A DNA stretch of 64,000 nucleotides, from contig NZ_CP091804.1 in the NCBI RefSeq assembly GCF_022024275.1, positions 558,001 through 622,000 of the forward strand, read 5' to 3'. Positions 1-64,000 of the stretch are shown here, one piece after another. Every line of letters starts with the position of its first letter. The stretch's first letter is position 1. The notes below the pieces were generated by a model that was given only the letters and a program-made list of their open reading frames with translations, made no database searches and was not told the origin of the DNA. Made by a program: the position numbers and the translations under genes. This stretch comes from Sphingopyxis sp. BSN-002 (GTDB lineage Bacteria; Pseudomonadota; Alphaproteobacteria; Sphingomonadales; Sphingomonadaceae).

Positions 1-1
1 G

Positions 2-670
2 GACACGCCCTATTTCGAGGGCTGCATGCCGATCGAGGTGATGGCCGAACGCGGCCCCGAAACGCTGCGCTTCGGTCCGATGAAGGGCGTCGGCCTCGAC
101 AACCCGCGCACCGGGCGCTGGCCCTATGCCGTCGTCCAGCTCCGGCAGGACAATGCGCTCGGCACGCTGTGGAACATGGTCGGCTTCCAGACCAAGCTGA
201 AGCACGCTGCGCAGGTCGAGCTGTTCCGCACCATCCCCGGCCTCGAAAAGGCCGAGTTCGCACGCCTCGGCGGCCTTCACCGCAACAGCTTCATCCGCTC
301 GCCCGAATTGCTCGACGGCCAGCTTCGCCTGAAGTCCGCGCCGCACATCCGCTTCGCCGGCCAGATCACCGGCTGCGAAGGCTATGTCGAAAGCGCCGCG
401 ATCGGCCTCGTCGCCGCACGCTTCGCGATCGCCGAACTCGGCGGCCGCACGCTGCCCCCGCCCCCGCCCGAAACCGCGCTCGGCGCGCTGCTCGGCCACA
501 TCACCGGTGGCGCCGACGCCTCATCCTATCAGCCGATGAACGTCAACTTCGGCCTCTTCCCGCCGCTTGCAGAGGATGTGCGCAAGAAGGACCGCAAGCT
601 CGGCTATACCCAGCGCGCGGGTCAGGCGCTGGCCGAATGGATGAAGCAGGCCGAGGGCGTCGCAGCCTAA
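2..670 (+). CDS. trmFO: TrmFO tRNA (uracil-5-)-methyltransferase, C-terminal part
   Basis: The window opens inside this gene, whose frame is entered at base 2, so the N-terminal FAD-binding half is missing and about 222 residues remain. Visible are [10 protein letters not shown] at the very start, then [12 protein letters not shown] and [10 protein letters not shown], all typical of the TrmFO C-terminal half. The family uses FAD and methylenetetrahydrofolate to methylate U54 in the T-loop of tRNA in the cytoplasm. The TAA stop overlaps the stop of the convergent EF-hand gene by four bases, and no terminator is visible. Identity is secure; the true start lies outside the window. Confidence 0.93.
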
Positions 671-1134
671 CAGCTGCACTTCACCTTCACCGGTCGCTTC
701 GGCGCCGTCGTCGCGAACTCGACGCGCGTCAGATCGCCCGATCTGTCCTTGTCTGCCCCGGCAAAGCGTTCGCCCGTCGCTGCAGCCCACTCCTCGAAGG
801 TCAGCAGATTGTTGCCGTCCTTGTCGAGCTTGCGGAACGCGGCGGTCCGCGCCGACATCAGCTCGACGCGGCTGATCCGGTCGTTGCGGTCGCGGTCAAA
901 CCGGTTGAAGCGCCGTTCCTCGCGCGAGGCCTCTTTCGCGGCGGGCAAGGCTGGGGGTGCCGGCCCACGCTTCGGGGCGTTCGCGCCCGCGACCGGGATC
1001 GCTGCAAGTGCTGGCGGAGGCTCGGGCAGAGCCTCGTCCTCGGCATCCTGACTGTACGCCTGCCACAGGAAAACGCCGCCGGTGAGCAGCAGCGCGCTCG
1101 CCAAACCGCCGATCAGGAATCTGGAAACCGCCAT
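667..1134 (-). CDS. Membrane-anchored EF-hand protein
   Basis: A 155-residue protein with an N-terminal hydrophobic segment (residues 5-24) that is either a signal anchor or a signal peptide, followed by an Ala/Pro-rich linker and three EF-hand loops at about residues 80-91, 104-115 and 128-139. The first reads [12 protein letters not shown] and the other two follow the same D-x-D-x-[ND]-x pattern. EF-hands bind Ca2+, here probably in the periplasm. I chose the ATG at 1134 rather than an in-frame start further upstream because a GGGAGAG-like ribosome binding site sits just before it. It is divergent from oxyR. The physiological role is not known. Confidence 0.8.
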
Positions 1135-1265
1135 ATGCCTCTCCCGTCGAGGAGAGCTTGCTAGCATGCTCCGGCACGGCGCGACAGAAAACGCCACCGG
1201 AATGGTCGCGAATATAGATCGACAAGATTGTTTAATATCGGCGGCATCAACGCTATATCCGATCA
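1135..1265. promoter_or_regulatory. Divergent promoter region between EF-hand gene and oxyR
   Basis: This 131-base gap holds both 5' ends. The oxyR-proximal 65 bases are clearly AT-richer than the surroundings and contain scattered ATAG, TATC and CTAT words of the kind OxyR recognises, though not in the canonical four-fold spacing. I cannot assign exact -35/-10 elements. Confidence 0.35.
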
Positions 1266-2171
1266 ATGCATAATTACCTGCCCTCGCTGAAACAGATGCA
1301 ATATCTCGTCGCGTTGCACGAGCATGGCCATTTCGGCCGCGCTGCCGACGCCTGTAACGTCACCCAGTCGACGCTGTCGGCAGGCATCCGCGAGCTCGAG
1401 ACTTTGCTCGGCCAGACGCTCGTCGAACGCACCCGCCGCGTCGTCCGCTTCACCGGGCTCGGCAATGCCATCGTCGACAAGGCGCACCGCGTCCTCCGCG
1501 AAGCCGAGGAACTCGCCGATATGGCCGCCGCGGCCGCCGCGCCGCTCGTCGGCGAACTGCGCATGAGCGTCATCCCGACGATCGCGCCCTTCCTGCTCCC
1601 CGGCCTGCTGCCGCGGCTCCGCAAGGAACGCCCGTCACTCAAGCTGTTCCTCCGCGAGGAGCCGAGCGCACAGGCGTGCGAGTCCCTCCACCATGGTCAG
1701 GTGGACTGCGTGCTGCTCGCGCTTCCCTATGCGTGCGGCGACGTCGAGAGCGAGACGCTGTTCGACGATGCGCTCTTCGTCGCCTTTCCCGGCGACCAGA
1801 GCGAGGATCTTCCCGCGATGGTCAGCGCCGACCAGCTCGACCCCGCACAGATGCTGATGCTCGAGGACGGGCATTGCCTGAAGGATCATGCGCTCGCCGC
1901 GTGCAACCGTCCCGAGCTGCGCGCCGGCGCCCGCATGATGGGTACCTCGCTTCACACGCTCGTCCAGATGGTCGACAACGGTCTGGGCATCACGATGCTG
2001 CCGCAAATGGCGATCGAGGCCGGGATTCTAGACCACACCGACATCGACACGCGCCCGCTCGATTCGGATCACGACTGGCGCACGATCGCGCTCGTCTGGC
2101 GCAAGGGCAGCCCGCGCGCAGAGGAATTCACATTGCTCGCGGACATTTTCCGCAAGCATAAGGCGAATTAG
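1266..2171 (+). CDS. oxyR: OxyR-type peroxide-sensing LysR regulator
   Basis: A 301-residue LysR-family regulator with the winged HTH in the first 65 residues and a substrate-domain fold after about residue 95. The decisive feature is the pair Cys204 and Cys213 in G-H-C-L-K-D-H-A-L-A-A-C, which matches in sequence and nine-residue spacing the redox pair of OxyR (C199/C208 in E. coli). In the family, peroxide oxidises these to a disulfide and switches on catalase and peroxiredoxin genes. No such target is adjacent here. No clear Shine-Dalgarno precedes the ATG. The upstream gap is AT-rich with ATAG/CTAT-like words, compatible with autoregulation, but I see no full OxyR box. Confidence 0.88.
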   Translation: MHNYLPSLKQMQYLVALHEHGHFGRAADACNVTQSTLSAGIRELETLLGQTLVERTRRVVRFTGLGNAIVDKAHRVLREAEELADMAAAAAAPLVGELRMSVIPTIAPFLLPGLLPRLRKERPSLKLFLREEPSAQACESLHHGQVDCVLLALPYACGDVESETLFDDALFVAFPGDQSEDLPAMVSADQLDPAQMLMLEDGHCLKDHALAACNRPELRAGARMMGTSLHTLVQMVDNGLGITMLPQMAIEAGILDHTDIDTRPLDSDHDWRTIALVWRKGSPRAEEFTLLADIFRKHKAN

Positions 2172-2172
2172 G

Positions 2173-2613
2173 TCAGTCCCACCGCTCCGCGCGTCCCTGA
2201 TCGCTGTCGCGCGGCTCGACCCACGTGATACGCCCATCGGCGAACGTCTCGCGCTTCCAGAACATCACATCGGTCTTCAGCCGGTCGATCAGATACTCGC
2301 ATCCCGCGAGCGCCTCCGCCCGGTGCGCACTGCTTGCGAGCACCAGCACAATGCCTTCACCCGGCGCCATCGCCCCCACCCGGTGAATCAGCGTCAGCGC
2401 GGACAGCGCCCAGCGATCGGCCGCGGCATGGGCCAATTCTGCCAGTCCAGCCTCGGTAAGCACCGGATGATGTTCGAGGAACAGCTCGGTCAGATCGTTG
2501 TCGCCGCGTACGCGCCCGATGAAGCTCGCGCTTGCGCCGTGCCCGCCCGCGTCGTGAATATCGAGTTCGGCGGGGACGTCGATTGCGTCCGTCTGGACTG
2601 CAACGCGGATCAC
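2173..2613 (-). CDS. moaE: Molybdopterin synthase catalytic subunit MoaE
   Basis: A 146-residue protein with the MoaE signature L-K-T-D-V-M-F-W-K-R-E near the C-terminus, containing the catalytic lysines, and the conserved H-R-V-G-x-M-x-x-G-E segment in the middle. With MoaD it inserts two sulfurs into cyclic pyranopterin monophosphate to form molybdopterin in the cytoplasm. The start is GTG at 2613, overlapping the moaD stop as GTGA; an in-frame reading further upstream has a composition unlike protein. The stop lies two bases from the oxyR stop (convergent). It is the last gene of a pgsA-moaD-moaE run. Confidence 0.92.
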   Translation of the reverse strand: MIRVAVQTDAIDVPAELDIHDAGGHGASASFIGRVRGDNDLTELFLEHHPVLTEAGLAELAHAAADRWALSALTLIHRVGAMAPGEGIVLVLASSAHRAEALAGCEYLIDRLKTDVMFWKRETFADGRITWVEPRDSDQGRAERWD

Positions 2614-2861
2614 CCCCCGGTTACCGGCGGAAAGAGCGCGATCTCGTTGCCGATCGTCGCATTGGGTCCAACCATTGCCCCGCCGACCGCGGCGCGAATG
2701 CGCCCCGGCTCGGCAAAGGCCAGCGCGCCCCGCTCGTCGCGTCCGGCAAGCCATGCGACCAGATCGGCAATCGTCGCGACCTCGGCGGGCGGATCGATCA
2801 CCTCGTCGGCAACCCCCATCCGTTCGCGCACCCAAGCAAAATAGCTGACCGTCAGCGCCAT
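2610..2861 (-). CDS. moaD: Molybdopterin synthase sulfur-carrier subunit MoaD
   Basis: An 83-residue ubiquitin-fold protein ending in P-P-V-T-G-G; the C-terminal Gly-Gly is the site that is adenylated and thiocarboxylated by MoeB-type enzymes and then docks into MoaE. The length matches the family. It begins four bases after pgsA and overlaps moaE by GTGA, so the three genes are probably one transcript. The link to pgsA has no obvious functional meaning. Confidence 0.92.
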   Translation of the reverse strand: MALTVSYFAWVRERMGVADEVIDPPAEVATIADLVAWLAGRDERGALAFAEPGRIRAAVGGAMVGPNATIGNEIALFPPVTGG

Positions 2862-2865
2862 CGGC

Positions 2866-3438
2866 TCAGTCCATATGCTTCAGGCCGACGCGCAGATAAT
2901 CCCAGCCCGTGATCAGCGTCAGCACCGCCGCGCCCCACAGCGAGATCAACCCGACGGTCTTGATCCACGCAAACTCGGGCAGCGCGCCAGCCAGGATCAG
3001 CGCGCCGAACGCCACCAGCTGGAAGGTCGTCTTCCACTTCGCGAGCTGCGTCACCGGCATCGACACCTGCAAGGTCGCGAGGAATTCGCGCAGCCCCGAC
3101 ACGATGATCTCGCGCAGCAGGATCATCAACGCCGCGATGACGTGATAGCCGTTGATATCGCGCGTGAAGACCAGCAGCAGGATCACCGCCGCGATCATGA
3201 TCTTGTCGGCGATCGGATCGAGGAAAGCGCCCAGCCGCGAGACGATCCCGCGCGAGCGTGCAACATAGCCGTCAAAATAGTCGGTAATGCCCATCAGGCA
3301 GTAGAGACCGAACGCCAGTGCATAATCGATCGGCTTCGGCTGCAACGACCCCTCGGCCACACCCGGCCACAACAGGAAAAGCAGGATGGGAACCGCCAGG
3401 ATGCGCGAGAGCGTCAATATGTTGGGAAGGCTCAGCAT
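2866..3438 (-). CDS. pgsA: CDP-diacylglycerol--glycerol-3-phosphate 3-phosphatidyltransferase
   Basis: A 190-residue integral membrane protein with the CDP-alcohol phosphotransferase motif D-Y-F-D-G-Y-V-A-R, then G-A-F-L-D-P-I-A-D-K, that is D-x2-D-G-x2-A-R-x8-G-x3-D-x3-D. Several hydrophobic segments follow. PgsA makes phosphatidylglycerophosphate, the precursor of phosphatidylglycerol and cardiolipin, in the inner membrane. I place the start at ATG 3438 (M-L-S-L-P-N-I-L-T), the usual family N-terminus; a TTG at 3477 would add 13 residues without a better ribosome binding site. It leads the pgsA-moaD-moaE run. Confidence 0.9.
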   Translation of the reverse strand: MLSLPNILTLSRILAVPILLFLLWPGVAEGSLQPKPIDYALAFGLYCLMGITDYFDGYVARSRGIVSRLGAFLDPIADKIMIAAVILLLVFTRDINGYHVIAALMILLREIIVSGLREFLATLQVSMPVTQLAKWKTTFQLVAFGALILAGALPEFAWIKTVGLISLWGAAVLTLITGWDYLRVGLKHMD

Positions 3439-3585
3439 GGTCCCTGTCGACGTGTCCGTTCTAGCTTTGCGGCCCAATTGGGCTTTGACCCCGCCTGCCC
3501 TAACCGATAAGCCCCCCGTGCGACAACAGGATTGCCTGAGGGGGTTGGCGTTGTCGCTATTTCGGGCTGTAAAAGTGGATTTTCA

Positions 3586-4881
3586 ATGACAGGCTCCTTT
3601 GCGCTGCTGAATCAACGCAGGTTCCTTCCGCTTTTCGTCACGCAGCTGCTCGGCGCCTTCAACGACAATCTCTTCAAGAATGCGATGGTGCTGTTCGTCG
3701 TCTACGGCGTTTTCAACGACGAGGCGTCGGAAACGCTGTTCAGCGCGGTCGCAACCGCAGTCTTCATCCTCCCCTTCTTCCTTCTTTCTGCGCTAGCCGG
3801 CCAGCTCGCCGATACGCGCGACAAGGCGCGGATCATCCGCATCGTCAAATTCTGCGAGATTCTGATCATGTTCGTCGGCGGCGCAGGACTCGTCCTCGCG
3901 TGGATGGGCTGGGCGGTTCACATTCTCGCGATTCCGCTGATGATGCTCGCACTGTTCGCGATGGGCATCCACTCGACCTTCTTCGGTCCGATCAAATATG
4001 CGATCCTGCCGCAGCATCTCGAAAACGACGAGGTGCTCGCGGGCACCGGTCTCGTCGAGGCGGGCACCTATATCGCGATCCTCGCGGGCACGATTCTCGC
4101 CGGCGTGATAGAGGTCGAATGGGCCGCGCTCGGCGTCGTCCTCGTCGCCGCGCTCGGCTACTGGACCGGACGCAAGGTGCCGCCGGCTCCGCCGCAACAC
4201 GAAGAAACCGGCATCGACTGGCATATCATCCGCTCGTCGGTCGCGCTCGTCCGCGGCACGATGCATATTCCCCGCCTCTATCTCGCGATCCTGTCGATCA
4301 GCTTCTTCTGGACGATCGGCGCGGTGCTGTTCATCCAGTTCCCGCCACTGGCGAAGAACATCCTGCACGCCGACAAGAGCGTAGCGAGCCTGTTCCTCGC
4401 GGTCTTCTCGATCGGCATCGCGATCGGCTCGGTCGCGGTCAACCAGCTGCTGAAGGGCAAGGTTTCCGCACGCTACAGCCCGGCCAGCGTCATCGTGATG
4501 GCGCTCTTCGTACTCGCATTTTATTTCGTATGCCGCAGCTGGGGCGCGGAGCCTGCGGGCGCGCTCTACGACATCAAGGGCTTCTTAGCACACGAACGCG
4601 TCGTCCCGCTGCTGCTCAGCCTGCTCGGCATCGCGATCAGCGGCGGCATGTTCGTCGTGCCGCTCTATGCCTTCCTGACAACCACCGTCCCGAAGGACCA
4701 GACCGCACGCACCGTCGCGGCAAACAACATCGTGAATTCGGGCGCGATGGTCGCGGGTTCGCTGCTCGCGATCGGGCTCGGCTTCGCCGGCGTCGGAACG
4801 GTCGATCAGCTGCTGATGAGCGCCGTGATGTGCCTCATCTCGGCCTGGCTCGCGATGAAGCTGCACCGGGCTTGCGATTAA
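3586..4881 (+). CDS. MFS transporter of the LplT (lysophospholipid) type
   Basis: A 431-residue transporter with about twelve hydrophobic segments. The N-terminus L-G-A-F-N-D-N-L-F-K-N-A is the hallmark of the LplT branch of the major facilitator superfamily, which flips lysophospholipids across the inner membrane for re-acylation. In many proteobacteria the partner is an acyltransferase/acyl-ACP synthetase (Aas), fused or adjacent; none is present here. The start is ATG 3586 (M-T-G-S-F-A-L-L-N), the point where family similarity begins. It is divergent from pgsA, another phospholipid gene. The substrate is inferred only. Confidence 0.75.
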   Translation: MTGSFALLNQRRFLPLFVTQLLGAFNDNLFKNAMVLFVVYGVFNDEASETLFSAVATAVFILPFFLLSALAGQLADTRDKARIIRIVKFCEILIMFVGGAGLVLAWMGWAVHILAIPLMMLALFAMGIHSTFFGPIKYAILPQHLENDEVLAGTGLVEAGTYIAILAGTILAGVIEVEWAALGVVLVAALGYWTGRKVPPAPPQHEETGIDWHIIRSSVALVRGTMHIPRLYLAILSISFFWTIGAVLFIQFPPLAKNILHADKSVASLFLAVFSIGIAIGSVAVNQLLKGKVSARYSPASVIVMALFVLAFYFVCRSWGAEPAGALYDIKGFLAHERVVPLLLSLLGIAISGGMFVVPLYAFLTTTVPKDQTARTVAANNIVNSGAMVAGSLLAIGLGFAGVGTVDQLLMSAVMCLISAWLAMKLHRACD

Positions 4882-4907
4882 AACTGCCTTCGGCCCCGAA
4901 GCCAACG

Positions 4908-5096
4908 TCAGGATACGACCGGCTCGTCGTTCGATCGACCGGATCGTCCGTGTAGAAGAGCCTGCTGAATAGCCAATTTGATCTGGACGCGCAGATAGTC
5001 CGCGCGATGTACGTCAGGAACTGACAGCCCCGTTGTCACGATCTTCTCGACCGTGTTTTCTTCCCACTCCGAATAAGTCCAATGATCGGCGCTCAT
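4908..5096 (-). CDS. Small hypothetical protein (62 aa)
   Basis: A 62-residue acidic-to-neutral protein starting M-S-A-D-H-W-T-Y, with no signal peptide, membrane segment or known motif. An AGGGAG sequence about 12 bases upstream may serve as ribosome binding site. It lies downstream of, and on the same strand as, a small membrane protein (5148-5375), so the two may share a transcript. Residue composition looks like a real protein, but support is modest. Confidence 0.5.
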   Translation of the reverse strand: MSADHWTYSEWEENTVEKIVTTGLSVPDVHRADYLRVQIKLAIQQALLHGRSGRSNDEPVVS

Positions 5097-5147
5097 GGGA
5101 AATCATCGCTCCCTTTGCAAAATTCCGCAACTGTCCGAAGCCGTCGC

Positions 5148-5375
5148 TCAGATCAGGAACATCATCGTCGCGACGAAGAAGATCGCGAAGCTTTCCAGAA
5201 ACAGCCGCATGTCGCTGCCGCGCGCCAGAAGCGGCGGAGCAACGCGCTCGGCGTGCAGCATTACCCGCAATTCCGCCTGCCAGTCGTCGGGCATGTTGAG
5301 CTGCGCGATCCTCAGTTGCCGTGCGCTATGCGCCCGCAGCCGTTCGCGAATGTCGATCTGGTCTTCTGCGTCCAT
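5148..5375 (-). CDS. Small C-terminally anchored membrane protein (75 aa)
   Basis: A 75-residue protein with a charged N-terminal two-thirds (M-D-A-E-D-Q-I-D-I-R-E-R) and a single hydrophobic segment at the extreme C-terminus (L-F-L-E-S-F-A-I-F-F-V-A-T-M-M-F-L-I), the topology of a tail-anchored protein. I recognise no family. Its promoter region carries a TTAA-N7-TTAAC site, the CtrA consensus, 20-53 bases before the start, and a GANTC methylation site. This suggests a role tied to the cell cycle or cell pole, as an inference from the site only. Confidence 0.6.
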   Translation of the reverse strand: MDAEDQIDIRERLRAHSARQLRIAQLNMPDDWQAELRVMLHAERVAPPLLARGSDMRLFLESFAIFFVATMMFLI

Positions 5376-5394
5376 GTCCGGACGCTACGCCCCG

Positions 5395-5428
5395 GTTAAC
5401 GAGTCGATAAGGTTAAAAAATCGTTAAC
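5395..5428. promoter_or_regulatory. CtrA-type binding site with adjacent GANTC
   Basis: Bases 5413-5428 read TTAA-N7-TTAAC exactly, the full CtrA consensus of alphaproteobacteria. The opposite strand of the same stretch also reads TTAA-N7-TTAAC. A further GTTAAC lies at 5395-5400, and GTTAACGA (5395-5402) and TCGTTAAC (5421-5428) form a perfect 8-base inverted repeat. A GAGTC (GANTC, the CcrM methylation target) occupies 5401-5405. The block sits just upstream of the leftward small membrane protein gene. Confidence 0.6.
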
Positions 5429-5468
5429 GCCGCAGCGTACCGCAACGGGACGCCCGCCCGGCGCTTTC

Positions 5469-6185
5469 TTAACCGCGCGGCATCGGCCGGATACGCACCG
5501 TCTTGCGATCCGGGGCGCCCTTCTGGAAAACCTTGCAGGCCTGCGGACGCATACGCGGCCCCAGACAATAGCTGACCTCGGTCAGCCAGCCATCGCGGTC
5601 CGTCGACACGCCGATCATCGTTTCGCGGATGCCCGGATTGATCGCGGCAAAAGCGCGGCGAATACTTCCCGTGGTCTGCGGCTGCGCGCCGAGCTTTGCC
5701 ATGTCGGGAAACCGGACGGTGCGGAACAACATTTCGGCGGCGCGGAAGTAGGCAGCCGGGTGCGGGCTCATGCACGTTCCATGCTTCGCCCATTCGTGCT
5801 GGAGCAACTGCGCCGAAGGCGTCATGCACAGATGCTTCTTCAGCACCGCCTGCGGCACGATCTTCGCCGGACGGCACCATTGCGGATAGTCGCGCGTATC
5901 GGCCTCGGGCCACAGCCCGTGCAGCACCCAGCCGAAGCGGCCATTCTCGCCCGAACATTGGAAGCGGTCGCGCGCATCCTTCGGATTGCGCACCCTCGCG
6001 CAATGCTGCGGAGACCAGCTCATGCTCAGCTTGTACCCGGTGACCGGCGGCCTTCGCACGGGCTCGTCGCGCGGGTTCTGTTCGAGCCGCGGAACGGGGA
6101 TGCGACCGGGAACCGAGCAGGAAAGCGCTTGTGCCTGCACCGCGACCGGCATCAGCGCCAGGGCGACGGCGCTAGGCCAGCGCAA
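5469..6185 (-). CDS. Secreted ribonuclease T2 family protein
   Basis: A 238-residue protein with both catalytic blocks of RNase T2: CAS I W-V-L-H-G-L-W-P-E (His89) and CAS II H-E-W-A-K-H-G-T-C (His130, Glu131, His135). Several cysteines fit the family disulfides. T2 enzymes cleave single-stranded RNA via 2',3'-cyclic phosphates, here in the periplasm or outside, since residues 1-20 form a signal peptide ending A-Q-A. The start is TTG at 6185, needed to include that signal; it overlaps the end of nadC by 14 bases. A role in phosphate or nucleotide scavenging is likely but not shown. Confidence 0.88.
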   Translation of the reverse strand: MRWPSAVALALMPVAVQAQALSCSVPGRIPVPRLEQNPRDEPVRRPPVTGYKLSMSWSPQHCARVRNPKDARDRFQCSGENGRFGWVLHGLWPEADTRDYPQWCRPAKIVPQAVLKKHLCMTPSAQLLQHEWAKHGTCMSPHPAAYFRAAEMLFRTVRFPDMAKLGAQPQTTGSIRRAFAAINPGIRETMIGVSTDRDGWLTEVSYCLGPRMRPQACKVFQKGAPDRKTVRIRPMPRG

Positions 6186-7020
6186 AATCGAGCCCGATGT
6201 CCGCCGCGGGCGCCGACTGGGTCAGCCGCCCGACCGATACATAGGTCACGCCGGTCGCGCCGATGTCATGGATCGTGTCGAGCCTGACGCCGCCTGACGC
6301 TTCGGTCGGCACCTTCCCGCCAACCAGCGCAACACATGCCCGCAGTTCGTCGAGGCCCATATTATCCAGAAGCAGATGCGTCGCCCCCGCCTTCAGCGCG
6401 GGTTCGACCTGCGCGACGCGGTCGACCTCGACGATAATCCGCTCGATCCCGGCGTCGACCGCGCGGCGCACCGCTTCCTCGACCGATCCGGCGACCGCGA
6501 CATGATTGTCCTTGATCATCGCCGCGTCCCACAGTCCCATGCGGTGGTTCGTCGCGCCGCCCATTCGCGTCGCGTATTTCTCGAGCACCCGCAGACCCGG
6601 GATCGTCTTGCGCGTGTCGAGCAAGGTCGCGCCCGTTCCCGCGAGCGCATCGACATATTGCCGCGTCATCGTTGCAATTCCAGACAGATGCTGCACCGTG
6701 TTCAGCGCCGACCGCTCGGCGGTCAGCATCGCGCGCGCGTTGCCCGACAGCCGCATCAGGTCGCTGCCCGCCGCAACCGCCTCGCCCTCTTCGACGAGGA
6801 TCTCGATCTCCATCGCCGGGTCCAGCGCGCGAAAGAACATCTCGGCGATCGGCAGTCCGGCAACGGTGATCGCGTCGCGGCTGTCCATTACTCCCGAAAA
6901 GCGGGCGCCCGCAGGGATCGTCGCCATCGAGGTAATATCGCCGCCCGAGTCCATATCCTCGGCCAAAGTGCTGCGGACGAAGGCGCCAAGGTCGAAACCG
7001 GAAAGGGAGAAGTCGCTCAT
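6172..7020 (-). CDS. nadC: Quinolinate phosphoribosyltransferase (nicotinate-nucleotide pyrophosphorylase)
   Basis: A 282-residue enzyme with clear NadC landmarks: E-D-M-D-S-G-G-D-I-T near the N-terminus, T-R-K-T-I-P-G-L-R, G-G-A-T-N-H-R-M-G-L-W-D-A-A-M-I-K-D-N-H and the late E-A-S-G-G-V. It converts quinolinate and PRPP to nicotinate mononucleotide in de novo NAD synthesis. nadA and nadB are not in the window. I place the start at ATG 7020 (M-S-D-F-S-L-S-G), which gives the usual length; a TTG at 7050 would add ten residues. The end overlaps the RNase T2 gene. Confidence 0.93.
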   Translation of the reverse strand: MSDFSLSGFDLGAFVRSTLAEDMDSGGDITSMATIPAGARFSGVMDSRDAITVAGLPIAEMFFRALDPAMEIEILVEEGEAVAAGSDLMRLSGNARAMLTAERSALNTVQHLSGIATMTRQYVDALAGTGATLLDTRKTIPGLRVLEKYATRMGGATNHRMGLWDAAMIKDNHVAVAGSVEEAVRRAVDAGIERIIVEVDRVAQVEPALKAGATHLLLDNMGLDELRACVALVGGKVPTEASGGVRLDTIHDIGATGVTYVSVGRLTQSAPAADIGLDFALA

Positions 7021-7056
7021 GGCGAATGCGATAGACGGCCCCTCATGCAAATCAAC

Positions 7057-7072
7057 TTGACGTTTACGTCAA
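7057..7072. promoter_or_regulatory. Perfect palindrome in the nadC/nitronate monooxygenase promoter gap
   Basis: TTGACGT-TT-ACGTCAA forms two exact 7-base arms with a 2-base centre, 37 bases before nadC and 44 before the rightward monooxygenase gene. Palindromes of the TTnACGTnnACGTnAA type are known for MerR-family regulators of acyl-CoA and branched-chain catabolism (LiuR-like). No such regulator gene is in the window, so which protein binds is inference. Confidence 0.5.
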
Positions 7073-7115
7073 CTAGCGCTGACATGGGTGCAAATAACGA
7101 ACCGGAGAGAGACCC

Positions 7116-8246
7116 ATGCAATCCCCGATCTGTGCGATGCTCGGCATCGAATTCCCCCTCCTCGCCTTCTCGCACTGTCGCGACGTCGTCGTCGCGGTGT
7201 CGAAAGCCGGCGGCATGGGCGTCTTCGGCGCGGCGTCGCTGCCGCCCGAGCGGCTGGAGGAAGAGCTGGCGTGGATCGACGAACATATCGGCGGTCGTCC
7301 CTATGGGGTCGATCTGATCGTCCCGAACAGCTTCGCCGGCAAGGGTGAGGCCCGGAGCGAGCTCCCGCCGATCCCTTCCGAACACAAGGCGTTCGTCGCA
7401 GACCTGCTTGGCAAGCACGGCGTAAACGAAGGTGATCTTGCGCTTCCCGCTGTAGGCGGCGGCCTCGGCGAGAATATGACCGACGACGGCGCCGCCAAGC
7501 TGCTCGAAGTCGCCTTCCGTCACCCCATCAAGCTCATCGCCAACGCGCTCGGCGTGCCGCCGCCGCTGATGCTCGAACTCGGCAAGCGCTTCGGCGTGCC
7601 GGTCGCCGCGCTCGTCGGCACACGTGACCATGCGCTCGCGCAGGTTCGTGCCGGCGTTGACATCCTTGTCGTCGCGGGCGGCGAAGCCGGTGGCCATTGC
7701 GGTGAAGTCGCGACGATGGTCCTCGTTCCTGAAGTCGCGGCGGCCGTGGAAGCCGTCGGCGCCAGCACCCCGATCCTCGCCGCCGGGGGCATCGTCACCG
7801 GGCGCCAGATGGCCGCTGCAATGGCGATGGGCGCGCATGGCGCATGGACCGGCTCGGTGTGGCTAACCACCGCCGAGGCCGAGACCAATCCGGTCGTGAA
7901 GGAAAAGATGCTCGCCGCCTCGTCGCGCGACACGGTGCGCTCGAAGAGCCGCACCGGCAAACCCTCACGCCAGCTCCGCTCGCCATGGACCGACGCGTGG
8001 GAAGCCGAGGGCGCCCCGAAACCGCTGCCGATGCCGCTGCAGTCGCTGGTAAGCGAACCCGCGCTGCGTAAGGTCGATAAATTGTCCGAGGGCGGCCACG
8101 AAGGCGCGAAGGCGCTCGCGACCTATTGGGTCGGTCAGGGCGTCGGCCTGATGAACGAGGCAATGGGCGCCGGGCAGGTCGTCCAGGAGTTCAAAGAGGA
8201 CTGGATCGCCGCGTGCGAACGGCTCAACGGCTTTATCGGCGCCTAA
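7116..8246 (+). CDS. Nitronate monooxygenase family flavoprotein
   Basis: A 376-residue TIM-barrel flavoprotein of the NPD/nitronate monooxygenase type. Visible are P-I-x-x-A-M-L-G-I-E-F-P-L-L-A at the N-terminus, A-G-G-E-A-G-G-H-C-G around residues 185-195 with the conserved His, and P-I-L-A-A-G-G-I-V-T-G-R-Q, the FMN phosphate region. The family oxidises nitronates with FMN and O2, and some members act on other substrates, so the natural substrate is open. A palindromic operator candidate precedes it and a bidirectional terminator follows the stop. Confidence 0.8.
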   Translation: MQSPICAMLGIEFPLLAFSHCRDVVVAVSKAGGMGVFGAASLPPERLEEELAWIDEHIGGRPYGVDLIVPNSFAGKGEARSELPPIPSEHKAFVADLLGKHGVNEGDLALPAVGGGLGENMTDDGAAKLLEVAFRHPIKLIANALGVPPPLMLELGKRFGVPVAALVGTRDHALAQVRAGVDILVVAGGEAGGHCGEVATMVLVPEVAAAVEAVGASTPILAAGGIVTGRQMAAAMAMGAHGAWTGSVWLTTAEAETNPVVKEKMLAASSRDTVRSKSRTGKPSRQLRSPWTDAWEAEGAPKPLPMPLQSLVSEPALRKVDKLSEGGHEGAKALATYWVGQGVGLMNEAMGAGQVVQEFKEDWIAACERLNGFIGA

Positions 8247-8269
8247 AAAAATCCCCGCCGAAGCGGGGA
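8244..8269 (-). terminator. Bidirectional Rho-independent terminator
   Basis: TCCCCGC (8252-8258), loop CGAA, GCGGGGA (8263-8269). On the minus strand the stem is followed by a run of T from the A tract at 8245-8251, giving a strong terminator for the cyclophilin gene whose stop is at 8277. On the plus strand a weaker pyrimidine tail follows, serving the monooxygenase gene. Confidence 0.85.
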
Positions 8270-8276
8270 CTTTCTC

Positions 8277-8729
8277 TTATTCGCTGACGGTCGCCTTGAC
8301 GATCTTACCGGGCTCGCGCGGCGGCTCGCCCTTCGGCAGCGCGTCGACATTTTCCATGCCTTCGATCACTTCGCCCCAGACGGTGTATTGCTTGTCGAGG
8401 AAGCGCGCGTCGTCGAAGCAGATGAAGAACTGGCTGTTCGCGCTGTTCGGGTTCTGCGCCCGCGCCATCGAGCACACGCCGCGAACGTGCGGCTCGGCGT
8501 TGAATTCCTGCGGCAGGTCGGGAAGCTTGCTGCCGCCCATGCCCGTGCCGGTCGGGTCACCGCCCTGCGCCATGAAGCCCGGGATCACGCGGTGAAAGAC
8601 GACGCCGTCGTAAAAGCCTTCCTTGGCAAGGCCGGTGATGCGCTCGACGTGCAGCGGCGCAAGGTCGGGGCGCAGGCGGATAACGACATCGCCGGTCGAC
8701 AGCGAAAGGGTGAGCGTCTGGTCGGACAT
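8277..8729 (-). CDS. ppiB: Cyclophilin-type peptidyl-prolyl cis-trans isomerase
   Basis: A 150-residue single-domain cyclophilin with F-H-R-V-I-P-G-F-M-A-Q-G-G-D-P-T-G-T-G, A-N-S-A-N-S-Q-F-F-I and L-D-K-Q-Y-T-V-W-G-E-V, which include the catalytic Arg and the proline-binding pocket. It catalyses peptidyl-prolyl isomerisation. No signal peptide is seen from the chosen start, so it is cytoplasmic. ATG 8729 is chosen because AGGAG lies seven bases upstream; an in-frame extension further upstream lacks this. It is divergent from mgtE. Confidence 0.92.
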   Translation of the reverse strand: MSDQTLTLSLSTGDVVIRLRPDLAPLHVERITGLAKEGFYDGVVFHRVIPGFMAQGGDPTGTGMGGSKLPDLPQEFNAEPHVRGVCSMARAQNPNSANSQFFICFDDARFLDKQYTVWGEVIEGMENVDALPKGEPPREPGKIVKATVSE

Positions 8730-8883
8730 GAAAAGCTCCTTTGTTGGGGATTTGGCGGTGCCATAGCGGGGAGACGTCGCAAAGCCACGCATTAAATACG
8801 TAAATGACCGCGCGAACGTTGCCATCGGCTGCCCGCAGGACTAGGGGGAAGCACGGACGCCGCATGACCCAGGGAGGACCGCG

Positions 8884-10344
8884 ATGGACAAACGCGAAGA
8901 GTCCCTGCCCCCTGAAGATATCGTCATCACCGACGAGCGCGATGCGGGTCGCGACCAGCCTGCGCGCGAAGCCGAAACCGAACTGGACGAAGACGATCGT
9001 CTGCGCCCCCGCTTCGTCCGCGAGGTCATCGACCTTGCCGAAGAAGGCGAAGGCGAGGCTGCGCGCGAGCGCATAGGCCGCCTCCATCCGGCCGACATCG
9101 CCGACCTTTTCGAACTCGCGAGCTCCGACGAACGCCCGATCCTCGCCGCCGTACTCGGCGACATGCTCTCCGCCGACGTGCTGGCAGAGATGAACGACTA
9201 TGTGCGCGAGGAACTGATCGATCTCCTCGCGCCCGAACAGGTCGCCGAACTCGCCTCCGAACTCGATACCGACGATGCCGTCGCGATCATCGAGGATATG
9301 GAAGAGGACGACCAGCAGGCGGTGCTCGAGGCGATGGAGCCCGAAGACCGCGCCGCGATCGAGGACGCCCTTTCCTTCCCCGAGGAATCCGCCGGCCGCC
9401 TGATGCAGCGCGAATATGTCGCGGTGCCCGAGCATGTGACCGTCGGCGACGTCATCGACCGGCTGCGCGAGGACGTCGATCTTGCGACCGACTTCTGGGA
9501 AATCTTCGTCGTCGACCCGATGCACCGGCCGATCGGAACCTGCCAGCTGAGCTGGATATTGCGCACGCCGCGCGACATCGCCGTGGCCGACGTGATGAAG
9601 CGCGAACAGACGCTGATCCCGGTCGATATGGATCAGGAAGAGGTCGCGCTCCGCTTCCAGAAATATGCGCTGATTTCAGCCGCTGTCGTCGACAAGGCCG
9701 GCCGCCTCGTCGGCATGATCACGGTCGATGACGTCGTCCACATCATCCAGGAAGAAGCCGGCGAGGACATCCTGCGCCTGTCGGGCGCCGGCGACGGCGA
9801 CATCAACGAACCGATCGCCATGACGATCCGCACGCGCCTGAGCTGGCTGACCGTCAACCTCGGCACCGCGATGCTCGCCGCGTCGGTTGTCGGATTCTTC
9901 GAAGGCGCGATCGCGAAGTTCGCGTTGCTCGCGGTCCTGATGCCGATCGTCTCGGGCATGGGCGGAAATGCGGGAACGCAGACCCTTGCCGTCACCGTTC
10001 GCGCCATCGCGACCAACCAGCTGACGGCGTCAAACACGCTGCGCATGATCTTTCGCGAATTTCGCATTGCCGCAGTGAACGGCCTGTCGCTCGGCATCCT
10101 GATCGGCACGGGTACCGCGCTGATCTTCGGAAACCCGTTGCTGGGCGTCGTCATCGCCTCGGCGATGCTGATCAACAATCTGGTCGCGGGTCTCGCCGGC
10201 ATCCTCGTGCCTGTCACGCTCGATCGGCTCGACGTCGATCCCGCGGTCTCGTCGGCGGTATTCGTGACGACCCTCACCGACATCATGGGCTTTTTCTCGT
10301 TCCTCGGCCTTGCCGTAGTGAGCGGCCTCACCACGATGGGGTGA
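8884..10344 (+). CDS. mgtE: Magnesium transporter MgtE
   Basis: A 486-residue protein with the full MgtE plan: acidic N domain built of superhelical repeats (about residues 45-165), paired CBS domains (about 170-300), then five membrane helices with P-I-V-S-G-M-G-G-N-A-G-T-Q-T and the final S-S-A-V-F-V-T-T-L-T-D-I-M-G-F-F. The Asp in the last helix lines the ion pore in the known structure. It is a Mg2+-gated Mg2+ channel of the inner membrane and works as a homodimer. A GGGAGG ribosome binding site precedes ATG 8884. A weak hairpin follows at 10366-10381. Confidence 0.95.
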   Translation: MDKREESLPPEDIVITDERDAGRDQPAREAETELDEDDRLRPRFVREVIDLAEEGEGEAARERIGRLHPADIADLFELASSDERPILAAVLGDMLSADVLAEMNDYVREELIDLLAPEQVAELASELDTDDAVAIIEDMEEDDQQAVLEAMEPEDRAAIEDALSFPEESAGRLMQREYVAVPEHVTVGDVIDRLREDVDLATDFWEIFVVDPMHRPIGTCQLSWILRTPRDIAVADVMKREQTLIPVDMDQEEVALRFQKYALISAAVVDKAGRLVGMITVDDVVHIIQEEAGEDILRLSGAGDGDINEPIAMTIRTRLSWLTVNLGTAMLAASVVGFFEGAIAKFALLAVLMPIVSGMGGNAGTQTLAVTVRAIATNQLTASNTLRMIFREFRIAAVNGLSLGILIGTGTALIFGNPLLGVVIASAMLINNLVAGLAGILVPVTLDRLDVDPAVSSAVFVTTLTDIMGFFSFLGLAVVSGLTTMG

Positions 10345-10365
10345 CCCAAAGCATTGATTCCCAAG

Positions 10366-10381
10366 CGATTCAAAAGAATCG
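10366..10381 (+). terminator. Weak hairpin downstream of mgtE
   Basis: CGATTC, loop AAAA, GAATCG, followed by an A-rich then T-containing tract (10383-10393). The stem is short and there is no immediate T run on the plus strand, so it is at best a weak terminator. Confidence 0.3.
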
Positions 10382-10413
10382 GAAAAAAATTTTACACCGG
10401 GTCACTTTTTTGG

Positions 10414-10439
10414 GGAACTTATCCACCGCACCGGTCGTT
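10414..10439 (+). promoter_or_regulatory. EcfG-type general stress promoter
   Basis: GGAAC at 10414-10418 and CGTT at 10436-10439 are separated by 17 bases, matching the GGAAC-N16/17-CGTT consensus of the alphaproteobacterial general stress sigma factor EcfG. It points at the entericidin-like gene at 10568, leaving an untranslated leader of about 120 bases. Small entericidin-like lipoproteins are commonly stress-induced in this class. The rest of the 10345-10567 gap holds no other recognisable gene. Confidence 0.55.
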
Positions 10440-10567
10440 TCCCATTCGAGCAGCGGTCATCGCCCCCCCGCAGCGCTGCTCAGCAACATTGGCCCGGCCC
10501 GCATTCCCTCCCCCCCCCCTCGAAGCGTGCCGGGCCATTTTGCATCCAAATCCTGAGAGGTGATAAA

Positions 10568-10696
10568 ATGACGAGTGTCCGTGTAATCCTCCTCACCTTG
10601 CTCGCCAGCTTTCTGGTCGCTGGCTGCAATACGGTGAAGGGTGCTGGCCGCGATATCGAATCGGTCGGCCAGGCGGGTAGCGACGCCATCCACTGA
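10568..10696 (+). CDS. Entericidin A/B-like small lipoprotein (42 aa)
   Basis: A 42-residue protein with N-terminal signal (L-L-T-L-L-A-S-F-L-V-A-G-C) in which Cys20 is in a perfect lipobox, followed by N-T-V-K-G-A-G-R-D-I-E-S-V-G, the conserved entericidin body. Entericidins are tiny cell-envelope lipoproteins, in E. coli an antidote/toxin pair linked to stationary phase, and single copies are widespread in alphaproteobacteria. GAGAGG lies ten bases upstream of the ATG. It is preceded by an EcfG-type promoter. Confidence 0.85.
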   Translation: MTSVRVILLTLLASFLVAGCNTVKGAGRDIESVGQAGSDAIH

Positions 10697-10717
10697 TCGG
10701 GCGTTTGCCCGCTTACC

Positions 10718-11527
10718 CTAAGCCTCTTCGAGAGGCTCGACAGGCGCCGCTTCGGCGCCTGTTTTGCGTTTGCGCTGGGTGAACCAGATCGCGACGATGG
10801 ACAGTTCGTACAGCAGCACCAGCGGGATCGCGAGCAGCAGCTGGCTCAGCACGTCGGGCGGCGTGAAGACCGCCGCGATCGCGAACGCGCCGACGATCAT
10901 GTAACGGCGTGCACTGATGAGTTGCTCACGCGTGACGAGGCCCGCACGCTCGATGAGCATCAGCAGGATCGGCAACAGGAAGGCGATCCCGAACGCCATC
11001 AGAAACTGCATGATGAAGCTGATATATTCGCCGGTTGCCGGCAGGGCCTCTTGCGTCACGCCACCCAGATCGCGCTGAAACCCGAACAGGAAATGCAGCG
11101 CCGTCGGGATGGTGATGAAGTAGGCGAAGCAGGCGCCGGTCGCGAACAATATGGGTGTCGCAAACAGAAAGGGCAGAAGCGCCCGTTGTTCCTTGCGATA
11201 AAGACCCGGAGCGACGAATTTCCAGAGCTGGTTCGCAATGACAGGGAATGCCAGCATCATCGCGGCGAACAACGCGACCTTCATTTCGACAAAAAAAGCT
11301 TCGGTCGGCTTGGTGTAGATGAGTTTCTTCAATCCCGCTTCAGTGAGCGGGTGGACGAGCACGGTCAGTATCGCGCGGGCAAAATACAGGCACAACAGAA
11401 ACGCCACGCCGATAGCGAGCAGCGATTTCAGCAAACGGGACCGCAGCTCGATCAGGTGGTCGAGCAACGGCATCTTGCCGCCCGCACCATCCTCGTTCAC
11501 CGCCGTTGCGGAGGCTTCTTCGGTCAT
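10718..11527 (-). CDS. tatC: Sec-independent protein translocase TatC
   Basis: A 269-residue protein with six hydrophobic segments and TatC marks: M-P-L-L-D-H-L-I-E-L-R-S-R near the N-terminus, P-T-E-A-F-F, and Y-x-F-F/I-x-x-x-P-x-A-L-H-F-L-F. TatC is the receptor for twin-arginine signal peptides in the inner membrane. Its start overlaps the tatB stop by four bases (ATGA). It is the last gene of the leftward run from argS, with tatA and tatB just before it. At least one likely Tat substrate is encoded in the window (30278-30703). Confidence 0.95.
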   Translation of the reverse strand: MTEEASATAVNEDGAGGKMPLLDHLIELRSRLLKSLLAIGVAFLLCLYFARAILTVLVHPLTEAGLKKLIYTKPTEAFFVEMKVALFAAMMLAFPVIANQLWKFVAPGLYRKEQRALLPFLFATPILFATGACFAYFITIPTALHFLFGFQRDLGGVTQEALPATGEYISFIMQFLMAFGIAFLLPILLMLIERAGLVTREQLISARRYMIVGAFAIAAVFTPPDVLSQLLLAIPLVLLYELSIVAIWFTQRKRKTGAEAAPVEPLEEA

Positions 11528-11904
11528 GGCAGCGGGCCATCGCGCGGCGGAACTTCATGCGTCTCGGGCCTGGTAGCCGCAGCCGCATGGTCCGGATTTT
11601 CAGGCGGTGCCCCGTCCGCCGGTGAAGCGGCAATCAGCGGAGGGGTCCCCGCTCCGGCCTCATCGACCCGCGGGAATTCCTTCATGATCGCGTCATTCTG
11701 CGCGCGCCATTGCTTCTCGAGCTCCTCGAGTTCGGCTTCGCGCATCATCGTGTCGAGGCCCGAACGGAAATGGCGCGCCATACCGCGCGCCTTGCCGACC
11801 CACTTGCCGACAAAGCGCATCGCCTTGGGCAAATCCTTGGGGCCGATAACAACCAGAGCCACTATGATGACGAGCAGAAACTCGGTCGGCGCAACGTCGA
11901 ACAT
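11524..11904 (-). CDS. tatB: Sec-independent protein translocase TatB
   Basis: A 126-residue protein starting M-F-D-V-A-P-T-E-F-L-L-V, with one short N-terminal helix containing the usual Glu, the hinge G-P-K-D-L-P-K-A, and a long amphipathic then Pro/Ala-rich tail. It forms the substrate-receptor complex with TatC. It sits between tatA and tatC and overlaps tatC by four bases. Confidence 0.92.
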   Translation of the reverse strand: MFDVAPTEFLLVIIVALVVIGPKDLPKAMRFVGKWVGKARGMARHFRSGLDTMMREAELEELEKQWRAQNDAIMKEFPRVDEAGAGTPPLIAASPADGAPPENPDHAAAATRPETHEVPPRDGPLP

Positions 11905-11935
11905 GAACTAGCGCTTCCCCGCGCGAACGCTGCAA

Positions 11936-12160
11936 TCAGCGGATTTCGGTTTCCGCGGTCGGCGTGGGAGTCGCGTCCGGGGCGCGCTGTCCTTCGATAT
12001 GCTTCGGAGCAGGCGGCGTATCGTCTTCGGCCATGCCCTTCTTGAAGCTCTTCAGGCCCTTCGCAACATCGCCCATCATATCGGAAAAGCGGCCCTTGCC
12101 GAACAACAGCAGGACGATCAGGCCGAGAACAAGCCAGTGAACGAGGCTAAAGCTACCCAT
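11936..12160 (-). CDS. tatA: Sec-independent protein translocase TatA
   Basis: A 74-residue protein: hydrophobic helix (residues 5-20), F-G hinge ([11 protein letters not shown]), amphipathic helix with F-K-K-G-M, then a polar tail rich in Pro and Thr. TatA oligomers form the size-flexible translocation element. AGGAG lies nine bases before the ATG. It lies 31 bases upstream of tatB and 25 bases after scpB. Confidence 0.93.
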
Positions 12161-12185
12161 CTCAAATTCTCCTTGAAGGGCTCAT

Positions 12186-12779
12186 CTAAGCCTCTTCGCC
12201 ATCTTTTACTAGGTCCAGTTCGCCCATCGCTTCCTCGAACGCGAGGTCGACGGGATCGAGCAGTCCGGCCGCACGCAAATCCTCGATTCCCGGCAGGTCC
12301 TTGCGGCTGGTGAGGCCGAAATGTTGCAGGAACGCGTCGGTCGTCTTGTAAATCAATGGCCTGCCCGGCACCTCGCGGCGGCCGGCGGGTGCGATCCATT
12401 CGGCCTCCATCAGCACGTCGAGCGTTCCCTTCGATGTCTGGACGCCGCGGATCGCCTCTATCTCGGCGCGGCTGACGGGCTCGTGATAAGCGACGATCGC
12501 AAGCACCTCGGCCGCCGCCCGCGACAGTTTGCGCGGATCGTCGCGCTCGCGCCTTAGCAGGTGCGCAAGGTCGGACGGGGTCTGGAAGTGCCAATGCCCG
12601 CCCCGCTCGACCAGCTCGATCCCGCTGCCGTCGTGGCGGCCGGCGATCCGCAGGATAATCGCGCGAATCTCTCCCGGCGTCATTTCATCACCCAGACGAT
12701 TCGCCACCTGCCGTGCATCGAGCGGTTCGTCGCTGGCGAACAGCATGGCTTCGATAGCGCGTTCGAGGTCGTCGATCAT
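12186..12779 (-). CDS. scpB: Segregation and condensation protein B
   Basis: A 197-residue protein with tandem winged-helix domains as in ScpB: E-A-M-L-F-A-S-D-E-P-L near the start, L-S-R-A-A-A-E-V-L-A-I-V-A-Y in the middle and G-R-P-L-I-Y-K-T-T-D-A-F-L-Q-H-F-G-L late. It binds ScpA and SMC to form the bacterial condensin on the chromosome. The start overlaps the scpA stop by four bases. Confidence 0.93.
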   Translation of the reverse strand: MIDDLERAIEAMLFASDEPLDARQVANRLGDEMTPGEIRAIILRIAGRHDGSGIELVERGGHWHFQTPSDLAHLLRRERDDPRKLSRAAAEVLAIVAYHEPVSRAEIEAIRGVQTSKGTLDVLMEAEWIAPAGRREVPGRPLIYKTTDAFLQHFGLTSRKDLPGIEDLRAAGLLDPVDLAFEEAMGELDLVKDGEEA

Positions 12780-13549
12780 GCTTGTGCGGCCTTCAGATAA
12801 AGCGGTTCGAAAGCGCCGTCCTGTTTCAGGTCGACGCGGCCTTGCCGCGCCAGTTCGAGTGCGGCGACAAAGCTCGACGCGATCGCCGACCGGCGCAGGG
12901 GGCCCTGATAGTCCGTCGGCAGGAAATCCGAGAGCTCCGCCCAGTCGAGCTTGATCCCGATCAGCCGCTCCAGATGGTGGAGCGCGGCATCGAGCGTCAC
13001 CACGGGGCGCCGCGAAACCATATGCACGACGGGTTCGGTACGCAGCTTCACCTGACCATAGGCCGAGAGCAGATCGTACAGGCTGGCGTCCCAGCGGCGC
13101 AGCTTTACATCGCGCAGCCCTTCAGGCTTTGCGCGCAGAAAGACGTCGCGGCCGACACGGTCGCGCGCGAGCAGGCGTGCCGCCGCCTCGCGCATCGCCG
13201 CGAGCCGCTGGAGGCGAAGCTGCAGGCGCAGCGCCAGTTCATCGGGGGACGGTTCCTCGAGCGGATCCTTGGGAAGCAACAGTGCCGATTTCAGATAAGC
13301 GAGCCACGCCGCCATCACCAGATAATCGGCCGCGACCTCCAGCTTCGCGCGCATTTCGGCGATGAAGCCCAGATACTGCTCGACAAGTTGCAGGATCGAA
13401 ATCTGCCGCAGATCGACCTTCTGGCTGCGCGCGAGCGTCAGCAACAGGTCGAGCGGCCCCTCCCAGCTGTCCAGACTGAGCTGCAGCGCATCCTCGCGCT
13501 CTGCCGCCGCCGCCGGAACCAGTTCGAAGTCGAGCGGCAATTCTTCCAT
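12776..13549 (-). CDS. scpA: Segregation and condensation protein A (kleisin)
   Basis: A 257-residue kleisin with L-D-S-W-E-G-P-L-D-L-L-L-T-L-A and K-V-D-L-R-Q-I-S-I near the N-terminus, which contact the SMC neck, and Y-L-V-M-A-A-W-L-A-Y-L-K-S-A-L-L-L-P in the second helical block. The C-terminal winged helix contacts the SMC head. It begins four bases after nagZ and overlaps scpB, consistent with a single operon. Confidence 0.93.
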   Translation of the reverse strand: MEELPLDFELVPAAAAEREDALQLSLDSWEGPLDLLLTLARSQKVDLRQISILQLVEQYLGFIAEMRAKLEVAADYLVMAAWLAYLKSALLLPKDPLEEPSPDELALRLQLRLQRLAAMREAAARLLARDRVGRDVFLRAKPEGLRDVKLRRWDASLYDLLSAYGQVKLRTEPVVHMVSRRPVVTLDAALHHLERLIGIKLDWAELSDFLPTDYQGPLRRSAIASSFVAALELARQGRVDLKQDGAFEPLYLKAAQA

Positions 13550-13553
13550 CGGA

Positions 13554-14561
13554 TCAGGCTATTGCCAGCAGCGCGTCGCGCTGGTCGACGAGCACGCCGA
13601 ACTCACGCGGGTCATGCGCGCCGGCAATCCGGTCCATCGCCCCTTCGAGCCGCGCGCGCGATACCGTGCTGATCGGATCGAGCGCGTTCGCGATGCCGAC
13701 CATGTCGTCCATCTTCGCCCAGCAGTTGAGCGCGATGTCGCAGCCCGCGGCGATCGCATCGGCGGCGCGCGACGGCACGTCGCCAGACAGCGCCTTCATG
13801 TCGAGATCGTCGGTCATCAGCAGGCCGTGGAAACCGACGCGTTGACGAATGATGCCGTCGATGATCGTCGGCGACAGCGTAGCAGGCAAATCCTTGTCCC
13901 ACGCCTCGAAAATCACATGACAGGTCATCGCCATCGCGGCGTCGCGCAGCGCCGCGAAAGGCGCGAGGTCGGTCAGCAGATCGTGATCGGACGCGGTCAC
14001 GCGCGACAGTTTCTCGTGCGAATCGAACAGCGCACGCCCGTGGCCGGGGATATGCTTGACGATGCCGACTACGCCGCCGTCCTGAAGGCCACTCAAAATC
14101 GCGCGGCCGAGCGCCGCGACGCGCATCGGTTCGCTGCCAAGCGCGCGGTCGCCGATGACGTCACTCGCGCCGGGCTGGCGCACATCGAGCAACGGCAGAC
14201 AGTCAACGGTGATCCCGACCTCGGCAAGCATCGCGGCGAGCGCCATCGCATTGAGCCGCGCCGCCTCTATCGCGCTTGCCGGCGCCCGTTCGTACAGGGC
14301 ATCGAACGCCGCGCCGCTCGGAAAATCGGGCCATTCCGGCGCCTTCATGCGCGCAACCCGCCCGCCTTCCTGATCGATCAGGATCGGCAGATTCGTACGG
14401 CCGTCGAGGCTGCGCAGCTCATCCGTCAGGCGCTTCAGCTGCTCGCGATTTTCGATGTTGCGGCCGAAGAGAATATAGCCCGCAGGGTCGCTATCGCGAA
14501 AGAAGGCGCGCTCGTCATCGGTCAGGGTCAGCCCCGAAAGGCCGAAAATAGCGGGTATCAT
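13554..14561 (-). CDS. nagZ: Beta-N-acetylhexosaminidase NagZ (GH3)
   Basis: A 335-residue glycoside hydrolase family 3 enzyme. Visible are L-I-D-Q-E-G-G-R-V (residues 62-69), the catalytic loop K-H-I-P-G-H-G (169-175) and M-T-D-D-L-D-M with the nucleophile Asp at about 251. NagZ removes GlcNAc from anhydro-muropeptides in cytoplasmic peptidoglycan recycling. GGAGGT precedes ATG 14561. It lies between the SPOR protein and scpA, an order common in sphingomonads. Confidence 0.92.
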   Translation of the reverse strand: MIPAIFGLSGLTLTDDERAFFRDSDPAGYILFGRNIENREQLKRLTDELRSLDGRTNLPILIDQEGGRVARMKAPEWPDFPSGAAFDALYERAPASAIEAARLNAMALAAMLAEVGITVDCLPLLDVRQPGASDVIGDRALGSEPMRVAALGRAILSGLQDGGVVGIVKHIPGHGRALFDSHEKLSRVTASDHDLLTDLAPFAALRDAAMAMTCHVIFEAWDKDLPATLSPTIIDGIIRQRVGFHGLLMTDDLDMKALSGDVPSRAADAIAAGCDIALNCWAKMDDMVGIANALDPISTVSRARLEGAMDRIAGAHDPREFGVLVDQRDALLAIA

Positions 14562-14655
14562 CGTGCGTCAACCTCCATAGGCCGGCGCCCCCTCATGTCC
14601 AGCATGGCACCAGAGGGTAAACGAACCAATGTCCGGTGCGGCCAAACGGGCCAAA

Positions 14656-15432
14656 TCAACGGACGACGTCGCAATTTTCACCCGCAACGCGCAATTTTCC
14701 GCACAGCGACGTCGCATTTGCCGTCGATCCCGCCGATGCGCGCAAGCGATAGACCGTCTTGCCGCCCGCAGTTGCCGGCGACACCGACTTGCCAAGATCG
14801 GCAAGATACGGGAAACGCTTCGAAAGCGTCGTCCACGCCTTGGTCGCTGCGGCCTCGCTGCTGAACGCGCCGAGCTGGATCGTCGCCGATCCGCCGGTCG
14901 AAGCCTTGTCCTTCGCAACCGTATCGGCAGTCTTGACCGACATGGCCGCCGGCTTGGGCTTGCCCTTGTCCGCCGCGGCGATGCGCGCAGCCTCGGCTTT
15001 CGCGGCGGCGTCCTTGTCGGCCTTGGCCTTGGCCGTTGCGGCCTTTGCGGCGGCTTCACGTTCCTCCGGCGTCACGGCCGGTTCCTCGGGCATCCGGCTC
15101 GCATCGACCTTGCCCGACGGCACCGCGCCCTCGGTCGCGGCGAAGCTTGCGTCGCCCTCGCCCTCGAAGGTTTTCGCACCGTCGGTTTTCGGCGCGACCT
15201 TGTAGTCGCCCTTGTCGGCAACGATCAGCTCGCCCTGCCCGCGTGCGCCGCCGTTCTGCATCCACCAGAGACCGCCAAGCACCGCGCCGATCAGAATCAG
15301 CCCGCCAAACACCATGATCAACAGGCGGGCCGGTGAGACCTCGCCATCATCCTCATATTCATCGGCCGCTTCGAGCCAGGGCAGGCGCTCCTCGCCATCC
15401 AGACCCAGCCCCGCCTCTTTGTCCTCGGCCAT
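14656..15432 (-). CDS. SPOR domain membrane protein
   Basis: A 258-residue protein: acidic N-terminus, one transmembrane segment at about residues 39-60 (L-L-I-M-V-F-G-G-L-I-L-I-G-A-V), a long Ala/Lys-rich and low-complexity linker, and a C-terminal SPOR domain from about 180 (I-Q-L-G-A-F-S-S-E-A-A-A). SPOR domains bind glycan strands lacking stem peptides and target proteins to the division septum. The ATG shares one base with the argS stop (TGATG). A partner of the neighbouring NagZ in cell-wall metabolism is plausible. Confidence 0.88.
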   Translation of the reverse strand: MAEDKEAGLGLDGEERLPWLEAADEYEDDGEVSPARLLIMVFGGLILIGAVLGGLWWMQNGGARGQGELIVADKGDYKVAPKTDGAKTFEGEGDASFAATEGAVPSGKVDASRMPEEPAVTPEEREAAAKAATAKAKADKDAAAKAEAARIAAADKGKPKPAAMSVKTADTVAKDKASTGGSATIQLGAFSSEAAATKAWTTLSKRFPYLADLGKSVSPATAGGKTVYRLRASAGSTANATSLCGKLRVAGENCDVVR

Positions 15433-17159
15433 CAATTCAGCTCCTCGAGCGCGTCGACCCCCATCAGGTGCAGCCCGTTACGGATAACCTGCCCGATTCC
15501 GTCGGCCAAATAAAGGCGCGTCGCGGTCAGTTCGGGGTCATTTGCCAAAATGACACGCGCGTCGGGGCGATCGTTGCCCATATTCCACCAGGCGTGGAAC
15601 GCCGCGGCGACCTCTCCGAGGAAGAAGGCGATCCGGTGCGGCTCGCGCGATGCGGCGGCGGATTCGACGATCCGCGGGAATTGCGCGAGCAGCTTGACCA
15701 GGCCAAGCTCATATTCGTCGAGCCGGGCGGGGTTCGGGGCCGCCTCTGCGACGCCCGCATCGGCCAGCCTGCGTTTCAGCGAGGCGATACGCGCATGGGC
15801 GTACTGGACATAAAAGACGGGATTGTCGCGCGACGCCTCGACGACCTTCGCAAAGTCGAAGTCCATTTGCGCGTCCGCCTTGCGCGTCAGCATCGTGAAA
15901 CGCACCGCGTCCTTGCCGACCTCGTCGACGATGTCCGCAAGCGTGACGAAATTGCCCGCACGCTTCGACATCTTGAACGGCTCGCCATTCTTCAGCAGCC
16001 GGACCATCTGGACCAGCTTGACGTCGAACCGCGTCTTGCCGCCGGTCAAAGCCGCAACCGCGGCCTTGATCCGCTTGACCGTCCCTGCATGGTCGGCGCC
16101 CCAGATGTCGATCAGTTCGTCGGCCGTCCGGCTTTTCTGGAAATGATAGGCGAGGTCGGCACCGAAATAGGTCCAGCTGCCGTCCGACTTCTTGATCGGA
16201 CGATCCTGATCGTCGCCGAAGCGGGTCGAACGGAAGAGCGGCAATTCGACGGGTTCCCAGTCCTCGGGCGTCTCGCCCTTCGGGGCCTCAAGCTCGCCGT
16301 CATAGACAAGGTCATGATCGCGCAGCCATTTTTCGGCGTCCGCGGGCTTTCCTTCGGCCTGAAGTTCGGCTTCGGACGAGAAGAGGTCGTGATGGATGCC
16401 AAGCTTGGCGAGGTCGGCGCGGATCATGTCCATCATCGCGCTCACCGCCTCGGCGCGGAACAGGCCGAGCCACGCGCTTTCGGGCGCGGCAACGAAGCGG
16501 CCGCCATATTCGGCAGCCAGCTTTTCCGCGACCGGCTTCAGATAGTCGCCCGGATACAGCCCCTCGGGGATCTCGCCGATATCCTCGCCCAGAGCCTCGC
16601 GGTAGCGCATGTGGACCGATCGCGCGAGAACATCGACCTGCGCGCCGGCGTCGTTGACATAATATTCGCGGATAACCTTGTGGCCCGCATATTCGAGCAG
16701 CGCGGCAAGCGCATCGCCGACGACCGCGCCGCGACAATGGCCGACATGCATCGGCCCTGTGGGGTTCGCCGATACATATTCCACATTTACGCTGCGACCT
16801 TCACCCATATTCGAGCGGCCATAATCGCCGCTTTCGGCGTGGATCAGCGCAAGCTCGCCGCGCCAGCTGTCGTCGGCCACGCGCATGTTGATGAAGCCGG
16901 GGCCAGCGACGCTCGCTTCGGTGACCTCGTCCAGCCCGCCGAGCTCGGCGACCAGAAGCTCGGCCAGAGCGCGCGGGTTTGTTCCCGCGGGCTTGGCAAG
17001 CACCATCGCGGCGTTGGTTGCGACATCACCATGCGAAGGGTCGCGCGGCGGTTCGACGCTGATGGCGCTGCGATCGAGATCCGCGGGCAGCGCGCCTCGC
17101 GAAACGAGCGCATCGAGCGCGACATCGATATGGTCGGAAAAGCGGCTGAACAGGGTCAC
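15432..17159 (-). CDS. argS: Arginyl-tRNA synthetase
   Basis: A 575-residue class I synthetase with H-V-G-H (residues 138-141, in N-P-T-G-P-M-H-V-G-H-C-R-G) and the K-M-S-K-R motif in the second half, plus a C-terminal DALR anticodon-binding domain ending M-G-V-D-A-L-E. It charges tRNA-Arg. The start is GTG at 17159 with AGGATCC just upstream. It heads the run to tatC. Confidence 0.95.
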   Translation of the reverse strand: MTLFSRFSDHIDVALDALVSRGALPADLDRSAISVEPPRDPSHGDVATNAAMVLAKPAGTNPRALAELLVAELGGLDEVTEASVAGPGFINMRVADDSWRGELALIHAESGDYGRSNMGEGRSVNVEYVSANPTGPMHVGHCRGAVVGDALAALLEYAGHKVIREYYVNDAGAQVDVLARSVHMRYREALGEDIGEIPEGLYPGDYLKPVAEKLAAEYGGRFVAAPESAWLGLFRAEAVSAMMDMIRADLAKLGIHHDLFSSEAELQAEGKPADAEKWLRDHDLVYDGELEAPKGETPEDWEPVELPLFRSTRFGDDQDRPIKKSDGSWTYFGADLAYHFQKSRTADELIDIWGADHAGTVKRIKAAVAALTGGKTRFDVKLVQMVRLLKNGEPFKMSKRAGNFVTLADIVDEVGKDAVRFTMLTRKADAQMDFDFAKVVEASRDNPVFYVQYAHARIASLKRRLADAGVAEAAPNPARLDEYELGLVKLLAQFPRIVESAAASREPHRIAFFLGEVAAAFHAWWNMGNDRPDARVILANDPELTATRLYLADGIGQVIRNGLHLMGVDALEELN

Positions 17160-17227
17160 GGCGGATCCTATCTTTCGGTCAAATGTCAGTTGGCGGGCGC
17201 CCTACCCCAGCTAGGGTAACGCGAAAA

Positions 17228-17259
17228 GCCCTGCGCCGCCCATATTGGCGCCGCAGGGC
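17228..17259 (-). terminator. Terminator hairpin after the lipoprotein gene
   Basis: GCCCTGCG (17228-17235) pairs with CGCAGGGC (17252-17259), with further pairing inside the loop. On the minus strand a TTTT tract follows. It closes the leftward gene that stops at 17302 and insulates argS. Confidence 0.7.
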
Positions 17260-17301
17260 AAAAAGAAAAGCGAACGGCGCGAAAGCGCGCCGCCGCACGG
17301 T

Positions 17302-17973
17302 CTATCGTCGAACGTTATATTCGAGCTGTTCCTGCGACAGCTGGAAGCCGACGAGCAGCTCGAAGCTGGCGCGCTGCACCGCGGCCCGCACCTCGGGAAT
17401 GCTCAGCGGATCAATCGCGGCGTCTTCCTCGCCCGCCTTCCGCTTACGCGTGATGCGTTCCTGGATGTCGGCGGGCAGCGTCGCCGCAGCGCGATCGACA
17501 TAGGCCGAAGCCTGGCCATGCCCGGTGCCCCGGACCTGCCCTTCGGGGAAGCTGATCGTGACCTGACCGACGCGCTTTGCGACAACCGCGCTTCCGCCCT
17601 GAACCACCGTCGAGAAATAGGGCAAGGTCAGTGTGCGCGCCGGGCCAGCGTCGCGGCGCGTTGCAACGACGTCGAAATTGGCGAGCTGGTAAACCTTTTC
17701 GCCGGTATCGTTGCACGCCGGCACGACGTTCGTGATCGTCGCAACCACGTCGATCGCGCTCGCGTCGCGGCTGGTTGCCGGATCGAAAAGGGTGATATCG
17801 CCCGTATGCATCGGCACGGCGACGGCCGGACAGAGGTTGCGCGTCGCGGTGATGCCCACACCCGACGAAATGTCGATGTCGTTATCCTTCGCACAGCCGG
17901 CGACTGTCGCCAGCGCTGCGGCTCCGCCCAGCACGGCGATCATTTTGCGGGACGAAGGCGAAAAAGACATCAT
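17302..17973 (-). CDS. Putative outer-envelope lipoprotein
   Basis: A protein of about 223 residues with signal M-I-A-V-L-G-G-A-A-A-L-A-T-V-A-G-C, where the Cys stands in a lipobox. The mature part has two further cysteines (N-L-C-P and P-A-C-N-D-T-G) and no domain I recognise. A tandem ATG pair is present at 17973 and 17970; a longer frame upstream is not protein-like. It is divergent from ispH and ends at a hairpin terminator. Function unknown. Confidence 0.7.
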   Translation of the reverse strand: MMSFSPSSRKMIAVLGGAAALATVAGCAKDNDIDISSGVGITATRNLCPAVAVPMHTGDITLFDPATSRDASAIDVVATITNVVPACNDTGEKVYQLANFDVVATRRDAGPARTLTLPYFSTVVQGGSAVVAKRVGQVTISFPEGQVRGTGHGQASAYVDRAAATLPADIQERITRKRKAGEEDAAIDPLSIPEVRAAVQRASFELLVGFQLSQEQLEYNVRR

Positions 17974-18126
17974 AGGGACCGGACTTTCCAAAAACCTGCC
18001 ACGGAAACGTCGAAACGAAGGTTCCGAAGCTCCATGCGCGCCGCTTCTTATCGGTGCGATGAACAAGGCGCAACAGGACGAAGCCGCTTTACCCGCAGCT
18101 CCCTGCTGCGCTAGAGCGCCCACATC

Positions 18127-19119
18127 ATGAACGCTCCCCATCCGATGACCCGCGCGTCAGGCAGCGAAACGGCAGAACAAAGCTCGGAACTGAAGGTTTT
18201 GGTGGCCGCGCCGCGCGGCTTTTGCGCCGGGGTCGACCGGGCGATCCGCATCGTCGAGCTTGCGCTCGACCGTTACGGCGCGCCGGTCTATGTCCGCCAC
18301 GAAATCGTCCACAACCGTTACGTGGTTGAATCGCTGAAGGCCAAGGGCGCGATTTTCGTCGAATCGCTCGATCAGGTTCCCGACGGCGTGCCCGTCGTCT
18401 TCAGCGCCCATGGCGTGCCGAAAGCGGTTCCCGCCAAGGCCGAGGCCCGCGGGCTCGACTATATCGACGCAACCTGCCCGCTGGTGTCGAAGGTGCATCG
18501 CCAGGCCGAACGCGCGAATGAGGCCGGCCGCCACATCATCTTCGTCGGCCATGCGGGCCACCCCGAAGTGATCGGAACGCTGGGCCAGCTTCCCGAAGGC
18601 GCGATGACCCTTGTCGAATCGGTCGACGACGTTGCTGCGCTCGCCCCGCCCGATCCCGAAATGCTTTCCTTCCTGACGCAGACGACATTGTCGGTCGACG
18701 ATACCCGCGACATCATCGCCGCGCTGCAGCACCGCTTTCCTTCGATCAGCGGACCGCGCGGCGAAGACATCTGCTACGCGACGTCGAACCGGCAGGATGC
18801 AGTGAAGGCCATCGCCGGTCGCTGCGACCGGATGATCGTCATCGGCGCCCCGAACAGCTCGAACAGCCTGCGCCTCGTCGAGGTCGCCGAGCGGCTCGGC
18901 ACGCCGGCGCATCTTGTCCAGCGCGGCACGGACGTAGACCCCGACTGGCTGCGCGACATCGGCACGCTGGGCATTACCGCCGGCGCCAGCGCCCCGGAAA
19001 CGCTGGTGCGCGAGGTCATCGACGCGGTCGCGGCGCATCGCGCGATCGTCGAAGACGTCGTTGTCACGGCCGAAGAGAATATGGTGTTCAAGCTGCCGCG
19101 CGGGCTCGAAGCCGCCTGA
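18127..19119 (+). CDS. ispH: 4-hydroxy-3-methylbut-2-enyl diphosphate reductase
   Basis: A 330-residue protein with the three iron-sulfur cysteines of IspH: G-F-C-A-G-V (Cys33), A-T-C-P-L-V (Cys117) and I-C-Y-A-T-S-N-R-Q (Cys216). Other landmarks are H-E-I-V-H-N and the L-T-Q-T-T-L-S loop. It makes IPP and DMAPP in the last step of the MEP isoprenoid pathway, needing a [4Fe-4S] cluster. It heads a tight operon: its TGA overlaps the thrB ATG. Confidence 0.95.
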
Positions 19120-20078
19120 TGGCAGTCTATACGCACGTCGACCCGGACGATCTTGCCGCGCTCGTTGCCCGTTACGACATCGGGACGGTGACCTCCTGCA
19201 AGGGGATCGCCGAAGGCGTCGAAAACAGCAATTTCCTGCTCGAGACGACTGGCGGCCGGTTCATCCTGACGCTCTATGAAAAGCGCGTGAGCGAGGACGA
19301 CCTGCCCTTCTTCGTCGACCTGCTCGATCATCTCGCCAGCCGCGAATGCCCGGTTCCAGCGATGATCGAAGACCGAAGCGGCTGCGCCATCCAGACGATT
19401 TCAGGCCGCGCGGCGTGCATCATCCAGTTCCTGCCGGGCATCTCGCTCACCCATCCGACGCCGGGCCAATGCGAAGCAACCGGGGCCGCACTCGGCGCGA
19501 TGCATCGGGCGGTCGCCGACTTCGGCGGATCGCGCGAGAACAGCATGGGACGTCGGCATTGGAACGGCGTCGCGGAAGCCGCAGGCAATCTGGACGTCGT
19601 GATTCCGGGATTGCAGGCGACCGTCGATGCCGAGCTGGCCTTCCTCGACGCACACTGGCCCGCCGGCCTTCCCGCGCATGTCATCCATGCCGACCTGTTT
19701 CCCGACAATGTCCTGATGCTCGGCGAAACGGTGACGGGGCTGATCGACTTCTATTTCGCGGCGACCGACTACCGGGCCTATGACGTTGCGGTGACCCATG
19801 CTTCGTGGACATTTTCGGACGACGGGAAGCAGTGCGACACTGAACGCGCAAGGGCATTGATGCGTGGCTATGCGGGCGCGATCGCGCTTGACGACGCCGA
19901 AATCGCGGCGCTGCCGTTGCTCGCGCGCGGCGCCTCGCTGCGCTTCCTGCTGACGCGCGCGCACGACTGGGTTCACACGCCCGCCGATGCGCTGGTAACC
20001 CGCAAGGACCCCGCGCCTTTCCTGAATCGCCTGCGCCGCTATCAGGCAGACGACGCCGCAAGCCTGTTCGCAGCATGA
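19119..20078 (+). CDS. thrB: Homoserine kinase, APH-like type (ThrB)
   Basis: A 319-residue kinase with the aminoglycoside-phosphotransferase fold: N-terminal lobe with E-N-S-N-F-L-L-E-T, catalytic H-A-D-L-F-P-D-N (His190, Asp192, Asn197) and I-D-F-Y (Asp210). Alphaproteobacteria use this type, unrelated to the GHMP-fold ThrB of E. coli, to phosphorylate homoserine in threonine synthesis. It overlaps both ispH and rnhA, so the three are co-translated. Confidence 0.9.
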
Positions 20079-20527
20079 CCGAAGGCAGAACCGTGATCGT
20101 CGCCACTGACGGCGCGTGCAAGGGCAATCCGGGTCCCGGCGGCTGGGGCGCGGTCCTGCGCTGGGGCGATGTCGTGAAGACGCTATCGGGTGGCGAACCC
20201 GACACCACGAACAACCGGATGGAACTGATGGCGGCGATCGAGGCGCTCGCGGCGCTCAAGCGATCGTGCAACGTCGAGCTGTCGACCGACAGCGTCTATG
20301 TTCGCGACGGCATCACCAAATGGGTATTCGGCTGGCAGAAGAACGGCTGGAAGACGGCGGCGAAAAAGCCCGTTGCCAACGCCGACCTCTGGCAACGCCT
20401 CGTTGCCGAGGCGAAACGGCACAAGATCGAATGGCTGTGGGTCAAGGGCCACGCAGGACACGGCGACAATGAAATCGCCGACAAGCTCGCGAGCGATGCA
20501 GCGCTCGAAGTGGCGCGGGCGCGCTAG
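20075..20527 (+). CDS. rnhA: Ribonuclease HI
   Basis: A 150-residue RNase H with the D-E-D-D active site at Asp12, Glu50, Asp72 and Asp136 ([27 protein letters not shown]). It degrades RNA in RNA-DNA hybrids. The ATG overlaps the thrB stop. A 9-base stem follows at the gene end. Confidence 0.95.
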
Positions 20528-20537
20528 ACGCCCGCGC
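20513..20537. terminator. GC-rich hairpin between convergent rnhA and DUF1508 gene
   Basis: GCGCGGGCG (20513-20521) and CGCCCGCGC (20529-20537) form a perfect 9-base stem with a 7-base loop that includes the rnhA stop codon. There is no T tract, so it may slow transcription or act with Rho rather than terminate alone. Confidence 0.4.
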
Positions 20538-20543
20538 ACGATA

Positions 20544-20720
20544 TCATTCGGCTTCGCGGGTTTCCGCGCCCGGACCGTTCTTCTTGATCGACTCGATGGC
20601 GTTCACCGCGGAGGCTTTGCTCGAATAGCCTTCGGTCCAGAAGATCGTCTCGCTATTATACTTGAAATAGGCGACAAATTCGCCGCCCTTGTTCTTCTTG
20701 ATCTCGAAATAATGGGCCAT
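20544..20720 (-). CDS. DUF1508 (YegP-like) small protein
   Basis: A 58-residue single DUF1508 unit: Y-F-E-I-K-K-N-K-G-G-E-F-V-A-Y-F-K, then S-E-T-I-F-W-T-E-G-Y-S-S-K-A-S-A-V-N-A-I-E-S. E. coli YegP has two such repeats; this is the one-repeat form. Function is not established for the family. GGAGG six bases before ATG 20720 decides the start. It is convergent with rnhA. Confidence 0.85.
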   Translation of the reverse strand: MAHYFEIKKNKGGEFVAYFKYNSETIFWTEGYSSKASAVNAIESIKKNGPGAETREAE

Positions 20721-20812
20721 GCCATCCTCCACAGGTCGTATCGCGCCGGGGGTGACGCGACCAAACCTATGTTAATACAGCTATTTGGCGGCGCAAGCGG
20801 CTAGATACCGGT

Positions 20813-21955
20813 TCAGGCGAAGCGCGACGGCGCAAAAGGTGCGGGATCGACCGTTCCGATCGCGCCTGCGGGGGGCGGCGCGCCAAGCTCTGCGGCAAGC
20901 AGCGCGCCGATCGCGGGGGAGGTCTGGATGCCGAAACCGCCCTGTCCGGCGCACCAGAAAAAGCCCGGCACATGCGGATCCGCCCCGAAAACCGGGATGC
21001 GGTCGGGCGCGAAACTGCGAAGCCCTGCCCATTTGCGTTCGACTGCCGCGATCGGCCAGTCGACGACCTGCTGCAACCGGTCGATCGCAATGGCGACGTC
21101 GAGTTCCTCGGGCGCGGCGTCGCACGGCTCCGACGGCGTCTCGTCGTGCGGGCTCAGCCAGATGCGTCCCTCGCTCTCCCCCTTGAAATAGAAGCTGCCG
21201 CCGACGTGGATCACCAAAGGCAGCGAGGCGGGCACCGGGAAGTCGAGCCGCAGCTGGACCACCGTACGACGATAAGGCTGAATCCCGAATGGCGACGCGC
21301 CGCAGAGTAACGCAACCGTATCTGCCCAGGCACCGGCCGCATTGACGATCACAGCGGCGTGGACCGTGTCGTTTCCGACCTGAACTTCCCATCCCTGCCC
21401 CGTCCGGCGCGCCGCCGTCAGCCCCGCGCGCGTCGCGAGACCCGCACCGGCGCGCCTCGCCGCACGCAGATAGGCGGCATGCAGCGCCCCCACATCGATG
21501 TCGCTGCACGCGCCCTCATAGGCCGCTTCGCTCCATTCGGGGCGGATGCCGGGAACGATGCTTTCGACCTCGGCGCCCGAAACGCGCCGGATGTCGAGGC
21601 CCTTCGCCGCAAACTCAGCGGTAAAGGCGTCGACGACTGCGGCTTCGTCGCGCCGACCGATATTGAAGGCCGCGCGCGGCGACAGAAAGCTGTGCCCGGA
21701 GAAGTCCGCGGGCGGATTCAGCAGCAATCCGAAGGATGCGGTCGACAGCGGCTGCACCAGCGGCCCGCCATAGGTTTCGTGCCAGAACGCCGCCGAGCGC
21801 CCCGTTGCGTGATAACCGGGCATATCCTCTGCCTCGATCATCATGACCGAGCGATAGGGTGCGAGCGAAGCCGCGAGGCTGGCACCGGCGATGCCGGCGC
21901 CAACGATCAGCACATCGGTCGAGGATGGCAGCGTGGCGGTCATAGAGGCGCGCAT
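20813..21955 (-). CDS. FAD-dependent D-amino-acid dehydrogenase (DauA/DadA type)
   Basis: A 380-residue DAO-family flavoprotein with the Rossmann motif V-L-I-V-G-A-G-I-A-G-A-S and the conserved G-Y-H-A-T-G-R-S-A-A, N-P-P-A-D-F, N-A-A-G-A-W, Q-P-Y-R-R, S-F-Y-F-K, W-A-G-L-R-S-F and Q-G-G-F-G-I-Q-T segments. This pattern is closest in my memory to D-arginine dehydrogenase DauA, which deaminates D-Arg to 2-ketoarginine. However the position I recall as the guanidinium-binding Glu (after L-S-P-R) is Ala here, so the substrate may be another D-amino acid. Start ATG 21955, or 21943 (M-T-A-T-L). It stands alone. Confidence 0.75.
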   Translation of the reverse strand: MRASMTATLPSSTDVLIVGAGIAGASLAASLAPYRSVMMIEAEDMPGYHATGRSAAFWHETYGGPLVQPLSTASFGLLLNPPADFSGHSFLSPRAAFNIGRRDEAAVVDAFTAEFAAKGLDIRRVSGAEVESIVPGIRPEWSEAAYEGACSDIDVGALHAAYLRAARRAGAGLATRAGLTAARRTGQGWEVQVGNDTVHAAVIVNAAGAWADTVALLCGASPFGIQPYRRTVVQLRLDFPVPASLPLVIHVGGSFYFKGESEGRIWLSPHDETPSEPCDAAPEELDVAIAIDRLQQVVDWPIAAVERKWAGLRSFAPDRIPVFGADPHVPGFFWCAGQGGFGIQTSPAIGALLAAELGAPPPAGAIGTVDPAPFAPSRFA

Positions 21956-21992
21956 ATCGGCTGGTCCGCGGAATGCAAGCCGCGACGCCCCG

Positions 21993-22023
21993 CATCATGG
22001 TTACTTTTTGGTAAGTCATGATG
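21993..22023. promoter_or_regulatory. Inverted repeat upstream of the Tad pilus operon
   Basis: CATCATG (21993-21999) and CATGATG (22017-22023) are exact inverted arms; inside them GTTAC and GGTAA continue the symmetry with one unpaired base around a T-rich centre. It ends 15 bases before the cpaA start and overlaps the ribosome-binding region. It could be an operator or an mRNA hairpin. Confidence 0.35.
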
Positions 22024-22038
22024 GCTAGGAGAAGAGCG

Positions 22039-22521
22039 ATGGAAAACGCTCCGATCACGTTCGGCCTGATGGCATTGCTCGCCATCCTCATGATCGTCGC
22101 GGCGATCAGCGATCTGCGTTCCCGATCGATCTCGAACGGCCTCAACGCGACCATCGCGCTTCTCGCCATTCCCTTCTGGATCGCTGGCGGAATGGCCGTC
22201 TGGCCCGACATGGCGGTACAGTTCGGCGCCGCTTTCGCCGTCTTTCTGGTCTTTGCCGGCCTGTTCGCGATCGGTGCGATGGGCGGCGGCGACGTAAAGA
22301 TGATCGGCGGCGTGATGCTGTGGATTCCGCTAAATCTGTTCCTCGAAACGCTCACGGTGATGGCAATCGGCGGCGGTATTCTGTCGGCTGCGATGCTGAT
22401 CCATTCGAAAATTCGCCCTTCGGACAAGGTGATAGAAGTCCCCTATGGGGTCGCCATCGCCGCCTCCGGCCTTTGGGCGCTTCACCAACAATATCTTAAC
22501 CACTTTCAGTCTATCGCTTGA
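22039..22521 (+). CDS. cpaA: Prepilin peptidase CpaA (TadV type)
   Basis: A 160-residue polytopic membrane aspartic protease with catalytic Asp25 (A-I-S-D-L-R) and Asp85 (G-G-G-D-V-K). It processes Flp pre-pilin and pseudopilins at the inner membrane. The start is ATG 22039 with AGGAGA eight bases upstream; ATG 22018/22021 would add a basic tail. It is first in the Tad pilus operon, 54 bases before cpaB. Confidence 0.9.
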   Translation: MENAPITFGLMALLAILMIVAAISDLRSRSISNGLNATIALLAIPFWIAGGMAVWPDMAVQFGAAFAVFLVFAGLFAIGAMGGGDVKMIGGVMLWIPLNLFLETLTVMAIGGGILSAAMLIHSKIRPSDKVIEVPYGVAIAASGLWALHQQYLNHFQSIA

Positions 22522-22575
22522 AGCTGAGGGCAAGCACCGCCGCGTCCGGTTGGTGTTAGGAGGCGAAAAATCGTC

Positions 22576-23613
22576 ATGGATACGCGAAAGATTATGCTGA
22601 TCGTCGGCGCGCTGGTGATTGCCATCGGCGCGGCGTTCGGGGTCAACCAGATGATGCGCGGCGCAACGGCGCCCCAGGCGCGTGCCGCGGCCGCGCCGGA
22701 CATCAACGGCCCCATGATCCTCGTCGCCACCCGGCAGCTGCCGGCGGGCACGATCATCGGACCGGACAGCTTCCGCTTCCAGCCCTGGCCGAAGGAATTG
22801 GTCGAGAAGGCCTATTTCATGAAGGAAAAGACCGACGTCCAGACGCTGGTCGGCACGGTCGTGCGCTATCCGATCACCGCGGGCCAGCCGCTGACGCAGG
22901 GCGCACTCGTCCATCCCGACGATCGCGGCTTCCTCGCCGCGGCGCTCGGCCCGGGCATGCGCGCCGTCACCGTCAAGGTTTCGCTTGAACAGGGCGTGGC
23001 CGGCTTCGTCTTCCCGGGTGACCGCGTCGACGTCGTTCTCGCCCAGACGATCGAGATCGATCAGGAAAAGAGCAGCTATCCCGACAAGCAGCTGTTCACG
23101 GCTGAAACCATCGTGCGCAACGTCCGCGTCCTTGCGACCGACCAGCGCTACGATGCCGAGGACGAGACCGGCAAGACCCCGGTCCGCACCTTCGGTTCGG
23201 TGACGCTGGAAGCGACGCCCGAAATCGCCGAACGCATCGCGGTCGCGCAGGACATGGGCAAGCTGTCGCTGGCACTTCGCCCGCTCGCCGAAAGCAGCGG
23301 CGACCTCGAAGCCGCAATCGCATCGGGCGACGTCAATGTGCCCAGCAAGGGCGGCACCGCCGCCGAGAAGAAGATGCTCGCCGATGCCGCAGGCCGGCCG
23401 AGCTCGGGTCGCGGGTCGGCCACGACGGGCGGCGACGTGTCGCGCTTCTGGATCCCGGTCAGCGGCCGCGTCCAGAACAGCCGTCCGGCTCCGCAGCAGG
23501 CCTATGGCGGCAGTGCGCCCGCCGGGTCGGGTGCTCCTGCAGCACCCCGGGGTCCGGTGGTCCGTGTGACGCGCGGCGATACGATGACCGAAGTTCCGGT
23601 TGGGGGTAAGTAA
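22576..23613 (+). CDS. cpaB: Flp pilus assembly protein CpaB (RcpC)
   Basis: A 345-residue protein with an N-terminal membrane anchor (I-M-L-I-V-G-A-L-V-I-A-I-G-A-A-F-G-V), a SAF domain at about residues 46-110 (L-V-A-T-R-Q-L-P-A-G-T-I-I) and the RcpC region from about 125 (G-M-R-A-V-T-V-K-V). The last 80 residues are low-complexity Gly/Ser/Pro. RcpC/CpaB works in the periplasm with the secretin. The stop is one base before the cpaC ATG. Confidence 0.9.
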   Translation: MDTRKIMLIVGALVIAIGAAFGVNQMMRGATAPQARAAAAPDINGPMILVATRQLPAGTIIGPDSFRFQPWPKELVEKAYFMKEKTDVQTLVGTVVRYPITAGQPLTQGALVHPDDRGFLAAALGPGMRAVTVKVSLEQGVAGFVFPGDRVDVVLAQTIEIDQEKSSYPDKQLFTAETIVRNVRVLATDQRYDAEDETGKTPVRTFGSVTLEATPEIAERIAVAQDMGKLSLALRPLAESSGDLEAAIASGDVNVPSKGGTAAEKKMLADAAGRPSSGRGSATTGGDVSRFWIPVSGRVQNSRPAPQQAYGGSAPAGSGAPAAPRGPVVRVTRGDTMTEVPVGGK

Positions 23614-23614
23614 G

Positions 23615-25120
23615 ATGAACAGCAAGTCCAACTTCATGGCCGCGACCCTCGCGCGCACCCTGGCCATCGGCCTGGTCGCCGCGACCCTGGTCTCCGCCCC
23701 GGCCCAGCAGGCTTCGGCCCAGGCCACGCAGAACGCCAACAGCAGCATCGACCTGTCGGTGGGCCGTGGCCGCCTGATCAGCCTCTCGGCGCCGATGACC
23801 GACGTGTTCGTCGCCAGCGACGAAGTCGCCGACGTCCAGGTCCGTTCGAGCCGCCAGCTCTATATCTTCGGCAAGAAGCCCGGCGAAACGAGCATCTATG
23901 CGACCGATGCCAGCGGCCGGGTGGTCTATTCGACCGTCGCCCGCGTCGGCAACAACATCGAGACGATCGACCAGATGCTGTCGCTGGCCATGCCGGATGC
24001 CAAGATCTCGTCGAACACCATGAACGGCTTCGTCCTGCTGACCGGCACCGTCCAGTCGCCCGACGACGCCGCCGAAGCCGAGCGCCTCGTTCAGGCCTTC
24101 GTCGGCGACGGCACCAAGGTTCTTTCGCGCCTTCGCACCGCGACGCCGCTGCAGGTCAACCTGCAGGTCCGCATCGCCGAAGTGAACCGGACGCTGGTCA
24201 AGGAAATCAGCGGAAACCTGCTGACGCGCGACCAAGACGGACCCTTGGGTAACGGCTTTCTGGGCGGCGTGTTCGGTGGCCGTTCGGCAGGGTCGATCCA
24301 GTTCGAAGGCGAAGGTACGCCTCCCCTCGGGCCGGGCGGCGTTCGCTATAACATCACCACGCCCAGCGGGACGCGCAGTCTCGCCGGCGCCGGCCGTCTG
24401 TTCGGACTCGACCTGATCGCGTCGCTCGATATGGGCGAACGCTCGGGCATGGTCGTCACCCTCGCGCAGCCCAATCTGACCGCGATTTCGGGCGAAACCG
24501 CCGACTTCCTTGCGGGTGGCGAATTCCCGATCCCGATCCCCGGCAACTTCGCCGGTACGACGATCGAATATCGCAAATATGGTGTCAGCCTGGCCTATAC
24601 GCCGACGGTTCTCTCGAACGGCCGTATCAGCCTTCGCGTTCGCCCCGAAGTGTCGGAGCTGTCGACCGAAGGTGCGATCGAACTCGACGGCTTCCAGATC
24701 CCGGCCCTGACGGTGCGTCGCGCCGAAACCACGGTCGAACTGGGGTCGGGCGAAAGCTTCATGATCGCGGGCCTGATGAACAACCGCTCGATCGGCGCCA
24801 TCGACAAGATGCCCGGCCTCGGCGACGTTCCGCTTCTGGGCATGCTGTTCAAGTCGGACAGCTTCCGTCGCGGCGAAACCGAGCTGGTGATCGTCGTCAC
24901 GCCTTATCTGGTGAACCCGGTATCGGCAAACGACATCAAGCTGCCGACCGACGCCTATCAGGACACGAACGACCTGAAGCGCCTGCTGCTCAACCAGCAG
25001 ACGAGCGGTGTCACGGGCGGCGACCGTCCGAAGCCGCAACTCGAATCGTCGGTCGTCGACGCCGATCGTCCGCGCGGCGGCAGCAGCGATGCCGCCCCGG
25101 GCTTCAGCCTCAAGAAGTGA
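23615..25120 (+). CDS. cpaC: Flp pilus secretin CpaC (RcpA)
   Basis: A 501-residue outer-membrane secretin. It has a signal peptide ending about residue 34 (A-Q-Q-A-S-A-Q-A), an N-terminal pilus-formation domain (about 40-120, I-D-L-S-V-G-R-G-R-L-I-S-L), a BON-like part and the secretin domain (about 250-450) with A-G-G-E-F-P-I-P-I and V-E-L-G-S-G-E-S-F-M-I-A-G-L. It forms the outer-membrane ring for the pilus. The gene follows cpaB with one base between. Confidence 0.93.
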   Translation: MNSKSNFMAATLARTLAIGLVAATLVSAPAQQASAQATQNANSSIDLSVGRGRLISLSAPMTDVFVASDEVADVQVRSSRQLYIFGKKPGETSIYATDASGRVVYSTVARVGNNIETIDQMLSLAMPDAKISSNTMNGFVLLTGTVQSPDDAAEAERLVQAFVGDGTKVLSRLRTATPLQVNLQVRIAEVNRTLVKEISGNLLTRDQDGPLGNGFLGGVFGGRSAGSIQFEGEGTPPLGPGGVRYNITTPSGTRSLAGAGRLFGLDLIASLDMGERSGMVVTLAQPNLTAISGETADFLAGGEFPIPIPGNFAGTTIEYRKYGVSLAYTPTVLSNGRISLRVRPEVSELSTEGAIELDGFQIPALTVRRAETTVELGSGESFMIAGLMNNRSIGAIDKMPGLGDVPLLGMLFKSDSFRRGETELVIVVTPYLVNPVSANDIKLPTDAYQDTNDLKRLLLNQQTSGVTGGDRPKPQLESSVVDADRPRGGSSDAAPGFSLKK

Positions 25121-25145
25121 CGCGCAGGCCATCAGGAGCATAGTG

Positions 25146-25793
25146 ATGAAGAAGATCGCAACCTTTACCGCTCTGGCATTGTCGGCGTCGCTGGCGGGAT
25201 GCACGGGCACCGGAAGCAGCAATCAGGGCCTCGATTCGGTCCATCAGCCGCTCGTCCGGAACACCATCTACCAGTTCGACGTTGCCGCCGGCAGCGGCGA
25301 GCTGGCACCCAGCGAACAGGGCCGTCTCCAGGGCTGGCTCGACGCAATGGGTGTTCGCTATGGCGACCGCATCGCGATCGAGGATCCCTCGGTCTACGGC
25401 GCGAGCGAAGCGCATGCGACGATCCGTACGATGATCGAACGCCGCGGCCTGATGCTGACCGACGAAGTGCCGGTGACCACCGGCCCGATCGCACCGGGCA
25501 GCCTTCGTGTCGTCGTGACGCGCGCGACCGCCCATGTTCCGGGATGCCCCGACTGGTCGAGCAAGTCGGCGATCAACCTGAACAATTCGACCTCGTCCAA
25601 CTATGGCTGCGCGACGAACAGCAATCTCGCGGCGATGGTTGCCGACCCGAACGACCTGATCAAGGGCGCGACGGCGAAGGAAAATGACCCAACGTCGGCG
25701 ACGCGCGCGATCAAGGTCTATCGCGAGAAGCCGCCGACGGGTGCCGGCGAGCTCAAGAGCCAACCGACCAGCAACAGCGGAGGCGGCCAGTGA
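25146..25793 (+). CDS. cpaD: CpaD pilus lipoprotein
   Basis: A 215-residue lipoprotein: M-K-K-I-A-T-F-T-A-L-A-L-S-A-S-L-A-G-C, lipobox Cys19, followed by the CpaD body with G-C-P-D-W-S and N-Y-G-C-A-T-N-S-N-L-A-A-M-V-A-D-P-x-D-L, the family signature. CpaD acts as pilotin or stabiliser for the CpaC secretin. AGGAG seven bases upstream marks ATG 25146. The stop overlaps the cpaE GTG start. Confidence 0.9.
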   Translation: MKKIATFTALALSASLAGCTGTGSSNQGLDSVHQPLVRNTIYQFDVAAGSGELAPSEQGRLQGWLDAMGVRYGDRIAIEDPSVYGASEAHATIRTMIERRGLMLTDEVPVTTGPIAPGSLRVVVTRATAHVPGCPDWSSKSAINLNNSTSSNYGCATNSNLAAMVADPNDLIKGATAKENDPTSATRAIKVYREKPPTGAGELKSQPTSNSGGGQ

Positions 25794-27067
25794 ACGCTCC
25801 TTTCAAAGCAGCCGGGCTGCGTGACCCCTTCAATGCGTTCGTCTGCGACGACGATACGCTTGAGCTGATCCGTGCGGCGACCGCCGACATGGGCTGGCCG
25901 GTCGAGAAGTGCAACAAGGGCGGCCTGCGCAATGCGGTCCAGTCGCTTTCGGTATCGGCAAGCCCGAACATCCTGTTCGTCGACATGTCGGAATCAGGTG
26001 ACCCGATCAACGACATCAACGCGCTGGCCGAAGTCTGCGAACCCGGGACGGTCGTTATCGCGGCCGGACAGGTCAACGACGTTCGCCTGTATCGCGACCT
26101 GCTTTCGAGCGGGATTCAGGATTATCTCCTGAAACCGCTGTCGCTCGACCAGGTCCGTGAATCGCTCACGATGGCGCAGGCGATGCTGTCGGCGCCCAAG
26201 CATTCCGACATGCACGACGACAAGCCGCACCACATGATGGCGGTCGTGGGCGTACGCGGCGGCGTCGGTGCCTCGATGGTGTCGACCTCGCTTGCCTGGG
26301 CGATCAGCGAACAGGGCGAACGCCAGACCGCGCTGCTCGATCTCGATGTGCATTTCGGCACGGGTGCGCTGACGCTCGACCTCGAGCCCGGCCGCGGCCT
26401 GATCGACGCGATCGACAATCCGAGCCGTATCGACGGCCTGTTCATCGAGCGCGCCATGGTGCGCGCTTCGGACAAGCTCAGCCTGCTGTCGGCCGAGGCG
26501 CCGATCCACCAGCCGGTGATGACCGACGGTTCGGCCTTCTTCCAGCTGGAGGAAGAACTGCGCAACGCGTTCGAGATGACGATCGTCGACATCCCGCGTC
26601 AGGTCCTGATCCCCTTCCCGCACCTCGTGTCGGAAGTCGGGACGATCCTGCTCGTCAGCGACGTGACGCTCGCCTCGGCGCGTGACACGATCCGCCTGCT
26701 GTCCTGGTTCAAACAGAATGTCCCGGGCGCCCGCGTGATTCTCGTCGCCAACAAGTTCCAGACCGCGATCGGCGAACTGTCGCGCAAGGAATTCGAATCG
26801 TCGATCGAACGCCAGATCGATATCACCATTCCCTTTGACCCCAAGCTGATCAGCCAGGCCGCAAAGCTGGGCAAATCCTATGCGGAAATCTGCAAGGGCA
26901 CGAAGGCGGCGGCCGTCTGGACCAGCCTCATGCGGCTGGTGCTCGATGGCGCCGACGAGCGCGCAGAGGAAAGCCACGCGCCGTCGGCGAAGGGCAAATC
27001 GGGCGGCTCGCTGCTCGGCAAGCTCGGCGGCCTCGGCTCGCTGGTGTCCAAAAAGGGCGCGAAATAA
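25790..27067 (+). CDS. cpaE: CpaE pilus localisation ATPase-like protein
   Basis: A 425-residue protein with an N-terminal receiver-like domain (residues 10-130) lacking obvious phosphorylation chemistry, then a ParA/MinD-like domain starting G-V-R-G-G-V-G-A-S-M-V-S. That Walker A has Arg instead of the usual first Lys and no G-K-T, as is common in CpaE, so ATP hydrolysis is uncertain. CpaE places the Tad apparatus at the pole. The start is GTG 25790, overlapping cpaD. A 66-base gap with a hairpin follows, where cpaF would be expected. Confidence 0.9.
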   Translation: MNAPFKAAGLRDPFNAFVCDDDTLELIRAATADMGWPVEKCNKGGLRNAVQSLSVSASPNILFVDMSESGDPINDINALAEVCEPGTVVIAAGQVNDVRLYRDLLSSGIQDYLLKPLSLDQVRESLTMAQAMLSAPKHSDMHDDKPHHMMAVVGVRGGVGASMVSTSLAWAISEQGERQTALLDLDVHFGTGALTLDLEPGRGLIDAIDNPSRIDGLFIERAMVRASDKLSLLSAEAPIHQPVMTDGSAFFQLEEELRNAFEMTIVDIPRQVLIPFPHLVSEVGTILLVSDVTLASARDTIRLLSWFKQNVPGARVILVANKFQTAIGELSRKEFESSIERQIDITIPFDPKLISQAAKLGKSYAEICKGTKAAAVWTSLMRLVLDGADERAEESHAPSAKGKSGGSLLGKLGGLGSLVSKKGAK

Positions 27068-27075
27068 GGCTCGCG

Positions 27076-27096
27076 GCGGCCGGCTCCGCCGGTCGC
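27076..27096 (+). terminator. Hairpin in the cpaE-tadB gap
   Basis: GCGGCCGGC and GCCGGTCGC form a 9-pair stem (one G-U) with a 3-base loop, 9 bases after the cpaE stop. There is no T run; it may attenuate or protect mRNA between cpaE and tadB. Confidence 0.4.
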
Positions 27097-27133
27097 TGTC
27101 GCGCGTGGGAACTGAAGCGGACAAAGGGCGATC

Positions 27134-28099
27134 ATGAACTTGCCATTGATCCTTACCATCACGGCGGTCTTTGTGGCCCTCGGCATGCTCGTGCTCGCCT
27201 TCGCCGGCCCCTCGGTCGGCAAGGCGAAGACCCGGCGACTGGCGACCGTCCGCGATCGCCATGCCAACTCCACCGAAGCCGTGGTCGCAGCGCAGATGCG
27301 CCGCACCATCGCCGCCACGAGCGCGGGAAGCAGCCTTTCGAGTCTCATCCCGCGCCGGGATCTGATGGAAAAGCGCCTGCGCCGGACGGGCAAGAACTGG
27401 AATCTCAGTCAGTACGCCTTTGTGTCGATGGGCCTGTTCGTCGTCGTGACGGGCACGCTGCTTGTCCTGCGCACGCCGTTCCCGCTTGCATTGCTCGTCG
27501 GCCTTCTCGGCGGCATCTGGCTTCCTTTCGCAGTTGTCGGCCGCCTGATCACGCGCCGCGTGAATGCGTTCACGGCACGTTTTCCCGACGCGATCGACCT
27601 GCTCGTTCGCGGCCTGAAATCGGGTCTCCCCGTCACCGAAACCTTTCAGGTCGTCAGCCACGAACTGCCCGGCCCGGTGGGTGAGGAATTCCGTGGCGTC
27701 GTCGAACGCATCCGCATCGGTAATACGATGGAAGCCGCGCTTCAGGAATCGGCCGAAATGCTGGGGACGCCCGAATTCCAGTTCTTCTGCATCACGATCC
27801 AGATTCAGCGCGAAACCGGCGGCAACCTCGCCGAAACGCTGGCCAATCTGTCGGACGTTCTGCGCAAGCGCGCCCAGATGAAGCTCAAGATCAAGGCGAT
27901 GTCGTCGGAAGCCAAGGCGTCGGCCTATATCGTCGGCGCGCTGCCCTTCTTTGTGTTCGGCATCGTCTGGATGATGAATCCGCAGTATCTCGCGGGCTTC
28001 TTTACCGAACAGCGGCTGATCGTCACCGGACTCGGTGGACTCGGCTGGATGAGCATCGGCGTCTTCATCATGAAAAAAATGATCAGCTTCGAGATCTGA
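27134..28099 (+). CDS. tadB: Tad pilus inner-membrane protein TadB
   Basis: A 321-residue protein with an N-terminal membrane helix, a cytoplasmic basic stretch, two helices at about 95-140 and a type II secretion F domain (about 160-290) with F-P-D-A-I-D-L-L-V-R-G-L-K-S-G and G-G-N-L-A-E-T-L. TadB and TadC form the inner-membrane platform that couples the CpaF ATPase to pilus growth. It lies 66 bases after cpaE and 13 before tadC. Confidence 0.9.
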   Translation: MNLPLILTITAVFVALGMLVLAFAGPSVGKAKTRRLATVRDRHANSTEAVVAAQMRRTIAATSAGSSLSSLIPRRDLMEKRLRRTGKNWNLSQYAFVSMGLFVVVTGTLLVLRTPFPLALLVGLLGGIWLPFAVVGRLITRRVNAFTARFPDAIDLLVRGLKSGLPVTETFQVVSHELPGPVGEEFRGVVERIRIGNTMEAALQESAEMLGTPEFQFFCITIQIQRETGGNLAETLANLSDVLRKRAQMKLKIKAMSSEAKASAYIVGALPFFVFGIVWMMNPQYLAGFFTEQRLIVTGLGGLGWMSIGVFIMKKMISFEI

Positions 28100-28112
28100 G
28101 GGGCGCGAGCAG

Positions 28113-29159
28113 ATGAACAGCAATTTCCTCCTCACTGCCGCCTTCTCGGGAGCCCAGAGCGGCCCGACGCTGCTCGGCGTCGATGTCGTGTGGGCCGCGA
28201 CGATGATGGCCGCGGTCGGGGTTGGTGCGGTCCTTTTCGCCATCTATGGCGCGCTCACTGTCCGCAATCCGATGACAAAGCGCGTCAAGGCGCTCAACGA
28301 CCGCCGCGAACAGCTCAAGGCGGGCATTACCGCATCGACCACGAAGCGCCGCGCCAAGCTGGTCCGCAAGAATCAGCATGCCGACAAGATGCGCACATTC
28401 CTCGGCAAGCTGCAGGTTCTGCAGGAAAGCCAGATCAAGGATGTGCAGCAGAAGCTGGCGCAGGCGGGCATCCGCTCGAAGGATCTGGCCGTCGCGGTCA
28501 TTTTCGGGCGCCTCGTCCTGCCGATCGTGTTCGGCGGCGTCGCGGCATTCCTGATCTATTGGGTCGATATGTGGCCCGACATGACGACCACGAAGCGCTC
28601 GCTTGCGACGATGGCCGCGCTGATCCTCGGCTACAAGGCGCCCGACCTGTTCGTCGACAACAAGCGGCAAAAGCGCACCGACAAGATTCGCAAGGGTCTT
28701 CCCGACGCGCTCGACCTGCTCGTGATCTGCGCCGAGGCCGGCCTGACCGTGGACACCGCCTTTTCGCGCGTGTCGAAGGAACTGGGCCGCGCCTATCCCG
28801 AACTGGGTGAGGAATTCGCGCTGACGTCGATCGAACTCGGCTTCCTGACCGAACGCCGCCAAGCGTTCGAGAATCTGGCCTATCGCGTCAATCTGGAATC
28901 GGTGAAGGGCGTGGTCACGACCATGATCCAGACCGAAAAATACGGTACGCCGCTTGCCAGCGCGCTACGCGTCCTTTCGGCCGAATTCCGCAACGAGCGC
29001 ATGATGCGCGCCGAAGAAAAGGCTGCACGCCTGCCCGCCATCATGACGGTGCCGCTGATCCTTTTCATTCTGCCGTGCCTGTTCATCGTCATTCTCGGCC
29101 CGGCGGCCTGTTCGCTCAGCGACGCGATGTCGGGGGGCAGCTTCGGCGGCAAGGGCTGA
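28113..29159 (+). CDS. tadC: Tad pilus inner-membrane protein TadC
   Basis: A 348-residue paralogue of TadB with F domain motif L-P-D-A-L-D-L-L-V-I-C-A-E-A-G-L-T-V and T-P-L-A-S-A-L-R-V-L, and C-terminal membrane helices (M-T-V-P-L-I-L-F-I-L-P-C-L-F-I-V-I). It ends the pilus operon; a strong hairpin terminator follows 26 bases later. tadD, cpaF and a pilin gene are not seen. Confidence 0.9.
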   Translation: MNSNFLLTAAFSGAQSGPTLLGVDVVWAATMMAAVGVGAVLFAIYGALTVRNPMTKRVKALNDRREQLKAGITASTTKRRAKLVRKNQHADKMRTFLGKLQVLQESQIKDVQQKLAQAGIRSKDLAVAVIFGRLVLPIVFGGVAAFLIYWVDMWPDMTTTKRSLATMAALILGYKAPDLFVDNKRQKRTDKIRKGLPDALDLLVICAEAGLTVDTAFSRVSKELGRAYPELGEEFALTSIELGFLTERRQAFENLAYRVNLESVKGVVTTMIQTEKYGTPLASALRVLSAEFRNERMMRAEEKAARLPAIMTVPLILFILPCLFIVILGPAACSLSDAMSGGSFGGKG

Positions 29160-29185
29160 CGCCGCAACCACAGCAATACAACCGG

Positions 29186-29213
29186 AAGAGGGCGGAAGCG
29201 ATTCCGCCCTCTT
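29186..29213. terminator. Bidirectional terminator between tadC and FAH-family gene
   Basis: AAGAGGGCGGAA (29186-29197), loop GCGA, TTCCGCCCTCTT (29202-29213): a perfect 12-base stem with short A/T ends on both sides. It ends the pilus operon and, on the other strand, the gene stopping at 29220. Confidence 0.85.
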
Positions 29214-29219
29214 TCGCTA

Positions 29220-30221
29220 TCATCCGACCGTCTGTTCGATCGCGCCGAAAATGCTGTGGTGCCGTTCGTCATCCATCCAGATGCGAACCGTATCGCCCTT
29301 CTGCATGAAGGGCGTTTTCGGTTCGCCCTGCCGGATCGTCTCGATCGTGCGCACCTCGGCAAGGCAGCTATAGCCCAGGCCGCCATCGGCGACCGGTTTG
29401 CCGGGACCACCGTCGGCGTCGCGATTCGAAACGGTGCCCGACCCGATGATCGTCCCTGCCGCCAGATTGCGGGTTTTCGCGGCGTGCGCCACCAGCTGAC
29501 CGAAATCGAACGTCATATCGACACCCGCGTCGGCGCGCCCCAAGGCTTGCCCGTTGAGATCGACACAGAGCGTGCCGTGCAACTTGCCGTCCTTCCACCG
29601 TTCGCCAAGCGATTCGGGGGTCACGAACACCGGCGACATCGCGCTCGACGGCTTGGACTGAAAGAATCCGAAGCCCTTGGCCAGCTCGGCCGGGATCAGG
29701 CCCCGCAGCGACACGTCGTTGGTCAGGCCGACGAGCAGGATATGATCGCGCGCCGCAACCGGGTCGATACCCGCAGGCACATCGCCGGTCACCACTACGA
29801 CCTCGGCCTCCATGTCGCAGCCCCAGGCCGGATCGCCGAGCGGGATCGGGTCGCGCGGTGCAAGAAAGGCATCGCTGCCGCCCTGGTATATCAACGGATC
29901 GTGCCAGAAGCTTTCGGGCATTTCGGCCCCGCGCGCCTGACGGACCAGCGCGACGTGATTCACATAGGCGCTGCCGTCGGCCCACTGATAGGCCCGCGGC
30001 AGCGGCGATGCCGCGTCGCGCTCGTGAAACCGCTCCTTCGGAATCGCGTCATGATTGAGGTCTTCCGCCAGCGCGGCGAGGCGCGGCGCGGCATAGGCCC
30101 AGTTGTCGAGCGCAGCCTGAAGCGTCGGGACGATCTGGCTGGCGTCGGCGTACCAGGCAAGGTCGTCCGACACGACAACCAGCCGCCCGTCACGGCCGGC
30201 TTTGAGCGAGGCTAGTTTCAC
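29220..30221 (-). CDS. Fumarylacetoacetate hydrolase family enzyme
   Basis: A 333-residue protein of the FAH superfamily: metal-binding D-M-E-A-E-V-V-V-V, the K-G-F-G-F-F-Q-S-K-P segment and G-T-I-I-G-S-G-T-V-S-N-R-D near the C-terminus. The family cleaves C-C bonds of acylpyruvates (e.g. fumarylacetoacetate in Phe/Tyr degradation). The long N-terminal domain resembles FahA-type proteins rather than short MhpD-like ones. The start is GTG 30221 with AAGGA seven bases upstream. No homogentisate dioxygenase is adjacent, so the substrate is not certain. Confidence 0.82.
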   Translation of the reverse strand: MKLASLKAGRDGRLVVVSDDLAWYADASQIVPTLQAALDNWAYAAPRLAALAEDLNHDAIPKERFHERDAASPLPRAYQWADGSAYVNHVALVRQARGAEMPESFWHDPLIYQGGSDAFLAPRDPIPLGDPAWGCDMEAEVVVVTGDVPAGIDPVAARDHILLVGLTNDVSLRGLIPAELAKGFGFFQSKPSSAMSPVFVTPESLGERWKDGKLHGTLCVDLNGQALGRADAGVDMTFDFGQLVAHAAKTRNLAAGTIIGSGTVSNRDADGGPGKPVADGGLGYSCLAEVRTIETIRQGEPKTPFMQKGDTVRIWMDDERHHSIFGAIEQTVG

Positions 30222-30277
30222 ATGCGATCCTTTGTCTGCGATGGCCCCTGTGGGTCATCGGCAAAGGCAAGCGATGA

Positions 30278-30703
30278 TCAGCGGGGCATCTGGATGGATG
30301 CGAAACAGGTAAAGCCGCTCTGCCCGGCCTGCAAGCGCCGGATATACTGGAGATAGGCCTGCGACTGGTTGTAGGTCGTTCCGGGGAGCGTCTGGCCGCG
30401 AAAGGCGCGCTTCACTTCCTCGCCGGTGAACGGCCGCGCCGAGCCCGGAAACGCTCCCTTCGTGCCCGGTGCGACAAGCTTGCCATTCGCGTCGATATAT
30501 TTGCCCATATCGGTCGGACCCGGAACGGGAATCTGGCAGTTCATTAACGACACGGCAGTCTGGGCAAAGGCCGGGCGGATCGTCAGGGCTGCCGAAACGC
30601 CGACCGCGCCGAGCGCCAGCATCTTGCGGCGCGAAGGAACGGCTTCGCCAGCTTCGGACATGTTTTCGGTCGGGATATCGCGATCTTCCATCGCGAAGCG
30701 CAT
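30278..30703 (-). CDS. Tat-exported small protein of unknown function
   Basis: A 141-residue protein whose N-terminus carries a twin-arginine signal: S-R-R-K-M-L-A-L-G (Arg25-Arg26), a hydrophobic stretch and a cleavage site P-A-F-A after residue 47. The mature part of about 94 residues has Cys56 and Cys133, possibly a disulfide, and ends Q-M-P-R. I recognise no family. ATG 30703 or 30691 could start translation. It is a natural client for the TatABC system in this window. Confidence 0.65.
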   Translation of the reverse strand: MRFAMEDRDIPTENMSEAGEAVPSRRKMLALGAVGVSAALTIRPAFAQTAVSLMNCQIPVPGPTDMGKYIDANGKLVAPGTKGAFPGSARPFTGEEVKRAFRGQTLPGTTYNQSQAYLQYIRRLQAGQSGFTCFASIQMPR

Positions 30704-30840
30704 AACCCAATGAAGAGCGGAGGAAAAGCAAAAGACCGCTCCTCGCGCCCCGCTTCCCGCTTTGGCACATTCATCCGAAGGGAGTTAATTACCGTGAACA
30801 TCCTTGCGCCGGACCGGGCTTCATGCGAGGCGCGCATTCG

Positions 30841-32067
30841 ATGTTCGACCGTCTCTCGAGCCTTGTCGCGGCCCTGACATTGGTCGCCATCGCGGCGATC
30901 TTCGCTGCGCTGGCCGGCGGCGATGCCCTGACCATCGCGATACTGGCCATTGCAGGCTGCGCGGGAGCGGCGATCGTCTATGGCGCGCTGCCGTCTCCGC
31001 CACCCGAACCGAGAGACGAGCCTGCGGTCGAGGCGCCGCCCGTTTCGCTTCTTCGCCACCCCGACTTCGCGCTGTGGGTCGATCAGGAAGAAGAGCCGCT
31101 GATCGGCATCTCGGGCAATGTCGTGACCATCGTCAACGACGCCGCCGTCCGCCTCCTCGGCCGGCACATCGTCGGCGCCGACATCCGCACGGCGATCCGG
31201 CACCCCGCGGCGACCGAATGGCTGGCGCGGATCGGCGGGGACGGCCCACTCGAAACGCTCAATCTCGTCGATTTTCCGCGCCCCGGACAGCGATGGACGA
31301 TGCGCATAGCGACATTGTCGGGCAGCGACCGCATCATCTTTCTCTCCGACCGCTCCGCGATCGACGCTGCCGACCGGATGCGGTCCGACTTCGTGGCCAA
31401 CGCCAGCCATGAACTGCGCACGCCTCTCGCCGCTATTCTCGGTTACGTCGAGACGCTGCAGGATATGAACGGCGAGGCAGACGCCCCCATGCGGCATCGC
31501 TTTCTGTCGATCATCGAACGTGAGGCGGGACGGATGCAACAGCTCGTCATCGACCTTCTCTCGATATCGCGCGTCGAAGCCGATCGCTTCCGGCGCCCGA
31601 CGGCGTCCGTCGATCTGGCAGCCATTGTGCGTACGACGATCGCCCAGCTTCAGGATAGCGAAAAGGCGCGGCCAAAGGATATCGTCGCGATACCGGGAGA
31701 CGGCAGCCAACCGGTTCTCGGCGACGCCGCCCAGCTAGGCCAGCTTGCGCACAATATCATATCCAACGCGATGAAATACGGCCGCGACGGTACGCCCGTC
31801 ACGGTCGAACTGCTGCGCGAGGGGCAGCGCGTCCGGCTGTCCGTCCGCGACGAAGGCGAAGGCATCGCGCCCGACCACATCCCCCGCCTGACCGAACGCT
31901 TCTATCGCGTCGACGAGGCGCGCAGCCGCTCGGTCGGGGGCACCGGCCTCGGCCTCGCGATCGTCAAGCATATCAGCGAGCGTCATCAGGGCCAGCTCGA
32001 TATCGAAAGCGAGCTCGGCAAAGGCACCAAGGTCTCGGTGACCTTCCCGCTGGCGGGCGAAGCCTAG
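30841..32067 (+). CDS. PhoR-like sensor histidine kinase (orphan)
   Basis: A 408-residue kinase: two N-terminal membrane helices (about 5-26 and 29-50), a PAS-like region (70-170), H-box S-H-E-L-R-T-P-L with His190, N-box H-N-I-I-S-N-A, and ATP-lid D-E-G-E-G-I-A and G-G-T-G-L-G-L-A-I-V. The order and the short periplasmic loop match PhoR, which senses phosphate status via the Pst transporter. There is no phoB, pst or phoU gene in the window. The start at 30841 has GAGG ten bases upstream; ATG 30823 is an alternative. The stop overlaps the convergent PEP-CTERM gene. Confidence 0.8.
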   Translation: MFDRLSSLVAALTLVAIAAIFAALAGGDALTIAILAIAGCAGAAIVYGALPSPPPEPRDEPAVEAPPVSLLRHPDFALWVDQEEEPLIGISGNVVTIVNDAAVRLLGRHIVGADIRTAIRHPAATEWLARIGGDGPLETLNLVDFPRPGQRWTMRIATLSGSDRIIFLSDRSAIDAADRMRSDFVANASHELRTPLAAILGYVETLQDMNGEADAPMRHRFLSIIEREAGRMQQLVIDLLSISRVEADRFRRPTASVDLAAIVRTTIAQLQDSEKARPKDIVAIPGDGSQPVLGDAAQLGQLAHNIISNAMKYGRDGTPVTVELLREGQRVRLSVRDEGEGIAPDHIPRLTERFYRVDEARSRSVGGTGLGLAIVKHISERHQGQLDIESELGKGTKVSVTFPLAGEA

Positions 32068-33152
32068 TCTCCGCGCTTCGCGCGGCGCCGCCGGAAATAG
32101 AGCAGCGCCGCGACGCTCACCCCGAACAGGCCAAGCATCTCGGGCTCGGGCACCGCGACGGGGTCTCCGCTCGATCCGCCACCCGAAGACCCGCCCCCCG
32201 ACGACGACCCGCCGGACGGAGGGGTATAGGTACCCGCGTAAGTGCCGACGTGCATCTCGCCATTCTGCTTCAGATTGCCGAAGACGGCCGACCCCTGGAT
32301 ATAGTTGCGCGTCTCGGCATCGGCGAGCGGCGCGAGAGCCGAACCGCCCCACGCGGTCGTCACATTGAGTTGCTCGGCATCCGGAAAATTCCAGATCACA
32401 TGCTCGCCAAGGTTGTTCGTGCCGCCGAGGAAATTGTCGTTCAGATTGACGACACGGCCGCTGACATTGACGATCGCGGTGTCGGCGCCGTTCAGGTTGA
32501 ACTGGATTTCGCCGATCTTGTCGAGATCGGCCGCGGTGATGTTGAAAACCGCCATGCCCTGTGCGTTCGGCTGGGCATTGAAGGTACCGCGATTGCCCTG
32601 GATCGTCAGCTGGCTGTTCGAGGTCAGCGTTCCCATGCTGAACGACAGGCTGCCCATGCTGTCCTTGAGATCGCTCTTCTGCTGCTGAAGCCGGACCGTG
32701 AAAGCCGGGTCGCTCGTGCCGAGGTTCGACACGACGGTATTCTGATTGACGTTCGTATTGCTGATCGTGCCGCCGACCTTCACCGTCTGCGGGGAACCGT
32801 TGAGGTTGAACCCGCTGTTGACGTTGCCACCGACGACGGCGCCCGATCCGTTGTTCAAATTCTTGTGTCCGCCGTTCACGTCGCCGACGACCGTCAGACC
32901 CGGCTGGCCGTTCGGCGAAGGCGAACCGCCGCGGATATTATAGTTGGACGAATTGCCGGTCAGGTTTCCGCCGACGAACGTCCGTCCCTCGACCTCCGAC
33001 GACGATTCGAGATTGCCGAGAACGACGAGATTCCATTCCTTGAGCGCGTCGATCCCCGTGATCGTCGAAGCGGACTGGGCAAGCACGGGCGAAACCGCGA
33101 GCGTCGCCGCGACAAAGGCCGCCGGGGCGAAGGAACGAAGGGCAAGGGACAC
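32064..33152 (-). CDS. Choice-of-anchor A family PEP-CTERM protein
   Basis: A 362-residue secreted protein: signal peptide to about residue 25 (V-S-P-V-L-A-Q-S-A), an extended N/G/S-rich beta domain of the choice-of-anchor A type (W-N-L-V-V-L-G-N-L, E-G-R-T-F-V-G-G-N-L), a Ser/Gly linker (about 315-330), and a C-terminal sorting tail V-P-E-P, hydrophobic helix, R-R-R-R. PEP-CTERM tails are cut by an exosortase, often tied to exopolysaccharide export. No exosortase is in the window. The start is GTG 33152; the stop overlaps the kinase gene by four bases. Confidence 0.85.
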   Translation of the reverse strand: MSLALRSFAPAAFVAATLAVSPVLAQSASTITGIDALKEWNLVVLGNLESSSEVEGRTFVGGNLTGNSSNYNIRGGSPSPNGQPGLTVVGDVNGGHKNLNNGSGAVVGGNVNSGFNLNGSPQTVKVGGTISNTNVNQNTVVSNLGTSDPAFTVRLQQQKSDLKDSMGSLSFSMGTLTSNSQLTIQGNRGTFNAQPNAQGMAVFNITAADLDKIGEIQFNLNGADTAIVNVSGRVVNLNDNFLGGTNNLGEHVIWNFPDAEQLNVTTAWGGSALAPLADAETRNYIQGSAVFGNLKQNGEMHVGTYAGTYTPPSGGSSSGGGSSGGGSSGDPVAVPEPEMLGLFGVSVAALLYFRRRRAKRGD

Positions 33153-33299
33153 TGTAATAACCTGTTTTAAAGGGAGATTCGCCGAACCCGGCGCAGCCGC
33201 CCCTTAACCCATCGCGCGCGGATTGACCATATCGTGCTTGTCCCGTTACGGAACAGCGGCGCCGATCCGTCCACAGGCCGTGGCAAATCTGCGGCGATG

Positions 33300-34616
33300 T
33301 CAGCCGATCGTGTCCAGCAGGTCAGCGATCTTGCCGAACATCTCGTCGATCTGTTCCTTCGCGACGATCAGCGGCGGCGAAAGCGCGATGATATCGCCCG
33401 TCGCGCGCACCAGCAGCCCGTTGTCGAAACAGGCATGGAACAGCTCCATCGCGCGCGCGGTCGGCGCTCCGGGCCGTGGTTCGAGTTCGATACCGGCGAC
33501 AAGGCCGATGGTCCGGATGTCGATGACATGGGGGCGGCCTTTCAGGCTGTGCGCGGCATCTTCCCAATAGGCGGCGAGTTCGGTCGCGCGGTCGAGCAGT
33601 CCGTCGCGCGCATAGAGATCGAGCGTCGCGAGACCCGCCGCACTCGCCAGCGGATGGCCCGAATAGGTATAGCCATGGAACAGCTCGATCCCGCCGGGCA
33701 CGCTGTCGATCACCGCGTCGTGCAACTCGCGCCTCACCGCGACCGCCCCCATCGGCACCGCGGCGTTGGTCAGGCCCTTGGCCATCGTGATGATGTCGGG
33801 CGTGACGCCCCAGGTTTCCGATGCGGTCGCGCCGCCGACGCGGCCGAAAGCGGTGATCACCTCGTCGAAAATCAGGATGATGCCGTGCCGGTCGCAAATT
33901 TCACGCAGCCGCTGGAGGTAGCCGACGGGCGGAATCAGGACGCCCGTCGAGCCCGCCATTGGCTCCACGATCACAGCCGCGATCGTGTCGGCGCCGTGCA
34001 GGTCGACGAGCCGCTGAAGGTCGTCGGCCAGTTCGGCACCATGCTGCGGAAAACCCCTCGTGAAGGCGTTGCGTTCGATGTCGTGGGTGTGGCGGATGTG
34101 ATCGACCCCCGGCAGCCCGCCGCCGAACGCGCGGCGATTGTTGACGAGCCCGCCGATGCTGATCCCGCCGAATCCTGTCCCATGATAACCGCGCTCGCGC
34201 CCGATCAGCCGGGTCCGCGTCCCCTGCCCCTTTGCCCGCTGGATGTTGAGCGCGATCTTCAGCGCGGTGTCGACCGACTCCGATCCGCTGTTGGCGAAGA
34301 AGATGCGATCAAGCCCTTCGGGCATCAGTTCGGCAAGGCGCTGCGCCAGCTCGAAGGGCAATGGATGCCCGAGCTGAAAGGTCGGCGCAAAGTCGAGCGT
34401 AGCAGCGGCTTTCGCAATCGCTTCGGTAATCTCGGGCCGACAGTGACCGGCATTGCTGCACCACAGGCCCGCGGTGCCATCGAGGATTTCGCGCCCGTCG
34501 CTCGACCGGTAATACATACCGCTCGCCGAGACGAGCTGGCGCGGGTTCGCCTTGTACGCGCGGTTCGCGGTGAACGGCATCCAGAATGCCGCCAGCTGGT
34601 CGTTGTCACCCCTCAT
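33300..34616 (-). CDS. Class III omega-aminotransferase (beta-alanine:pyruvate type)
   Basis: A 438-residue PLP enzyme starting with F-W-M-P-F-T-A-N-R-A-Y-K, a signature of beta-alanine:pyruvate transaminases. Visible are L-D-G-T-A-G-L-W-C, N-S-G-S-E-S-V-D-T-A, D251 in F-D-E-V-I-T-A-F-G-R and Lys280 (M-A-K-G-L-T), the PLP lysine. It likely moves the amino group of an omega-amine or beta-alanine to pyruvate. The start ATG 34616 has GGGAGA upstream; an open frame extends further but overlaps the divergent puuA promoter. Placement beside polyamine genes suggests amine degradation. Confidence 0.85.
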   Translation of the reverse strand: MRGDNDQLAAFWMPFTANRAYKANPRQLVSASGMYYRSSDGREILDGTAGLWCSNAGHCRPEITEAIAKAAATLDFAPTFQLGHPLPFELAQRLAELMPEGLDRIFFANSGSESVDTALKIALNIQRAKGQGTRTRLIGRERGYHGTGFGGISIGGLVNNRRAFGGGLPGVDHIRHTHDIERNAFTRGFPQHGAELADDLQRLVDLHGADTIAAVIVEPMAGSTGVLIPPVGYLQRLREICDRHGIILIFDEVITAFGRVGGATASETWGVTPDIITMAKGLTNAAVPMGAVAVRRELHDAVIDSVPGGIELFHGYTYSGHPLASAAGLATLDLYARDGLLDRATELAAYWEDAAHSLKGRPHVIDIRTIGLVAGIELEPRPGAPTARAMELFHACFDNGLLVRATGDIIALSPPLIVAKEQIDEMFGKIADLLDTIG

Positions 34617-34779
34617 CGCCGTCCGTCTCCCTTGGCTTCGCGAGCGCGCAATCTGGCGGGCGCCAAGGCGGCTGGCAACTCCGAAAATGGCCGATAACGG
34701 CCCCTCTGGCGCTTCGTCCAAGCTTGCGATAGGCTGGCCTTCCACAAACGGGCCGGCTCCTCGGCCCAATCGGGGGCTC
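34617..34779. promoter_or_regulatory. Divergent promoter region of the polyamine cluster
   Basis: A 163-base gap between the leftward omega-aminotransferase and the rightward puuA genes. It contains an inverted repeat CCTTGGC (34630-34636) / GCCAAGG (34662-34668) with a 25-base spacer, a candidate operator. I see no convincing -35/-10 or sigma-54 element. Confidence 0.35.
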
Positions 34780-36126
34780 ATGTCAGTCAATCTGGAACAA
34801 TGGATCAGCGACCATAAAATCGACGAAGTCGAATGTATCGTCCCCGACATCAACGGGGTTCAGCGCGGCAAGGTTCTGCCCGCCAAGAAGTTCCTCTCCT
34901 CGGTCAAGGACAAGTCGCTCCGCATCCCGGGCAGCGTCTTCATCTGCACGATCGACGGCCACTATCCCGAAGACATCGACGATATCTGGGACAAGGATCC
35001 CGACAAGATACTGATCGCCGACCCGAGCACGATCTGCGTCGCGCCCGGCTTCACCTCGCCGACCGCCTTCGTCATAGCCGACGCCTTCAACGGCGACGGG
35101 ACCGAGGTCGATATCGCGCCGCGCACGATCCTGAAGAAGGTGCTCGGCCTCTATGCGGACAAGGGCTGGAAACCGATCATCGCGCCCGAGGTCGAATTCT
35201 ACCTCGTCTCGCAGAATGCCGACCCCGACTTCCCGCTGACGCCGCCCGTAGGCCAGTCGGGGCGGAGCGAGAGCGCCAGCCAGCCTTACGGGCTGGAAGC
35301 GATGAACGAATATGAGGATATCATCGACCATATCTATGACGATTGCGAGCTGATGGGGCTCGATATCGACACGATGATCCATGAAATGGGCGCCGCGCAG
35401 CTCGAGGTCAATTTCGAGCATGGCGATCCGCTGCGCCTCGCCGACGAAGTTTTCCTGTTCAAGCGCGTCGTGCGCAACGTCGCGAAGCAGCACGACGTCT
35501 ATGCGACCTTCATGGCGAACCCGATGGCGGGCCAGCCGGGCAGCGCGATGCACATCCACCAGTCGGTCGTCGACATCTCCACCGGCAAGAATCTCTTTTC
35601 GACCGCGAACGGCCGCGACAGTGCGGCGTTCCGTTCGTACGTCGCCGGGCTCATCCGCTTCATGCCGCAGATCTCGCCGATGTGGGCGCCGAACGTGAAC
35701 AGCTTCCGCCGGATGCGCCCCGACAGCGCCGCGCCGATCAACGTCCAGTGGGGCATCGACAACCGGAGCTGCGGCTTCCGCGTGCCGGTGTCGGACAAGG
35801 CCAATCGCCGCGTCGAAAACCGTCTGCCCGGCGCCGACAGCAATCCTTATCTGGCGATCGCCGCCTCGCTCGTCTGCGGTTACATCGGGATGATCGACCG
35901 CATGGTTCCGCCGCAGCCCATCACCGGCAGCGCCTATAACCGCGCGCGCACCCTGCCCCGCACGCTCGAGGCGGCGCTCGACCGCTTCAGCTCGTGCAAG
36001 AAGGTCCGCAATCTGCTCGGCGACGATTTCTTCGAAATCTTCTTCGCGGTGAAGGATTATGAGCTGTTCAACTATCAGTCGGTGGTGTCGAGCTGGGAGC
36101 GCGAACATCTGCTGATGCGGGTCTGA
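34780..36126 (+). CDS. puuA: Gamma-glutamylpolyamine synthetase, glutamine-synthetase family (PuuA-like 1)
   Basis: A 448-residue GS-fold ligase: N-terminal I-D-E-V-E-C-I-V-P-D-I-N-G-V-Q-R-G-K, catalytic P-E-V-E-F-Y-L, G-A-A-Q-L-E-V-N-F-E-H-G-D, A-M-H-I-H-Q-S and N-R-L-P-G-A-D-S-N-P-Y-L. PuuA-type enzymes ligate glutamate to putrescine (or another amine) with ATP, the first step of the Puu pathway. The start is ATG 34780, where family similarity begins. It is the first gene of a rightward operon; the stop TGA is directly followed by the puuB ATG. Confidence 0.87.
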   Translation: MSVNLEQWISDHKIDEVECIVPDINGVQRGKVLPAKKFLSSVKDKSLRIPGSVFICTIDGHYPEDIDDIWDKDPDKILIADPSTICVAPGFTSPTAFVIADAFNGDGTEVDIAPRTILKKVLGLYADKGWKPIIAPEVEFYLVSQNADPDFPLTPPVGQSGRSESASQPYGLEAMNEYEDIIDHIYDDCELMGLDIDTMIHEMGAAQLEVNFEHGDPLRLADEVFLFKRVVRNVAKQHDVYATFMANPMAGQPGSAMHIHQSVVDISTGKNLFSTANGRDSAAFRSYVAGLIRFMPQISPMWAPNVNSFRRMRPDSAAPINVQWGIDNRSCGFRVPVSDKANRRVENRLPGADSNPYLAIAASLVCGYIGMIDRMVPPQPITGSAYNRARTLPRTLEAALDRFSSCKKVRNLLGDDFFEIFFAVKDYELFNYQSVVSSWEREHLLMRV

Positions 36127-37395
36127 ATGACCGATCCGCTGAACCATAGCTATTACGCTGCCACCGCGCATGCGTGGCGGCCGCAACCCTTCAACGGCGA
36201 CAATTGCAGCTGCGACGTTGCGGTGATCGGCGGCGGCTTCACGGGCCTGAGCGCCGCCCTCGCCTGTGCCGAGCGCGGCTTTTCCGTGATCCTGATCGAG
36301 CGGGAGCATATCGGCTTCGGCGCATCGGGCCGCAACGGCGGCCAGCTGATCCCCGGGCTGCGCTGGAGCGCATCGGAGCTGGAGAAAGAGTTCGGCCGTG
36401 ACCGCGCCGATGCGCTGTTCGACCTTTGCTGGCGCGACCAGCGCGTGAAAGCGCGGATCGACAAGCACGGCATTGATTGCGACCTGAAGGCCGGCCATCT
36501 CGAAGCGGCGTGGACACCGAAGGATTTCGACGCGATGCGGCGCGAAGCCGACTATCTCGCGGACCGTTTCGGCTACCCAACCGACGTCGTCGCCAAACCC
36601 GATATGGGCGCGCATATCGCTAGCCCGCTTTACCACGGCGGCGTCCATGACCCGCAGGGCGGGCATTTCCATCCGCTGAACTATTCGATAGGTCTCGCCC
36701 GCGCCGCCGAAGCCGCCGGCGTCCGCATCTGGGAGGGCGAACGCGTTCACCGGATCACCGATAATCCTGAAGGGCCGGGCATGATGACCGATCGCGCGCA
36801 TGTCGGCGCGCGCTTCGTGATCGACGCGACCGACAGCTGGATCGGCGAGGTCGAGCCCGACCTCGGCCGCTACACTGTGCCAATCATGAACTACAACATC
36901 GCGACCGCGCCTCTCGCAAACGCCGATGATCTGCTGCCGAGCGACGCCGCGGTCGCCGACAGCCGCTTCGTGCTCAACTATTTCCGCCTTTCCGCCGACA
37001 AGCGCCTCATCTTCGGCGGCGGCGAGCGTTACTCACAGACACCGCCGCGCGACATCGACGCTTTCGTTCGCCCCTTCATGGCCGAGGTGTTCCCGCAAAT
37101 CGCTGACGCAAAGATCGACTATGGCTGGGGCGGCGCCGTCGCGGTGACGCTCAACCGGCTCCCGCATGTCGGAAGGCGCGGGAATGTCTTTTACGCGCAT
37201 GGCTTCTCGGGCCACGGCGCACTCATCACGACGGTGGCCGGCGAACTGGTCGCCGAGGCGCTTGCCGGGACCGCCGAGCGCTTCGACGTCCTGGCAAATC
37301 TGCCTTCCAAGCCCTTCCCCGGCGGCAAATGGCTGCGCGGACCGCTCGCCACCCTGGGCCTCCTCTACTATGCAATGAAGGACAAGCTCGGGTGA
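36127..37395 (+). CDS. puuB: Gamma-glutamylputrescine oxidase-type FAD enzyme (PuuB-like)
   Basis: A 422-residue DAO-family flavoprotein with V-A-V-I-G-G-G-F-T-G-L-S-A-A, F-G-A-S-G-R-N-G-G-Q and the late G-Y/F-S-G-H-G segment, the pattern of PuuB. N-terminal S-Y-Y-A-A-T-A matches the family too. PuuB oxidises gamma-glutamylputrescine to the aldehyde with H2O2 and NH3 release. It abuts puuA with no gap and its stop overlaps the next GTG start. Confidence 0.87.
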   Translation: MTDPLNHSYYAATAHAWRPQPFNGDNCSCDVAVIGGGFTGLSAALACAERGFSVILIEREHIGFGASGRNGGQLIPGLRWSASELEKEFGRDRADALFDLCWRDQRVKARIDKHGIDCDLKAGHLEAAWTPKDFDAMRREADYLADRFGYPTDVVAKPDMGAHIASPLYHGGVHDPQGGHFHPLNYSIGLARAAEAAGVRIWEGERVHRITDNPEGPGMMTDRAHVGARFVIDATDSWIGEVEPDLGRYTVPIMNYNIATAPLANADDLLPSDAAVADSRFVLNYFRLSADKRLIFGGGERYSQTPPRDIDAFVRPFMAEVFPQIADAKIDYGWGGAVAVTLNRLPHVGRRGNVFYAHGFSGHGALITTVAGELVAEALAGTAERFDVLANLPSKPFPGGKWLRGPLATLGLLYYAMKDKLG

Positions 37396-38735
37396 TCGCC
37401 GACGCCGCCATCGCTCGCGTCGCGGCGCGCGAAGCCGATCGCTTCCGCGCCGCCAACCCGCGCGCCTTCGCGCATCGGGCGGCGGCGACCGGCTGGTTCC
37501 AGTCGGTCCCCTTTCACTGGATGAGGGACTGGCCGAGCCCCGTACCGATCGTCGCGGCGTCGGCAAAGGGCGCCATGCTAACCAGCATAGACGGCCAGAC
37601 CTACGATGACTTCTGCCTCGGCGACACCGCCAGCCTGTTCGGACACTCACCCCCCGCCCTTGCCACCGCGCTTGCAAGGCAAGCCGGCGAAGGGCTCAGC
37701 TATATGCTGCCCACCGAACGCGGCGCAGCACTATCCGCGAGGCTCGCCGCGATGTTCGGCCTCCCGCAATGGCAGGTCACCACCACCGCGAGCGAAGCCA
37801 ACCGCGCCGTCATCCGCTGGTGCCGCGGGATAAGCGAGCGACGCAAGGTCCTGACCTTCAACGGCGCCTATCACGGCGCGGTCGACGACGCCTTCGTCGA
37901 CCTGAAAGCCGGCACGCCGACGATGCGCGCAAGCCTGATCGGCCAGGTCCACGACCTGCGCGACACGACCGCCGTGATCGAATTCAACGACGAGGCAGCG
38001 CTCGCGACCGCTCTGCGCGCCGGTGACGTCGCCTGCGTCCTCGCCGAGCCGGTGATGACCAACGTCGGCATGGTCCGCGATGCCCCCGGCTTCCTGCAAA
38101 CGCTCCGAGCGCTCTGCGACGAGACCGGCACGTTGCTCGTGCTCGACGAAACCCACACCATCTCCTCGGGCTATGGCGGCCATGGCGTCACCCACGGTCC
38201 GCGGCCCGATCTGATGGTGGTCGGCAAGTCGATCGGCGGCGGCGTCCCCTGCGCGGTTTATGGCTTCAGCACCGAAGTCGCCGCACGCATGGCCGCGCTC
38301 AACGCATCGCGCCCCGCCGGTCACAGCGGCATCGGCACCACCCTCTCGGCCAACGCCCTCGCGATCACCGCGATGGATACGATGCTCGGCGAGGTCATCA
38401 CGCCCGCCGCCTACGATCATATGCTCCGCGGCGCTGCGCGACTCGTCACTGGACTTGAGACGGAGATCGCCAATGCCGGTCTCGACTGGCACGTCACCCA
38501 GGTCGGCGCGCGCGTCGAGTTCCTGACCTGCCCCGCCCCGCCCCGCAACGGCGGCGAGGCGAAGGCGGCGATGCACCCCGAACTCGAAGCTGCGATCCAC
38601 CTCTTCCTCGCCAATCGCGGGATTTTGCTGGCGCCGTTCCACAATATGATGTTGGTGAGTCCCGTTACCGGAGACGATCAAATCGACCGGCTCGTCGGCG
38701 GCTTCGCCGACTGCATAAAGGCGTTGAAGGAGTAG
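37392..38735 (+). CDS. GSA-like class III aminotransferase of the polyamine cluster
   Basis: A 447-residue PLP enzyme with S-E-A-N-R-A-V-I-R-W, D252 in V-L-D-E-T-H-T and Lys279 (V-G-K-S-I-G-G-G-V-P), a set nearer to glutamate-1-semialdehyde aminomutases than to SpuC-type transaminases. The start is GTG 37392, overlapping puuB (GTGA). Inserted between puuB and a second puuA-like gene, it probably handles an aldehyde or amino acid made by this pathway, but no reaction can be assigned. It is not hemL, since it lacks the usual N-terminal context. Confidence 0.75.
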   Translation: MIADAAIARVAAREADRFRAANPRAFAHRAAATGWFQSVPFHWMRDWPSPVPIVAASAKGAMLTSIDGQTYDDFCLGDTASLFGHSPPALATALARQAGEGLSYMLPTERGAALSARLAAMFGLPQWQVTTTASEANRAVIRWCRGISERRKVLTFNGAYHGAVDDAFVDLKAGTPTMRASLIGQVHDLRDTTAVIEFNDEAALATALRAGDVACVLAEPVMTNVGMVRDAPGFLQTLRALCDETGTLLVLDETHTISSGYGGHGVTHGPRPDLMVVGKSIGGGVPCAVYGFSTEVAARMAALNASRPAGHSGIGTTLSANALAITAMDTMLGEVITPAAYDHMLRGAARLVTGLETEIANAGLDWHVTQVGARVEFLTCPAPPRNGGEAKAAMHPELEAAIHLFLANRGILLAPFHNMMLVSPVTGDDQIDRLVGGFADCIKALKE

Positions 38736-38742
38736 AGGGGCG

Positions 38743-40134
38743 ATGTCGAAGTCATCGGGCGTGATCGCGCCGCGGTCGGAAGCCGAGGAATTTTTCAAGG
38801 CCAATCCCGACGTCGATTCGATCGAAATGATCTACACCGATTTCGGCGGCGTCCCGCGCGGCAAGCGCCTCCGCCAGCATGAGGTGCTCGCGGTCTATGA
38901 AAGCGGCCGCATGTTCCCCGGCTCGATCACCGTCGTCGACATCACCGGACAGGACACCGTCGAAACCGGCCTCGTCTGGGAGGATGGCGACGCCGACCGA
39001 TCGATGAAGCCGATCCCCGGCACGCTCGTCCGTACCCCATGGGGCGGCGAAACCGCAGCGCAATTCCTCGTCGACTTCTATGAGCTTGACGGCACCCCGC
39101 ACGACCTCGATCCGCGCCACGTCCTCGGCCGCGTCATCGACCGCTTCACCGCCGATGGATTGACCCCCGTCCTCGCGGTCGAGCTCGAATTCTATCTCGT
39201 CGACCCGCGCCGCGCCCGCGACGGCAAGGTCCGCCCGGCCCGCCCCGCCTACAGTCGTGACACACCGCGCAATGTCGAGGTCTATGGCCTCCGCGAACTC
39301 GATGATTTCCGCCCCTTCTTCGATGCGCTCTACGCCGCGACCGATGTGCAGGACCTGCCGCTCGAAAGCGCGATCTCCGAATTCGCCCCCGGCCAGTTCG
39401 AGCTGACCCTGCGCCACAAGCCCGATGCGCTCCGCGCCTGCGACGATGCGATCATGTACAAAAGGCTCGTCAAGGCGATCGCCCAGCAACAGGGCCTCGA
39501 AGCCACCTTCATGGCCAAGCCCTTCGCCGATCAGGCGGGCAGCGGCATGCACATTCACGTCTCGGTCAACGACGATGCGGGCAGCAACATCTTCGCGAGC
39601 GACGACCCTGAAGGCACGCCCGCGCTCCGCCACGCCATCGGCGGCATGATCGGCACCGTCGGCGACGGCTTCGCACTATTCGCGCCGCACGCGAACAGCT
39701 ATCGCCGGTTCAAGGCGAACAGCTATGCTCCGGTCGCGCCGACATGGGGCGTCAACAATCGCACCGTCTCGTTCCGCATCCCCGCCGGTCCGCCGCCGAG
39801 CCGCCATGTCGAGCATCGCGCCTGCGGCGCCGACGCCAACCCCTATCTCGCGGTCGCGGCGGTACTCGCCGGCATGCATCATGGCATGACGACCAAGGCT
39901 GATCCGGGCACCGCGGTCGTAGGCAACGGCTATGACCGCGGCAGCAGCGGCGACGACAAGCCGCCGTCGAACTGGTTTGCAGCGGTCGACCGCTTTCATG
40001 AGTCGGCCCTGATGCGCGACTATCTTGGGACACGCTTCGTCGACATGTTCAGCATCGTGAAACGCGTCGAACAGGACAATTATTTCAGCGTCGTCCCCAC
40101 CCTCGATTACGACTGGTATCTGCGCAACGCATGA
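38743..40134 (+). CDS. Gamma-glutamylpolyamine synthetase, glutamine-synthetase family (PuuA-like 2)
   Basis: A 463-residue GS-family ligase, paralogue of the gene at 34780. It has G-G-V-P-R-G-K-R-L-R, V-E-L-E-F-Y-L-V-D, G-Q-F-E-L-T-L-R-H, G-M-H-I-H-V-S and H-R-A-C-G-A-D-A-N-P-Y-L. The amine-binding side chains differ from copy 1, for instance Q-F-E-L-T in place of Q-L-E-V-N, suggesting a different amine, as in organisms with separate spermidine or monoamine ligases. It starts seven bases after the aminotransferase with a GGGG-type ribosome binding site. Confidence 0.85.
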   Translation: MSKSSGVIAPRSEAEEFFKANPDVDSIEMIYTDFGGVPRGKRLRQHEVLAVYESGRMFPGSITVVDITGQDTVETGLVWEDGDADRSMKPIPGTLVRTPWGGETAAQFLVDFYELDGTPHDLDPRHVLGRVIDRFTADGLTPVLAVELEFYLVDPRRARDGKVRPARPAYSRDTPRNVEVYGLRELDDFRPFFDALYAATDVQDLPLESAISEFAPGQFELTLRHKPDALRACDDAIMYKRLVKAIAQQQGLEATFMAKPFADQAGSGMHIHVSVNDDAGSNIFASDDPEGTPALRHAIGGMIGTVGDGFALFAPHANSYRRFKANSYAPVAPTWGVNNRTVSFRIPAGPPPSRHVEHRACGADANPYLAVAAVLAGMHHGMTTKADPGTAVVGNGYDRGSSGDDKPPSNWFAAVDRFHESALMRDYLGTRFVDMFSIVKRVEQDNYFSVVPTLDYDWYLRNA

Positions 40135-40175
40135 ATGTTCCAAAAATTCTTGGTGCAGCGCAAAAAAGCCTCTTC

Positions 40176-40203
40176 CCAAGGTGACATTATTGAGTCAGCT
40201 TGG
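40176..40203 (+). promoter_or_regulatory. Inverted repeat upstream of potF
   Basis: CCAAGGTGAC (40176-40185), spacer ATTATTGA, GTCAGCTTGG (40194-40203): 9 of 10 bases pair. It lies in the 93-base gap before potF, 24 bases from the start codon. It may be an operator or a 5'-leader hairpin setting the level of the binding protein relative to the upstream enzymes. Confidence 0.4.
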
Positions 40204-40227
40204 CGTCACATAACAGGGAGGCCAGCC

Positions 40228-41337
40228 ATGGATCTGAACGAACTGCTGAAACAAAACCGGGGTCGTCGCTCGCTCTTGCAGGCCCTCGGGGTGGCAGCGG
40301 TCGGGATCAGCTTTGGCGGCGGCCTCGCGGCCTGCAGCAAGGGCGAAGGCAAGAAGCTCGCGAACGGCGAGGAAGCCAAGCTCAACTTCTACAACTGGGA
40401 TACCTATATCGGCGAAACGACGCTCGACGATTTCAAGAAATCGTCCGGGGTCGAGGTCACGATGGACCTTTTCGACAGCAACGACACGCTGTTCGCGAAG
40501 TTCAAGGCCGGCAACCCCGGCTATGACGTGATCGTCCCGTCGAACGATTTCGTCGAGCGCATGATCCGCGCCGACATGCTGCAACAGCTCGACCATGCGC
40601 AGATCCCGAATATCAAGAATATCGAGCCGAGCTTCATCAACGTCGATTATGATCCGGGCCGCAAATTCTCGATGCCCTACACCTGGCTGGTTCTCGGCAT
40701 CGGCTATCGCAAGTCGAAGGTCAAAACGAAGCCCGACAGCTGGAAAGTGCTGTTCGACAGCCCCGAATATGCCGGCCGCATCGCCTGGCTGTCGGAGGCG
40801 GGCGACATGTTCCGCCTTTACGGCAAATATCTCGGCAAATCGGTCAACGCGCTGACCCCCGCCGATATCGAGACGATCTCGGCAATGATGATCAAGCAAA
40901 AGCCCAATGTGAAGAAATTCCACGAGGACGACGGGCAGGATCTACTGATGAAGGGCGACTGCGACGTCGTGCTCGAATATAATGGCGACATCGCGCAGGT
41001 GATGACCGAGGATGACGATCTCGACTTCATCGTGCCGAAGGAAGGCAGCCAGTTCAATTCGGACACGCTGTGCATTCCGAAGGGGGCGCCGCACCCGAAA
41101 AACGCGCACGCCTTCATCAACTATATGCTCGACGCCGAAGTCGACAAGAAGATCACGGAAAAGATTCTCTATCCGACCCCGAACGCCGCGGCGAAGGCGC
41201 TGATGCCCGAAAGCTACAAGAACAACCCGGTCATCTTCCCGCCTGCGGATATCCTCGCAAAATGCGAATATGCGAAGTTCAACGAGAAGCTGCAGCCGCT
41301 CTATGAGGAAGCCTTCACCAAGGTGCGGGCATCGTAA
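40228..41337 (+). CDS. potF: Polyamine ABC transporter substrate-binding lipoprotein (PotF/PotD type)
   Basis: A 369-residue binding protein with a twin-arginine-like R-R-S-L-L-Q-A-L-G followed by lipobox L-A-A-C, so probably an acylated periplasmic protein, perhaps Tat-routed. The mature part shows F-Y-N-W-D-T-Y-I-G, Y-D-V-I-V-P-S-N-D-F-V-E-R-M and Y-N-G-D-I-A-Q-V, typical of PotD/PotF, with Trp and Asp residues that bind the amine. GGGAGG precedes ATG 40228. The permease genes follow. Confidence 0.9.
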   Translation: MDLNELLKQNRGRRSLLQALGVAAVGISFGGGLAACSKGEGKKLANGEEAKLNFYNWDTYIGETTLDDFKKSSGVEVTMDLFDSNDTLFAKFKAGNPGYDVIVPSNDFVERMIRADMLQQLDHAQIPNIKNIEPSFINVDYDPGRKFSMPYTWLVLGIGYRKSKVKTKPDSWKVLFDSPEYAGRIAWLSEAGDMFRLYGKYLGKSVNALTPADIETISAMMIKQKPNVKKFHEDDGQDLLMKGDCDVVLEYNGDIAQVMTEDDDLDFIVPKEGSQFNSDTLCIPKGAPHPKNAHAFINYMLDAEVDKKITEKILYPTPNAAAKALMPESYKNNPVIFPPADILAKCEYAKFNEKLQPLYEEAFTKVRAS

Positions 41338-41360
41338 CGGCCTGAAGGAGGCATCGGGGG

Positions 41361-42266
41361 GTGGCCGAGCAGGACTGGAAAACGAACAAGCGGGTCTTCG
41401 CGGCGGTTTCGCTGCCGACCCTGCTGTGGACGATCCTTTTCTTCGTCATCCCGATGGGGATCGTCTGGGTCTACAGCTTCGGTCAGAACGCCGGGCTCAA
41501 CGAAATCGACATTTCGGGAACGCTCGACAATTACAAGCGCGCGACCGAATATCTCTACCTCAGCATCTTCGGCAAGAGCTTCGCGGTCGCCGCGCTCGTC
41601 ACGCTGATCTGCCTGATCGTCGGCTTTCCCGTCGCGATGGCGATTACCTTCGCCAGCGAGAAATGGCGGCCGTGGCTGCTGCTCGGCATCATGCTGCCCT
41701 TCTGGACCAATTTGCTGGTGCGCACCTATGCGCTGATGATCATCCTCGGGCAGCAGGGCTATGCGAACAAGGGGCTCGAGGCGCTGTGGGGCGGTGCGAG
41801 CTGGATCAAGACGCTTATCGGGCTCCAACCGCTCCCGACATGGGAACCCGCACAGCTTCTCTTCAATAATTTCGCGGTCGTTTTCGGGCTCGTCTATGTC
41901 CACCTGCCCTTCATGGTCCTGCCGCTCTATGCCGCGCTCGACCGGCTCGACCGCAGCCTGATCGAGGCGAGCCTCGATCTGGGCGCCGGCCATTTCCGCA
42001 CAATCATGCGCATCGTCGTCCCACTCGCCGCGCCGGGCATCGTCGCGGGCGTGATGATCACGCTGATCCCCGCGCTCGGCGCCTATCTGACCCCCGACCT
42101 GATGGGCGGCACCGACAGCCAGATGATCGCCAACGTGATCGAGCGCCAGTTCAAGAAGGCGAACGACTGGCCCTTCGGCGCTGCGCTCTCCTTCATTCTG
42201 ATCTATGCGATGTTCATCCTGATCGCGCTGCAGTCGATGCGCCGCAAAGTGCCGGAGCTTCACTGA
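41361..42266 (+). CDS. potH: Polyamine ABC transporter permease PotH
   Basis: A 301-residue permease with six hydrophobic segments and the EAA loop I-E-A-S-L-D-L-G-A-G-H-F-R-T-I-M-R-I-V-V-P-L, which contacts the ATPase. The order relative to potF and potI fits the PotFGHI system for putrescine. The start is GTG 41361 after an AAGGAGG element. The stop overlaps the potI ATG (TGATG). Confidence 0.9.
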   Translation: MAEQDWKTNKRVFAAVSLPTLLWTILFFVIPMGIVWVYSFGQNAGLNEIDISGTLDNYKRATEYLYLSIFGKSFAVAALVTLICLIVGFPVAMAITFASEKWRPWLLLGIMLPFWTNLLVRTYALMIILGQQGYANKGLEALWGGASWIKTLIGLQPLPTWEPAQLLFNNFAVVFGLVYVHLPFMVLPLYAALDRLDRSLIEASLDLGAGHFRTIMRIVVPLAAPGIVAGVMITLIPALGAYLTPDLMGGTDSQMIANVIERQFKKANDWPFGAALSFILIYAMFILIALQSMRRKVPELH

Positions 42267-43108
42267 TGGCGCTGTTCAGCCGCACTCCGCGTGCACCGCT
42301 CGAATATAGCCGCACCCTGTGGATGCGGCTGTGGGTCGGCGCGGTGATGGTCTTTCTCTATGCGCCGCTGATAGTGCTGATGATCTTCAGCTTCAACGAC
42401 AGCAAGCGCAACGTCGTGTGGCGCGGCTTCACGATGAAATATTACGACAAGGCGCTGAACAACGACGTGCTGGTCGAGGCGCTGGTCAATTCGCTGACCA
42501 TCGCCGCGCTGGCAACGATCGCCAGCCTGATCCTCGGCGCCATCTCTGCGGTGATGCTCTGGCGCTTCCGCTTCCCGCTCAAGAGCGCGGTCGACGGAAC
42601 GATCTCGCTGCCGATCATCGTTCCCGAAATCTGCATGGGCGTCGCTTTCCTGATGTTCTTCGCAAAGGTGCAGTGGCCGACCGACCTCGTCTGGCCGTTC
42701 AACCTCAGCGCGATCACGATCGCCCACATTACCTTCTGCTTTCCCTTTGTGACGATGGTCGTGCGGTCGCGTCTCGCGAGCTTCAACCGCGAGCAGGAAG
42801 AAGCTGCGAAGGACCTTGGCGCCGGCGAATGGCAGATGTTCCGCGACGTGCTGATCCCGCATATGAAGCCGGCGCTCATTGCCGGCGCGCTGCTGTCGTT
42901 CACGCTCAGCCTCGACGATTTCGTCATCACCTATTTCACCAGCGGCCCTGACACTGTCACCTTCCCGGTGAAAGTCTATTCGATGCTGCGCTTCTCGGTA
43001 ACGCCCGAGGTCAACGCCGCCTCGACCATCCTGATTGTCCTGACCATCGTTTTGACTGCCGTCGCGCTGAAGCTTCAGGGCGTGAAGGCCATCGCGGAAA
43101 CCCACTGA
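42266..43108 (+). CDS. potI: Polyamine ABC transporter permease PotI
   Basis: A 280-residue permease with the EAA loop E-A-A-K-D-L-G-A-G-E-W-Q-M-F-R-D-V-L-I-P and a C-terminal L-S-L-D-D-F-V-I-T-Y-F characteristic of PotC/PotI. It forms the channel with PotH. It overlaps potH and lies two bases before potG. Confidence 0.9.
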   Translation: MALFSRTPRAPLEYSRTLWMRLWVGAVMVFLYAPLIVLMIFSFNDSKRNVVWRGFTMKYYDKALNNDVLVEALVNSLTIAALATIASLILGAISAVMLWRFRFPLKSAVDGTISLPIIVPEICMGVAFLMFFAKVQWPTDLVWPFNLSAITIAHITFCFPFVTMVVRSRLASFNREQEEAAKDLGAGEWQMFRDVLIPHMKPALIAGALLSFTLSLDDFVITYFTSGPDTVTFPVKVYSMLRFSVTPEVNAASTILIVLTIVLTAVALKLQGVKAIAETH

Positions 43109-43110
43109 CC

Positions 43111-44241
43111 ATGACCGATACCAAGCCGCCGATCATCCAGATCCAGAATGTCACCAAACGCTTCGGCAAGGTGGCGGCGGTCGACAATGTCAGCCTCGAC
43201 ATTCTCGCGGGCGAATTCTTCGTCCTGCTCGGCCCTTCAGGCTGCGGCAAGACGACGCTGCTGCGCATGATCGCGGGGTTCGAACTGCCGACCGAAGGCA
43301 GGATATTGATCGACGGACAGGACATGGCCGGCATTCCGCCGAACAAGCGCCCGGTGAACATGGTATTCCAGAGCTATGCCGTGTTTCCGCACATGAGCGT
43401 CGCCGACAATGTCGCCTATGGCTTGAAGATCGCCGGCGTGAAGGGCGGCGAGGTCAAGGACCGAGTCGCCGAGGCGCTCGAACTGGTGAAGCTCGGCGGG
43501 TTCGAAAGCCGCATGCCCGACCAGATGTCGGGCGGTCAGCGCCAGCGCGTCGCGCTCGCGCGCAGTCTCGTCATGCGGCCCAAGGTGCTGCTGCTCGACG
43601 AGCCGCTGTCGGCGCTCGATGCGAAACTCCGTGCGCAGATGCAGTTCGAGCTTTCAGAGCTGCAGGAAAAGGTCGGCATCACCTTCGTCACGGTGACCCA
43701 CGATCAGGACGAGGCGCTGTCGATGGCGTGCCGCATCGGCGTCATCAACAAGGGCGAAGTGGCGCAGCTCGCGACCCCGTCGGACCTCTATGAATATCCC
43801 GCCAACCGCTTCGTCGCCGATTTCGTCGGCTCGGTGAACATCTTCGAGGGCAAGCTGACCCTCGACGAGCCCGACAAAGCGGCCGTCGAGTGTCCGGGGC
43901 TCGGCAAGGTCTATCTCAATCATGGCGTCACAGGACCGCACGGCGCCGACGTCTGGATCGCGCTGCGTCCCGAGAAAATCTATCTCCACGTGCCGGGCGA
44001 GGGCAAGGCGGTCAAAGCTGCGGCGCAGGATGCACCCGAAGGCTATAATTTCGCGCGCGGCAAGATCCACGGCATGAGCTACCTCGGCGACATCACATTG
44101 TTCGAGATCGAGCTGGAAGGCGGCGCCCGCATCCGCGTCTCGCGCCCGAACCTGTCGCGCCACGACCAGGAAGATTTCACCTGGGGTGACAAGGTCAGCA
44201 TGCACTGGCGCGCCGACAGCCCGGTGGTGTTGCTGGGCTAA
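43111..44241 (+). CDS. potG: Polyamine ABC transporter ATPase PotG
   Basis: A 376-residue ATPase with Walker A G-P-S-G-C-G-K-T (41-48), signature M-S-G-G-Q-R-Q-R (139-146), Walker B L-L-L-D-E-P (160-165) and a C-terminal TOBE-like regulatory domain from about 285. It powers amine uptake with PotH/PotI. It closes the rightward cluster. A dispersed-repeat-like hairpin (44254-44327) follows. Confidence 0.92.
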   Translation: MTDTKPPIIQIQNVTKRFGKVAAVDNVSLDILAGEFFVLLGPSGCGKTTLLRMIAGFELPTEGRILIDGQDMAGIPPNKRPVNMVFQSYAVFPHMSVADNVAYGLKIAGVKGGEVKDRVAEALELVKLGGFESRMPDQMSGGQRQRVALARSLVMRPKVLLLDEPLSALDAKLRAQMQFELSELQEKVGITFVTVTHDQDEALSMACRIGVINKGEVAQLATPSDLYEYPANRFVADFVGSVNIFEGKLTLDEPDKAAVECPGLGKVYLNHGVTGPHGADVWIALRPEKIYLHVPGEGKAVKAAAQDAPEGYNFARGKIHGMSYLGDITLFEIELEGGARIRVSRPNLSRHDQEDFTWGDKVSMHWRADSPVVLLG

Positions 44242-44253
44242 AACTCAAGCACA

Positions 44254-44327
44254 TCATTCCGGCGGAGGCCGGGATCTCGACTTCGCGGATCAACGCCTAG
44301 GCGAGACTCCCGCCTGAGCCGGAGTGA
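44254..44327. repeat. Intergenic imperfect inverted repeat (REP/MITE-like)
   Basis: 26-base arms at 44254-44279 and 44302-44327 pair at 20 of 26 positions around a 22-base centre. The arm core TCATTCCGGC...CCGGGA resembles the dispersed intergenic repeat (read as T-P-A-Q-A-G when translated) common in sphingomonad genomes. It lies between the convergent potG and DUF808 genes and could act as a terminator. Confidence 0.6.
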
Positions 44328-44339
44328 CGGTTATGAATA

Positions 44340-45278
44340 TTAGTGCGCCGCCTTCTTGCCCGGCAGGAAATGCAGCGCGCCGACGATCAGCCCGCCGAGC
44401 AGCAGCCCGAACACGCCCGCGCCGCCGGCGTTGATCAGCCATTCCCAGAGCCCCGCCAGCGGCAGCCCGCCGCCAATCGCGTGCGCGGCATCGTGCAGCC
44501 AGTGGCCGAGCCCGCCGATATGATATTCGTCGAGGCCGTGGAGCACGATCTGGCCGCCGACCCACAGCATCGCCGCGGTGCCGATGACCGCCAGCGCGGC
44601 GAGCAGCTTCGGCATGAAATCGACAAGCCCGCGCCCGATGGCGCGGCGTGCCTTGTTGCCTTCCTTCGCCATGTGCAGACCGATATCGTCCATCTTCACG
44701 ATCAGCCCGACGACGCCATAGACCGCAACGGTGATCAGCACCGCAACCAGCGCCAGCGTCGCCGCACGCATCGCGAGATGCTCGTCGAGAACCTCGTTGA
44801 GCGCGATCACCATGATCTCGGCCGACAGGATGAAGTCGGTGCGCACCGCGCCCTTCACCATCTCCTCTTCGTGATTTTTGTCGGCGACGATCTCGGCGTC
44901 TTCCTCGAGGCTCGTCTTGTCCTCCTGCAGCGAGTGCAGCACCTTTTCGGCGCCCTCGAAGCACAGATAGGCGCCACCGAGCATCAGCAGCGGCGTGATC
45001 GCCCACGGGACGAAGGTCGACAGCACCAGCAGCGCCGGCAGGATCAGCACCAGCTTGTTGAAGATCGATCCCTTGGTGATCCGCCAGATGATCGGCAGCT
45101 CGCGGTCGGGGGTGAAGCCGGTGACGTAGCGCGGGGTCACCGCGGTATCGTCGACCACGACCCCCGCCGCCTTGACTCCGGCCTTCGACGCCGCGGCGCC
45201 GATATCGTCGATGCTCGCGGCCGCCACCTTTGCGATGGTGGCGATATCGTCGAGCAGGGCAAAAAGGCCAGAGGGCAT
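44340..45278 (-). CDS. DUF808 family membrane protein (YedI-like)
   Basis: A 312-residue protein starting M-P-S-G-L-F-A-L-L-D-D-I-A-T-I-A-K, the DUF808/YedI signature, with at least five membrane segments and T-D-F-I-L-S-A-E-I-M-V-I-A-L-N-E-V in the middle. Function is unknown for the family. It is downstream of the putrescine transaminase (20-base gap) and may be transcribed with it, perhaps only by read-through. Confidence 0.85.
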   Translation of the reverse strand: MPSGLFALLDDIATIAKVAAASIDDIGAAASKAGVKAAGVVVDDTAVTPRYVTGFTPDRELPIIWRITKGSIFNKLVLILPALLVLSTFVPWAITPLLMLGGAYLCFEGAEKVLHSLQEDKTSLEEDAEIVADKNHEEEMVKGAVRTDFILSAEIMVIALNEVLDEHLAMRAATLALVAVLITVAVYGVVGLIVKMDDIGLHMAKEGNKARRAIGRGLVDFMPKLLAALAVIGTAAMLWVGGQIVLHGLDEYHIGGLGHWLHDAAHAIGGGLPLAGLWEWLINAGGAGVFGLLLGGLIVGALHFLPGKKAAH

Positions 45279-45298
45279 AAAGTCTTGGGCTTTCCTGT

Positions 45299-46672
45299 TT
45301 AGAGTGCGCGGAGTTTCGGCAGCACCTCATCGAGAGATTTGCGGATAATGGCAACCATCTCGTCGATCTGGTCGGTGGTGATGACCAAAGGCGGGCACAT
45401 GACCAGGCTGTCGCGGATGCCGCGCACCATCAGCCCGTTCGCGATGCACGCATCGCGCGCCATCGGCCCCGCGGTCCCCTCGGCGCCGCCGAAGCGCGCA
45501 CGCGTCGCCTTGTCGGCGACGATCTCGACCGCGCCGAGCAGCCCGATCGAGCGCGTCTCCCCGACGAGCGGATGATCGTTCAGCGTCGCGAGCGCCTTGG
45601 AAAGATGCGGACCGGTCAGGCTGCCCGTCAGCTCGACCAGCTTCTCGCGCTCGATGATCTCGATATTCTTGAGCGCGACCGCCGCGGCGACCGGGTGACC
45701 CGAATAGGTGAAGCCGTGGACAAAATCGCCGCCGGTCTTCAGCACATCGACGACATGGCTTGCGACCGCGGTCGCCGAGATCGGGAGATAACCCGACGAC
45801 AGCCCCTTCGCCATCGGCATCAGGTCGGGCGTAAAGCCCATCGTCTCATGGCCCCACATCTTGCCGGTGCGCCCGAAACCGCAGATGACCTCGTCGGCGA
45901 CGACCAGCAGGCCATATTTGCGTGCGACCGCCTCGACCTTGGGCCAGTATCCCTTGGGCGGGATGATGACGCCGCCCGCGCCCTGCACCGGCTCGCCGAT
46001 GAAGGCGGCGCAATTTTCGGGGCCGACTTCGAGGATCTTGTCCTCGATCGCCTGCACGCAGGCGTCGCAGAACTCTTCCTCGGTCATCCCCTGCCCTTCG
46101 CCGAAATAATAAGGCTGGCGGACATGTTCGACACCGGGGATCGGCAGGTCGCCCTGCGCATGCATCGCCTTCATCCCGCCGAGCGAGACGCCCGCGACGG
46201 TCGAACCGTGATAGGCGTTCCAGCGACTGATGAAGACGGTGCGCTTGGGTTCGCCCTTCAGCTTCCAATAGTGGCGCACCATGCGGAACACGGTGTCGTT
46301 CGCCTCGCTGCCCGAGGCATTGAAAAAGATATGCGGCAGGCGGTTGCCGGTGAGCGAAGCGATCTTCGCCGCCAGCGTTACGGTCGGCGGCGTCGCGGTC
46401 TTGAAGAAGGTGTTGTAGAAGGGCAGCTCGCGCATCTGCGCCGCCGCCGCCTCGACCAGTTCCTCGCGGCCATAGCCGACGTTGACGCACCACAGGCCCG
46501 CCATCCCGTCGAGGATGCGGTGCCCGTCGCCGTCGGTGATGTAACAACCCTCGGCATGGGTGATGATGCGGCTGCCGCCCAGCCGTTCGATCTCGGCCCA
46601 GTCGGCCTGTGCGGGAAGATGGTGCGCGACGTCGAGGCGGCGCAGTTCGGCGATGTCGTGATTGCGGGGCAT
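45299..46672 (-). CDS. spuC: Putrescine--pyruvate aminotransferase (SpuC type)
   Basis: A 457-residue class III aminotransferase with G-S-E-A-N-D-T-V-F-R-M, D260-E-V-I-C-G-F-G-R-T-G and Lys289 (M-A-K-G-L-S-S-G-Y), the PLP lysine. The W-N-A-Y-H-G-S-T motif and overall pattern fit SpuC, which transfers the terminal amine of putrescine (or spermidine, cadaverine) to pyruvate giving 4-aminobutanal. AGGAG sits seven bases before ATG 46672. It lies downstream of puuD and a 19-codon ORF. Confidence 0.85.
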   Translation of the reverse strand: MPRNHDIAELRRLDVAHHLPAQADWAEIERLGGSRIITHAEGCYITDGDGHRILDGMAGLWCVNVGYGREELVEAAAAQMRELPFYNTFFKTATPPTVTLAAKIASLTGNRLPHIFFNASGSEANDTVFRMVRHYWKLKGEPKRTVFISRWNAYHGSTVAGVSLGGMKAMHAQGDLPIPGVEHVRQPYYFGEGQGMTEEEFCDACVQAIEDKILEVGPENCAAFIGEPVQGAGGVIIPPKGYWPKVEAVARKYGLLVVADEVICGFGRTGKMWGHETMGFTPDLMPMAKGLSSGYLPISATAVASHVVDVLKTGGDFVHGFTYSGHPVAAAVALKNIEIIEREKLVELTGSLTGPHLSKALATLNDHPLVGETRSIGLLGAVEIVADKATRARFGGAEGTAGPMARDACIANGLMVRGIRDSLVMCPPLVITTDQIDEMVAIIRKSLDEVLPKLRAL

Positions 46673-46721
46673 GTCAAAACTCCTGAATGTCTGGAAACCG
46701 AAAGAAACCGGGTCCGGACAA

Positions 46722-46781
46722 TCAGGGCGAGAAGCTGATCCTTGCGAGATAGCGGTCGTAGCGGGTGACGCGGCGGTTCAT
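46722..46781 (-). CDS. 19-codon Arg-rich ORF translationally coupled to puuD
   Basis: ATG at 46781 shares the ATGA overlap with the puuD stop and reads a 19-residue peptide M-N-R-R-V-T-R-Y-D-R-Y-L-A-R-I-S-F-S-P ending TGA. Five of 19 residues are Arg. Its GC-rich third codon positions look like those of the neighbours. It lies 49 bases before the spuC start, so it could be a small protein, or a leader that couples or senses arginine or polyamine status. It is below normal annotation length, and conservation is untested. Confidence 0.4.
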   Translation of the reverse strand: MNRRVTRYDRYLARISFSP

Positions 46782-47518
46782 AATTCGCCTCTTAACGCGC
46801 GCCCGAGAAGGTGGAAATAGGTCTGGCTCTGGTCGTTGGCGTCGGTCGCCCATTCGGGGTGCCACTGCACCGCAAGCAGCGGCGCGCCGTTCGGCCGGGC
46901 GCTATAGGCTTCGACCAGCCCGTCGGGCGCCCGCGCTTCGACCGCCAGACCGTCGGCGAGCTCGTCGACCCCCTGATAATGGACCGAATTCACCTCGAGC
47001 GAAGGCGTCTCATACGCCGCCGCGAGCAGCCCGCCCTCGACCAGATCGACCTTGTGTCGGTGGTCGAACATCGCATCGAACGCCACGCCGTCGGGCGCGT
47101 GGTGGTGCAGCAATTGCTCGCTCGCCGAGGTATCGCGCCGCAGCGTCCCGCCAAGCGCGACGTTGATCTCCTGAAAGCCGCGACAGATGCCGAACAAGGG
47201 CCGCTGCGCCGCGATCACTGCTTCGACGAGTTCAAGCATCATGGTGTCGCGATCGGGATCGAACGGCCCCTCACCCGCCGAAGGATCATGGTAGCGCGCC
47301 GGCTCGACATTCGACGGCGTCCCCGTGAGCAACACCCCGTCGAGCCGCCCCACGATTTCGGCGGCGCGCATATAGTCGGGCAGCGACGGAATGATCAGCG
47401 CCGCACAATCGGCATGACGCATCGCCGCAGTCGCATAACGGTTGATCACCGTCTGCGCGATCTCGGTCCCGACGGTGCGGTTGCAGGCTATGATACCGAG
47501 GACGGGGCGTGAGGACAT
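46778..47518 (-). CDS. puuD: Gamma-glutamyl-GABA hydrolase PuuD (class I GATase-like)
   Basis: A 246-residue peptidase C26 protein with nucleophile Cys112 in F-G-I-C-R-G-F-Q-E-I and the His220/Glu222 pair in V-Q-W-H-P-E-W. PuuD releases GABA and glutamate from gamma-glutamyl-GABA, the last step of the Puu pathway. The N-terminal P-V-L-G-I-I-A-C-N-R matches the family. It precedes the small ORF and spuC on the same strand; 43 bases separate it from glk upstream. Confidence 0.9.
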   Translation of the reverse strand: MSSRPVLGIIACNRTVGTEIAQTVINRYATAAMRHADCAALIIPSLPDYMRAAEIVGRLDGVLLTGTPSNVEPARYHDPSAGEGPFDPDRDTMMLELVEAVIAAQRPLFGICRGFQEINVALGGTLRRDTSASEQLLHHHAPDGVAFDAMFDHRHKVDLVEGGLLAAAYETPSLEVNSVHYQGVDELADGLAVEARAPDGLVEAYSARPNGAPLLAVQWHPEWATDANDQSQTYFHLLGRALRGEL

Positions 47519-47561
47519 GCATCCTTGCTGCCGATTTTAGCCGCGCTGCGCCAGTGAAATC

Positions 47562-48533
47562 TCAGGCGTGCTGACGCGCAAAGGCTGCAGCAGCTCCGAA
47601 CAGGCCGGGCTGCGGATGCGTGATCAGCTTGACCGGGATCGCCGCCATGAAATTCTCGAACCGCCCCTTGGCGACGAAACGCTCGGGAAAGCCCGAACGG
47701 ACAAGCTGGTCGCGGATGCGAAGGCCGAGGCCGCCCGCAATGACGACGCCCGACGCACCCTGCGCCAGCGCGAGATCGCCCGCGACGCTGCCGAGCGACA
47801 AGCAGAAACGATCGGCGGCGGCCGCGGCGAGCGCATCTTCACCGCTCATCGCCTGCGCCCAGATCGTCCGGTCGTCGAGCGGCGTGATTGCGCGCCCTTC
47901 CATGCTCGCTAGCGTTTCATAGATGTCGACGATGCCCGGCCCCGAAACGATCCGTTCGATCGACACGCGCCGGTGGCGCTTGCGCAGCCGTGCAAGGATT
48001 GCGTCCTCGATGCTGTCGAGCGGCGCGAAGTCGATATGGCCGCCCTCGGTCGCCTGGACGCGATATTGCCCGCCGTCGCGCCAGACATGCGCCACGCCGA
48101 GCCCTGTTCCGGGGCCGATGATACTGACCGTTCCGGCGGCGGGAAGTGGCTCATCGGGGCCGGCCAGATGCTCGAAATAGCCGGCATCGGCCTGCGCAAC
48201 TGCGTGACCCACCGCCTCGAAGTCGTTGACCAGCACATAGCGGTCGACGTTCAGCTTCTCGCCGATCAGCGCCGGACGGATGATCCATGGATTGTTGGTG
48301 AAACGGATGATCTCGCCGCGCGTCGGCCCGGCGATCGCGATCGCGACGGCGCGCGGCAAGGTCCCGTCCTGCCGCTGCTCGAAATCCTGCCAGGCGGTCT
48401 GAAAGCTCGCATGATCCTTGGTGTGGAGCGTGGTTTCCTGGCCCAGCGACACCACGCGTCCCCCGGCGACTTCCGCAATCGCAAACCGCGCGTGCGTACC
48501 GCCGATGTCGACCGTAACGATCTGTTCGCTCAT
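47562..48533 (-). CDS. glk: Glucokinase (Glk family)
   Basis: A 323-residue kinase with the phosphate-1 loop V-D-I-G-G-T-H-A-R-F-A, A-I-A-G-P, N-D-F-E-A, the G-P-G-T-G-L-G-V loop and E-G-G-H-I-D-F. It is the proteobacterial Glk type (not ROK), phosphorylating glucose with ATP for the Entner-Doudoroff route used by sphingomonads. The start is ATG 48533 with GGGAGAG just upstream; a longer in-frame start lacks one. It is next to puuD but functionally separate. Confidence 0.9.
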   Translation of the reverse strand: MSEQIVTVDIGGTHARFAIAEVAGGRVVSLGQETTLHTKDHASFQTAWQDFEQRQDGTLPRAVAIAIAGPTRGEIIRFTNNPWIIRPALIGEKLNVDRYVLVNDFEAVGHAVAQADAGYFEHLAGPDEPLPAAGTVSIIGPGTGLGVAHVWRDGGQYRVQATEGGHIDFAPLDSIEDAILARLRKRHRRVSIERIVSGPGIVDIYETLASMEGRAITPLDDRTIWAQAMSGEDALAAAAADRFCLSLGSVAGDLALAQGASGVVIAGGLGLRIRDQLVRSGFPERFVAKGRFENFMAAIPVKLITHPQPGLFGAAAAFARQHA

Positions 48534-48795
48534 GACTCTCCCTTGCCGGCTGCTTTCCCGGATACCCGCCAGTTGTCGCACGTTGGTCGCCGATGCAACA
48601 GGGCATAGCTATGCGCCGGGCCAATCGCGGCTGCGGATCGGCACAGTCGGTATCCGTTGCAACTGACAGCGTTGACAGTTAAAAGGGTGCAGGTCGCAGT
48701 TTTCCACTTTCCTGCGGCTCACCGCGATGCGTTTCCAGACGTTCGCCCGGGGTCACCGTCCACGACATCGGGGCATCGCGGACCGGAGAAAGCTG
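48534..48795. other. Divergent intergenic region, glk / small hypothetical
   Basis: 262 bases. It contains a TTGACA word at 48672-48677 and a short inverted repeat AACTG-N10-CAGTT around 48660-48679, candidate regulatory elements for either gene, and nothing else I can name. Confidence 0.3.
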
Positions 48796-49032
48796 ATGAC
48801 CGCCGACAGCCGGAAGATCGAGACCAGCGCTCGCAGGATTCACGACGCCCATGGTGCGCGGGGCGCGGTTCTTATCGCCGAGAGGATCGGCGCCGTTTCC
48901 GCTGCCGAAGACCGTACGCAGTTCGACACCTGGATGGCCATTGCGACGCAGTTCGTCAGACTCCAAGGCGACGCGCAGGCGCAGCGCGAAACGGCACGGC
49001 ACCTGCGCAGGCTGCTCGATACAATTCTCTAG
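48796..49032 (+). CDS. Small hypothetical protein (78 aa)
   Basis: A 78-residue, likely helical, soluble protein with W-M-A-I-A-T-Q-F-V-R-L in the middle and an Arg-rich C-terminus. GGAG eight bases before ATG 48796 supports the start. It has no signal peptide and no known domain. It is convergent with the Lrp-type regulator. Confidence 0.6.
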   Translation: MTADSRKIETSARRIHDAHGARGAVLIAERIGAVSAAEDRTQFDTWMAIATQFVRLQGDAQAQRETARHLRRLLDTIL

Positions 49033-49038
49033 CCGGCG

Positions 49039-49485
49039 TTATCGTTCGATCTTGGTTGCCAGAATGACCGAGGTCGTCGTGCGCTCGATCCCATCGAGCA
49101 GCCCGACATCGTCGATCAGCTCGTTGAGCTGGATGCTGTCCTCGGCTTCGAGCATTGCGATGATATCATATTCGCCGCTTATCGCGTGGATCGCCTGCAC
49201 CTGCGGCAGCGCCGCCAGCGCCTGTTCGACCTCGCGATGGTAGCGCGGCAATGTCTTGATCATCATGTGCGCGCGAACGCGGCTCGCCGCAAAGGCGTGG
49301 CCGAGACGCACGGTATAGCCTGCGACGACCTTGTCCTCCTCTAGACGCGCCAGTCGCGAATATATCTGCCCGCGCGATATGCCGAGCTCCTTCGCGAGTT
49401 GCGCGATCGTTTGCCGCGCATCGTCGCGCAACAGGGTGAGCAGGCGTTCGTCGATCTCGTCGAGATTGACGCTGCCGCCGGACAT
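49039..49485 (-). CDS. Lrp/AsnC family transcriptional regulator
   Basis: A 148-residue regulator with an N-terminal winged HTH (L-D-E-I-D-E-R-L-L-T-L-L, I-A-Q-L-A-K-E-L-G-I-S-R-G-Q-I) and a C-terminal RAM domain (about 70-148, with A-I-S-G-E-Y-D-I-I-A-M). Lrp-like proteins sense amino acids and form octamers on AT-rich DNA. Its ATG shares a base with the stop of the cyanophycinase fusion gene (TGATG), so it is co-translated with that enzyme and likely regulates it. The AT-rich divergent promoter at 51426-51621 is a plausible target. Confidence 0.88.
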   Translation of the reverse strand: MSGGSVNLDEIDERLLTLLRDDARQTIAQLAKELGISRGQIYSRLARLEEDKVVAGYTVRLGHAFAASRVRAHMMIKTLPRYHREVEQALAALPQVQAIHAISGEYDIIAMLEAEDSIQLNELIDDVGLLDGIERTTTSVILATKIER

Positions 49486-51425
49486 CAATCCGCCCATTTC
49501 TCATCAGCGAAAATCGCTGCCTGGGGAACACCGCCCGAGGTCATGCGGCCACGATACATGCCAAGATCGTTGATGGCAAAAGCCGGACGTCCGTCGGGGC
49601 CCATCGCAATCAGGCCGCCATCGCCGCCGATCCCGCCAACCGACAGGATCGTCGCCTGTGCGGCATCCTTCAGGCTCTCGCCGTGCCAGGCGACGCGGTC
49701 GCAGACCTGCCGCGCTGCGCTTTCGCGGATGAAATACTCGCCCGATCCGGTCGCCGATACCGCGCACTGGCCGTTCTTCGCATAGGTGCCGGCGCCTATG
49801 ATGGGCGAATCGCCGATGCGGCCCCAGCGTTTGCCGGTCATGCCGCCGGTCGAGGTAGCCGCGGCAAGATTGCCGTCCGCGTCGATCGCCACCGCGCCGA
49901 CAGTCCCGAACAGATGCGTCGGATCGAGTGCCGCGGTCTGCTTTTCACGCCAGCGCAGCAACTGCTGCCAGCGTTCCTCGGTACGAAACCAGCTCGGGTC
50001 GACCTGTTCGAGTCCGCGCTCGATCGAGAAGCGGTCGGCGCCCGCACCGCTCAGCATCACATGCGGGCTCTTGTCCATCACGGCGCGCGCGAGGTCGACG
50101 GGATGGCGGGTGCGTGTGACGCCCGCGACGGCGCCTGCCTTCTGCGTCTTGCCATCCATGATCGCGGCATCGAGTTCATTCTTTCCCTCGGCGGTGAAGA
50201 CGGCGCCGCGTCCGGCATTGAACAGCGGATTATCCTCGAGCACGCGTACGGCTGCGGCAACCGCGTCGAGCGCCGGACCACCCTTGTCGAGCACTGCGCT
50301 TCCGGCACGAAGCGCTTCGTCGAGCCCCGCCCGATAGGCCTTGTCCTTCTCGGGCGACAGCGTCCCGCGCTCGATCACCCCTGCCCCGCCATGGACCGCG
50401 AGCGACCAGCGGGGAACCTCGACGACCTCGCCTGCGCGGGCGGCATAATTGCGTACGAAAACCGGATTATCGACCTGCCCCGATGGCAAATGGATGACCG
50501 ATCCCGGGCCGACGCCGGTGACCTTGACGCGCGGCGCATCGAGCGGCCCGCGCCCTGTGACGCCGCGCAATCCCGAACCGTCGACGACCCAGGCATAGCC
50601 GTCGGGTGCGGTCGCATAGATGCGGCCCGACCCGTCGGGCTCAACCGCCAGCGCCGCGCTCTCGTCAACGCCGAGCCCGATCATCGCGGGCTGGTCCGCA
50701 GGCCGGTCGACCTGCGCCTTGGCGACAAAGGCAAAGAGGCGTCCCAGCCGCTCACGCTCCTTGAAGTGCGTGTCGGTGACGACGCCTTTCAACAACGCGA
50801 AATGCAGAAAGTCGCTCTCGATCGTGTTCGCGGGTCCGAGCGGATCGGCGAGTGCCTCGGGGCTGCGGAGACTGCCGTCGTCCATTGCGCCGTAGAGCTT
50901 CTCGCCCTGGATCGCGAGACCGGCGCTGGTCCCCGCAAGTGGCTTGCCCGCCGCGACATGCGCGTTCAGGATGTCGCCCACCGGTGTGCCGCGCCAGTAG
51001 CGGACATAACGTGCCTGATCGCCGCCGGCGATGAAGATGCCGTCGGCCTTGCGCAGCCGGTCGAGAATCTTCCTGTTCGTCGATTGCGAGCGGGCATGAA
51101 AGACGAAGATTTCGGTCGACTGGATCCCGCCGATATCGTTGTAGAATTCCTCGCCGATTTCCTTGCCATAGGATGCGCTGATCACGACGATGTGACCATT
51201 TCCGGCCTTGCGGAAGAACCATTTCATCGATTCGATGTTCCGGTCGCCGCCTCCCATCAGCAGCAGGCCGCCGGAGACCTGACCCGGCGTAGGCGTGTCG
51301 AGCTTGCCGAACACATAATGCTCGTACGCCTGCTCCTTCGCCTCTTTCGCCGATACGGCCGACGAGAGGGCCAGTCCCAACGTCGCCAGCAGCAACCAGA
51401 AGCTCCGCACGATCCGATGCTGCAT
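49485..51425 (-). CDS. Secreted cyanophycinase - isoaspartyl peptidase fusion
   Basis: A 646-residue two-enzyme protein. Residues 1-26 are a signal peptide (L-G-L-A-L-S-S-A-V-S-A). Residues about 45-260 are a peptidase S51/cyanophycinase: L-L-L-M-G-G-G-D, F-I-A-G-G-D-Q-A-R-Y and the nucleophile elbow G-T-S-A-G with Ser167. Residues about 338-646 are an Ntn-hydrolase of the isoaspartyl peptidase/asparaginase type: L-A-V-H-G-G-A-G, N-A-G-R-G-A-V-F-T and the autocleavage Thr508 in G-T-V-G-A-V-A, later T-S-T-G-G-M. Cyanophycinases cut cyanophycin to beta-Asp-Arg; isoaspartyl peptidases split it to Asp and Arg. One exported protein could do both. GGGA precedes ATG 51425. Divergent from a TonB receptor; the Lrp regulator follows. 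Confidence 0.85.
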   Translation of the reverse strand: MQHRIVRSFWLLLATLGLALSSAVSAKEAKEQAYEHYVFGKLDTPTPGQVSGGLLLMGGGDRNIESMKWFFRKAGNGHIVVISASYGKEIGEEFYNDIGGIQSTEIFVFHARSQSTNRKILDRLRKADGIFIAGGDQARYVRYWRGTPVGDILNAHVAAGKPLAGTSAGLAIQGEKLYGAMDDGSLRSPEALADPLGPANTIESDFLHFALLKGVVTDTHFKERERLGRLFAFVAKAQVDRPADQPAMIGLGVDESAALAVEPDGSGRIYATAPDGYAWVVDGSGLRGVTGRGPLDAPRVKVTGVGPGSVIHLPSGQVDNPVFVRNYAARAGEVVEVPRWSLAVHGGAGVIERGTLSPEKDKAYRAGLDEALRAGSAVLDKGGPALDAVAAAVRVLEDNPLFNAGRGAVFTAEGKNELDAAIMDGKTQKAGAVAGVTRTRHPVDLARAVMDKSPHVMLSGAGADRFSIERGLEQVDPSWFRTEERWQQLLRWREKQTAALDPTHLFGTVGAVAIDADGNLAAATSTGGMTGKRWGRIGDSPIIGAGTYAKNGQCAVSATGSGEYFIRESAARQVCDRVAWHGESLKDAAQATILSVGGIGGDGGLIAMGPDGRPAFAINDLGMYRGRMTSGGVPQAAIFADEKWAD

Positions 51426-51621
51426 ATGCTTGTCCCTTTCGCCTGCGCCCGAGTGGCACGATGTTACATAATGAACGGTCAAATTGACAATATGATTTCC
51501 TGATTGAGCATATTGATTGAAACTATCGGTAATTTCTGATTCAGTGGGTGCGACGAAATGAAGGGGAAGCGCGCCCGTGCGATTCGCACAGCGAAATGCG
51601 CGCAAAACGACAAGGGGTTGT
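51426..51621. promoter_or_regulatory. AT-rich divergent promoter, cyanophycinase fusion / TonB receptor
   Basis: A 196-base gap whose central 80 bases are strikingly AT-rich for this genome. It contains TTGACA at 51484-51489 and CATATT-like words downstream, giving a candidate plus-strand promoter, and repeated ATT/AAT runs compatible with Lrp binding by the regulator encoded downstream. Confidence 0.45.
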
Positions 51622-54408
51622 ATGATGACGAAATTCGGGAAGCGTTCGTTTCGCGTCCTTTTGGGCCTGAGCGTGTGCGCGCCGGCGCTGGTGGCGCCCG
51701 CGTTTGCGCAGGAGGCGGAAAGCGGCGGCGAGGAAATCATCGTCACGGGTTCGCGCATCCCGACGATCAAGGATCAGGGCCCTTCGCCCGTTACCGTGAT
51801 CGATTCCGACACGATCCGGGCCAACGGCTATACCAGCGTTCCCGAACTGCTCGCCGCCATGACGCAGAACAGCGGCGAGACGCAAAGCCCGCAGTCGGGC
51901 AGCAGCGCCGACTTCACCCCGGGCGCGCAGCAGGTCGACCTGCGCGGCCTCGGCCCCAATCATACGCTGGTGCTGATCAACGGCCGCCGTATCGCCGACT
52001 TCCCGCTGCCCTATATCGGCCGCAGCAATTTTACCGACATCTCGAACATCCCGGTCAGCCTGATCGACAAGGTTGAAATCCTCAGCGGCGCGGGATCGGC
52101 GATTTACGGCTCGGACGCGATCGCGGGCGTCATCAACTTCAAGATGAAGGAAAAGCTCGACGGCATCACGCTCGACTATCGCCACGGCCGGACCGAGCAT
52201 GGCGGCGGCATGTCACATCGCTTCACGGCGACCGGCGGCTGGTCGACCGATCGCTTCAACATTTCGGGCGGGATCGAATATCTCGATCAGCGTCCGCTCT
52301 GGGCCTATGATCGTTCGATCCAGGACAGCACCGAGGACAGCCCGGTCAGCACGATCGCGCGGCGCACCTTCCTGCGCTACAGCATCGAGGACGACACCTA
52401 TATCGACCCCGGCGCTGCGACCTGCGCACGGCTGGCACATCTGAACCGCGGATCGACAATCTATACGTCGCGCCCGCGTTACGGCGAATATGACCCCGAT
52501 CTCGATGACTACGGCCCCGGCTATTATTGCGGGAGCAAGGAATCGATCGCTTACGGAACGATCGTTTCGGGCCGCAAGGGCTTCAACAGCTTCGGCACCA
52601 TGTCGTACGAGCTGTCGGACAATGCGAAGCTCTTCGCCGATTTCCAGTTCGGGATCAGCAAGGTCCGGCTGATGTACGACGTGACGAGCTGGGCGTTCGA
52701 AAACTCGTCTTCGAGCTCGGACAACAGCTTCTACAACGCGTTCGACGACACGATCGACGACTGGTCGCGCCAGTTCGCGCCGGAGGAAACCGGCGGTTTC
52801 GAAATGCAGCGCATCAAGCAGACGACGTACAGCATCACGCCGGGCATCCGCGGCAATTTCGGCAAGAGCTGGAGCTATGAGGCTTCGTTCAACTACAGCC
52901 GGTATCAGTCGGTCGTCCGCTGGCCGCAGATCATCAACCAGAAGGCCCAAGACTTCTTCCTCGGCCCGCAGCTCGGTATCGACGAGGACAGCGGCTATCC
53001 GATCTACAACGCCGATCCGGCGGTGAAGCTCTACAGGGCGCTGACGCCCTCCGAATATGACAGCATTTCGGCCGATACCGTCTATCGCCCGTACAGCTGG
53101 ACGAACAACCTGCAGGCGACGCTGACGAACACCGAGCTGTTCCAGCTTCCCGCCGGCCCGGTCGGGTTCGCCGCGGTCGCCGAATATGGCAAGCAGGGCT
53201 ATAATCTTCGCCCCGATCCGCTGGCGCTCACCGACTATTATTACAGCTGGAAGGACAGCGACGGCGAAGGCAAGCGCAGCCACGCCGCGATCGGCGGCGA
53301 GCTTCGCGTGCCCGTTCTCGATTTCGTGACAATAACCGGCGCCGGGCGTTACGACACGTTCGGCTTCGCGGGCCGCGACGTCGGAAAGTTCACCTATAAT
53401 GGCGGGATCGAGGTCCGGCCGACGAACAGCCTGCTGTTCCGCGCCGCCTATGGCACGGCCTTCCGCGCCCCCGACCTTCATTATGTCTTCACGGGTCCGG
53501 GCAACGTGCAAAGCAGCGTCGACGACTATTATCTTTGCCGGACCGAAGAGCCCGACGAGGATATCGGCGATTGCAGCTACTCGGGCAGCGGAATCGTCGT
53601 GAACCGCAACGGCAACCGCGATCTCGACGCCGAGACCGGTCGCACGCTGACCGCCGGCATCGTTTTTGCGCCGTCGAGCCGCCTGCACGTCTCGGTCGAT
53701 TATTTCCGCGTGACGCTCGACAACCAGGTCGACGATCTCAGCACCGACCAGCTTGCACGCGACGAAGCCGATTGCCGGATCGGCCAGACGCAGAACGGCA
53801 CCGCGGTCGATATCAACTCGCCGACCTGTCAGGACGCGATCGCGCGCATCAACCGTTTCACGACCGGCGGTCTCGCAGGCCAGATCTCGTCGATCCGGGT
53901 CAATCCGATCAACATCGCGCGCGAAAAGACGAGCGGCCTCGACATTGCCTTCCGCGGCAGCCTGCCGACCAGCTTCGGCACCTTCACCCTGTCGGCCGGC
54001 CACAGCCACGTGTTCAAGCACACGTTCCAGCAGTATCCGGGCGATCCGATCATCGACAAGCTGGCGGTCGACAGCGGCTATTATCTGCCGCGCGACAAAT
54101 CGACCGGCAGCATCAGCTGGGAAAATGAGGGGCTGCAGTTCACGCTGTCGGGCACGCGGCTCGGCAAGCTGCCCAACTATGACGAGGACGCCTTCATCAA
54201 GGCCAGCTACCTCTTCAACGCGACGATGCAGGTCGATTTCACCGACCATCTGCGCGGCTCGCTGACGATCCGGAACCTGTTCGACAAGATGCCGGTGAAA
54301 GACCCGACCTGGTCGAGCTATCCCTATTACAACACCAGCTGGTTCGACAGCATCGGCCGCAGCGTGTTCCTGCAGCTCACGTACAAGCTGGGCGGCTCGG
54401 CGCTCTGA
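51622..54408 (+). CDS. TonB-dependent outer-membrane receptor
   Basis: A 928-residue receptor: signal peptide (A-P-A-L-V-A-P-A-F-A), TonB-box-like E-E-I-I-V-T-G-S-R, plug domain (about 40-170, V-E-I-L-S-G-A-G-S-A-I-Y-G-S-D-A-I-A-G-V-I-N) and a beta-barrel ending in the outer-membrane signature Q-L-T-Y-K-L-G-G. It imports a bulky substrate with TonB energy. Being divergent from a secreted beta-peptide hydrolase, it may take up cyanophycin-derived or isoaspartyl peptides, which is inference. ATG 51622 and 51625 are tandem with GGGG upstream. A hairpin follows. Confidence 0.9.
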   Translation: MMTKFGKRSFRVLLGLSVCAPALVAPAFAQEAESGGEEIIVTGSRIPTIKDQGPSPVTVIDSDTIRANGYTSVPELLAAMTQNSGETQSPQSGSSADFTPGAQQVDLRGLGPNHTLVLINGRRIADFPLPYIGRSNFTDISNIPVSLIDKVEILSGAGSAIYGSDAIAGVINFKMKEKLDGITLDYRHGRTEHGGGMSHRFTATGGWSTDRFNISGGIEYLDQRPLWAYDRSIQDSTEDSPVSTIARRTFLRYSIEDDTYIDPGAATCARLAHLNRGSTIYTSRPRYGEYDPDLDDYGPGYYCGSKESIAYGTIVSGRKGFNSFGTMSYELSDNAKLFADFQFGISKVRLMYDVTSWAFENSSSSSDNSFYNAFDDTIDDWSRQFAPEETGGFEMQRIKQTTYSITPGIRGNFGKSWSYEASFNYSRYQSVVRWPQIINQKAQDFFLGPQLGIDEDSGYPIYNADPAVKLYRALTPSEYDSISADTVYRPYSWTNNLQATLTNTELFQLPAGPVGFAAVAEYGKQGYNLRPDPLALTDYYYSWKDSDGEGKRSHAAIGGELRVPVLDFVTITGAGRYDTFGFAGRDVGKFTYNGGIEVRPTNSLLFRAAYGTAFRAPDLHYVFTGPGNVQSSVDDYYLCRTEEPDEDIGDCSYSGSGIVVNRNGNRDLDAETGRTLTAGIVFAPSSRLHVSVDYFRVTLDNQVDDLSTDQLARDEADCRIGQTQNGTAVDINSPTCQDAIARINRFTTGGLAGQISSIRVNPINIAREKTSGLDIAFRGSLPTSFGTFTLSAGHSHVFKHTFQQYPGDPIIDKLAVDSGYYLPRDKSTGSISWENEGLQFTLSGTRLGKLPNYDEDAFIKASYLFNATMQVDFTDHLRGSLTIRNLFDKMPVKDPTWSSYPYYNTSWFDSIGRSVFLQLTYKLGGSAL

Positions 54409-54418
54409 AGCGCGGACA

Positions 54419-54450
54419 GGCGGTGACGGCCGGAAACGGGCGTCACCGCC
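54419..54450. terminator. Hairpin between convergent TonB receptor and DUF2200 genes
   Basis: GGCGGTGACG and CGTCACCGCC form a perfect 10-base stem with a 12-base loop, 11 bases after the receptor stop. No T tract follows. Confidence 0.5.
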
Positions 54451-54465
54451 GCGGTCGCGGCCTCA

Positions 54466-54816
54466 TCAGGCCCGCAATATCTTTGCCAGCGCCTTTCCGC
54501 GCGCCAACTCGTCGATCAACTTGTCGAGATATCGGATTTCCCGCATCAGCGGCTCCTCGATCTCCTCGACCCGGATTCCGCAAATCACACCGGTGATCAG
54601 CGACCGCGAGGGATTGAGCTCCGGCGCTTGCCCGAAGAAATCCTCGAAGCTCGTCGCGTTCGCCAGCTGCGCATCGAGCGCCGGCTGGCTGTATCCGGTC
54701 AGCCAGCGGATGATTTCGTCGACTTCGGCCTTGGTCCGGCCCTTCTTTTCGGCCTTCGCGATATAGTGCGGATAGACGCTCGCGACGGTGACTGAATAGA
54801 TGCGATGCTTCGCCAT
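54466..54816 (-). CDS. DUF2200 family protein
   Basis: A 116-residue protein starting [19 protein letters not shown], followed by [22 protein letters not shown], which I recognise as DUF2200. No function is established; the fold is small and cytoplasmic. GGAG precedes ATG 54816; a longer frame upstream is not family-like. Confidence 0.85.
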
Positions 54817-54950
54817 GCCACGCTCCGGCAACCATGAGACAGGCGTCGTCGATAGCAGCCCTGCTGGCTGGCCGAAAGAAGCGCGCGGAAACACCCGTCA
54901 GACCGCCTTCTCGACGGCTTACGAACCATGACCTGCAAGTCTTTGGAAGA

Positions 54951-54964
54951 AATGGCGCACCCGG
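54951..54964. repeat. Direct repeat of the tRNA-Arg 3' end (candidate attachment scar, distal copy)
   Basis: AATGGCGCACCCGG is identical to 55714-55727, the 3' end of tRNA-Arg on the minus strand including CCA. Similarity extends imperfectly upstream (54934-54964 versus 55696-55727). The two copies are 763 bases apart. Confidence 0.55.
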
Positions 54965-55007
54965 CGCCGATGGTTTCCCAGTATTCTGCCATTTTCTAGC
55001 GATTTTG

Positions 55008-55032
55008 GGATCGTGCCACGGTGGCACGATCC
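55008..55032. repeat. 25-base perfect palindrome
   Basis: GGATCGTGCCAC and GTGGCACGATCC are exact 12-base arms around a single G. The word GATCGTGCCA recurs on the plus strand at 55095-55104 and 55664-55673. It may be a terminator-like hairpin or a protein site of the inserted DNA. Confidence 0.6.
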
Positions 55033-55194
55033 TTCTGCGCGCAAGTGGGCACGATATGGCGCGATACTTCCCTCAACCGAACGGACAAGCGCCGGATCGT
55101 GCCAACGCCGACTAAGCCAACCTTGGACAAAAAGCGATCGCTTGCTCTTGCTCCAATGACATGCGACGCATCGTGGATTAACTTGGCGGGCAAC

Positions 55195-55527
55195 ATGAAT
55201 TCATTCGAAAACGAAACTTGGCTGATCGAGATTGGCGACGAGGTCATAGTAAAGAAGGCCGAGCAGGGCAGAGAGGCTCTGACCGATATCGAACGTCTGA
55301 TCTATTGCATCTGGGTCGCGGATTATAGCCTGCGCAACGCTGGCGATTTGCTAACTGCAGATGATCTCTACGCACCCTATCGCGATGAAGGCGCGCAACT
55401 AGCGCAAGCTCTCGGCCTTCCGATCGTGAAGGCCATCTTTGATATGCCCCCAGAGGAACTCGAAGAGGGCTACTTCGATCTATTCGATGACATTTGCGCG
55501 GAACTTCGATCCCGCCAAAAAGGCTAA
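55195..55527 (+). CDS. Hypothetical protein beside tRNA-Arg (110 aa)
   Basis: A 110-residue acidic protein (M-N-S-F-E-N-E-T-W-L) with L-T-D-I-E-R-L-I-Y-C-I-W-V-A-D-Y-S-L-R-N and a C-terminal acidic helix E-E-L-E-E-G-Y-F-D-L-F-D-D-I. The L-x-x-I-E-R-L-I-Y-x-I-W pattern vaguely recalls DMP19/DUF4375 immunity-type proteins, but I cannot assign it. It is visibly less GC-rich than its neighbours and lies between two copies of the tRNA 3' end, so horizontal origin is likely. The frame stays open upstream to 55021; the ATG at 55195 is preferred. Confidence 0.55.
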   Translation: MNSFENETWLIEIGDEVIVKKAEQGREALTDIERLIYCIWVADYSLRNAGDLLTADDLYAPYRDEGAQLAQALGLPIVKAIFDMPPEELEEGYFDLFDDICAELRSRQKG

Positions 55528-55713
55528 CGCCCGACATCTCACGGCATCATACGGGCAACCCGGATTGCCAGATTGCCTTCGTTATCAGCGATTTAATACC
55601 GAGATTGGAATAGCGCTTCATGCGCCATTCGGAACTGTCAGTTTACCGGAACTAACCGCGCCAGATCGTGCCATTGGCACACCCCCCGCTAAGCCGCAGA
55701 AGTCCTGGAAAGT

Positions 55714-55727
55714 AATGGCGCACCCGG
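55714..55727. repeat. Direct repeat within tRNA-Arg 3' end (proximal copy)
   Basis: AATGGCGCACCCGG, identical to 54951-54964. This copy is part of the intact tRNA gene, as expected when an element inserts at a tRNA 3' end and restores it. Confidence 0.55.
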
Positions 55728-55792
55728 AACGATTCGAACGTCCGACCCTCAGATTCGTAGTCTGATGCTCTATCCAGCTGAGCTACGGGTGC
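55716..55792 (-). tRNA. tRNA-Arg (ACG)
   Basis: A 77-base tRNA read on the minus strand: 5' GCACCCG acceptor arm, D-arm with AGCTCAGCTGG, anticodon loop CTACGAA giving ACG (plus-strand 55756-55758), T-loop GTTCGAATC and 3' CGGGTGC-G-CCA with CCA encoded. It decodes CGU/C/A after inosine modification. Its 3' end is duplicated at 54951. Confidence 0.95.
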
Positions 55793-55836
55793 GTGGAGCG
55801 GTGCCTTTACGGACAGTCTCGGGGGTGCGCAACCCC

Positions 55837-56364
55837 CTATTTCGGATTTGTGACCGTGGCGCACGACGATTGTCGCCGCGTCGCATCCAGACCGCCTATT
55901 TCCGCCGGTTCCTTCAGCAAAAGGCGGATCAGGGCGATGCCGCGATCATGGTTCGTGCGCACGACTTCGCTCCCGACGGGCACCGTCTGCCCCGGGCGCG
56001 CGACGATGATTCGATAAGGCTTGCCTCCAGCCTCTACGTCATTGCGCACGAAGATCACGTCGGTCGCCGCGTCGAAGACGCTCAGTGAGCTGTAGCGCCC
56101 CGGCACGGGCGCGACATCGATTGCAGCCGGCCCTTTCGACAGGTCGTAGGGGCAGCTCGAATAGGCAAGATCGGGGCTCGGCCGGACCACCGGCTGGCGC
56201 TCGGGCGTCGCGAGATTGCCATAGGACATGGTGTTGATCCCGCCCTGCCCCAGCCGGTCCATCGCGACGTTCATCAGGCCATAGGGAATCCAGGCGATCA
56301 CCGCCCACGCGGTTGCTGCGGCGACAATCAGGCCAAAGAGGATCGGACCGAGCCAGCGCCGCAT
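55837..56364 (-). CDS. DUF1254 family protein
   Basis: A 175-residue protein with one N-terminal membrane helix (residues 5-27) and a DUF1254-like body: N-L-A-T-P-E-R-Q-P-V-V-R-P-S-P-D-L-A-Y-S-S-C-P-Y-D-L and S-L-S-V-F-D. It starts one base after the DUF1214 gene stops, and the two domains, often fused in other bacteria, are split here. The function of the pair is not established. It probably faces the periplasm. Confidence 0.8.
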   Translation of the reverse strand: MRRWLGPILFGLIVAAATAWAVIAWIPYGLMNVAMDRLGQGGINTMSYGNLATPERQPVVRPSPDLAYSSCPYDLSKGPAAIDVAPVPGRYSSLSVFDAATDVIFVRNDVEAGGKPYRIIVARPGQTVPVGSEVVRTNHDRGIALIRLLLKEPAEIGGLDATRRQSSCATVTNPK

Positions 56365-56365
56365 G

Positions 56366-56941
56366 TCAGCACCCCTCCTTCACAAGGCGGGGCAGCGCCG
56401 CCTTGGCCGGATCGGCACGGAACGCCCTGCCGGGATTGTACATCCGCAGCGTAAGCTGGAACTTCTGCCCCTTGATCCCCGGCAGCCAGGCCGCATCCTT
56501 CGGCTTGTCGGGCGAAATCGTGACGCGCCACTCGCCCTTCGCATCGAGCGCGACATTGGCGCCGTTGACGGACCACAGGCGCGCGGGATTATCGACCAGA
56601 TAGCCCTTGCCGTCATAAACGGTGACGCTCCACCAGCGCGCATCGAGCGGCTTTCCCGACAGGCTGTAACGGCAATTGCCGTCGAGCGGCGCGCCACTCG
56701 CGTCGGCCGTCGCGAGCCAATAGACGGTTTCCTTTGCGGGAAGCGCGAGCAGCCCGCCGCGCGCGACCATCGCGCGTGTCAGCGGATCGGTCGCCTTGGT
56801 CCCGTAACCGAGCGAGGTCGTCCACGGGCCGTTGCGAATCCCGCCGTCGCCAAGCCCGCCATTGGTGAGCGCCCATGCAGCGCCAAGCCCCGCCGCCAAT
56901 CCGCCCACGAGGGCGATCGCATAGCGGTGCCAGCTCTTCAT
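56366..56941 (-). CDS. DUF1214 family protein
   Basis: A 191-residue protein: N-terminal anchor (residues 7-26), then the DUF1214 domain with C-R-Y-S-L-S-G-K-P-L-D-A-R-W-W-S-V-T-V-Y and the C-terminal L-T-L-R-M-Y-N-P. It is transcribed ahead of the DUF1254 gene with a 1-base gap. It begins ten bases after the ppdK stop, so it may be read through from ppdK. Confidence 0.82.
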   Translation of the reverse strand: MKSWHRYAIALVGGLAAGLGAAWALTNGGLGDGGIRNGPWTTSLGYGTKATDPLTRAMVARGGLLALPAKETVYWLATADASGAPLDGNCRYSLSGKPLDARWWSVTVYDGKGYLVDNPARLWSVNGANVALDAKGEWRVTISPDKPKDAAWLPGIKGQKFQLTLRMYNPGRAFRADPAKAALPRLVKEGC

Positions 56942-56951
56942 CCTTGCGGTC

Positions 56952-59612
56952 CTATCCCCGTTTCAGCGCCGCCTGAGCTGCCGCCAGACGTGCGATCGGG
57001 ACACGGTAGGGCGAGGCGCTGACATAGTCGAGGCCGGTCGTTTCGCAGAAATGGATGCTCGGCGCGTCCCCGCCATGCTCGCCGCAAATGCCGAGCTTGA
57101 TGCCCGCGCGCGTGCCGCGGCCACGCTCGGCGGCGAGTTCGATCAGCTGGCCGACGCCCTCGACATCGAGGCTGACGAACGGATCGGTAACGAAAATGCC
57201 CTTGTCGACATATTGCGTCAGGAAGCGGCCCGCATCGTCGCGACTGATGCCGATCGTCGTCTGGGTGAGGTCGTTGGTGCCGAAGCTGAAGAACTCGGCG
57301 CTCTCGGCGATCTCGCCCGCCATCAGCGCGGCGCGCGGCAGCTCGATCATCGTGCCGGCCAGATAGGCGATCTCGCGGCCCTTCTCGGCGAACACCGCCT
57401 TCGCTTGCGCGTCGACGACCGCCTTCATCAGGTCGAATTCGCGGCGCGTCGCCACCAAGGGAATCATCACCTCGGGGATCGGCGCGGCGCCGGTTTCGGC
57501 GGCGACATCGCAAGCGGCCTCGAAAATCGCGCGTGCCTGCATCTCGTAGATTTCGGGATAGGTCACGCCAAGCCGGCAGCCGCGATGACCGAGCATCGGG
57601 TTGAATTCATGCAGTTCGCTTGCGCGCGCCTTCAGCTTTTCGATCCCGACGCCCGCCGCTTCGGCGACGTCGGCGAAATCCTCCTCGCGCGTCGGCAGGA
57701 ATTCGTGAAGCGGCGGGTCCAGCAGGCGGATCGTCACCGGCAGCCCCGCCATCACACGGAAGATCGCGGCAAAATCGCCGCGCTGTTCAGGCAGCAGCTT
57801 GGCGAGCGCCGCGCGGCGGCCGTCCTCGCTGTCGGCAAGGATCATCTCGCGCACCGCGGTGATGCGCGCGGCGTCGAAGAACATATGCTCGGTGCGGCAA
57901 AGCCCGATGCCCTCGGCGCCGAAATCGCGCGCGACCTGCGCGTCTTGCGGGGTTTCGGCGTTGGTGCGCACCTTCATCCGGCGCACCTTGTCGGCCCACG
58001 CCATCAGCGTCCCGAAGTCGCCGACCAGCTCGGGCAGCAAGGTCGGCACCTCGCCCGCCATCACTTCGCCGGTCGAGCCGTCGAGGGTCAGGATGTCGCC
58101 CTCGCGAAGCTCGCGTCCGCCGACACGGAGCACGCGCGCCGCGCCGTCGATGCTGAGCCCGCCGGCGCCTGAGACGCACGGACGCCCCATGCCGCGCGCG
58201 ACGACCGCCGCGTGGCTGGTCATCCCGCCGCGCGCGGTCAGGATGCCCTTGGCGGCGTGCATGCCGTGGATGTCCTCCGGCGAGGTTTCGACGCGGACGA
58301 GGATCACCGCCTCGCCCATGCCGGCGGCTTTCTCGGCGCTGTCGGCGTCGAACATGATCTTGCCCGACGCGGCGCCGGGGCTCGCGGGGAGTCCCTTGGT
58401 CAGCACGTCGCGCGGCGCCTTCGGATCGAGCGTCGGGTGAAGCAGCTGGTCGAGCGCGCCGGGGTCGACACGGCCGACGGCTTCCTCTTCGGTGATCAGG
58501 CCCTCGGCGGCCATCTCGCATGCGATGCGGAGCGCCGCCTTGGCAGTACGCTTGCCCGACCGCGTCTGCAGCATCCAGAGCGTCCCGCGTTCGACGGTGA
58601 ACTCGATGTCCTGCATGTCGCGATAATGGGTTTCGAGCGTGTCGAAGACGCGGCCCAGCTCGCCGAAGGTTTCGGGCATCGCCTCTTCCATCGACAGCGG
58701 CTTGGCGCCGGCCTTTTCACGCGCGGCGAGCGTCAGATATTGCGGCGTCCGGATGCCCGCGACGACATCCTCGCCCTGCGCGTTGATCAGCCATTCGCCG
58801 TACCAGGCGCGCTCGCCGGTCGCTGGGTCGCGGGTGAAGGCTACGCCCGTTGCCGAGGTGTCGCCCATATTGCCGAACACCATCGCCTGCACATTGACCG
58901 CGGTGCCCCATTCGCCAGGGATCGCGTTCAGGCGCCGATAGACTTTCGCACGGTCGCTTTCCCAGCTCGCGAAGACCGCGCCGACCGCGCCCCAGAGCTG
59001 GTCGTTCGGTTCCTGCGGGAACGGCGCGCCGGTTTCGCGCTCGACGATCGCCTGATATTCCTTGACCAGCGCCTGCCAGTCTTCGGCCGACATCTCGGTG
59101 TCGAGATAGAAACCGCGATCTTCCTTGGCGATTTCGAGTGCCTCCTCGAACTCGGCATGGTCGAGGCCCATGACGACGTCGGCGTACATCTGGACGAAAC
59201 GGCGATAGCTGTCCCATGCGAAGCGCGGATCGCCAGAGGCTTCGGACAGGCCGACGACGGTCTGGTCGTTGAGCCCGAGGTTGAGCACGGTGTCCATCAT
59301 CCCCGGCATCGACACGCGCGCGCCCGAGCGGACCGAAACGAGCAAAGGATCGGCGGCATCGCCAAACTTTTTGCCGGTGATCCCTTCGATATGCGCGATG
59401 CCCGCGGCGACCTCTTCGACGAGGCCCGCCGGGAACTGCTCGCCATTGGCGTAATATTGGGTGCAGACGTCGGTGGTGATCGTAAAGCCCGGGGGCACCG
59501 GCAGGCCGATCGAGGCCATTTCGGCAAGGTTCGACCCCTTGCCGCCCAGCAATTCCTTCGAGCGTTCCCGCGTCGTCGCGTCGCCGCCGAACAAATGCAC
59601 CAAATTCGTCAT
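56952..59612 (-). CDS. ppdK: Pyruvate, phosphate dikinase
   Basis: An 886-residue enzyme with the ATP-grasp N-terminal domain (G-G-K-G-S-N-L-A-E-M, R-S-G-A-R-V-S-M-P-G-M-M-D-T-V-L-N), the phosphohistidine domain G-G-M-T-S-H-A-A-V-V-A-R-G with His467 and the regulatory Thr465, and the PEP barrel with G-L-C-R-T-E-H-M-F-F and the catalytic Cys in H-F-C-E-T-T-G-L-D-Y. It interconverts pyruvate, ATP and Pi with PEP, AMP and PPi. AGGAG seven bases before ATG 59612 fixes the start. A PDRP regulator is not in the window. Confidence 0.95.
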   Translation of the reverse strand: MTNLVHLFGGDATTRERSKELLGGKGSNLAEMASIGLPVPPGFTITTDVCTQYYANGEQFPAGLVEEVAAGIAHIEGITGKKFGDAADPLLVSVRSGARVSMPGMMDTVLNLGLNDQTVVGLSEASGDPRFAWDSYRRFVQMYADVVMGLDHAEFEEALEIAKEDRGFYLDTEMSAEDWQALVKEYQAIVERETGAPFPQEPNDQLWGAVGAVFASWESDRAKVYRRLNAIPGEWGTAVNVQAMVFGNMGDTSATGVAFTRDPATGERAWYGEWLINAQGEDVVAGIRTPQYLTLAAREKAGAKPLSMEEAMPETFGELGRVFDTLETHYRDMQDIEFTVERGTLWMLQTRSGKRTAKAALRIACEMAAEGLITEEEAVGRVDPGALDQLLHPTLDPKAPRDVLTKGLPASPGAASGKIMFDADSAEKAAGMGEAVILVRVETSPEDIHGMHAAKGILTARGGMTSHAAVVARGMGRPCVSGAGGLSIDGAARVLRVGGRELREGDILTLDGSTGEVMAGEVPTLLPELVGDFGTLMAWADKVRRMKVRTNAETPQDAQVARDFGAEGIGLCRTEHMFFDAARITAVREMILADSEDGRRAALAKLLPEQRGDFAAIFRVMAGLPVTIRLLDPPLHEFLPTREEDFADVAEAAGVGIEKLKARASELHEFNPMLGHRGCRLGVTYPEIYEMQARAIFEAACDVAAETGAAPIPEVMIPLVATRREFDLMKAVVDAQAKAVFAEKGREIAYLAGTMIELPRAALMAGEIAESAEFFSFGTNDLTQTTIGISRDDAGRFLTQYVDKGIFVTDPFVSLDVEGVGQLIELAAERGRGTRAGIKLGICGEHGGDAPSIHFCETTGLDYVSASPYRVPIARLAAAQAALKRG

Positions 59613-59698
59613 GTCTAACTCCTGCTGCCCCGGGGAGGAGGTTGCGGCTGGATAGGTATGCAATCCCGTTTCGTCGATTCAGTTTTGCTTTAGCGGCG

Positions 59699-60160
59699 TC
59701 AGGCCATGCTGCGGCCACCATGCGATTGCCATTGCTCCGCGACGGCCCGGCCGGCACGCCCGCGCAGCAAAACGACCGGTACGTTGGCCCGGAAGGTCAG
59801 CCGGGTGCCACCGTTGAAGAAGCCCGTACGGACGTCGGCCTGTGCAATCTGGTCCCAACGGATGTGCACCATCGGATGAAACAGCCGGAAGACAAGTTGT
59901 GGCCGCATGTAGAAGCCGTTCCGGTCGACCCAGACATTTACGCAATTGCTGTAGTTCGCAGTCCGGAAAAGCGAATCGCCGATCGACATCGACTGTGCAC
60001 CGTGACGCGCCGCGTCGGGCGGAAGCGGGCGATCGAACGCGAAGCGCGAGGCAAGCGCCGACCAACCCATCCACGAAATGACGCGCGATACCATAACCCA
60101 CATCGCGACGAAGAACACCGGGAACAGGAAGGCCAGCCAGACGGGAAAGTCCTGCTTCAT
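59699..60160 (-). CDS. Hypothetical membrane protein (153 aa)
   Basis: A 153-residue protein with a strong N-terminal membrane helix (residues 7-30, W-L-A-F-L-F-P-V-F-F-V-A-M-W-V) and a soluble basic C-terminal domain with N-V-W-V-D-R-N-G-F-Y-M-R-P and H-I-R-W-D-Q-I-A, a small PH-like look. It lies 12 bases after glyS and on the same strand. No family is recognised. Confidence 0.65.
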   Translation of the reverse strand: MKQDFPVWLAFLFPVFFVAMWVMVSRVISWMGWSALASRFAFDRPLPPDAARHGAQSMSIGDSLFRTANYSNCVNVWVDRNGFYMRPQLVFRLFHPMVHIRWDQIAQADVRTGFFNGGTRLTFRANVPVVLLRGRAGRAVAEQWQSHGGRSMA

Positions 60161-60172
60161 CCCCGCCCCCTG

Positions 60173-62275
60173 CTAGCCCTCGATCTTCGAGAAATCGGCG
60201 ACACCGTGTACTGCGCCCGTGAAGCGCGACAGCAGGCCGAGGCGATAGGCGCGGACTTCATCGACCGGATCGTTGACCATCACGCCCTCGAAAAAGGCGT
60301 CGATCGGCGCGCGCAGCGACGCAAGCGCAGCCATCGCGTCGGTCAAGCGTTCGTCGGCGACCGCAGCCGATGCTGCAGGCTCGGCGGCGTCGAGCGCAGC
60401 GAGCAGTGCGGCGTCGGCCTCGGTCGGCGGCGTCACGGCGGCGGTACCGCTCACCTCGCCCGCCTGTTTCAGTATATTCGCCGCGCGCTTGTAACCGGCG
60501 AGCAGGTTGGTTCCATCCTCGGTCGCCATGAACGCCTGCAACGCCTTCACGCGGGCAAGCAAGCGGACGAGATCATCCTCACCGCCGAGCGCGAACACCG
60601 CGTCGATCAGGTCGTGACGGACGCCGGCTTCGCGTTGCTGGACCTTGAGGCGGTCAGCGAGGAACTCGGTCACCTCGTCAACCTGAGACGCCACAAGTTT
60701 AGATATCGCTTCGGCCGCTTGATCGCCGTCCAACTTATCGATGCCCAAAGCATCCGAAAGTCGCCCCATCGATCGAGCCAGCAGAGTTGAAACTTCAAAC
60801 CTAAGCTGGCTGTTCAGTATTATAGTATTGATCCCGATCGCGGCTCGACGCAACGCGAACGGGTCTCGTGAGCCGGTAGGCTTCTCACCAATCGCGAAGA
60901 ATGCTCCGAGCGTATCCAGCTTATCCGCCAACGCCACGGCCACCGTAACCGGGGCGGTCGGGACGTCATCGCCCTGCCCGACCGGCTTGTAATGGTCGCG
61001 GATCGCGTCGGCGACCGCATCGGGCAAGCCTTCGGCGCGGGCGTAATAGCCGCCCATCAGGCCCTGTAATTCGGGGAATTCGCCGACCATTTCGGTGACG
61101 AGGTCGGCCTTGGCCAGCTCCGCCGCCTGCCGCGCCAGCGCGGAGTCGCAGTTCGGCACAATACCTTCGCTCGCGAGCCATTCGGCAAGTATGGCGACGC
61201 GCTCGACCTTGTCGGCGACGGTGCCCAGCTTTTCGTGGAAGGTGATGTTCGCGAGCTTCTCGGCGTGCTGCGCGAGCGTCTTCTTCTGATCCTGTTCCCA
61301 GAAGAAGCGCGCATCCGAAAGCCGCGCCGCCAGCACCTTGCGGTTGCCCGCGACGATTTCCGCACCGCCGTCCCTCGCGTCGATGTTCGCGGTGCAAACG
61401 AAGCCGTTGGCGAGCTTGCCGTCCGCCCCGTTCACCACGAAATATTTCTGGTTCACGCGCGCGGTGAGCTGGATGACCTCGGGCGGGACTTCGAGAAAGG
61501 CGGTGTCAAAGCGGCCGAGCAAGGGCACCGGCCATTCGGTGAGGCCGGCGTTCTCGATCACCAGCCCCTCGTCCTCGACGAGCGTCAGGCCGGCGTCGGC
61601 CGCGGCCTTGGCGGCGCCGTCACGGATAATGCCTTGGCGCTCCTCATGATCGACGATGACGTGGCAGGCGCGCAGCTTGTCGGCGTAGTCGGTGGCCGAA
61701 CCGATGGTGATCTCGCCCGGGCAGTGGAAGCGGTGTCCGCGCGTCGCGAAGCCGCTGGCGATCCCGCTGACCTCGCATGGTACCAGCTCTTCGCCGAAGA
61801 TCGCGACGATGCCCGACAGCGGGCGGACCCAGCGCAGGCTCTCGCTGCTTGCGCTTTCCTTGCCCCAGCGCATCGACTTGGGCCACGAGAAGCTACGAAC
61901 GATCGCGGGGATCGCCTCGGCCAGCACCTCGGCGGTCGCGCGGCCGGGCTTGTCGATCACGGCGAAATACACGCCGTCGCGATCTTCGAGCTGATCCTGC
62001 GTCAGGCCGGTCTTGCGGAGGAACCCTTCGAGTGCCTGCGGCGGCGCGCTGCTGCGCGGCCCCTTGAGCTCCTCGCTGACAGCTGCGGTCGCTTTGGGCA
62101 GGTCCTTGGCGATCAGCGCAAGGCGGCGCGGGGTCGACCAGATGGTGAGGTCGCCCGCATCGAGGCCCGCAGCGCTCATCTGCGCGCGGAACAGCTTTTC
62201 CAGTTCGGCGCGCGCACCGGCCTGCATCCGCGCCGGAATTTCCTCGCTGCGCAGTTCGAGAAGAAAGTCGGTCAC
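60173..62275 (-). CDS. glyS: Glycyl-tRNA synthetase beta subunit
   Basis: A 700-residue beta subunit with [14 protein letters not shown] at the N-terminus, [10 protein letters not shown] and [13 protein letters not shown], plus a C-terminal HD-like and DALR-like region. It pairs with GlyQ in the alpha2beta2 enzyme. The start is GTG 62275, overlapping the glyQ stop (GTGA). Confidence 0.95.
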
Positions 62276-63195
62276 AGCGTCCACCCCGGATAGTTTTGGG
62301 TCCAGCGCTCCGACTGGCTGTCGATCCACGCCTTGCAGCTGCCCTTTGCGAGGTCGCGCACGCGCGCCATGTAGTTGGCGCGTTCCTGCACGCTGATCAC
62401 GCCGCGCGCCTGGAGCAGGTTGAAGAGGTGGCTCGCTTCGATCGCCTGATCATAAGCGGCGAGCGGCACGCCCGCGTCGATCGCGCGCTTGCACTCTTCC
62501 TCGGCCGCCCTGAACCCCGCGAAGAGCGTGTCGGTATCGGCAACCTCGAAATTCCATTTCGAGAACTGGCGTTCATTCTCAAGGAACACGTCGCCATAGC
62601 TGACCGCCGCGACATCGCCGACCGCGTCGGAGAATTTGAGGTCGTACACATTGTCGACATTCTGGATGTACATCGCGAGGCGCTCGAGCCCGTAGGTCAG
62701 CTCGCCCGCGACGGGCTTGCAGTCGAAGCCGCCCATCTGCTGAAAGTAAGTGAACTGGGTGACTTCCATGCCGTCGCACCAGACTTCCCAGCCCAGCCCC
62801 CACGCGCCGAGCGTCGGCGATTCCCAGTCGTCCTCGACGAAACGGATGTCGTGGAGCAGCGGATCGATGCCGATCGCGGCCAAGGAACCCAGATATTGCT
62901 CCTGCAGGTCGGCGGGCGACGGCTTCAGGATCACCTGATACTGGTAATAATGCTGGAGCCGGTTCGGGTTCTCGCCATAGCGGCCGTCGGTCGGGCGGCG
63001 GCTCGGCTGGACATAGGCGACGTTCCACGGCTCGGGACCGAGGCTGCGCAGCGTCGTCGCCGGGTGAAAGGTGCCCGCCCCCACACGCATGTCATAGGGC
63101 TGCAGGATCGCGCAGCCGCGCGCGCTCCAATAGGCATGCAGCGTCAGGATCATGTCCTGAAAGCTGAGGACTTTCTTTTCCGCCGCGTCGGCCAC
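62272..63195 (-). CDS. glyQ: Glycyl-tRNA synthetase alpha subunit
   Basis: A 307-residue alpha subunit with [30 protein letters not shown] and [16 protein letters not shown], the class II catalytic core. The start is GTG 63195 with GGGA five bases upstream; the frame continues beyond but without family similarity. It overlaps glyS and is divergent from the XRE regulator. Confidence 0.93.
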
Positions 63196-63310
63196 TTTTT
63201 CCCGTCTTTCGCAGGTGCAACAATATCCGCCGCCCTTGGCCCAGCAAGGCTGCACGGTCAAGGGACAGGCGCAAGACGCCTTCGCCCATTGTCATGCAGA
63301 CAAAACTTTT

Positions 63311-63368
63311 TGTCAGGTGTTGTTGACATGGTCAGCGAATCACGACATATAGTCAACAACACCTGACA
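63311..63368. promoter_or_regulatory. 17-base inverted-repeat operator with embedded promoter
   Basis: TGTCAGGTGTTGTTGAC (63311-63327) and GTCAACAACACCTGACA (63352-63368) are perfect inverted arms with a 24-base spacer. TTGACA at 63323-63328 (partly in the left arm) and CATATA at 63346-63351 are spaced 17 bases apart, so the promoter of the XRE gene lies across the repeat. A third TGTCAGG is at 63372-63378. The layout suits autorepression by the XRE protein. Confidence 0.65.
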
Positions 63369-63400
63369 CAATGTCAGGCTCGAATGACCAGAGGTGATGC

Positions 63401-63613
63401 ATGGAGAACCGATTGAAGGTGCTTCGGGCGATGCGGAACTGGAGCCAGGCCGAACTGGCCGACCGGCTCGACGTGTCGCGGCAGGCGGTGAATGCGATCG
63501 AAACGGGCAAATACGACCCGTCGCTGCCGCTGGCCTTCAAGCTCGCCCGGCTGTTCGAGATGCCGATAGAGGAGATTTTCGATGACGGTTTCCAGGGAGG
63601 TGGCGATGAGTGA
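63401..63613 (+). CDS. XRE-family HTH regulator (70 aa)
   Basis: A 70-residue regulator that is almost only an HTH: N-R-L-K-V-L-R-A-M-R-N-W-S-Q-A-E-L-A-D-R-L-D-V-S-R-Q-A-style helices (residues 4-30) and E-I-F in the last helix. It is of the small YozG type, often paired with a membrane protein. It is preceded by a long inverted repeat that includes its promoter and overlaps the next gene by eight bases, so the two are co-translated. Confidence 0.88.
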   Translation: MENRLKVLRAMRNWSQAELADRLDVSRQAVNAIETGKYDPSLPLAFKLARLFEMPIEEIFDDGFQGGGDE

Positions 63614-64000
63614 CGCAGGCAAAAGCATAAAGCGTCCGATGTCCCCGCGCCGCAAACGCTATCTGACTGCGCTCGGCCTCGCCGGCCTGTTCGGCGGCAT
63701 ATTGGGCGCGTGGATGCAGATCGCACAAAGCGGCGCCTCGCCCACCGATCTGGCGATGCTGAGCAACAGCCCGCTCACCCCGAATTTCGCGATCGGCGCG
63801 TCGATTATCTGGGTCGTCGGCATGATCGTCTCGCTGATCCTCTATCACCGGTCGGTCGACGACCATGAGGAACGCGCCTATCTGTGGGCCGGTACCGCGG
63901 CGTGGTACACCTTCACCCTCGCCGCCCCGAGCTGGTGGGTGCTCCACCGCGCGAGCCTTGCCCCGGCGCCCGATGTCATGCTGCTCTTCGTCGGCGCACT
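63606..64000 (+). CDS. Membrane protein co-transcribed with XRE regulator (partial)
   Basis: The reading frame starts at ATG 63606, inside the XRE gene end, and stays open to the window edge (131 codons seen). After a basic N-terminus (M-S-P-R-R-K-R-Y) it has a helix at about 20-40 (L-T-A-L-G-L-A-G-L-F-G-G-I-L-G-A-W), a second at about 62-80 (I-I-W-V-V-G-M-I-V-S-L-I-L) and a Trp-rich third (A-A-W-Y-T-F-T-L-A-A-P-S-W-W). This fits the small multi-pass proteins that often accompany YozG-type regulators. The end is outside the window. Confidence 0.75.
   Translation, partial: MSDAGKSIKRPMSPRRKRYLTALGLAGLFGGILGAWMQIAQSGASPTDLAMLSNSPLTPNFAIGASIIWVVGMIVSLILYHRSVDDHEERAYLWAGTAAWYTFTLAAPSWWVLHRASLAPAPDVMLLFVGA

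Follow-up and report, generated by a model that had tools for sequence, protein, structure and literature searches.

A conserved, unnamed protein of 75 residues with a C-terminal membrane helix is, by comparison of sequences, very likely controlled by CtrA, a bacterial master regulator, in Sphingopyxis sp. BSN-002. The 34 bases upstream of its gene would be the core of a CtrA-controlled promoter serving a small bitopic inner-membrane protein, a reading to which we give a probability of about 0.8. CtrA control had been proposed in a preliminary description, and comparison has strengthened the proposal: box 1 of Table 1 is present at 33 of 33 loci of the genus, the same word stands in 30 of 30 same-genus ctrA promoters, and of 48 other genera compared, 40 have boxes of the type before the related gene. 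It is on these three grounds that control is considered very likely. "The window" is used below for the whole stretch of 64,000 nucleotides that was analysed, which spans bases 558001-622000 of a 3.73-Mb contig, and positions refer to it (Table 1).

Table 1. Positions and support of the gene, its promoter elements and its neighbours in the window
Feature	Position	Strand	Support
Gene for 75-residue C-terminally anchored protein	5148..5375	-	Open reading frame; relatives family-wide; hydropathy; AlphaFold helix
Putative -10 hexamer, TAGCGT	5382..5387	-	TA...T at fixed distance in 32/33 loci
Box 2, CtrA-type, TTAT-CGACTCG-TTAAC, 1 mismatch to TTAA-N7-TTAA	5395..5410	-	32/33 same-genus loci
GANTC (GAGTC/GACTC), in box 2 spacer	5401..5405		Kept in 19/33 same-genus loci
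Box 1, CtrA-type, TTAA-CGATTTT-TTAACC, palindromic	5412..5428	-	TTAA-N7-TTAA in 33/33 same-genus loci
Second palindrome, GTCCC-N5-GGGAC-like, here GTCCCGTTGCGGTAC	5437..5451	-	Conserved in the genus and outside
RNase T2 family gene, upstream neighbour	5469..6185	-	PF00445; matched in 48/48 named same-genus loci
nadC, upstream neighbour	6172..7050	-	TIGR00078; also beside remote homologues in L074, L075, L083
MFS gene, convergent neighbour	3532..4881	+	PF07690; marks the locus in several genera; 8/10 weak-match loci

The element and its conservation within the genus

A double CtrA site had been claimed on the ground that TTAA-N7-TTAAC is matched on both strands. The matches are real, at 5412-5427 on the minus and 5413-5428 on the plus strand, and none arose in 100 shuffles of the window, but they are one palindrome, GTTAA-N7-TTAAC, read from both sides, which rules out two independent CtrA sites on opposite strands. 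Read along the strand of the gene, the 34 bases nevertheless carry a full box and, in tandem after it, a box with one mismatch (boxes 1 and 2 of Table 1). The GANTC also reported within these bases is indeed there, as GAGTC, in the spacer of box 2. TTAA-N7-TTAA corresponds to the CtrA full site as given in two published accounts (PMC6180460, PMC9437464).

Across 33 same-genus loci 20 of the 35 columns of the element are invariant, whereas none of the 50 columns upstream of it and none of the 17 downstream is; when one exception is allowed (32 of 33), 4 of the 20 third positions in the gene's final 20 codons are conserved. Box 1 is kept as TTAA-N7-TTAA at all 33 loci and as TTAA-N7-TTAAC at 32, and box 2 as TTA[TC]-N7-TTAA at 32. 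With the 48 named loci of the genus as the sample, the strict box is found in 46, the exceptions being L121, with TTAAG, and L131, where CTAA replaces the first TTAA. The orthologue at L131 (Sphingopyxis sp. PET50, a complete genome) also appears frameshifted, at about 2980-3220, through either sequencing error or decay.

In 33 of the 36 genomes of the genus an extended form of the element, TTAAC-N4-TTTTAACCTTA, is found at 0-1 mismatch, once per genome and only before the 75-residue protein's gene. Within the genus and at that stringency it is thus neither a multi-copy element nor a site that occurs apart from the gene; at 2 mismatches extra matches occur in G006, G008, G025 and G028. In 24 genomes of other families it has matches at 1-2 mismatches, including five at 1 mismatch, but roughly no more often than the reversed control does. 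The three genomes of the genus without it at 0-1 mismatch are G008, G014 and G016, which are also the three that gave no match to the protein. G008 gave no match to the MFS gene either (its assembly is 88% complete), while G014 and G016 have, adjoining the MFS gene, a diverged small open reading frame with a C-terminal hydrophobic stretch and a full TTAA-N7-TTAAC box directly ahead of its ATG. Strongly diverged versions of the protein are seen in smaller-genome members of the genus, at L222, L223 and L083 (G014, G016 and G316).

The protein and its relatives

The product had been described as an unknown tail-anchored protein of 75 residues, and this description stands: the open reading frame is conserved, its predicted hydrophobic helix is C-terminal, and neither it nor its aligned relatives match any Pfam or NCBIfam model, save for single weak matches above E 0.01. 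Hydropathy is at its maximum over residues 57-75, with no hydrophobic helix at the N-terminus, and AlphaFold, in a model of modest confidence (mean pLDDT 73, pTM 0.31), places helices at 9-26, 32-43 and 55-74. A single hydrophobic helix at the extreme C-terminus is of the tail-anchored type, and a membrane protein is predicted.

Of 36 genomes of the genus, 33 contain a match to the protein that is free of internal stops; 24 genomes from the order's other families contain none. A first profile (A1) matched 15 of 298 same-family genomes; its weak matches adjoin the same MFS gene at 8 of 10 loci, and L079 and L080, which are among the ten, were not counted as homologues. Profiles A2 and A3, built from the syntenic members, each match 174 of the 298 genomes, in 60 (A2) and 59 (A3) of 96 genera, at E <= 0.01, a threshold that may let in a few false weak matches and that misses diverged members. 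A draw of 289 genomes from the class gave four matches within the family and, at E ~0.004, two partial matches beyond it. Most of 29 aligned members from other genera begin with M[KR]R.LVLT.E.ARHPFR...LP, followed by a linker that varies and, at the C-terminus, a hydrophobic stretch; the conserved stretch is thus of an HPFR type in most of these, and of an IDIR...APxDW type in Sphingopyxis. No report of the gene family as a CtrA target came up in searches of open-access papers. A 62-residue open reading frame at 4908-5096 (-), just downstream, is probably not a gene, and as an operon partner it is rejected, having no tblastn match at E 1e-3 in the 48 named same-genus loci.

The same word before ctrA

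The strict motif TTAA-N7-TTAAC is not enriched over the 3.73-Mb genome, where it has five matches at only three places compared with 14 matches for the reversed control pattern; the interest is therefore in the location of these few copies. One place is upstream of the 75-residue protein's gene, another is about 125 bp before ctrA, and the last is upstream of an open reading frame of 533 codons. The ctrA product carries receiver and Trans_reg_C domains and is 80% identical to Caulobacter CtrA. The site before ctrA reads GTTAAATCAAAATTAACCTT and has two GANTC sites just upstream.

ctrA scores above the cut-off in 37 of 40 same-genus genomes, and the promoter counts cover the 30 loci returned out of those 37. 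All 30 have TTAA-N7-TTAACCTT, 29 of them as GTTAA-N7-TTAACCTT, with the box starting 138-161 bp ahead of the ATG. At a distance of 29 nt past the start of TTAACC there follows TTAATG in 29 promoters and TTAACG in one. At least one GANTC is present within 300 bp upstream of ctrA in each of the 30, invariably beyond the box as seen from the gene. The upstream regions of ctrA and of the 75-residue protein's gene thus have in common both the word TTAA-N7-TTAACCTT and the 29-nt step from it to a hexamer. They differ in the position of GANTC, which is upstream of the box at ctrA (30/30) and inside the spacer of box 2 at the other gene, and in the putative leader, long at ctrA and very short at the other gene.

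The third strict site is at 2086-2101 of locus L039 (2663585-2663600 of its own genome). The 533-residue product encoded behind it, which by eye we take to be an M23-type peptidase, is a possible candidate for an envelope or division target.

Promoters of the related gene in other genera

Sixty-five promoters from 48 genera were compared, out of 174 matched genomes: 31 from the best-scoring loci that the searches returned and 34 fetched, one for each genus not yet covered. Of 33 loci from the searches, L141 (frame unclear close to the end of a contig) and L136 (of the same genus) were excluded, and the start codon was, in general, taken by choice to be the ATG nearest to the profile match.

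Within 100 bp, 57 of the 65 promoters, in 40 of the 48 genera, have a TTAA-N7-TTAA box at up to one mismatch, as compared with 17 of 1333 control windows taken elsewhere in these loci. Since such windows consist largely of coding DNA, shuffles make the fairer comparison, and mononucleotide shuffles of the 65 gave a mean of 1.7 promoters with a box and a maximum of 6. Perfect boxes number 5 in 65 promoters against 0 in 1333 windows, and 61 of the 65 have a TTAAC half-site within the final 60 bp, compared with 45 of 2339 windows. The step between half-sites is most often 11 bases, equivalent to N7 (29 of 52 pairs). Eight of the promoters, from eight genera, have no box at up to one mismatch.

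Core promoter geometry and a proposed mechanism

A scan with the sigma-70 consensus found no promoter at the site of the 75-residue protein's gene. The hexamer TAGCGT, a putative -10, is 12 nt ahead of the ATG and 29 nt from box 1's TTAACC; from this spacing the transcript would have a short leader or none. The two Sphingopyxis boxes start at about -52 and -36. In Caulobacter a full site near -35 activates, and half-sites over the -10 repress (PMC6180460). The 29-nt step from box 1 to the putative -10, shared with the ctrA promoter, makes activation the likelier sign.

It is envisaged that CtrA binds the two tandem TTAA-N7-TTAA-type boxes and thereby sets transcription of the gene. With box 1 abutting the presumed -35, its occupancy would probably activate, and box 2, which overlaps that -35 and the spacer, may tune or shut the promoter. 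The N-terminus of the product would be cytosolic and the C-terminal helix in the inner membrane, where the conserved cytosolic stretch would most likely dock a partner. There is a likeness to CtrA full-site promoters in Caulobacter crescentus and other Alphaproteobacteria in half-site, spacing and position near the presumed -35, and, as with Caulobacter-type CtrA systems, the Sphingopyxis genome also encodes ctrA and ccrM-type genes. Unlike the full-site promoters of that type, however, this one has two tandem boxes and, as its presumed target, an unnamed membrane protein.

Other readings of the promoter

That CtrA mainly represses the gene, through a box over the core promoter, is a possibility we consider rather unlikely. 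The best box starts at -24/-25 from the chosen ATG in 41 of the 65 other-genus promoters, where on a short-leader transcript it would cover the -10 and suggest repression, as the repressing half-sites of Caulobacter overlap the -10 (PMC6180460); box 2 of Sphingopyxis, too, overlaps the presumed -35 and spacer. Against this, a further box in Sphingopyxis stands where activation would be expected, in a geometry like that at ctrA, and TTAACC occurs at -75 to -36, mostly at -54/-53, in 19 of the 65 other promoters compared with 8 of 3133 control windows, each 45 bp long. As the -24/-25 placement is unlike that of Sphingopyxis, the sign is not transferable across genera, and activation may differ there or be wrong. 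The role envisaged for CcrM methylation fared less well than that for CtrA. A CcrM-type methylase of 379 residues is indeed encoded (PF01555 and PF18755, the RAMA domain), but the promoter GANTC is poorly conserved, being kept in just 19 of 33 promoters within the genus and found within 100 bp in only 6 of 65 outside it. In having GANTC inside the putative core promoter (19/33) the gene is like CcrM/GcrA-controlled promoters; it is unlike them in that the site is conserved neither within the genus nor within the family. That GANTC methylation by CcrM, with GcrA, should be the main timer and CtrA secondary is therefore improbable, even with a GANTC in the spacer of box 2, a methylase with a RAMA domain and the depletion of GANTC across the window, as box 1 is kept in 33/33 where GANTC is kept in 19/33. 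CcrM control of the gene is weakly supported by the sequence, and CcrM involvement would be at most a lineage detail. The depletion itself is strong, with 104 sites in the window and 365 expected from shuffles.

Slimmer still is the chance that another regulator reads the TTAAC repeats, or that they merely reflect AT-rich promoter DNA. What might favour another regulator is a further conserved palindrome upstream; what argues against either version is the N7 spacing, the word shared with ctrA and the excess over both shuffles and control windows. CenR as the reader is rejected, its motif, TGA-N8-TGA, being different (PMC9275681). The upstream palindrome, GTCCC-N5-GGGAC at up to one mismatch, is present in 26 of the 33 promoters of the genus and in 33 of the 65 from elsewhere, compared with 14 of 1133 control windows. 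At up to two mismatches its spacing is 5 in 28 of 28 same-genus and 50 of 54 other promoters, and it mostly begins 61-90 bp before the ATG. Because its arms are often not self-complementary, an operator for some further regulator seems likelier than an RNA hairpin. A link of this palindrome with SciP, suggested by the SciP motif, would be speculative.

Function and significance

The paper on CtrA of Sphingomonas melonis (Mol Microbiol 2015) reportedly names motility and biofilm in its title. Flagellin is present in 199 of the 298 family genomes; among those matched for the 75-residue protein 105 have flagellin and 69 lack it, and among the unmatched the corresponding numbers are 94 and 30 (odds ratio 0.49, uncorrected for kinship, in a table blurred by missed diverged members). 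The occurrence of the gene does not follow flagellin and so it is not a flagellar accessory; a motility gene is ruled out with 69 of 174 matched genomes lacking flagellin and 94 of 124 unmatched ones having it. That CtrA controls the gene as a growth-phase, surface or envelope output, and not as a cell-cycle or pole factor, is a tentative reading with a little under even odds. It draws on the same flagellin counts and on the published statement that in S. melonis ctrA loss leaves growth and viability unharmed (PMC8116508), and is tempered by an influence of CtrA on replication shown in the same species, which leaves a cell-cycle link possible (PMC8116508), and by neighbours, nadC, RNase T2 and MFS, that offer no functional hint. 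Also pertinent, from a study in S. granuli, are ctrA and ccrM transcripts that vary with growth phase and oxygen (PMC6472365). For the predicted protein, an output tied to growth phase or to the envelope would fit no worse than the cell-cycle or pole factor first suggested.

In Caulobacter, CtrA is essential and linked with the cell cycle, but in S. melonis it is reported as dispensable (PMC8116508), which raises the question of its core task in the Sphingomonadaceae. A more ambitious proposal, and on present evidence a doubtful one, is that the protein is the core, motility-independent output of CtrA across that family in the GTDB sense, fixed while the rest of the regulon was rewired. If so, it may feed back from the membrane on the phosphorelay or on envelope growth. 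An unnamed gene that has the box in 40 of the 48 other genera compared and whose occurrence does not track flagellin is a direct handle on the core task of CtrA in the family.
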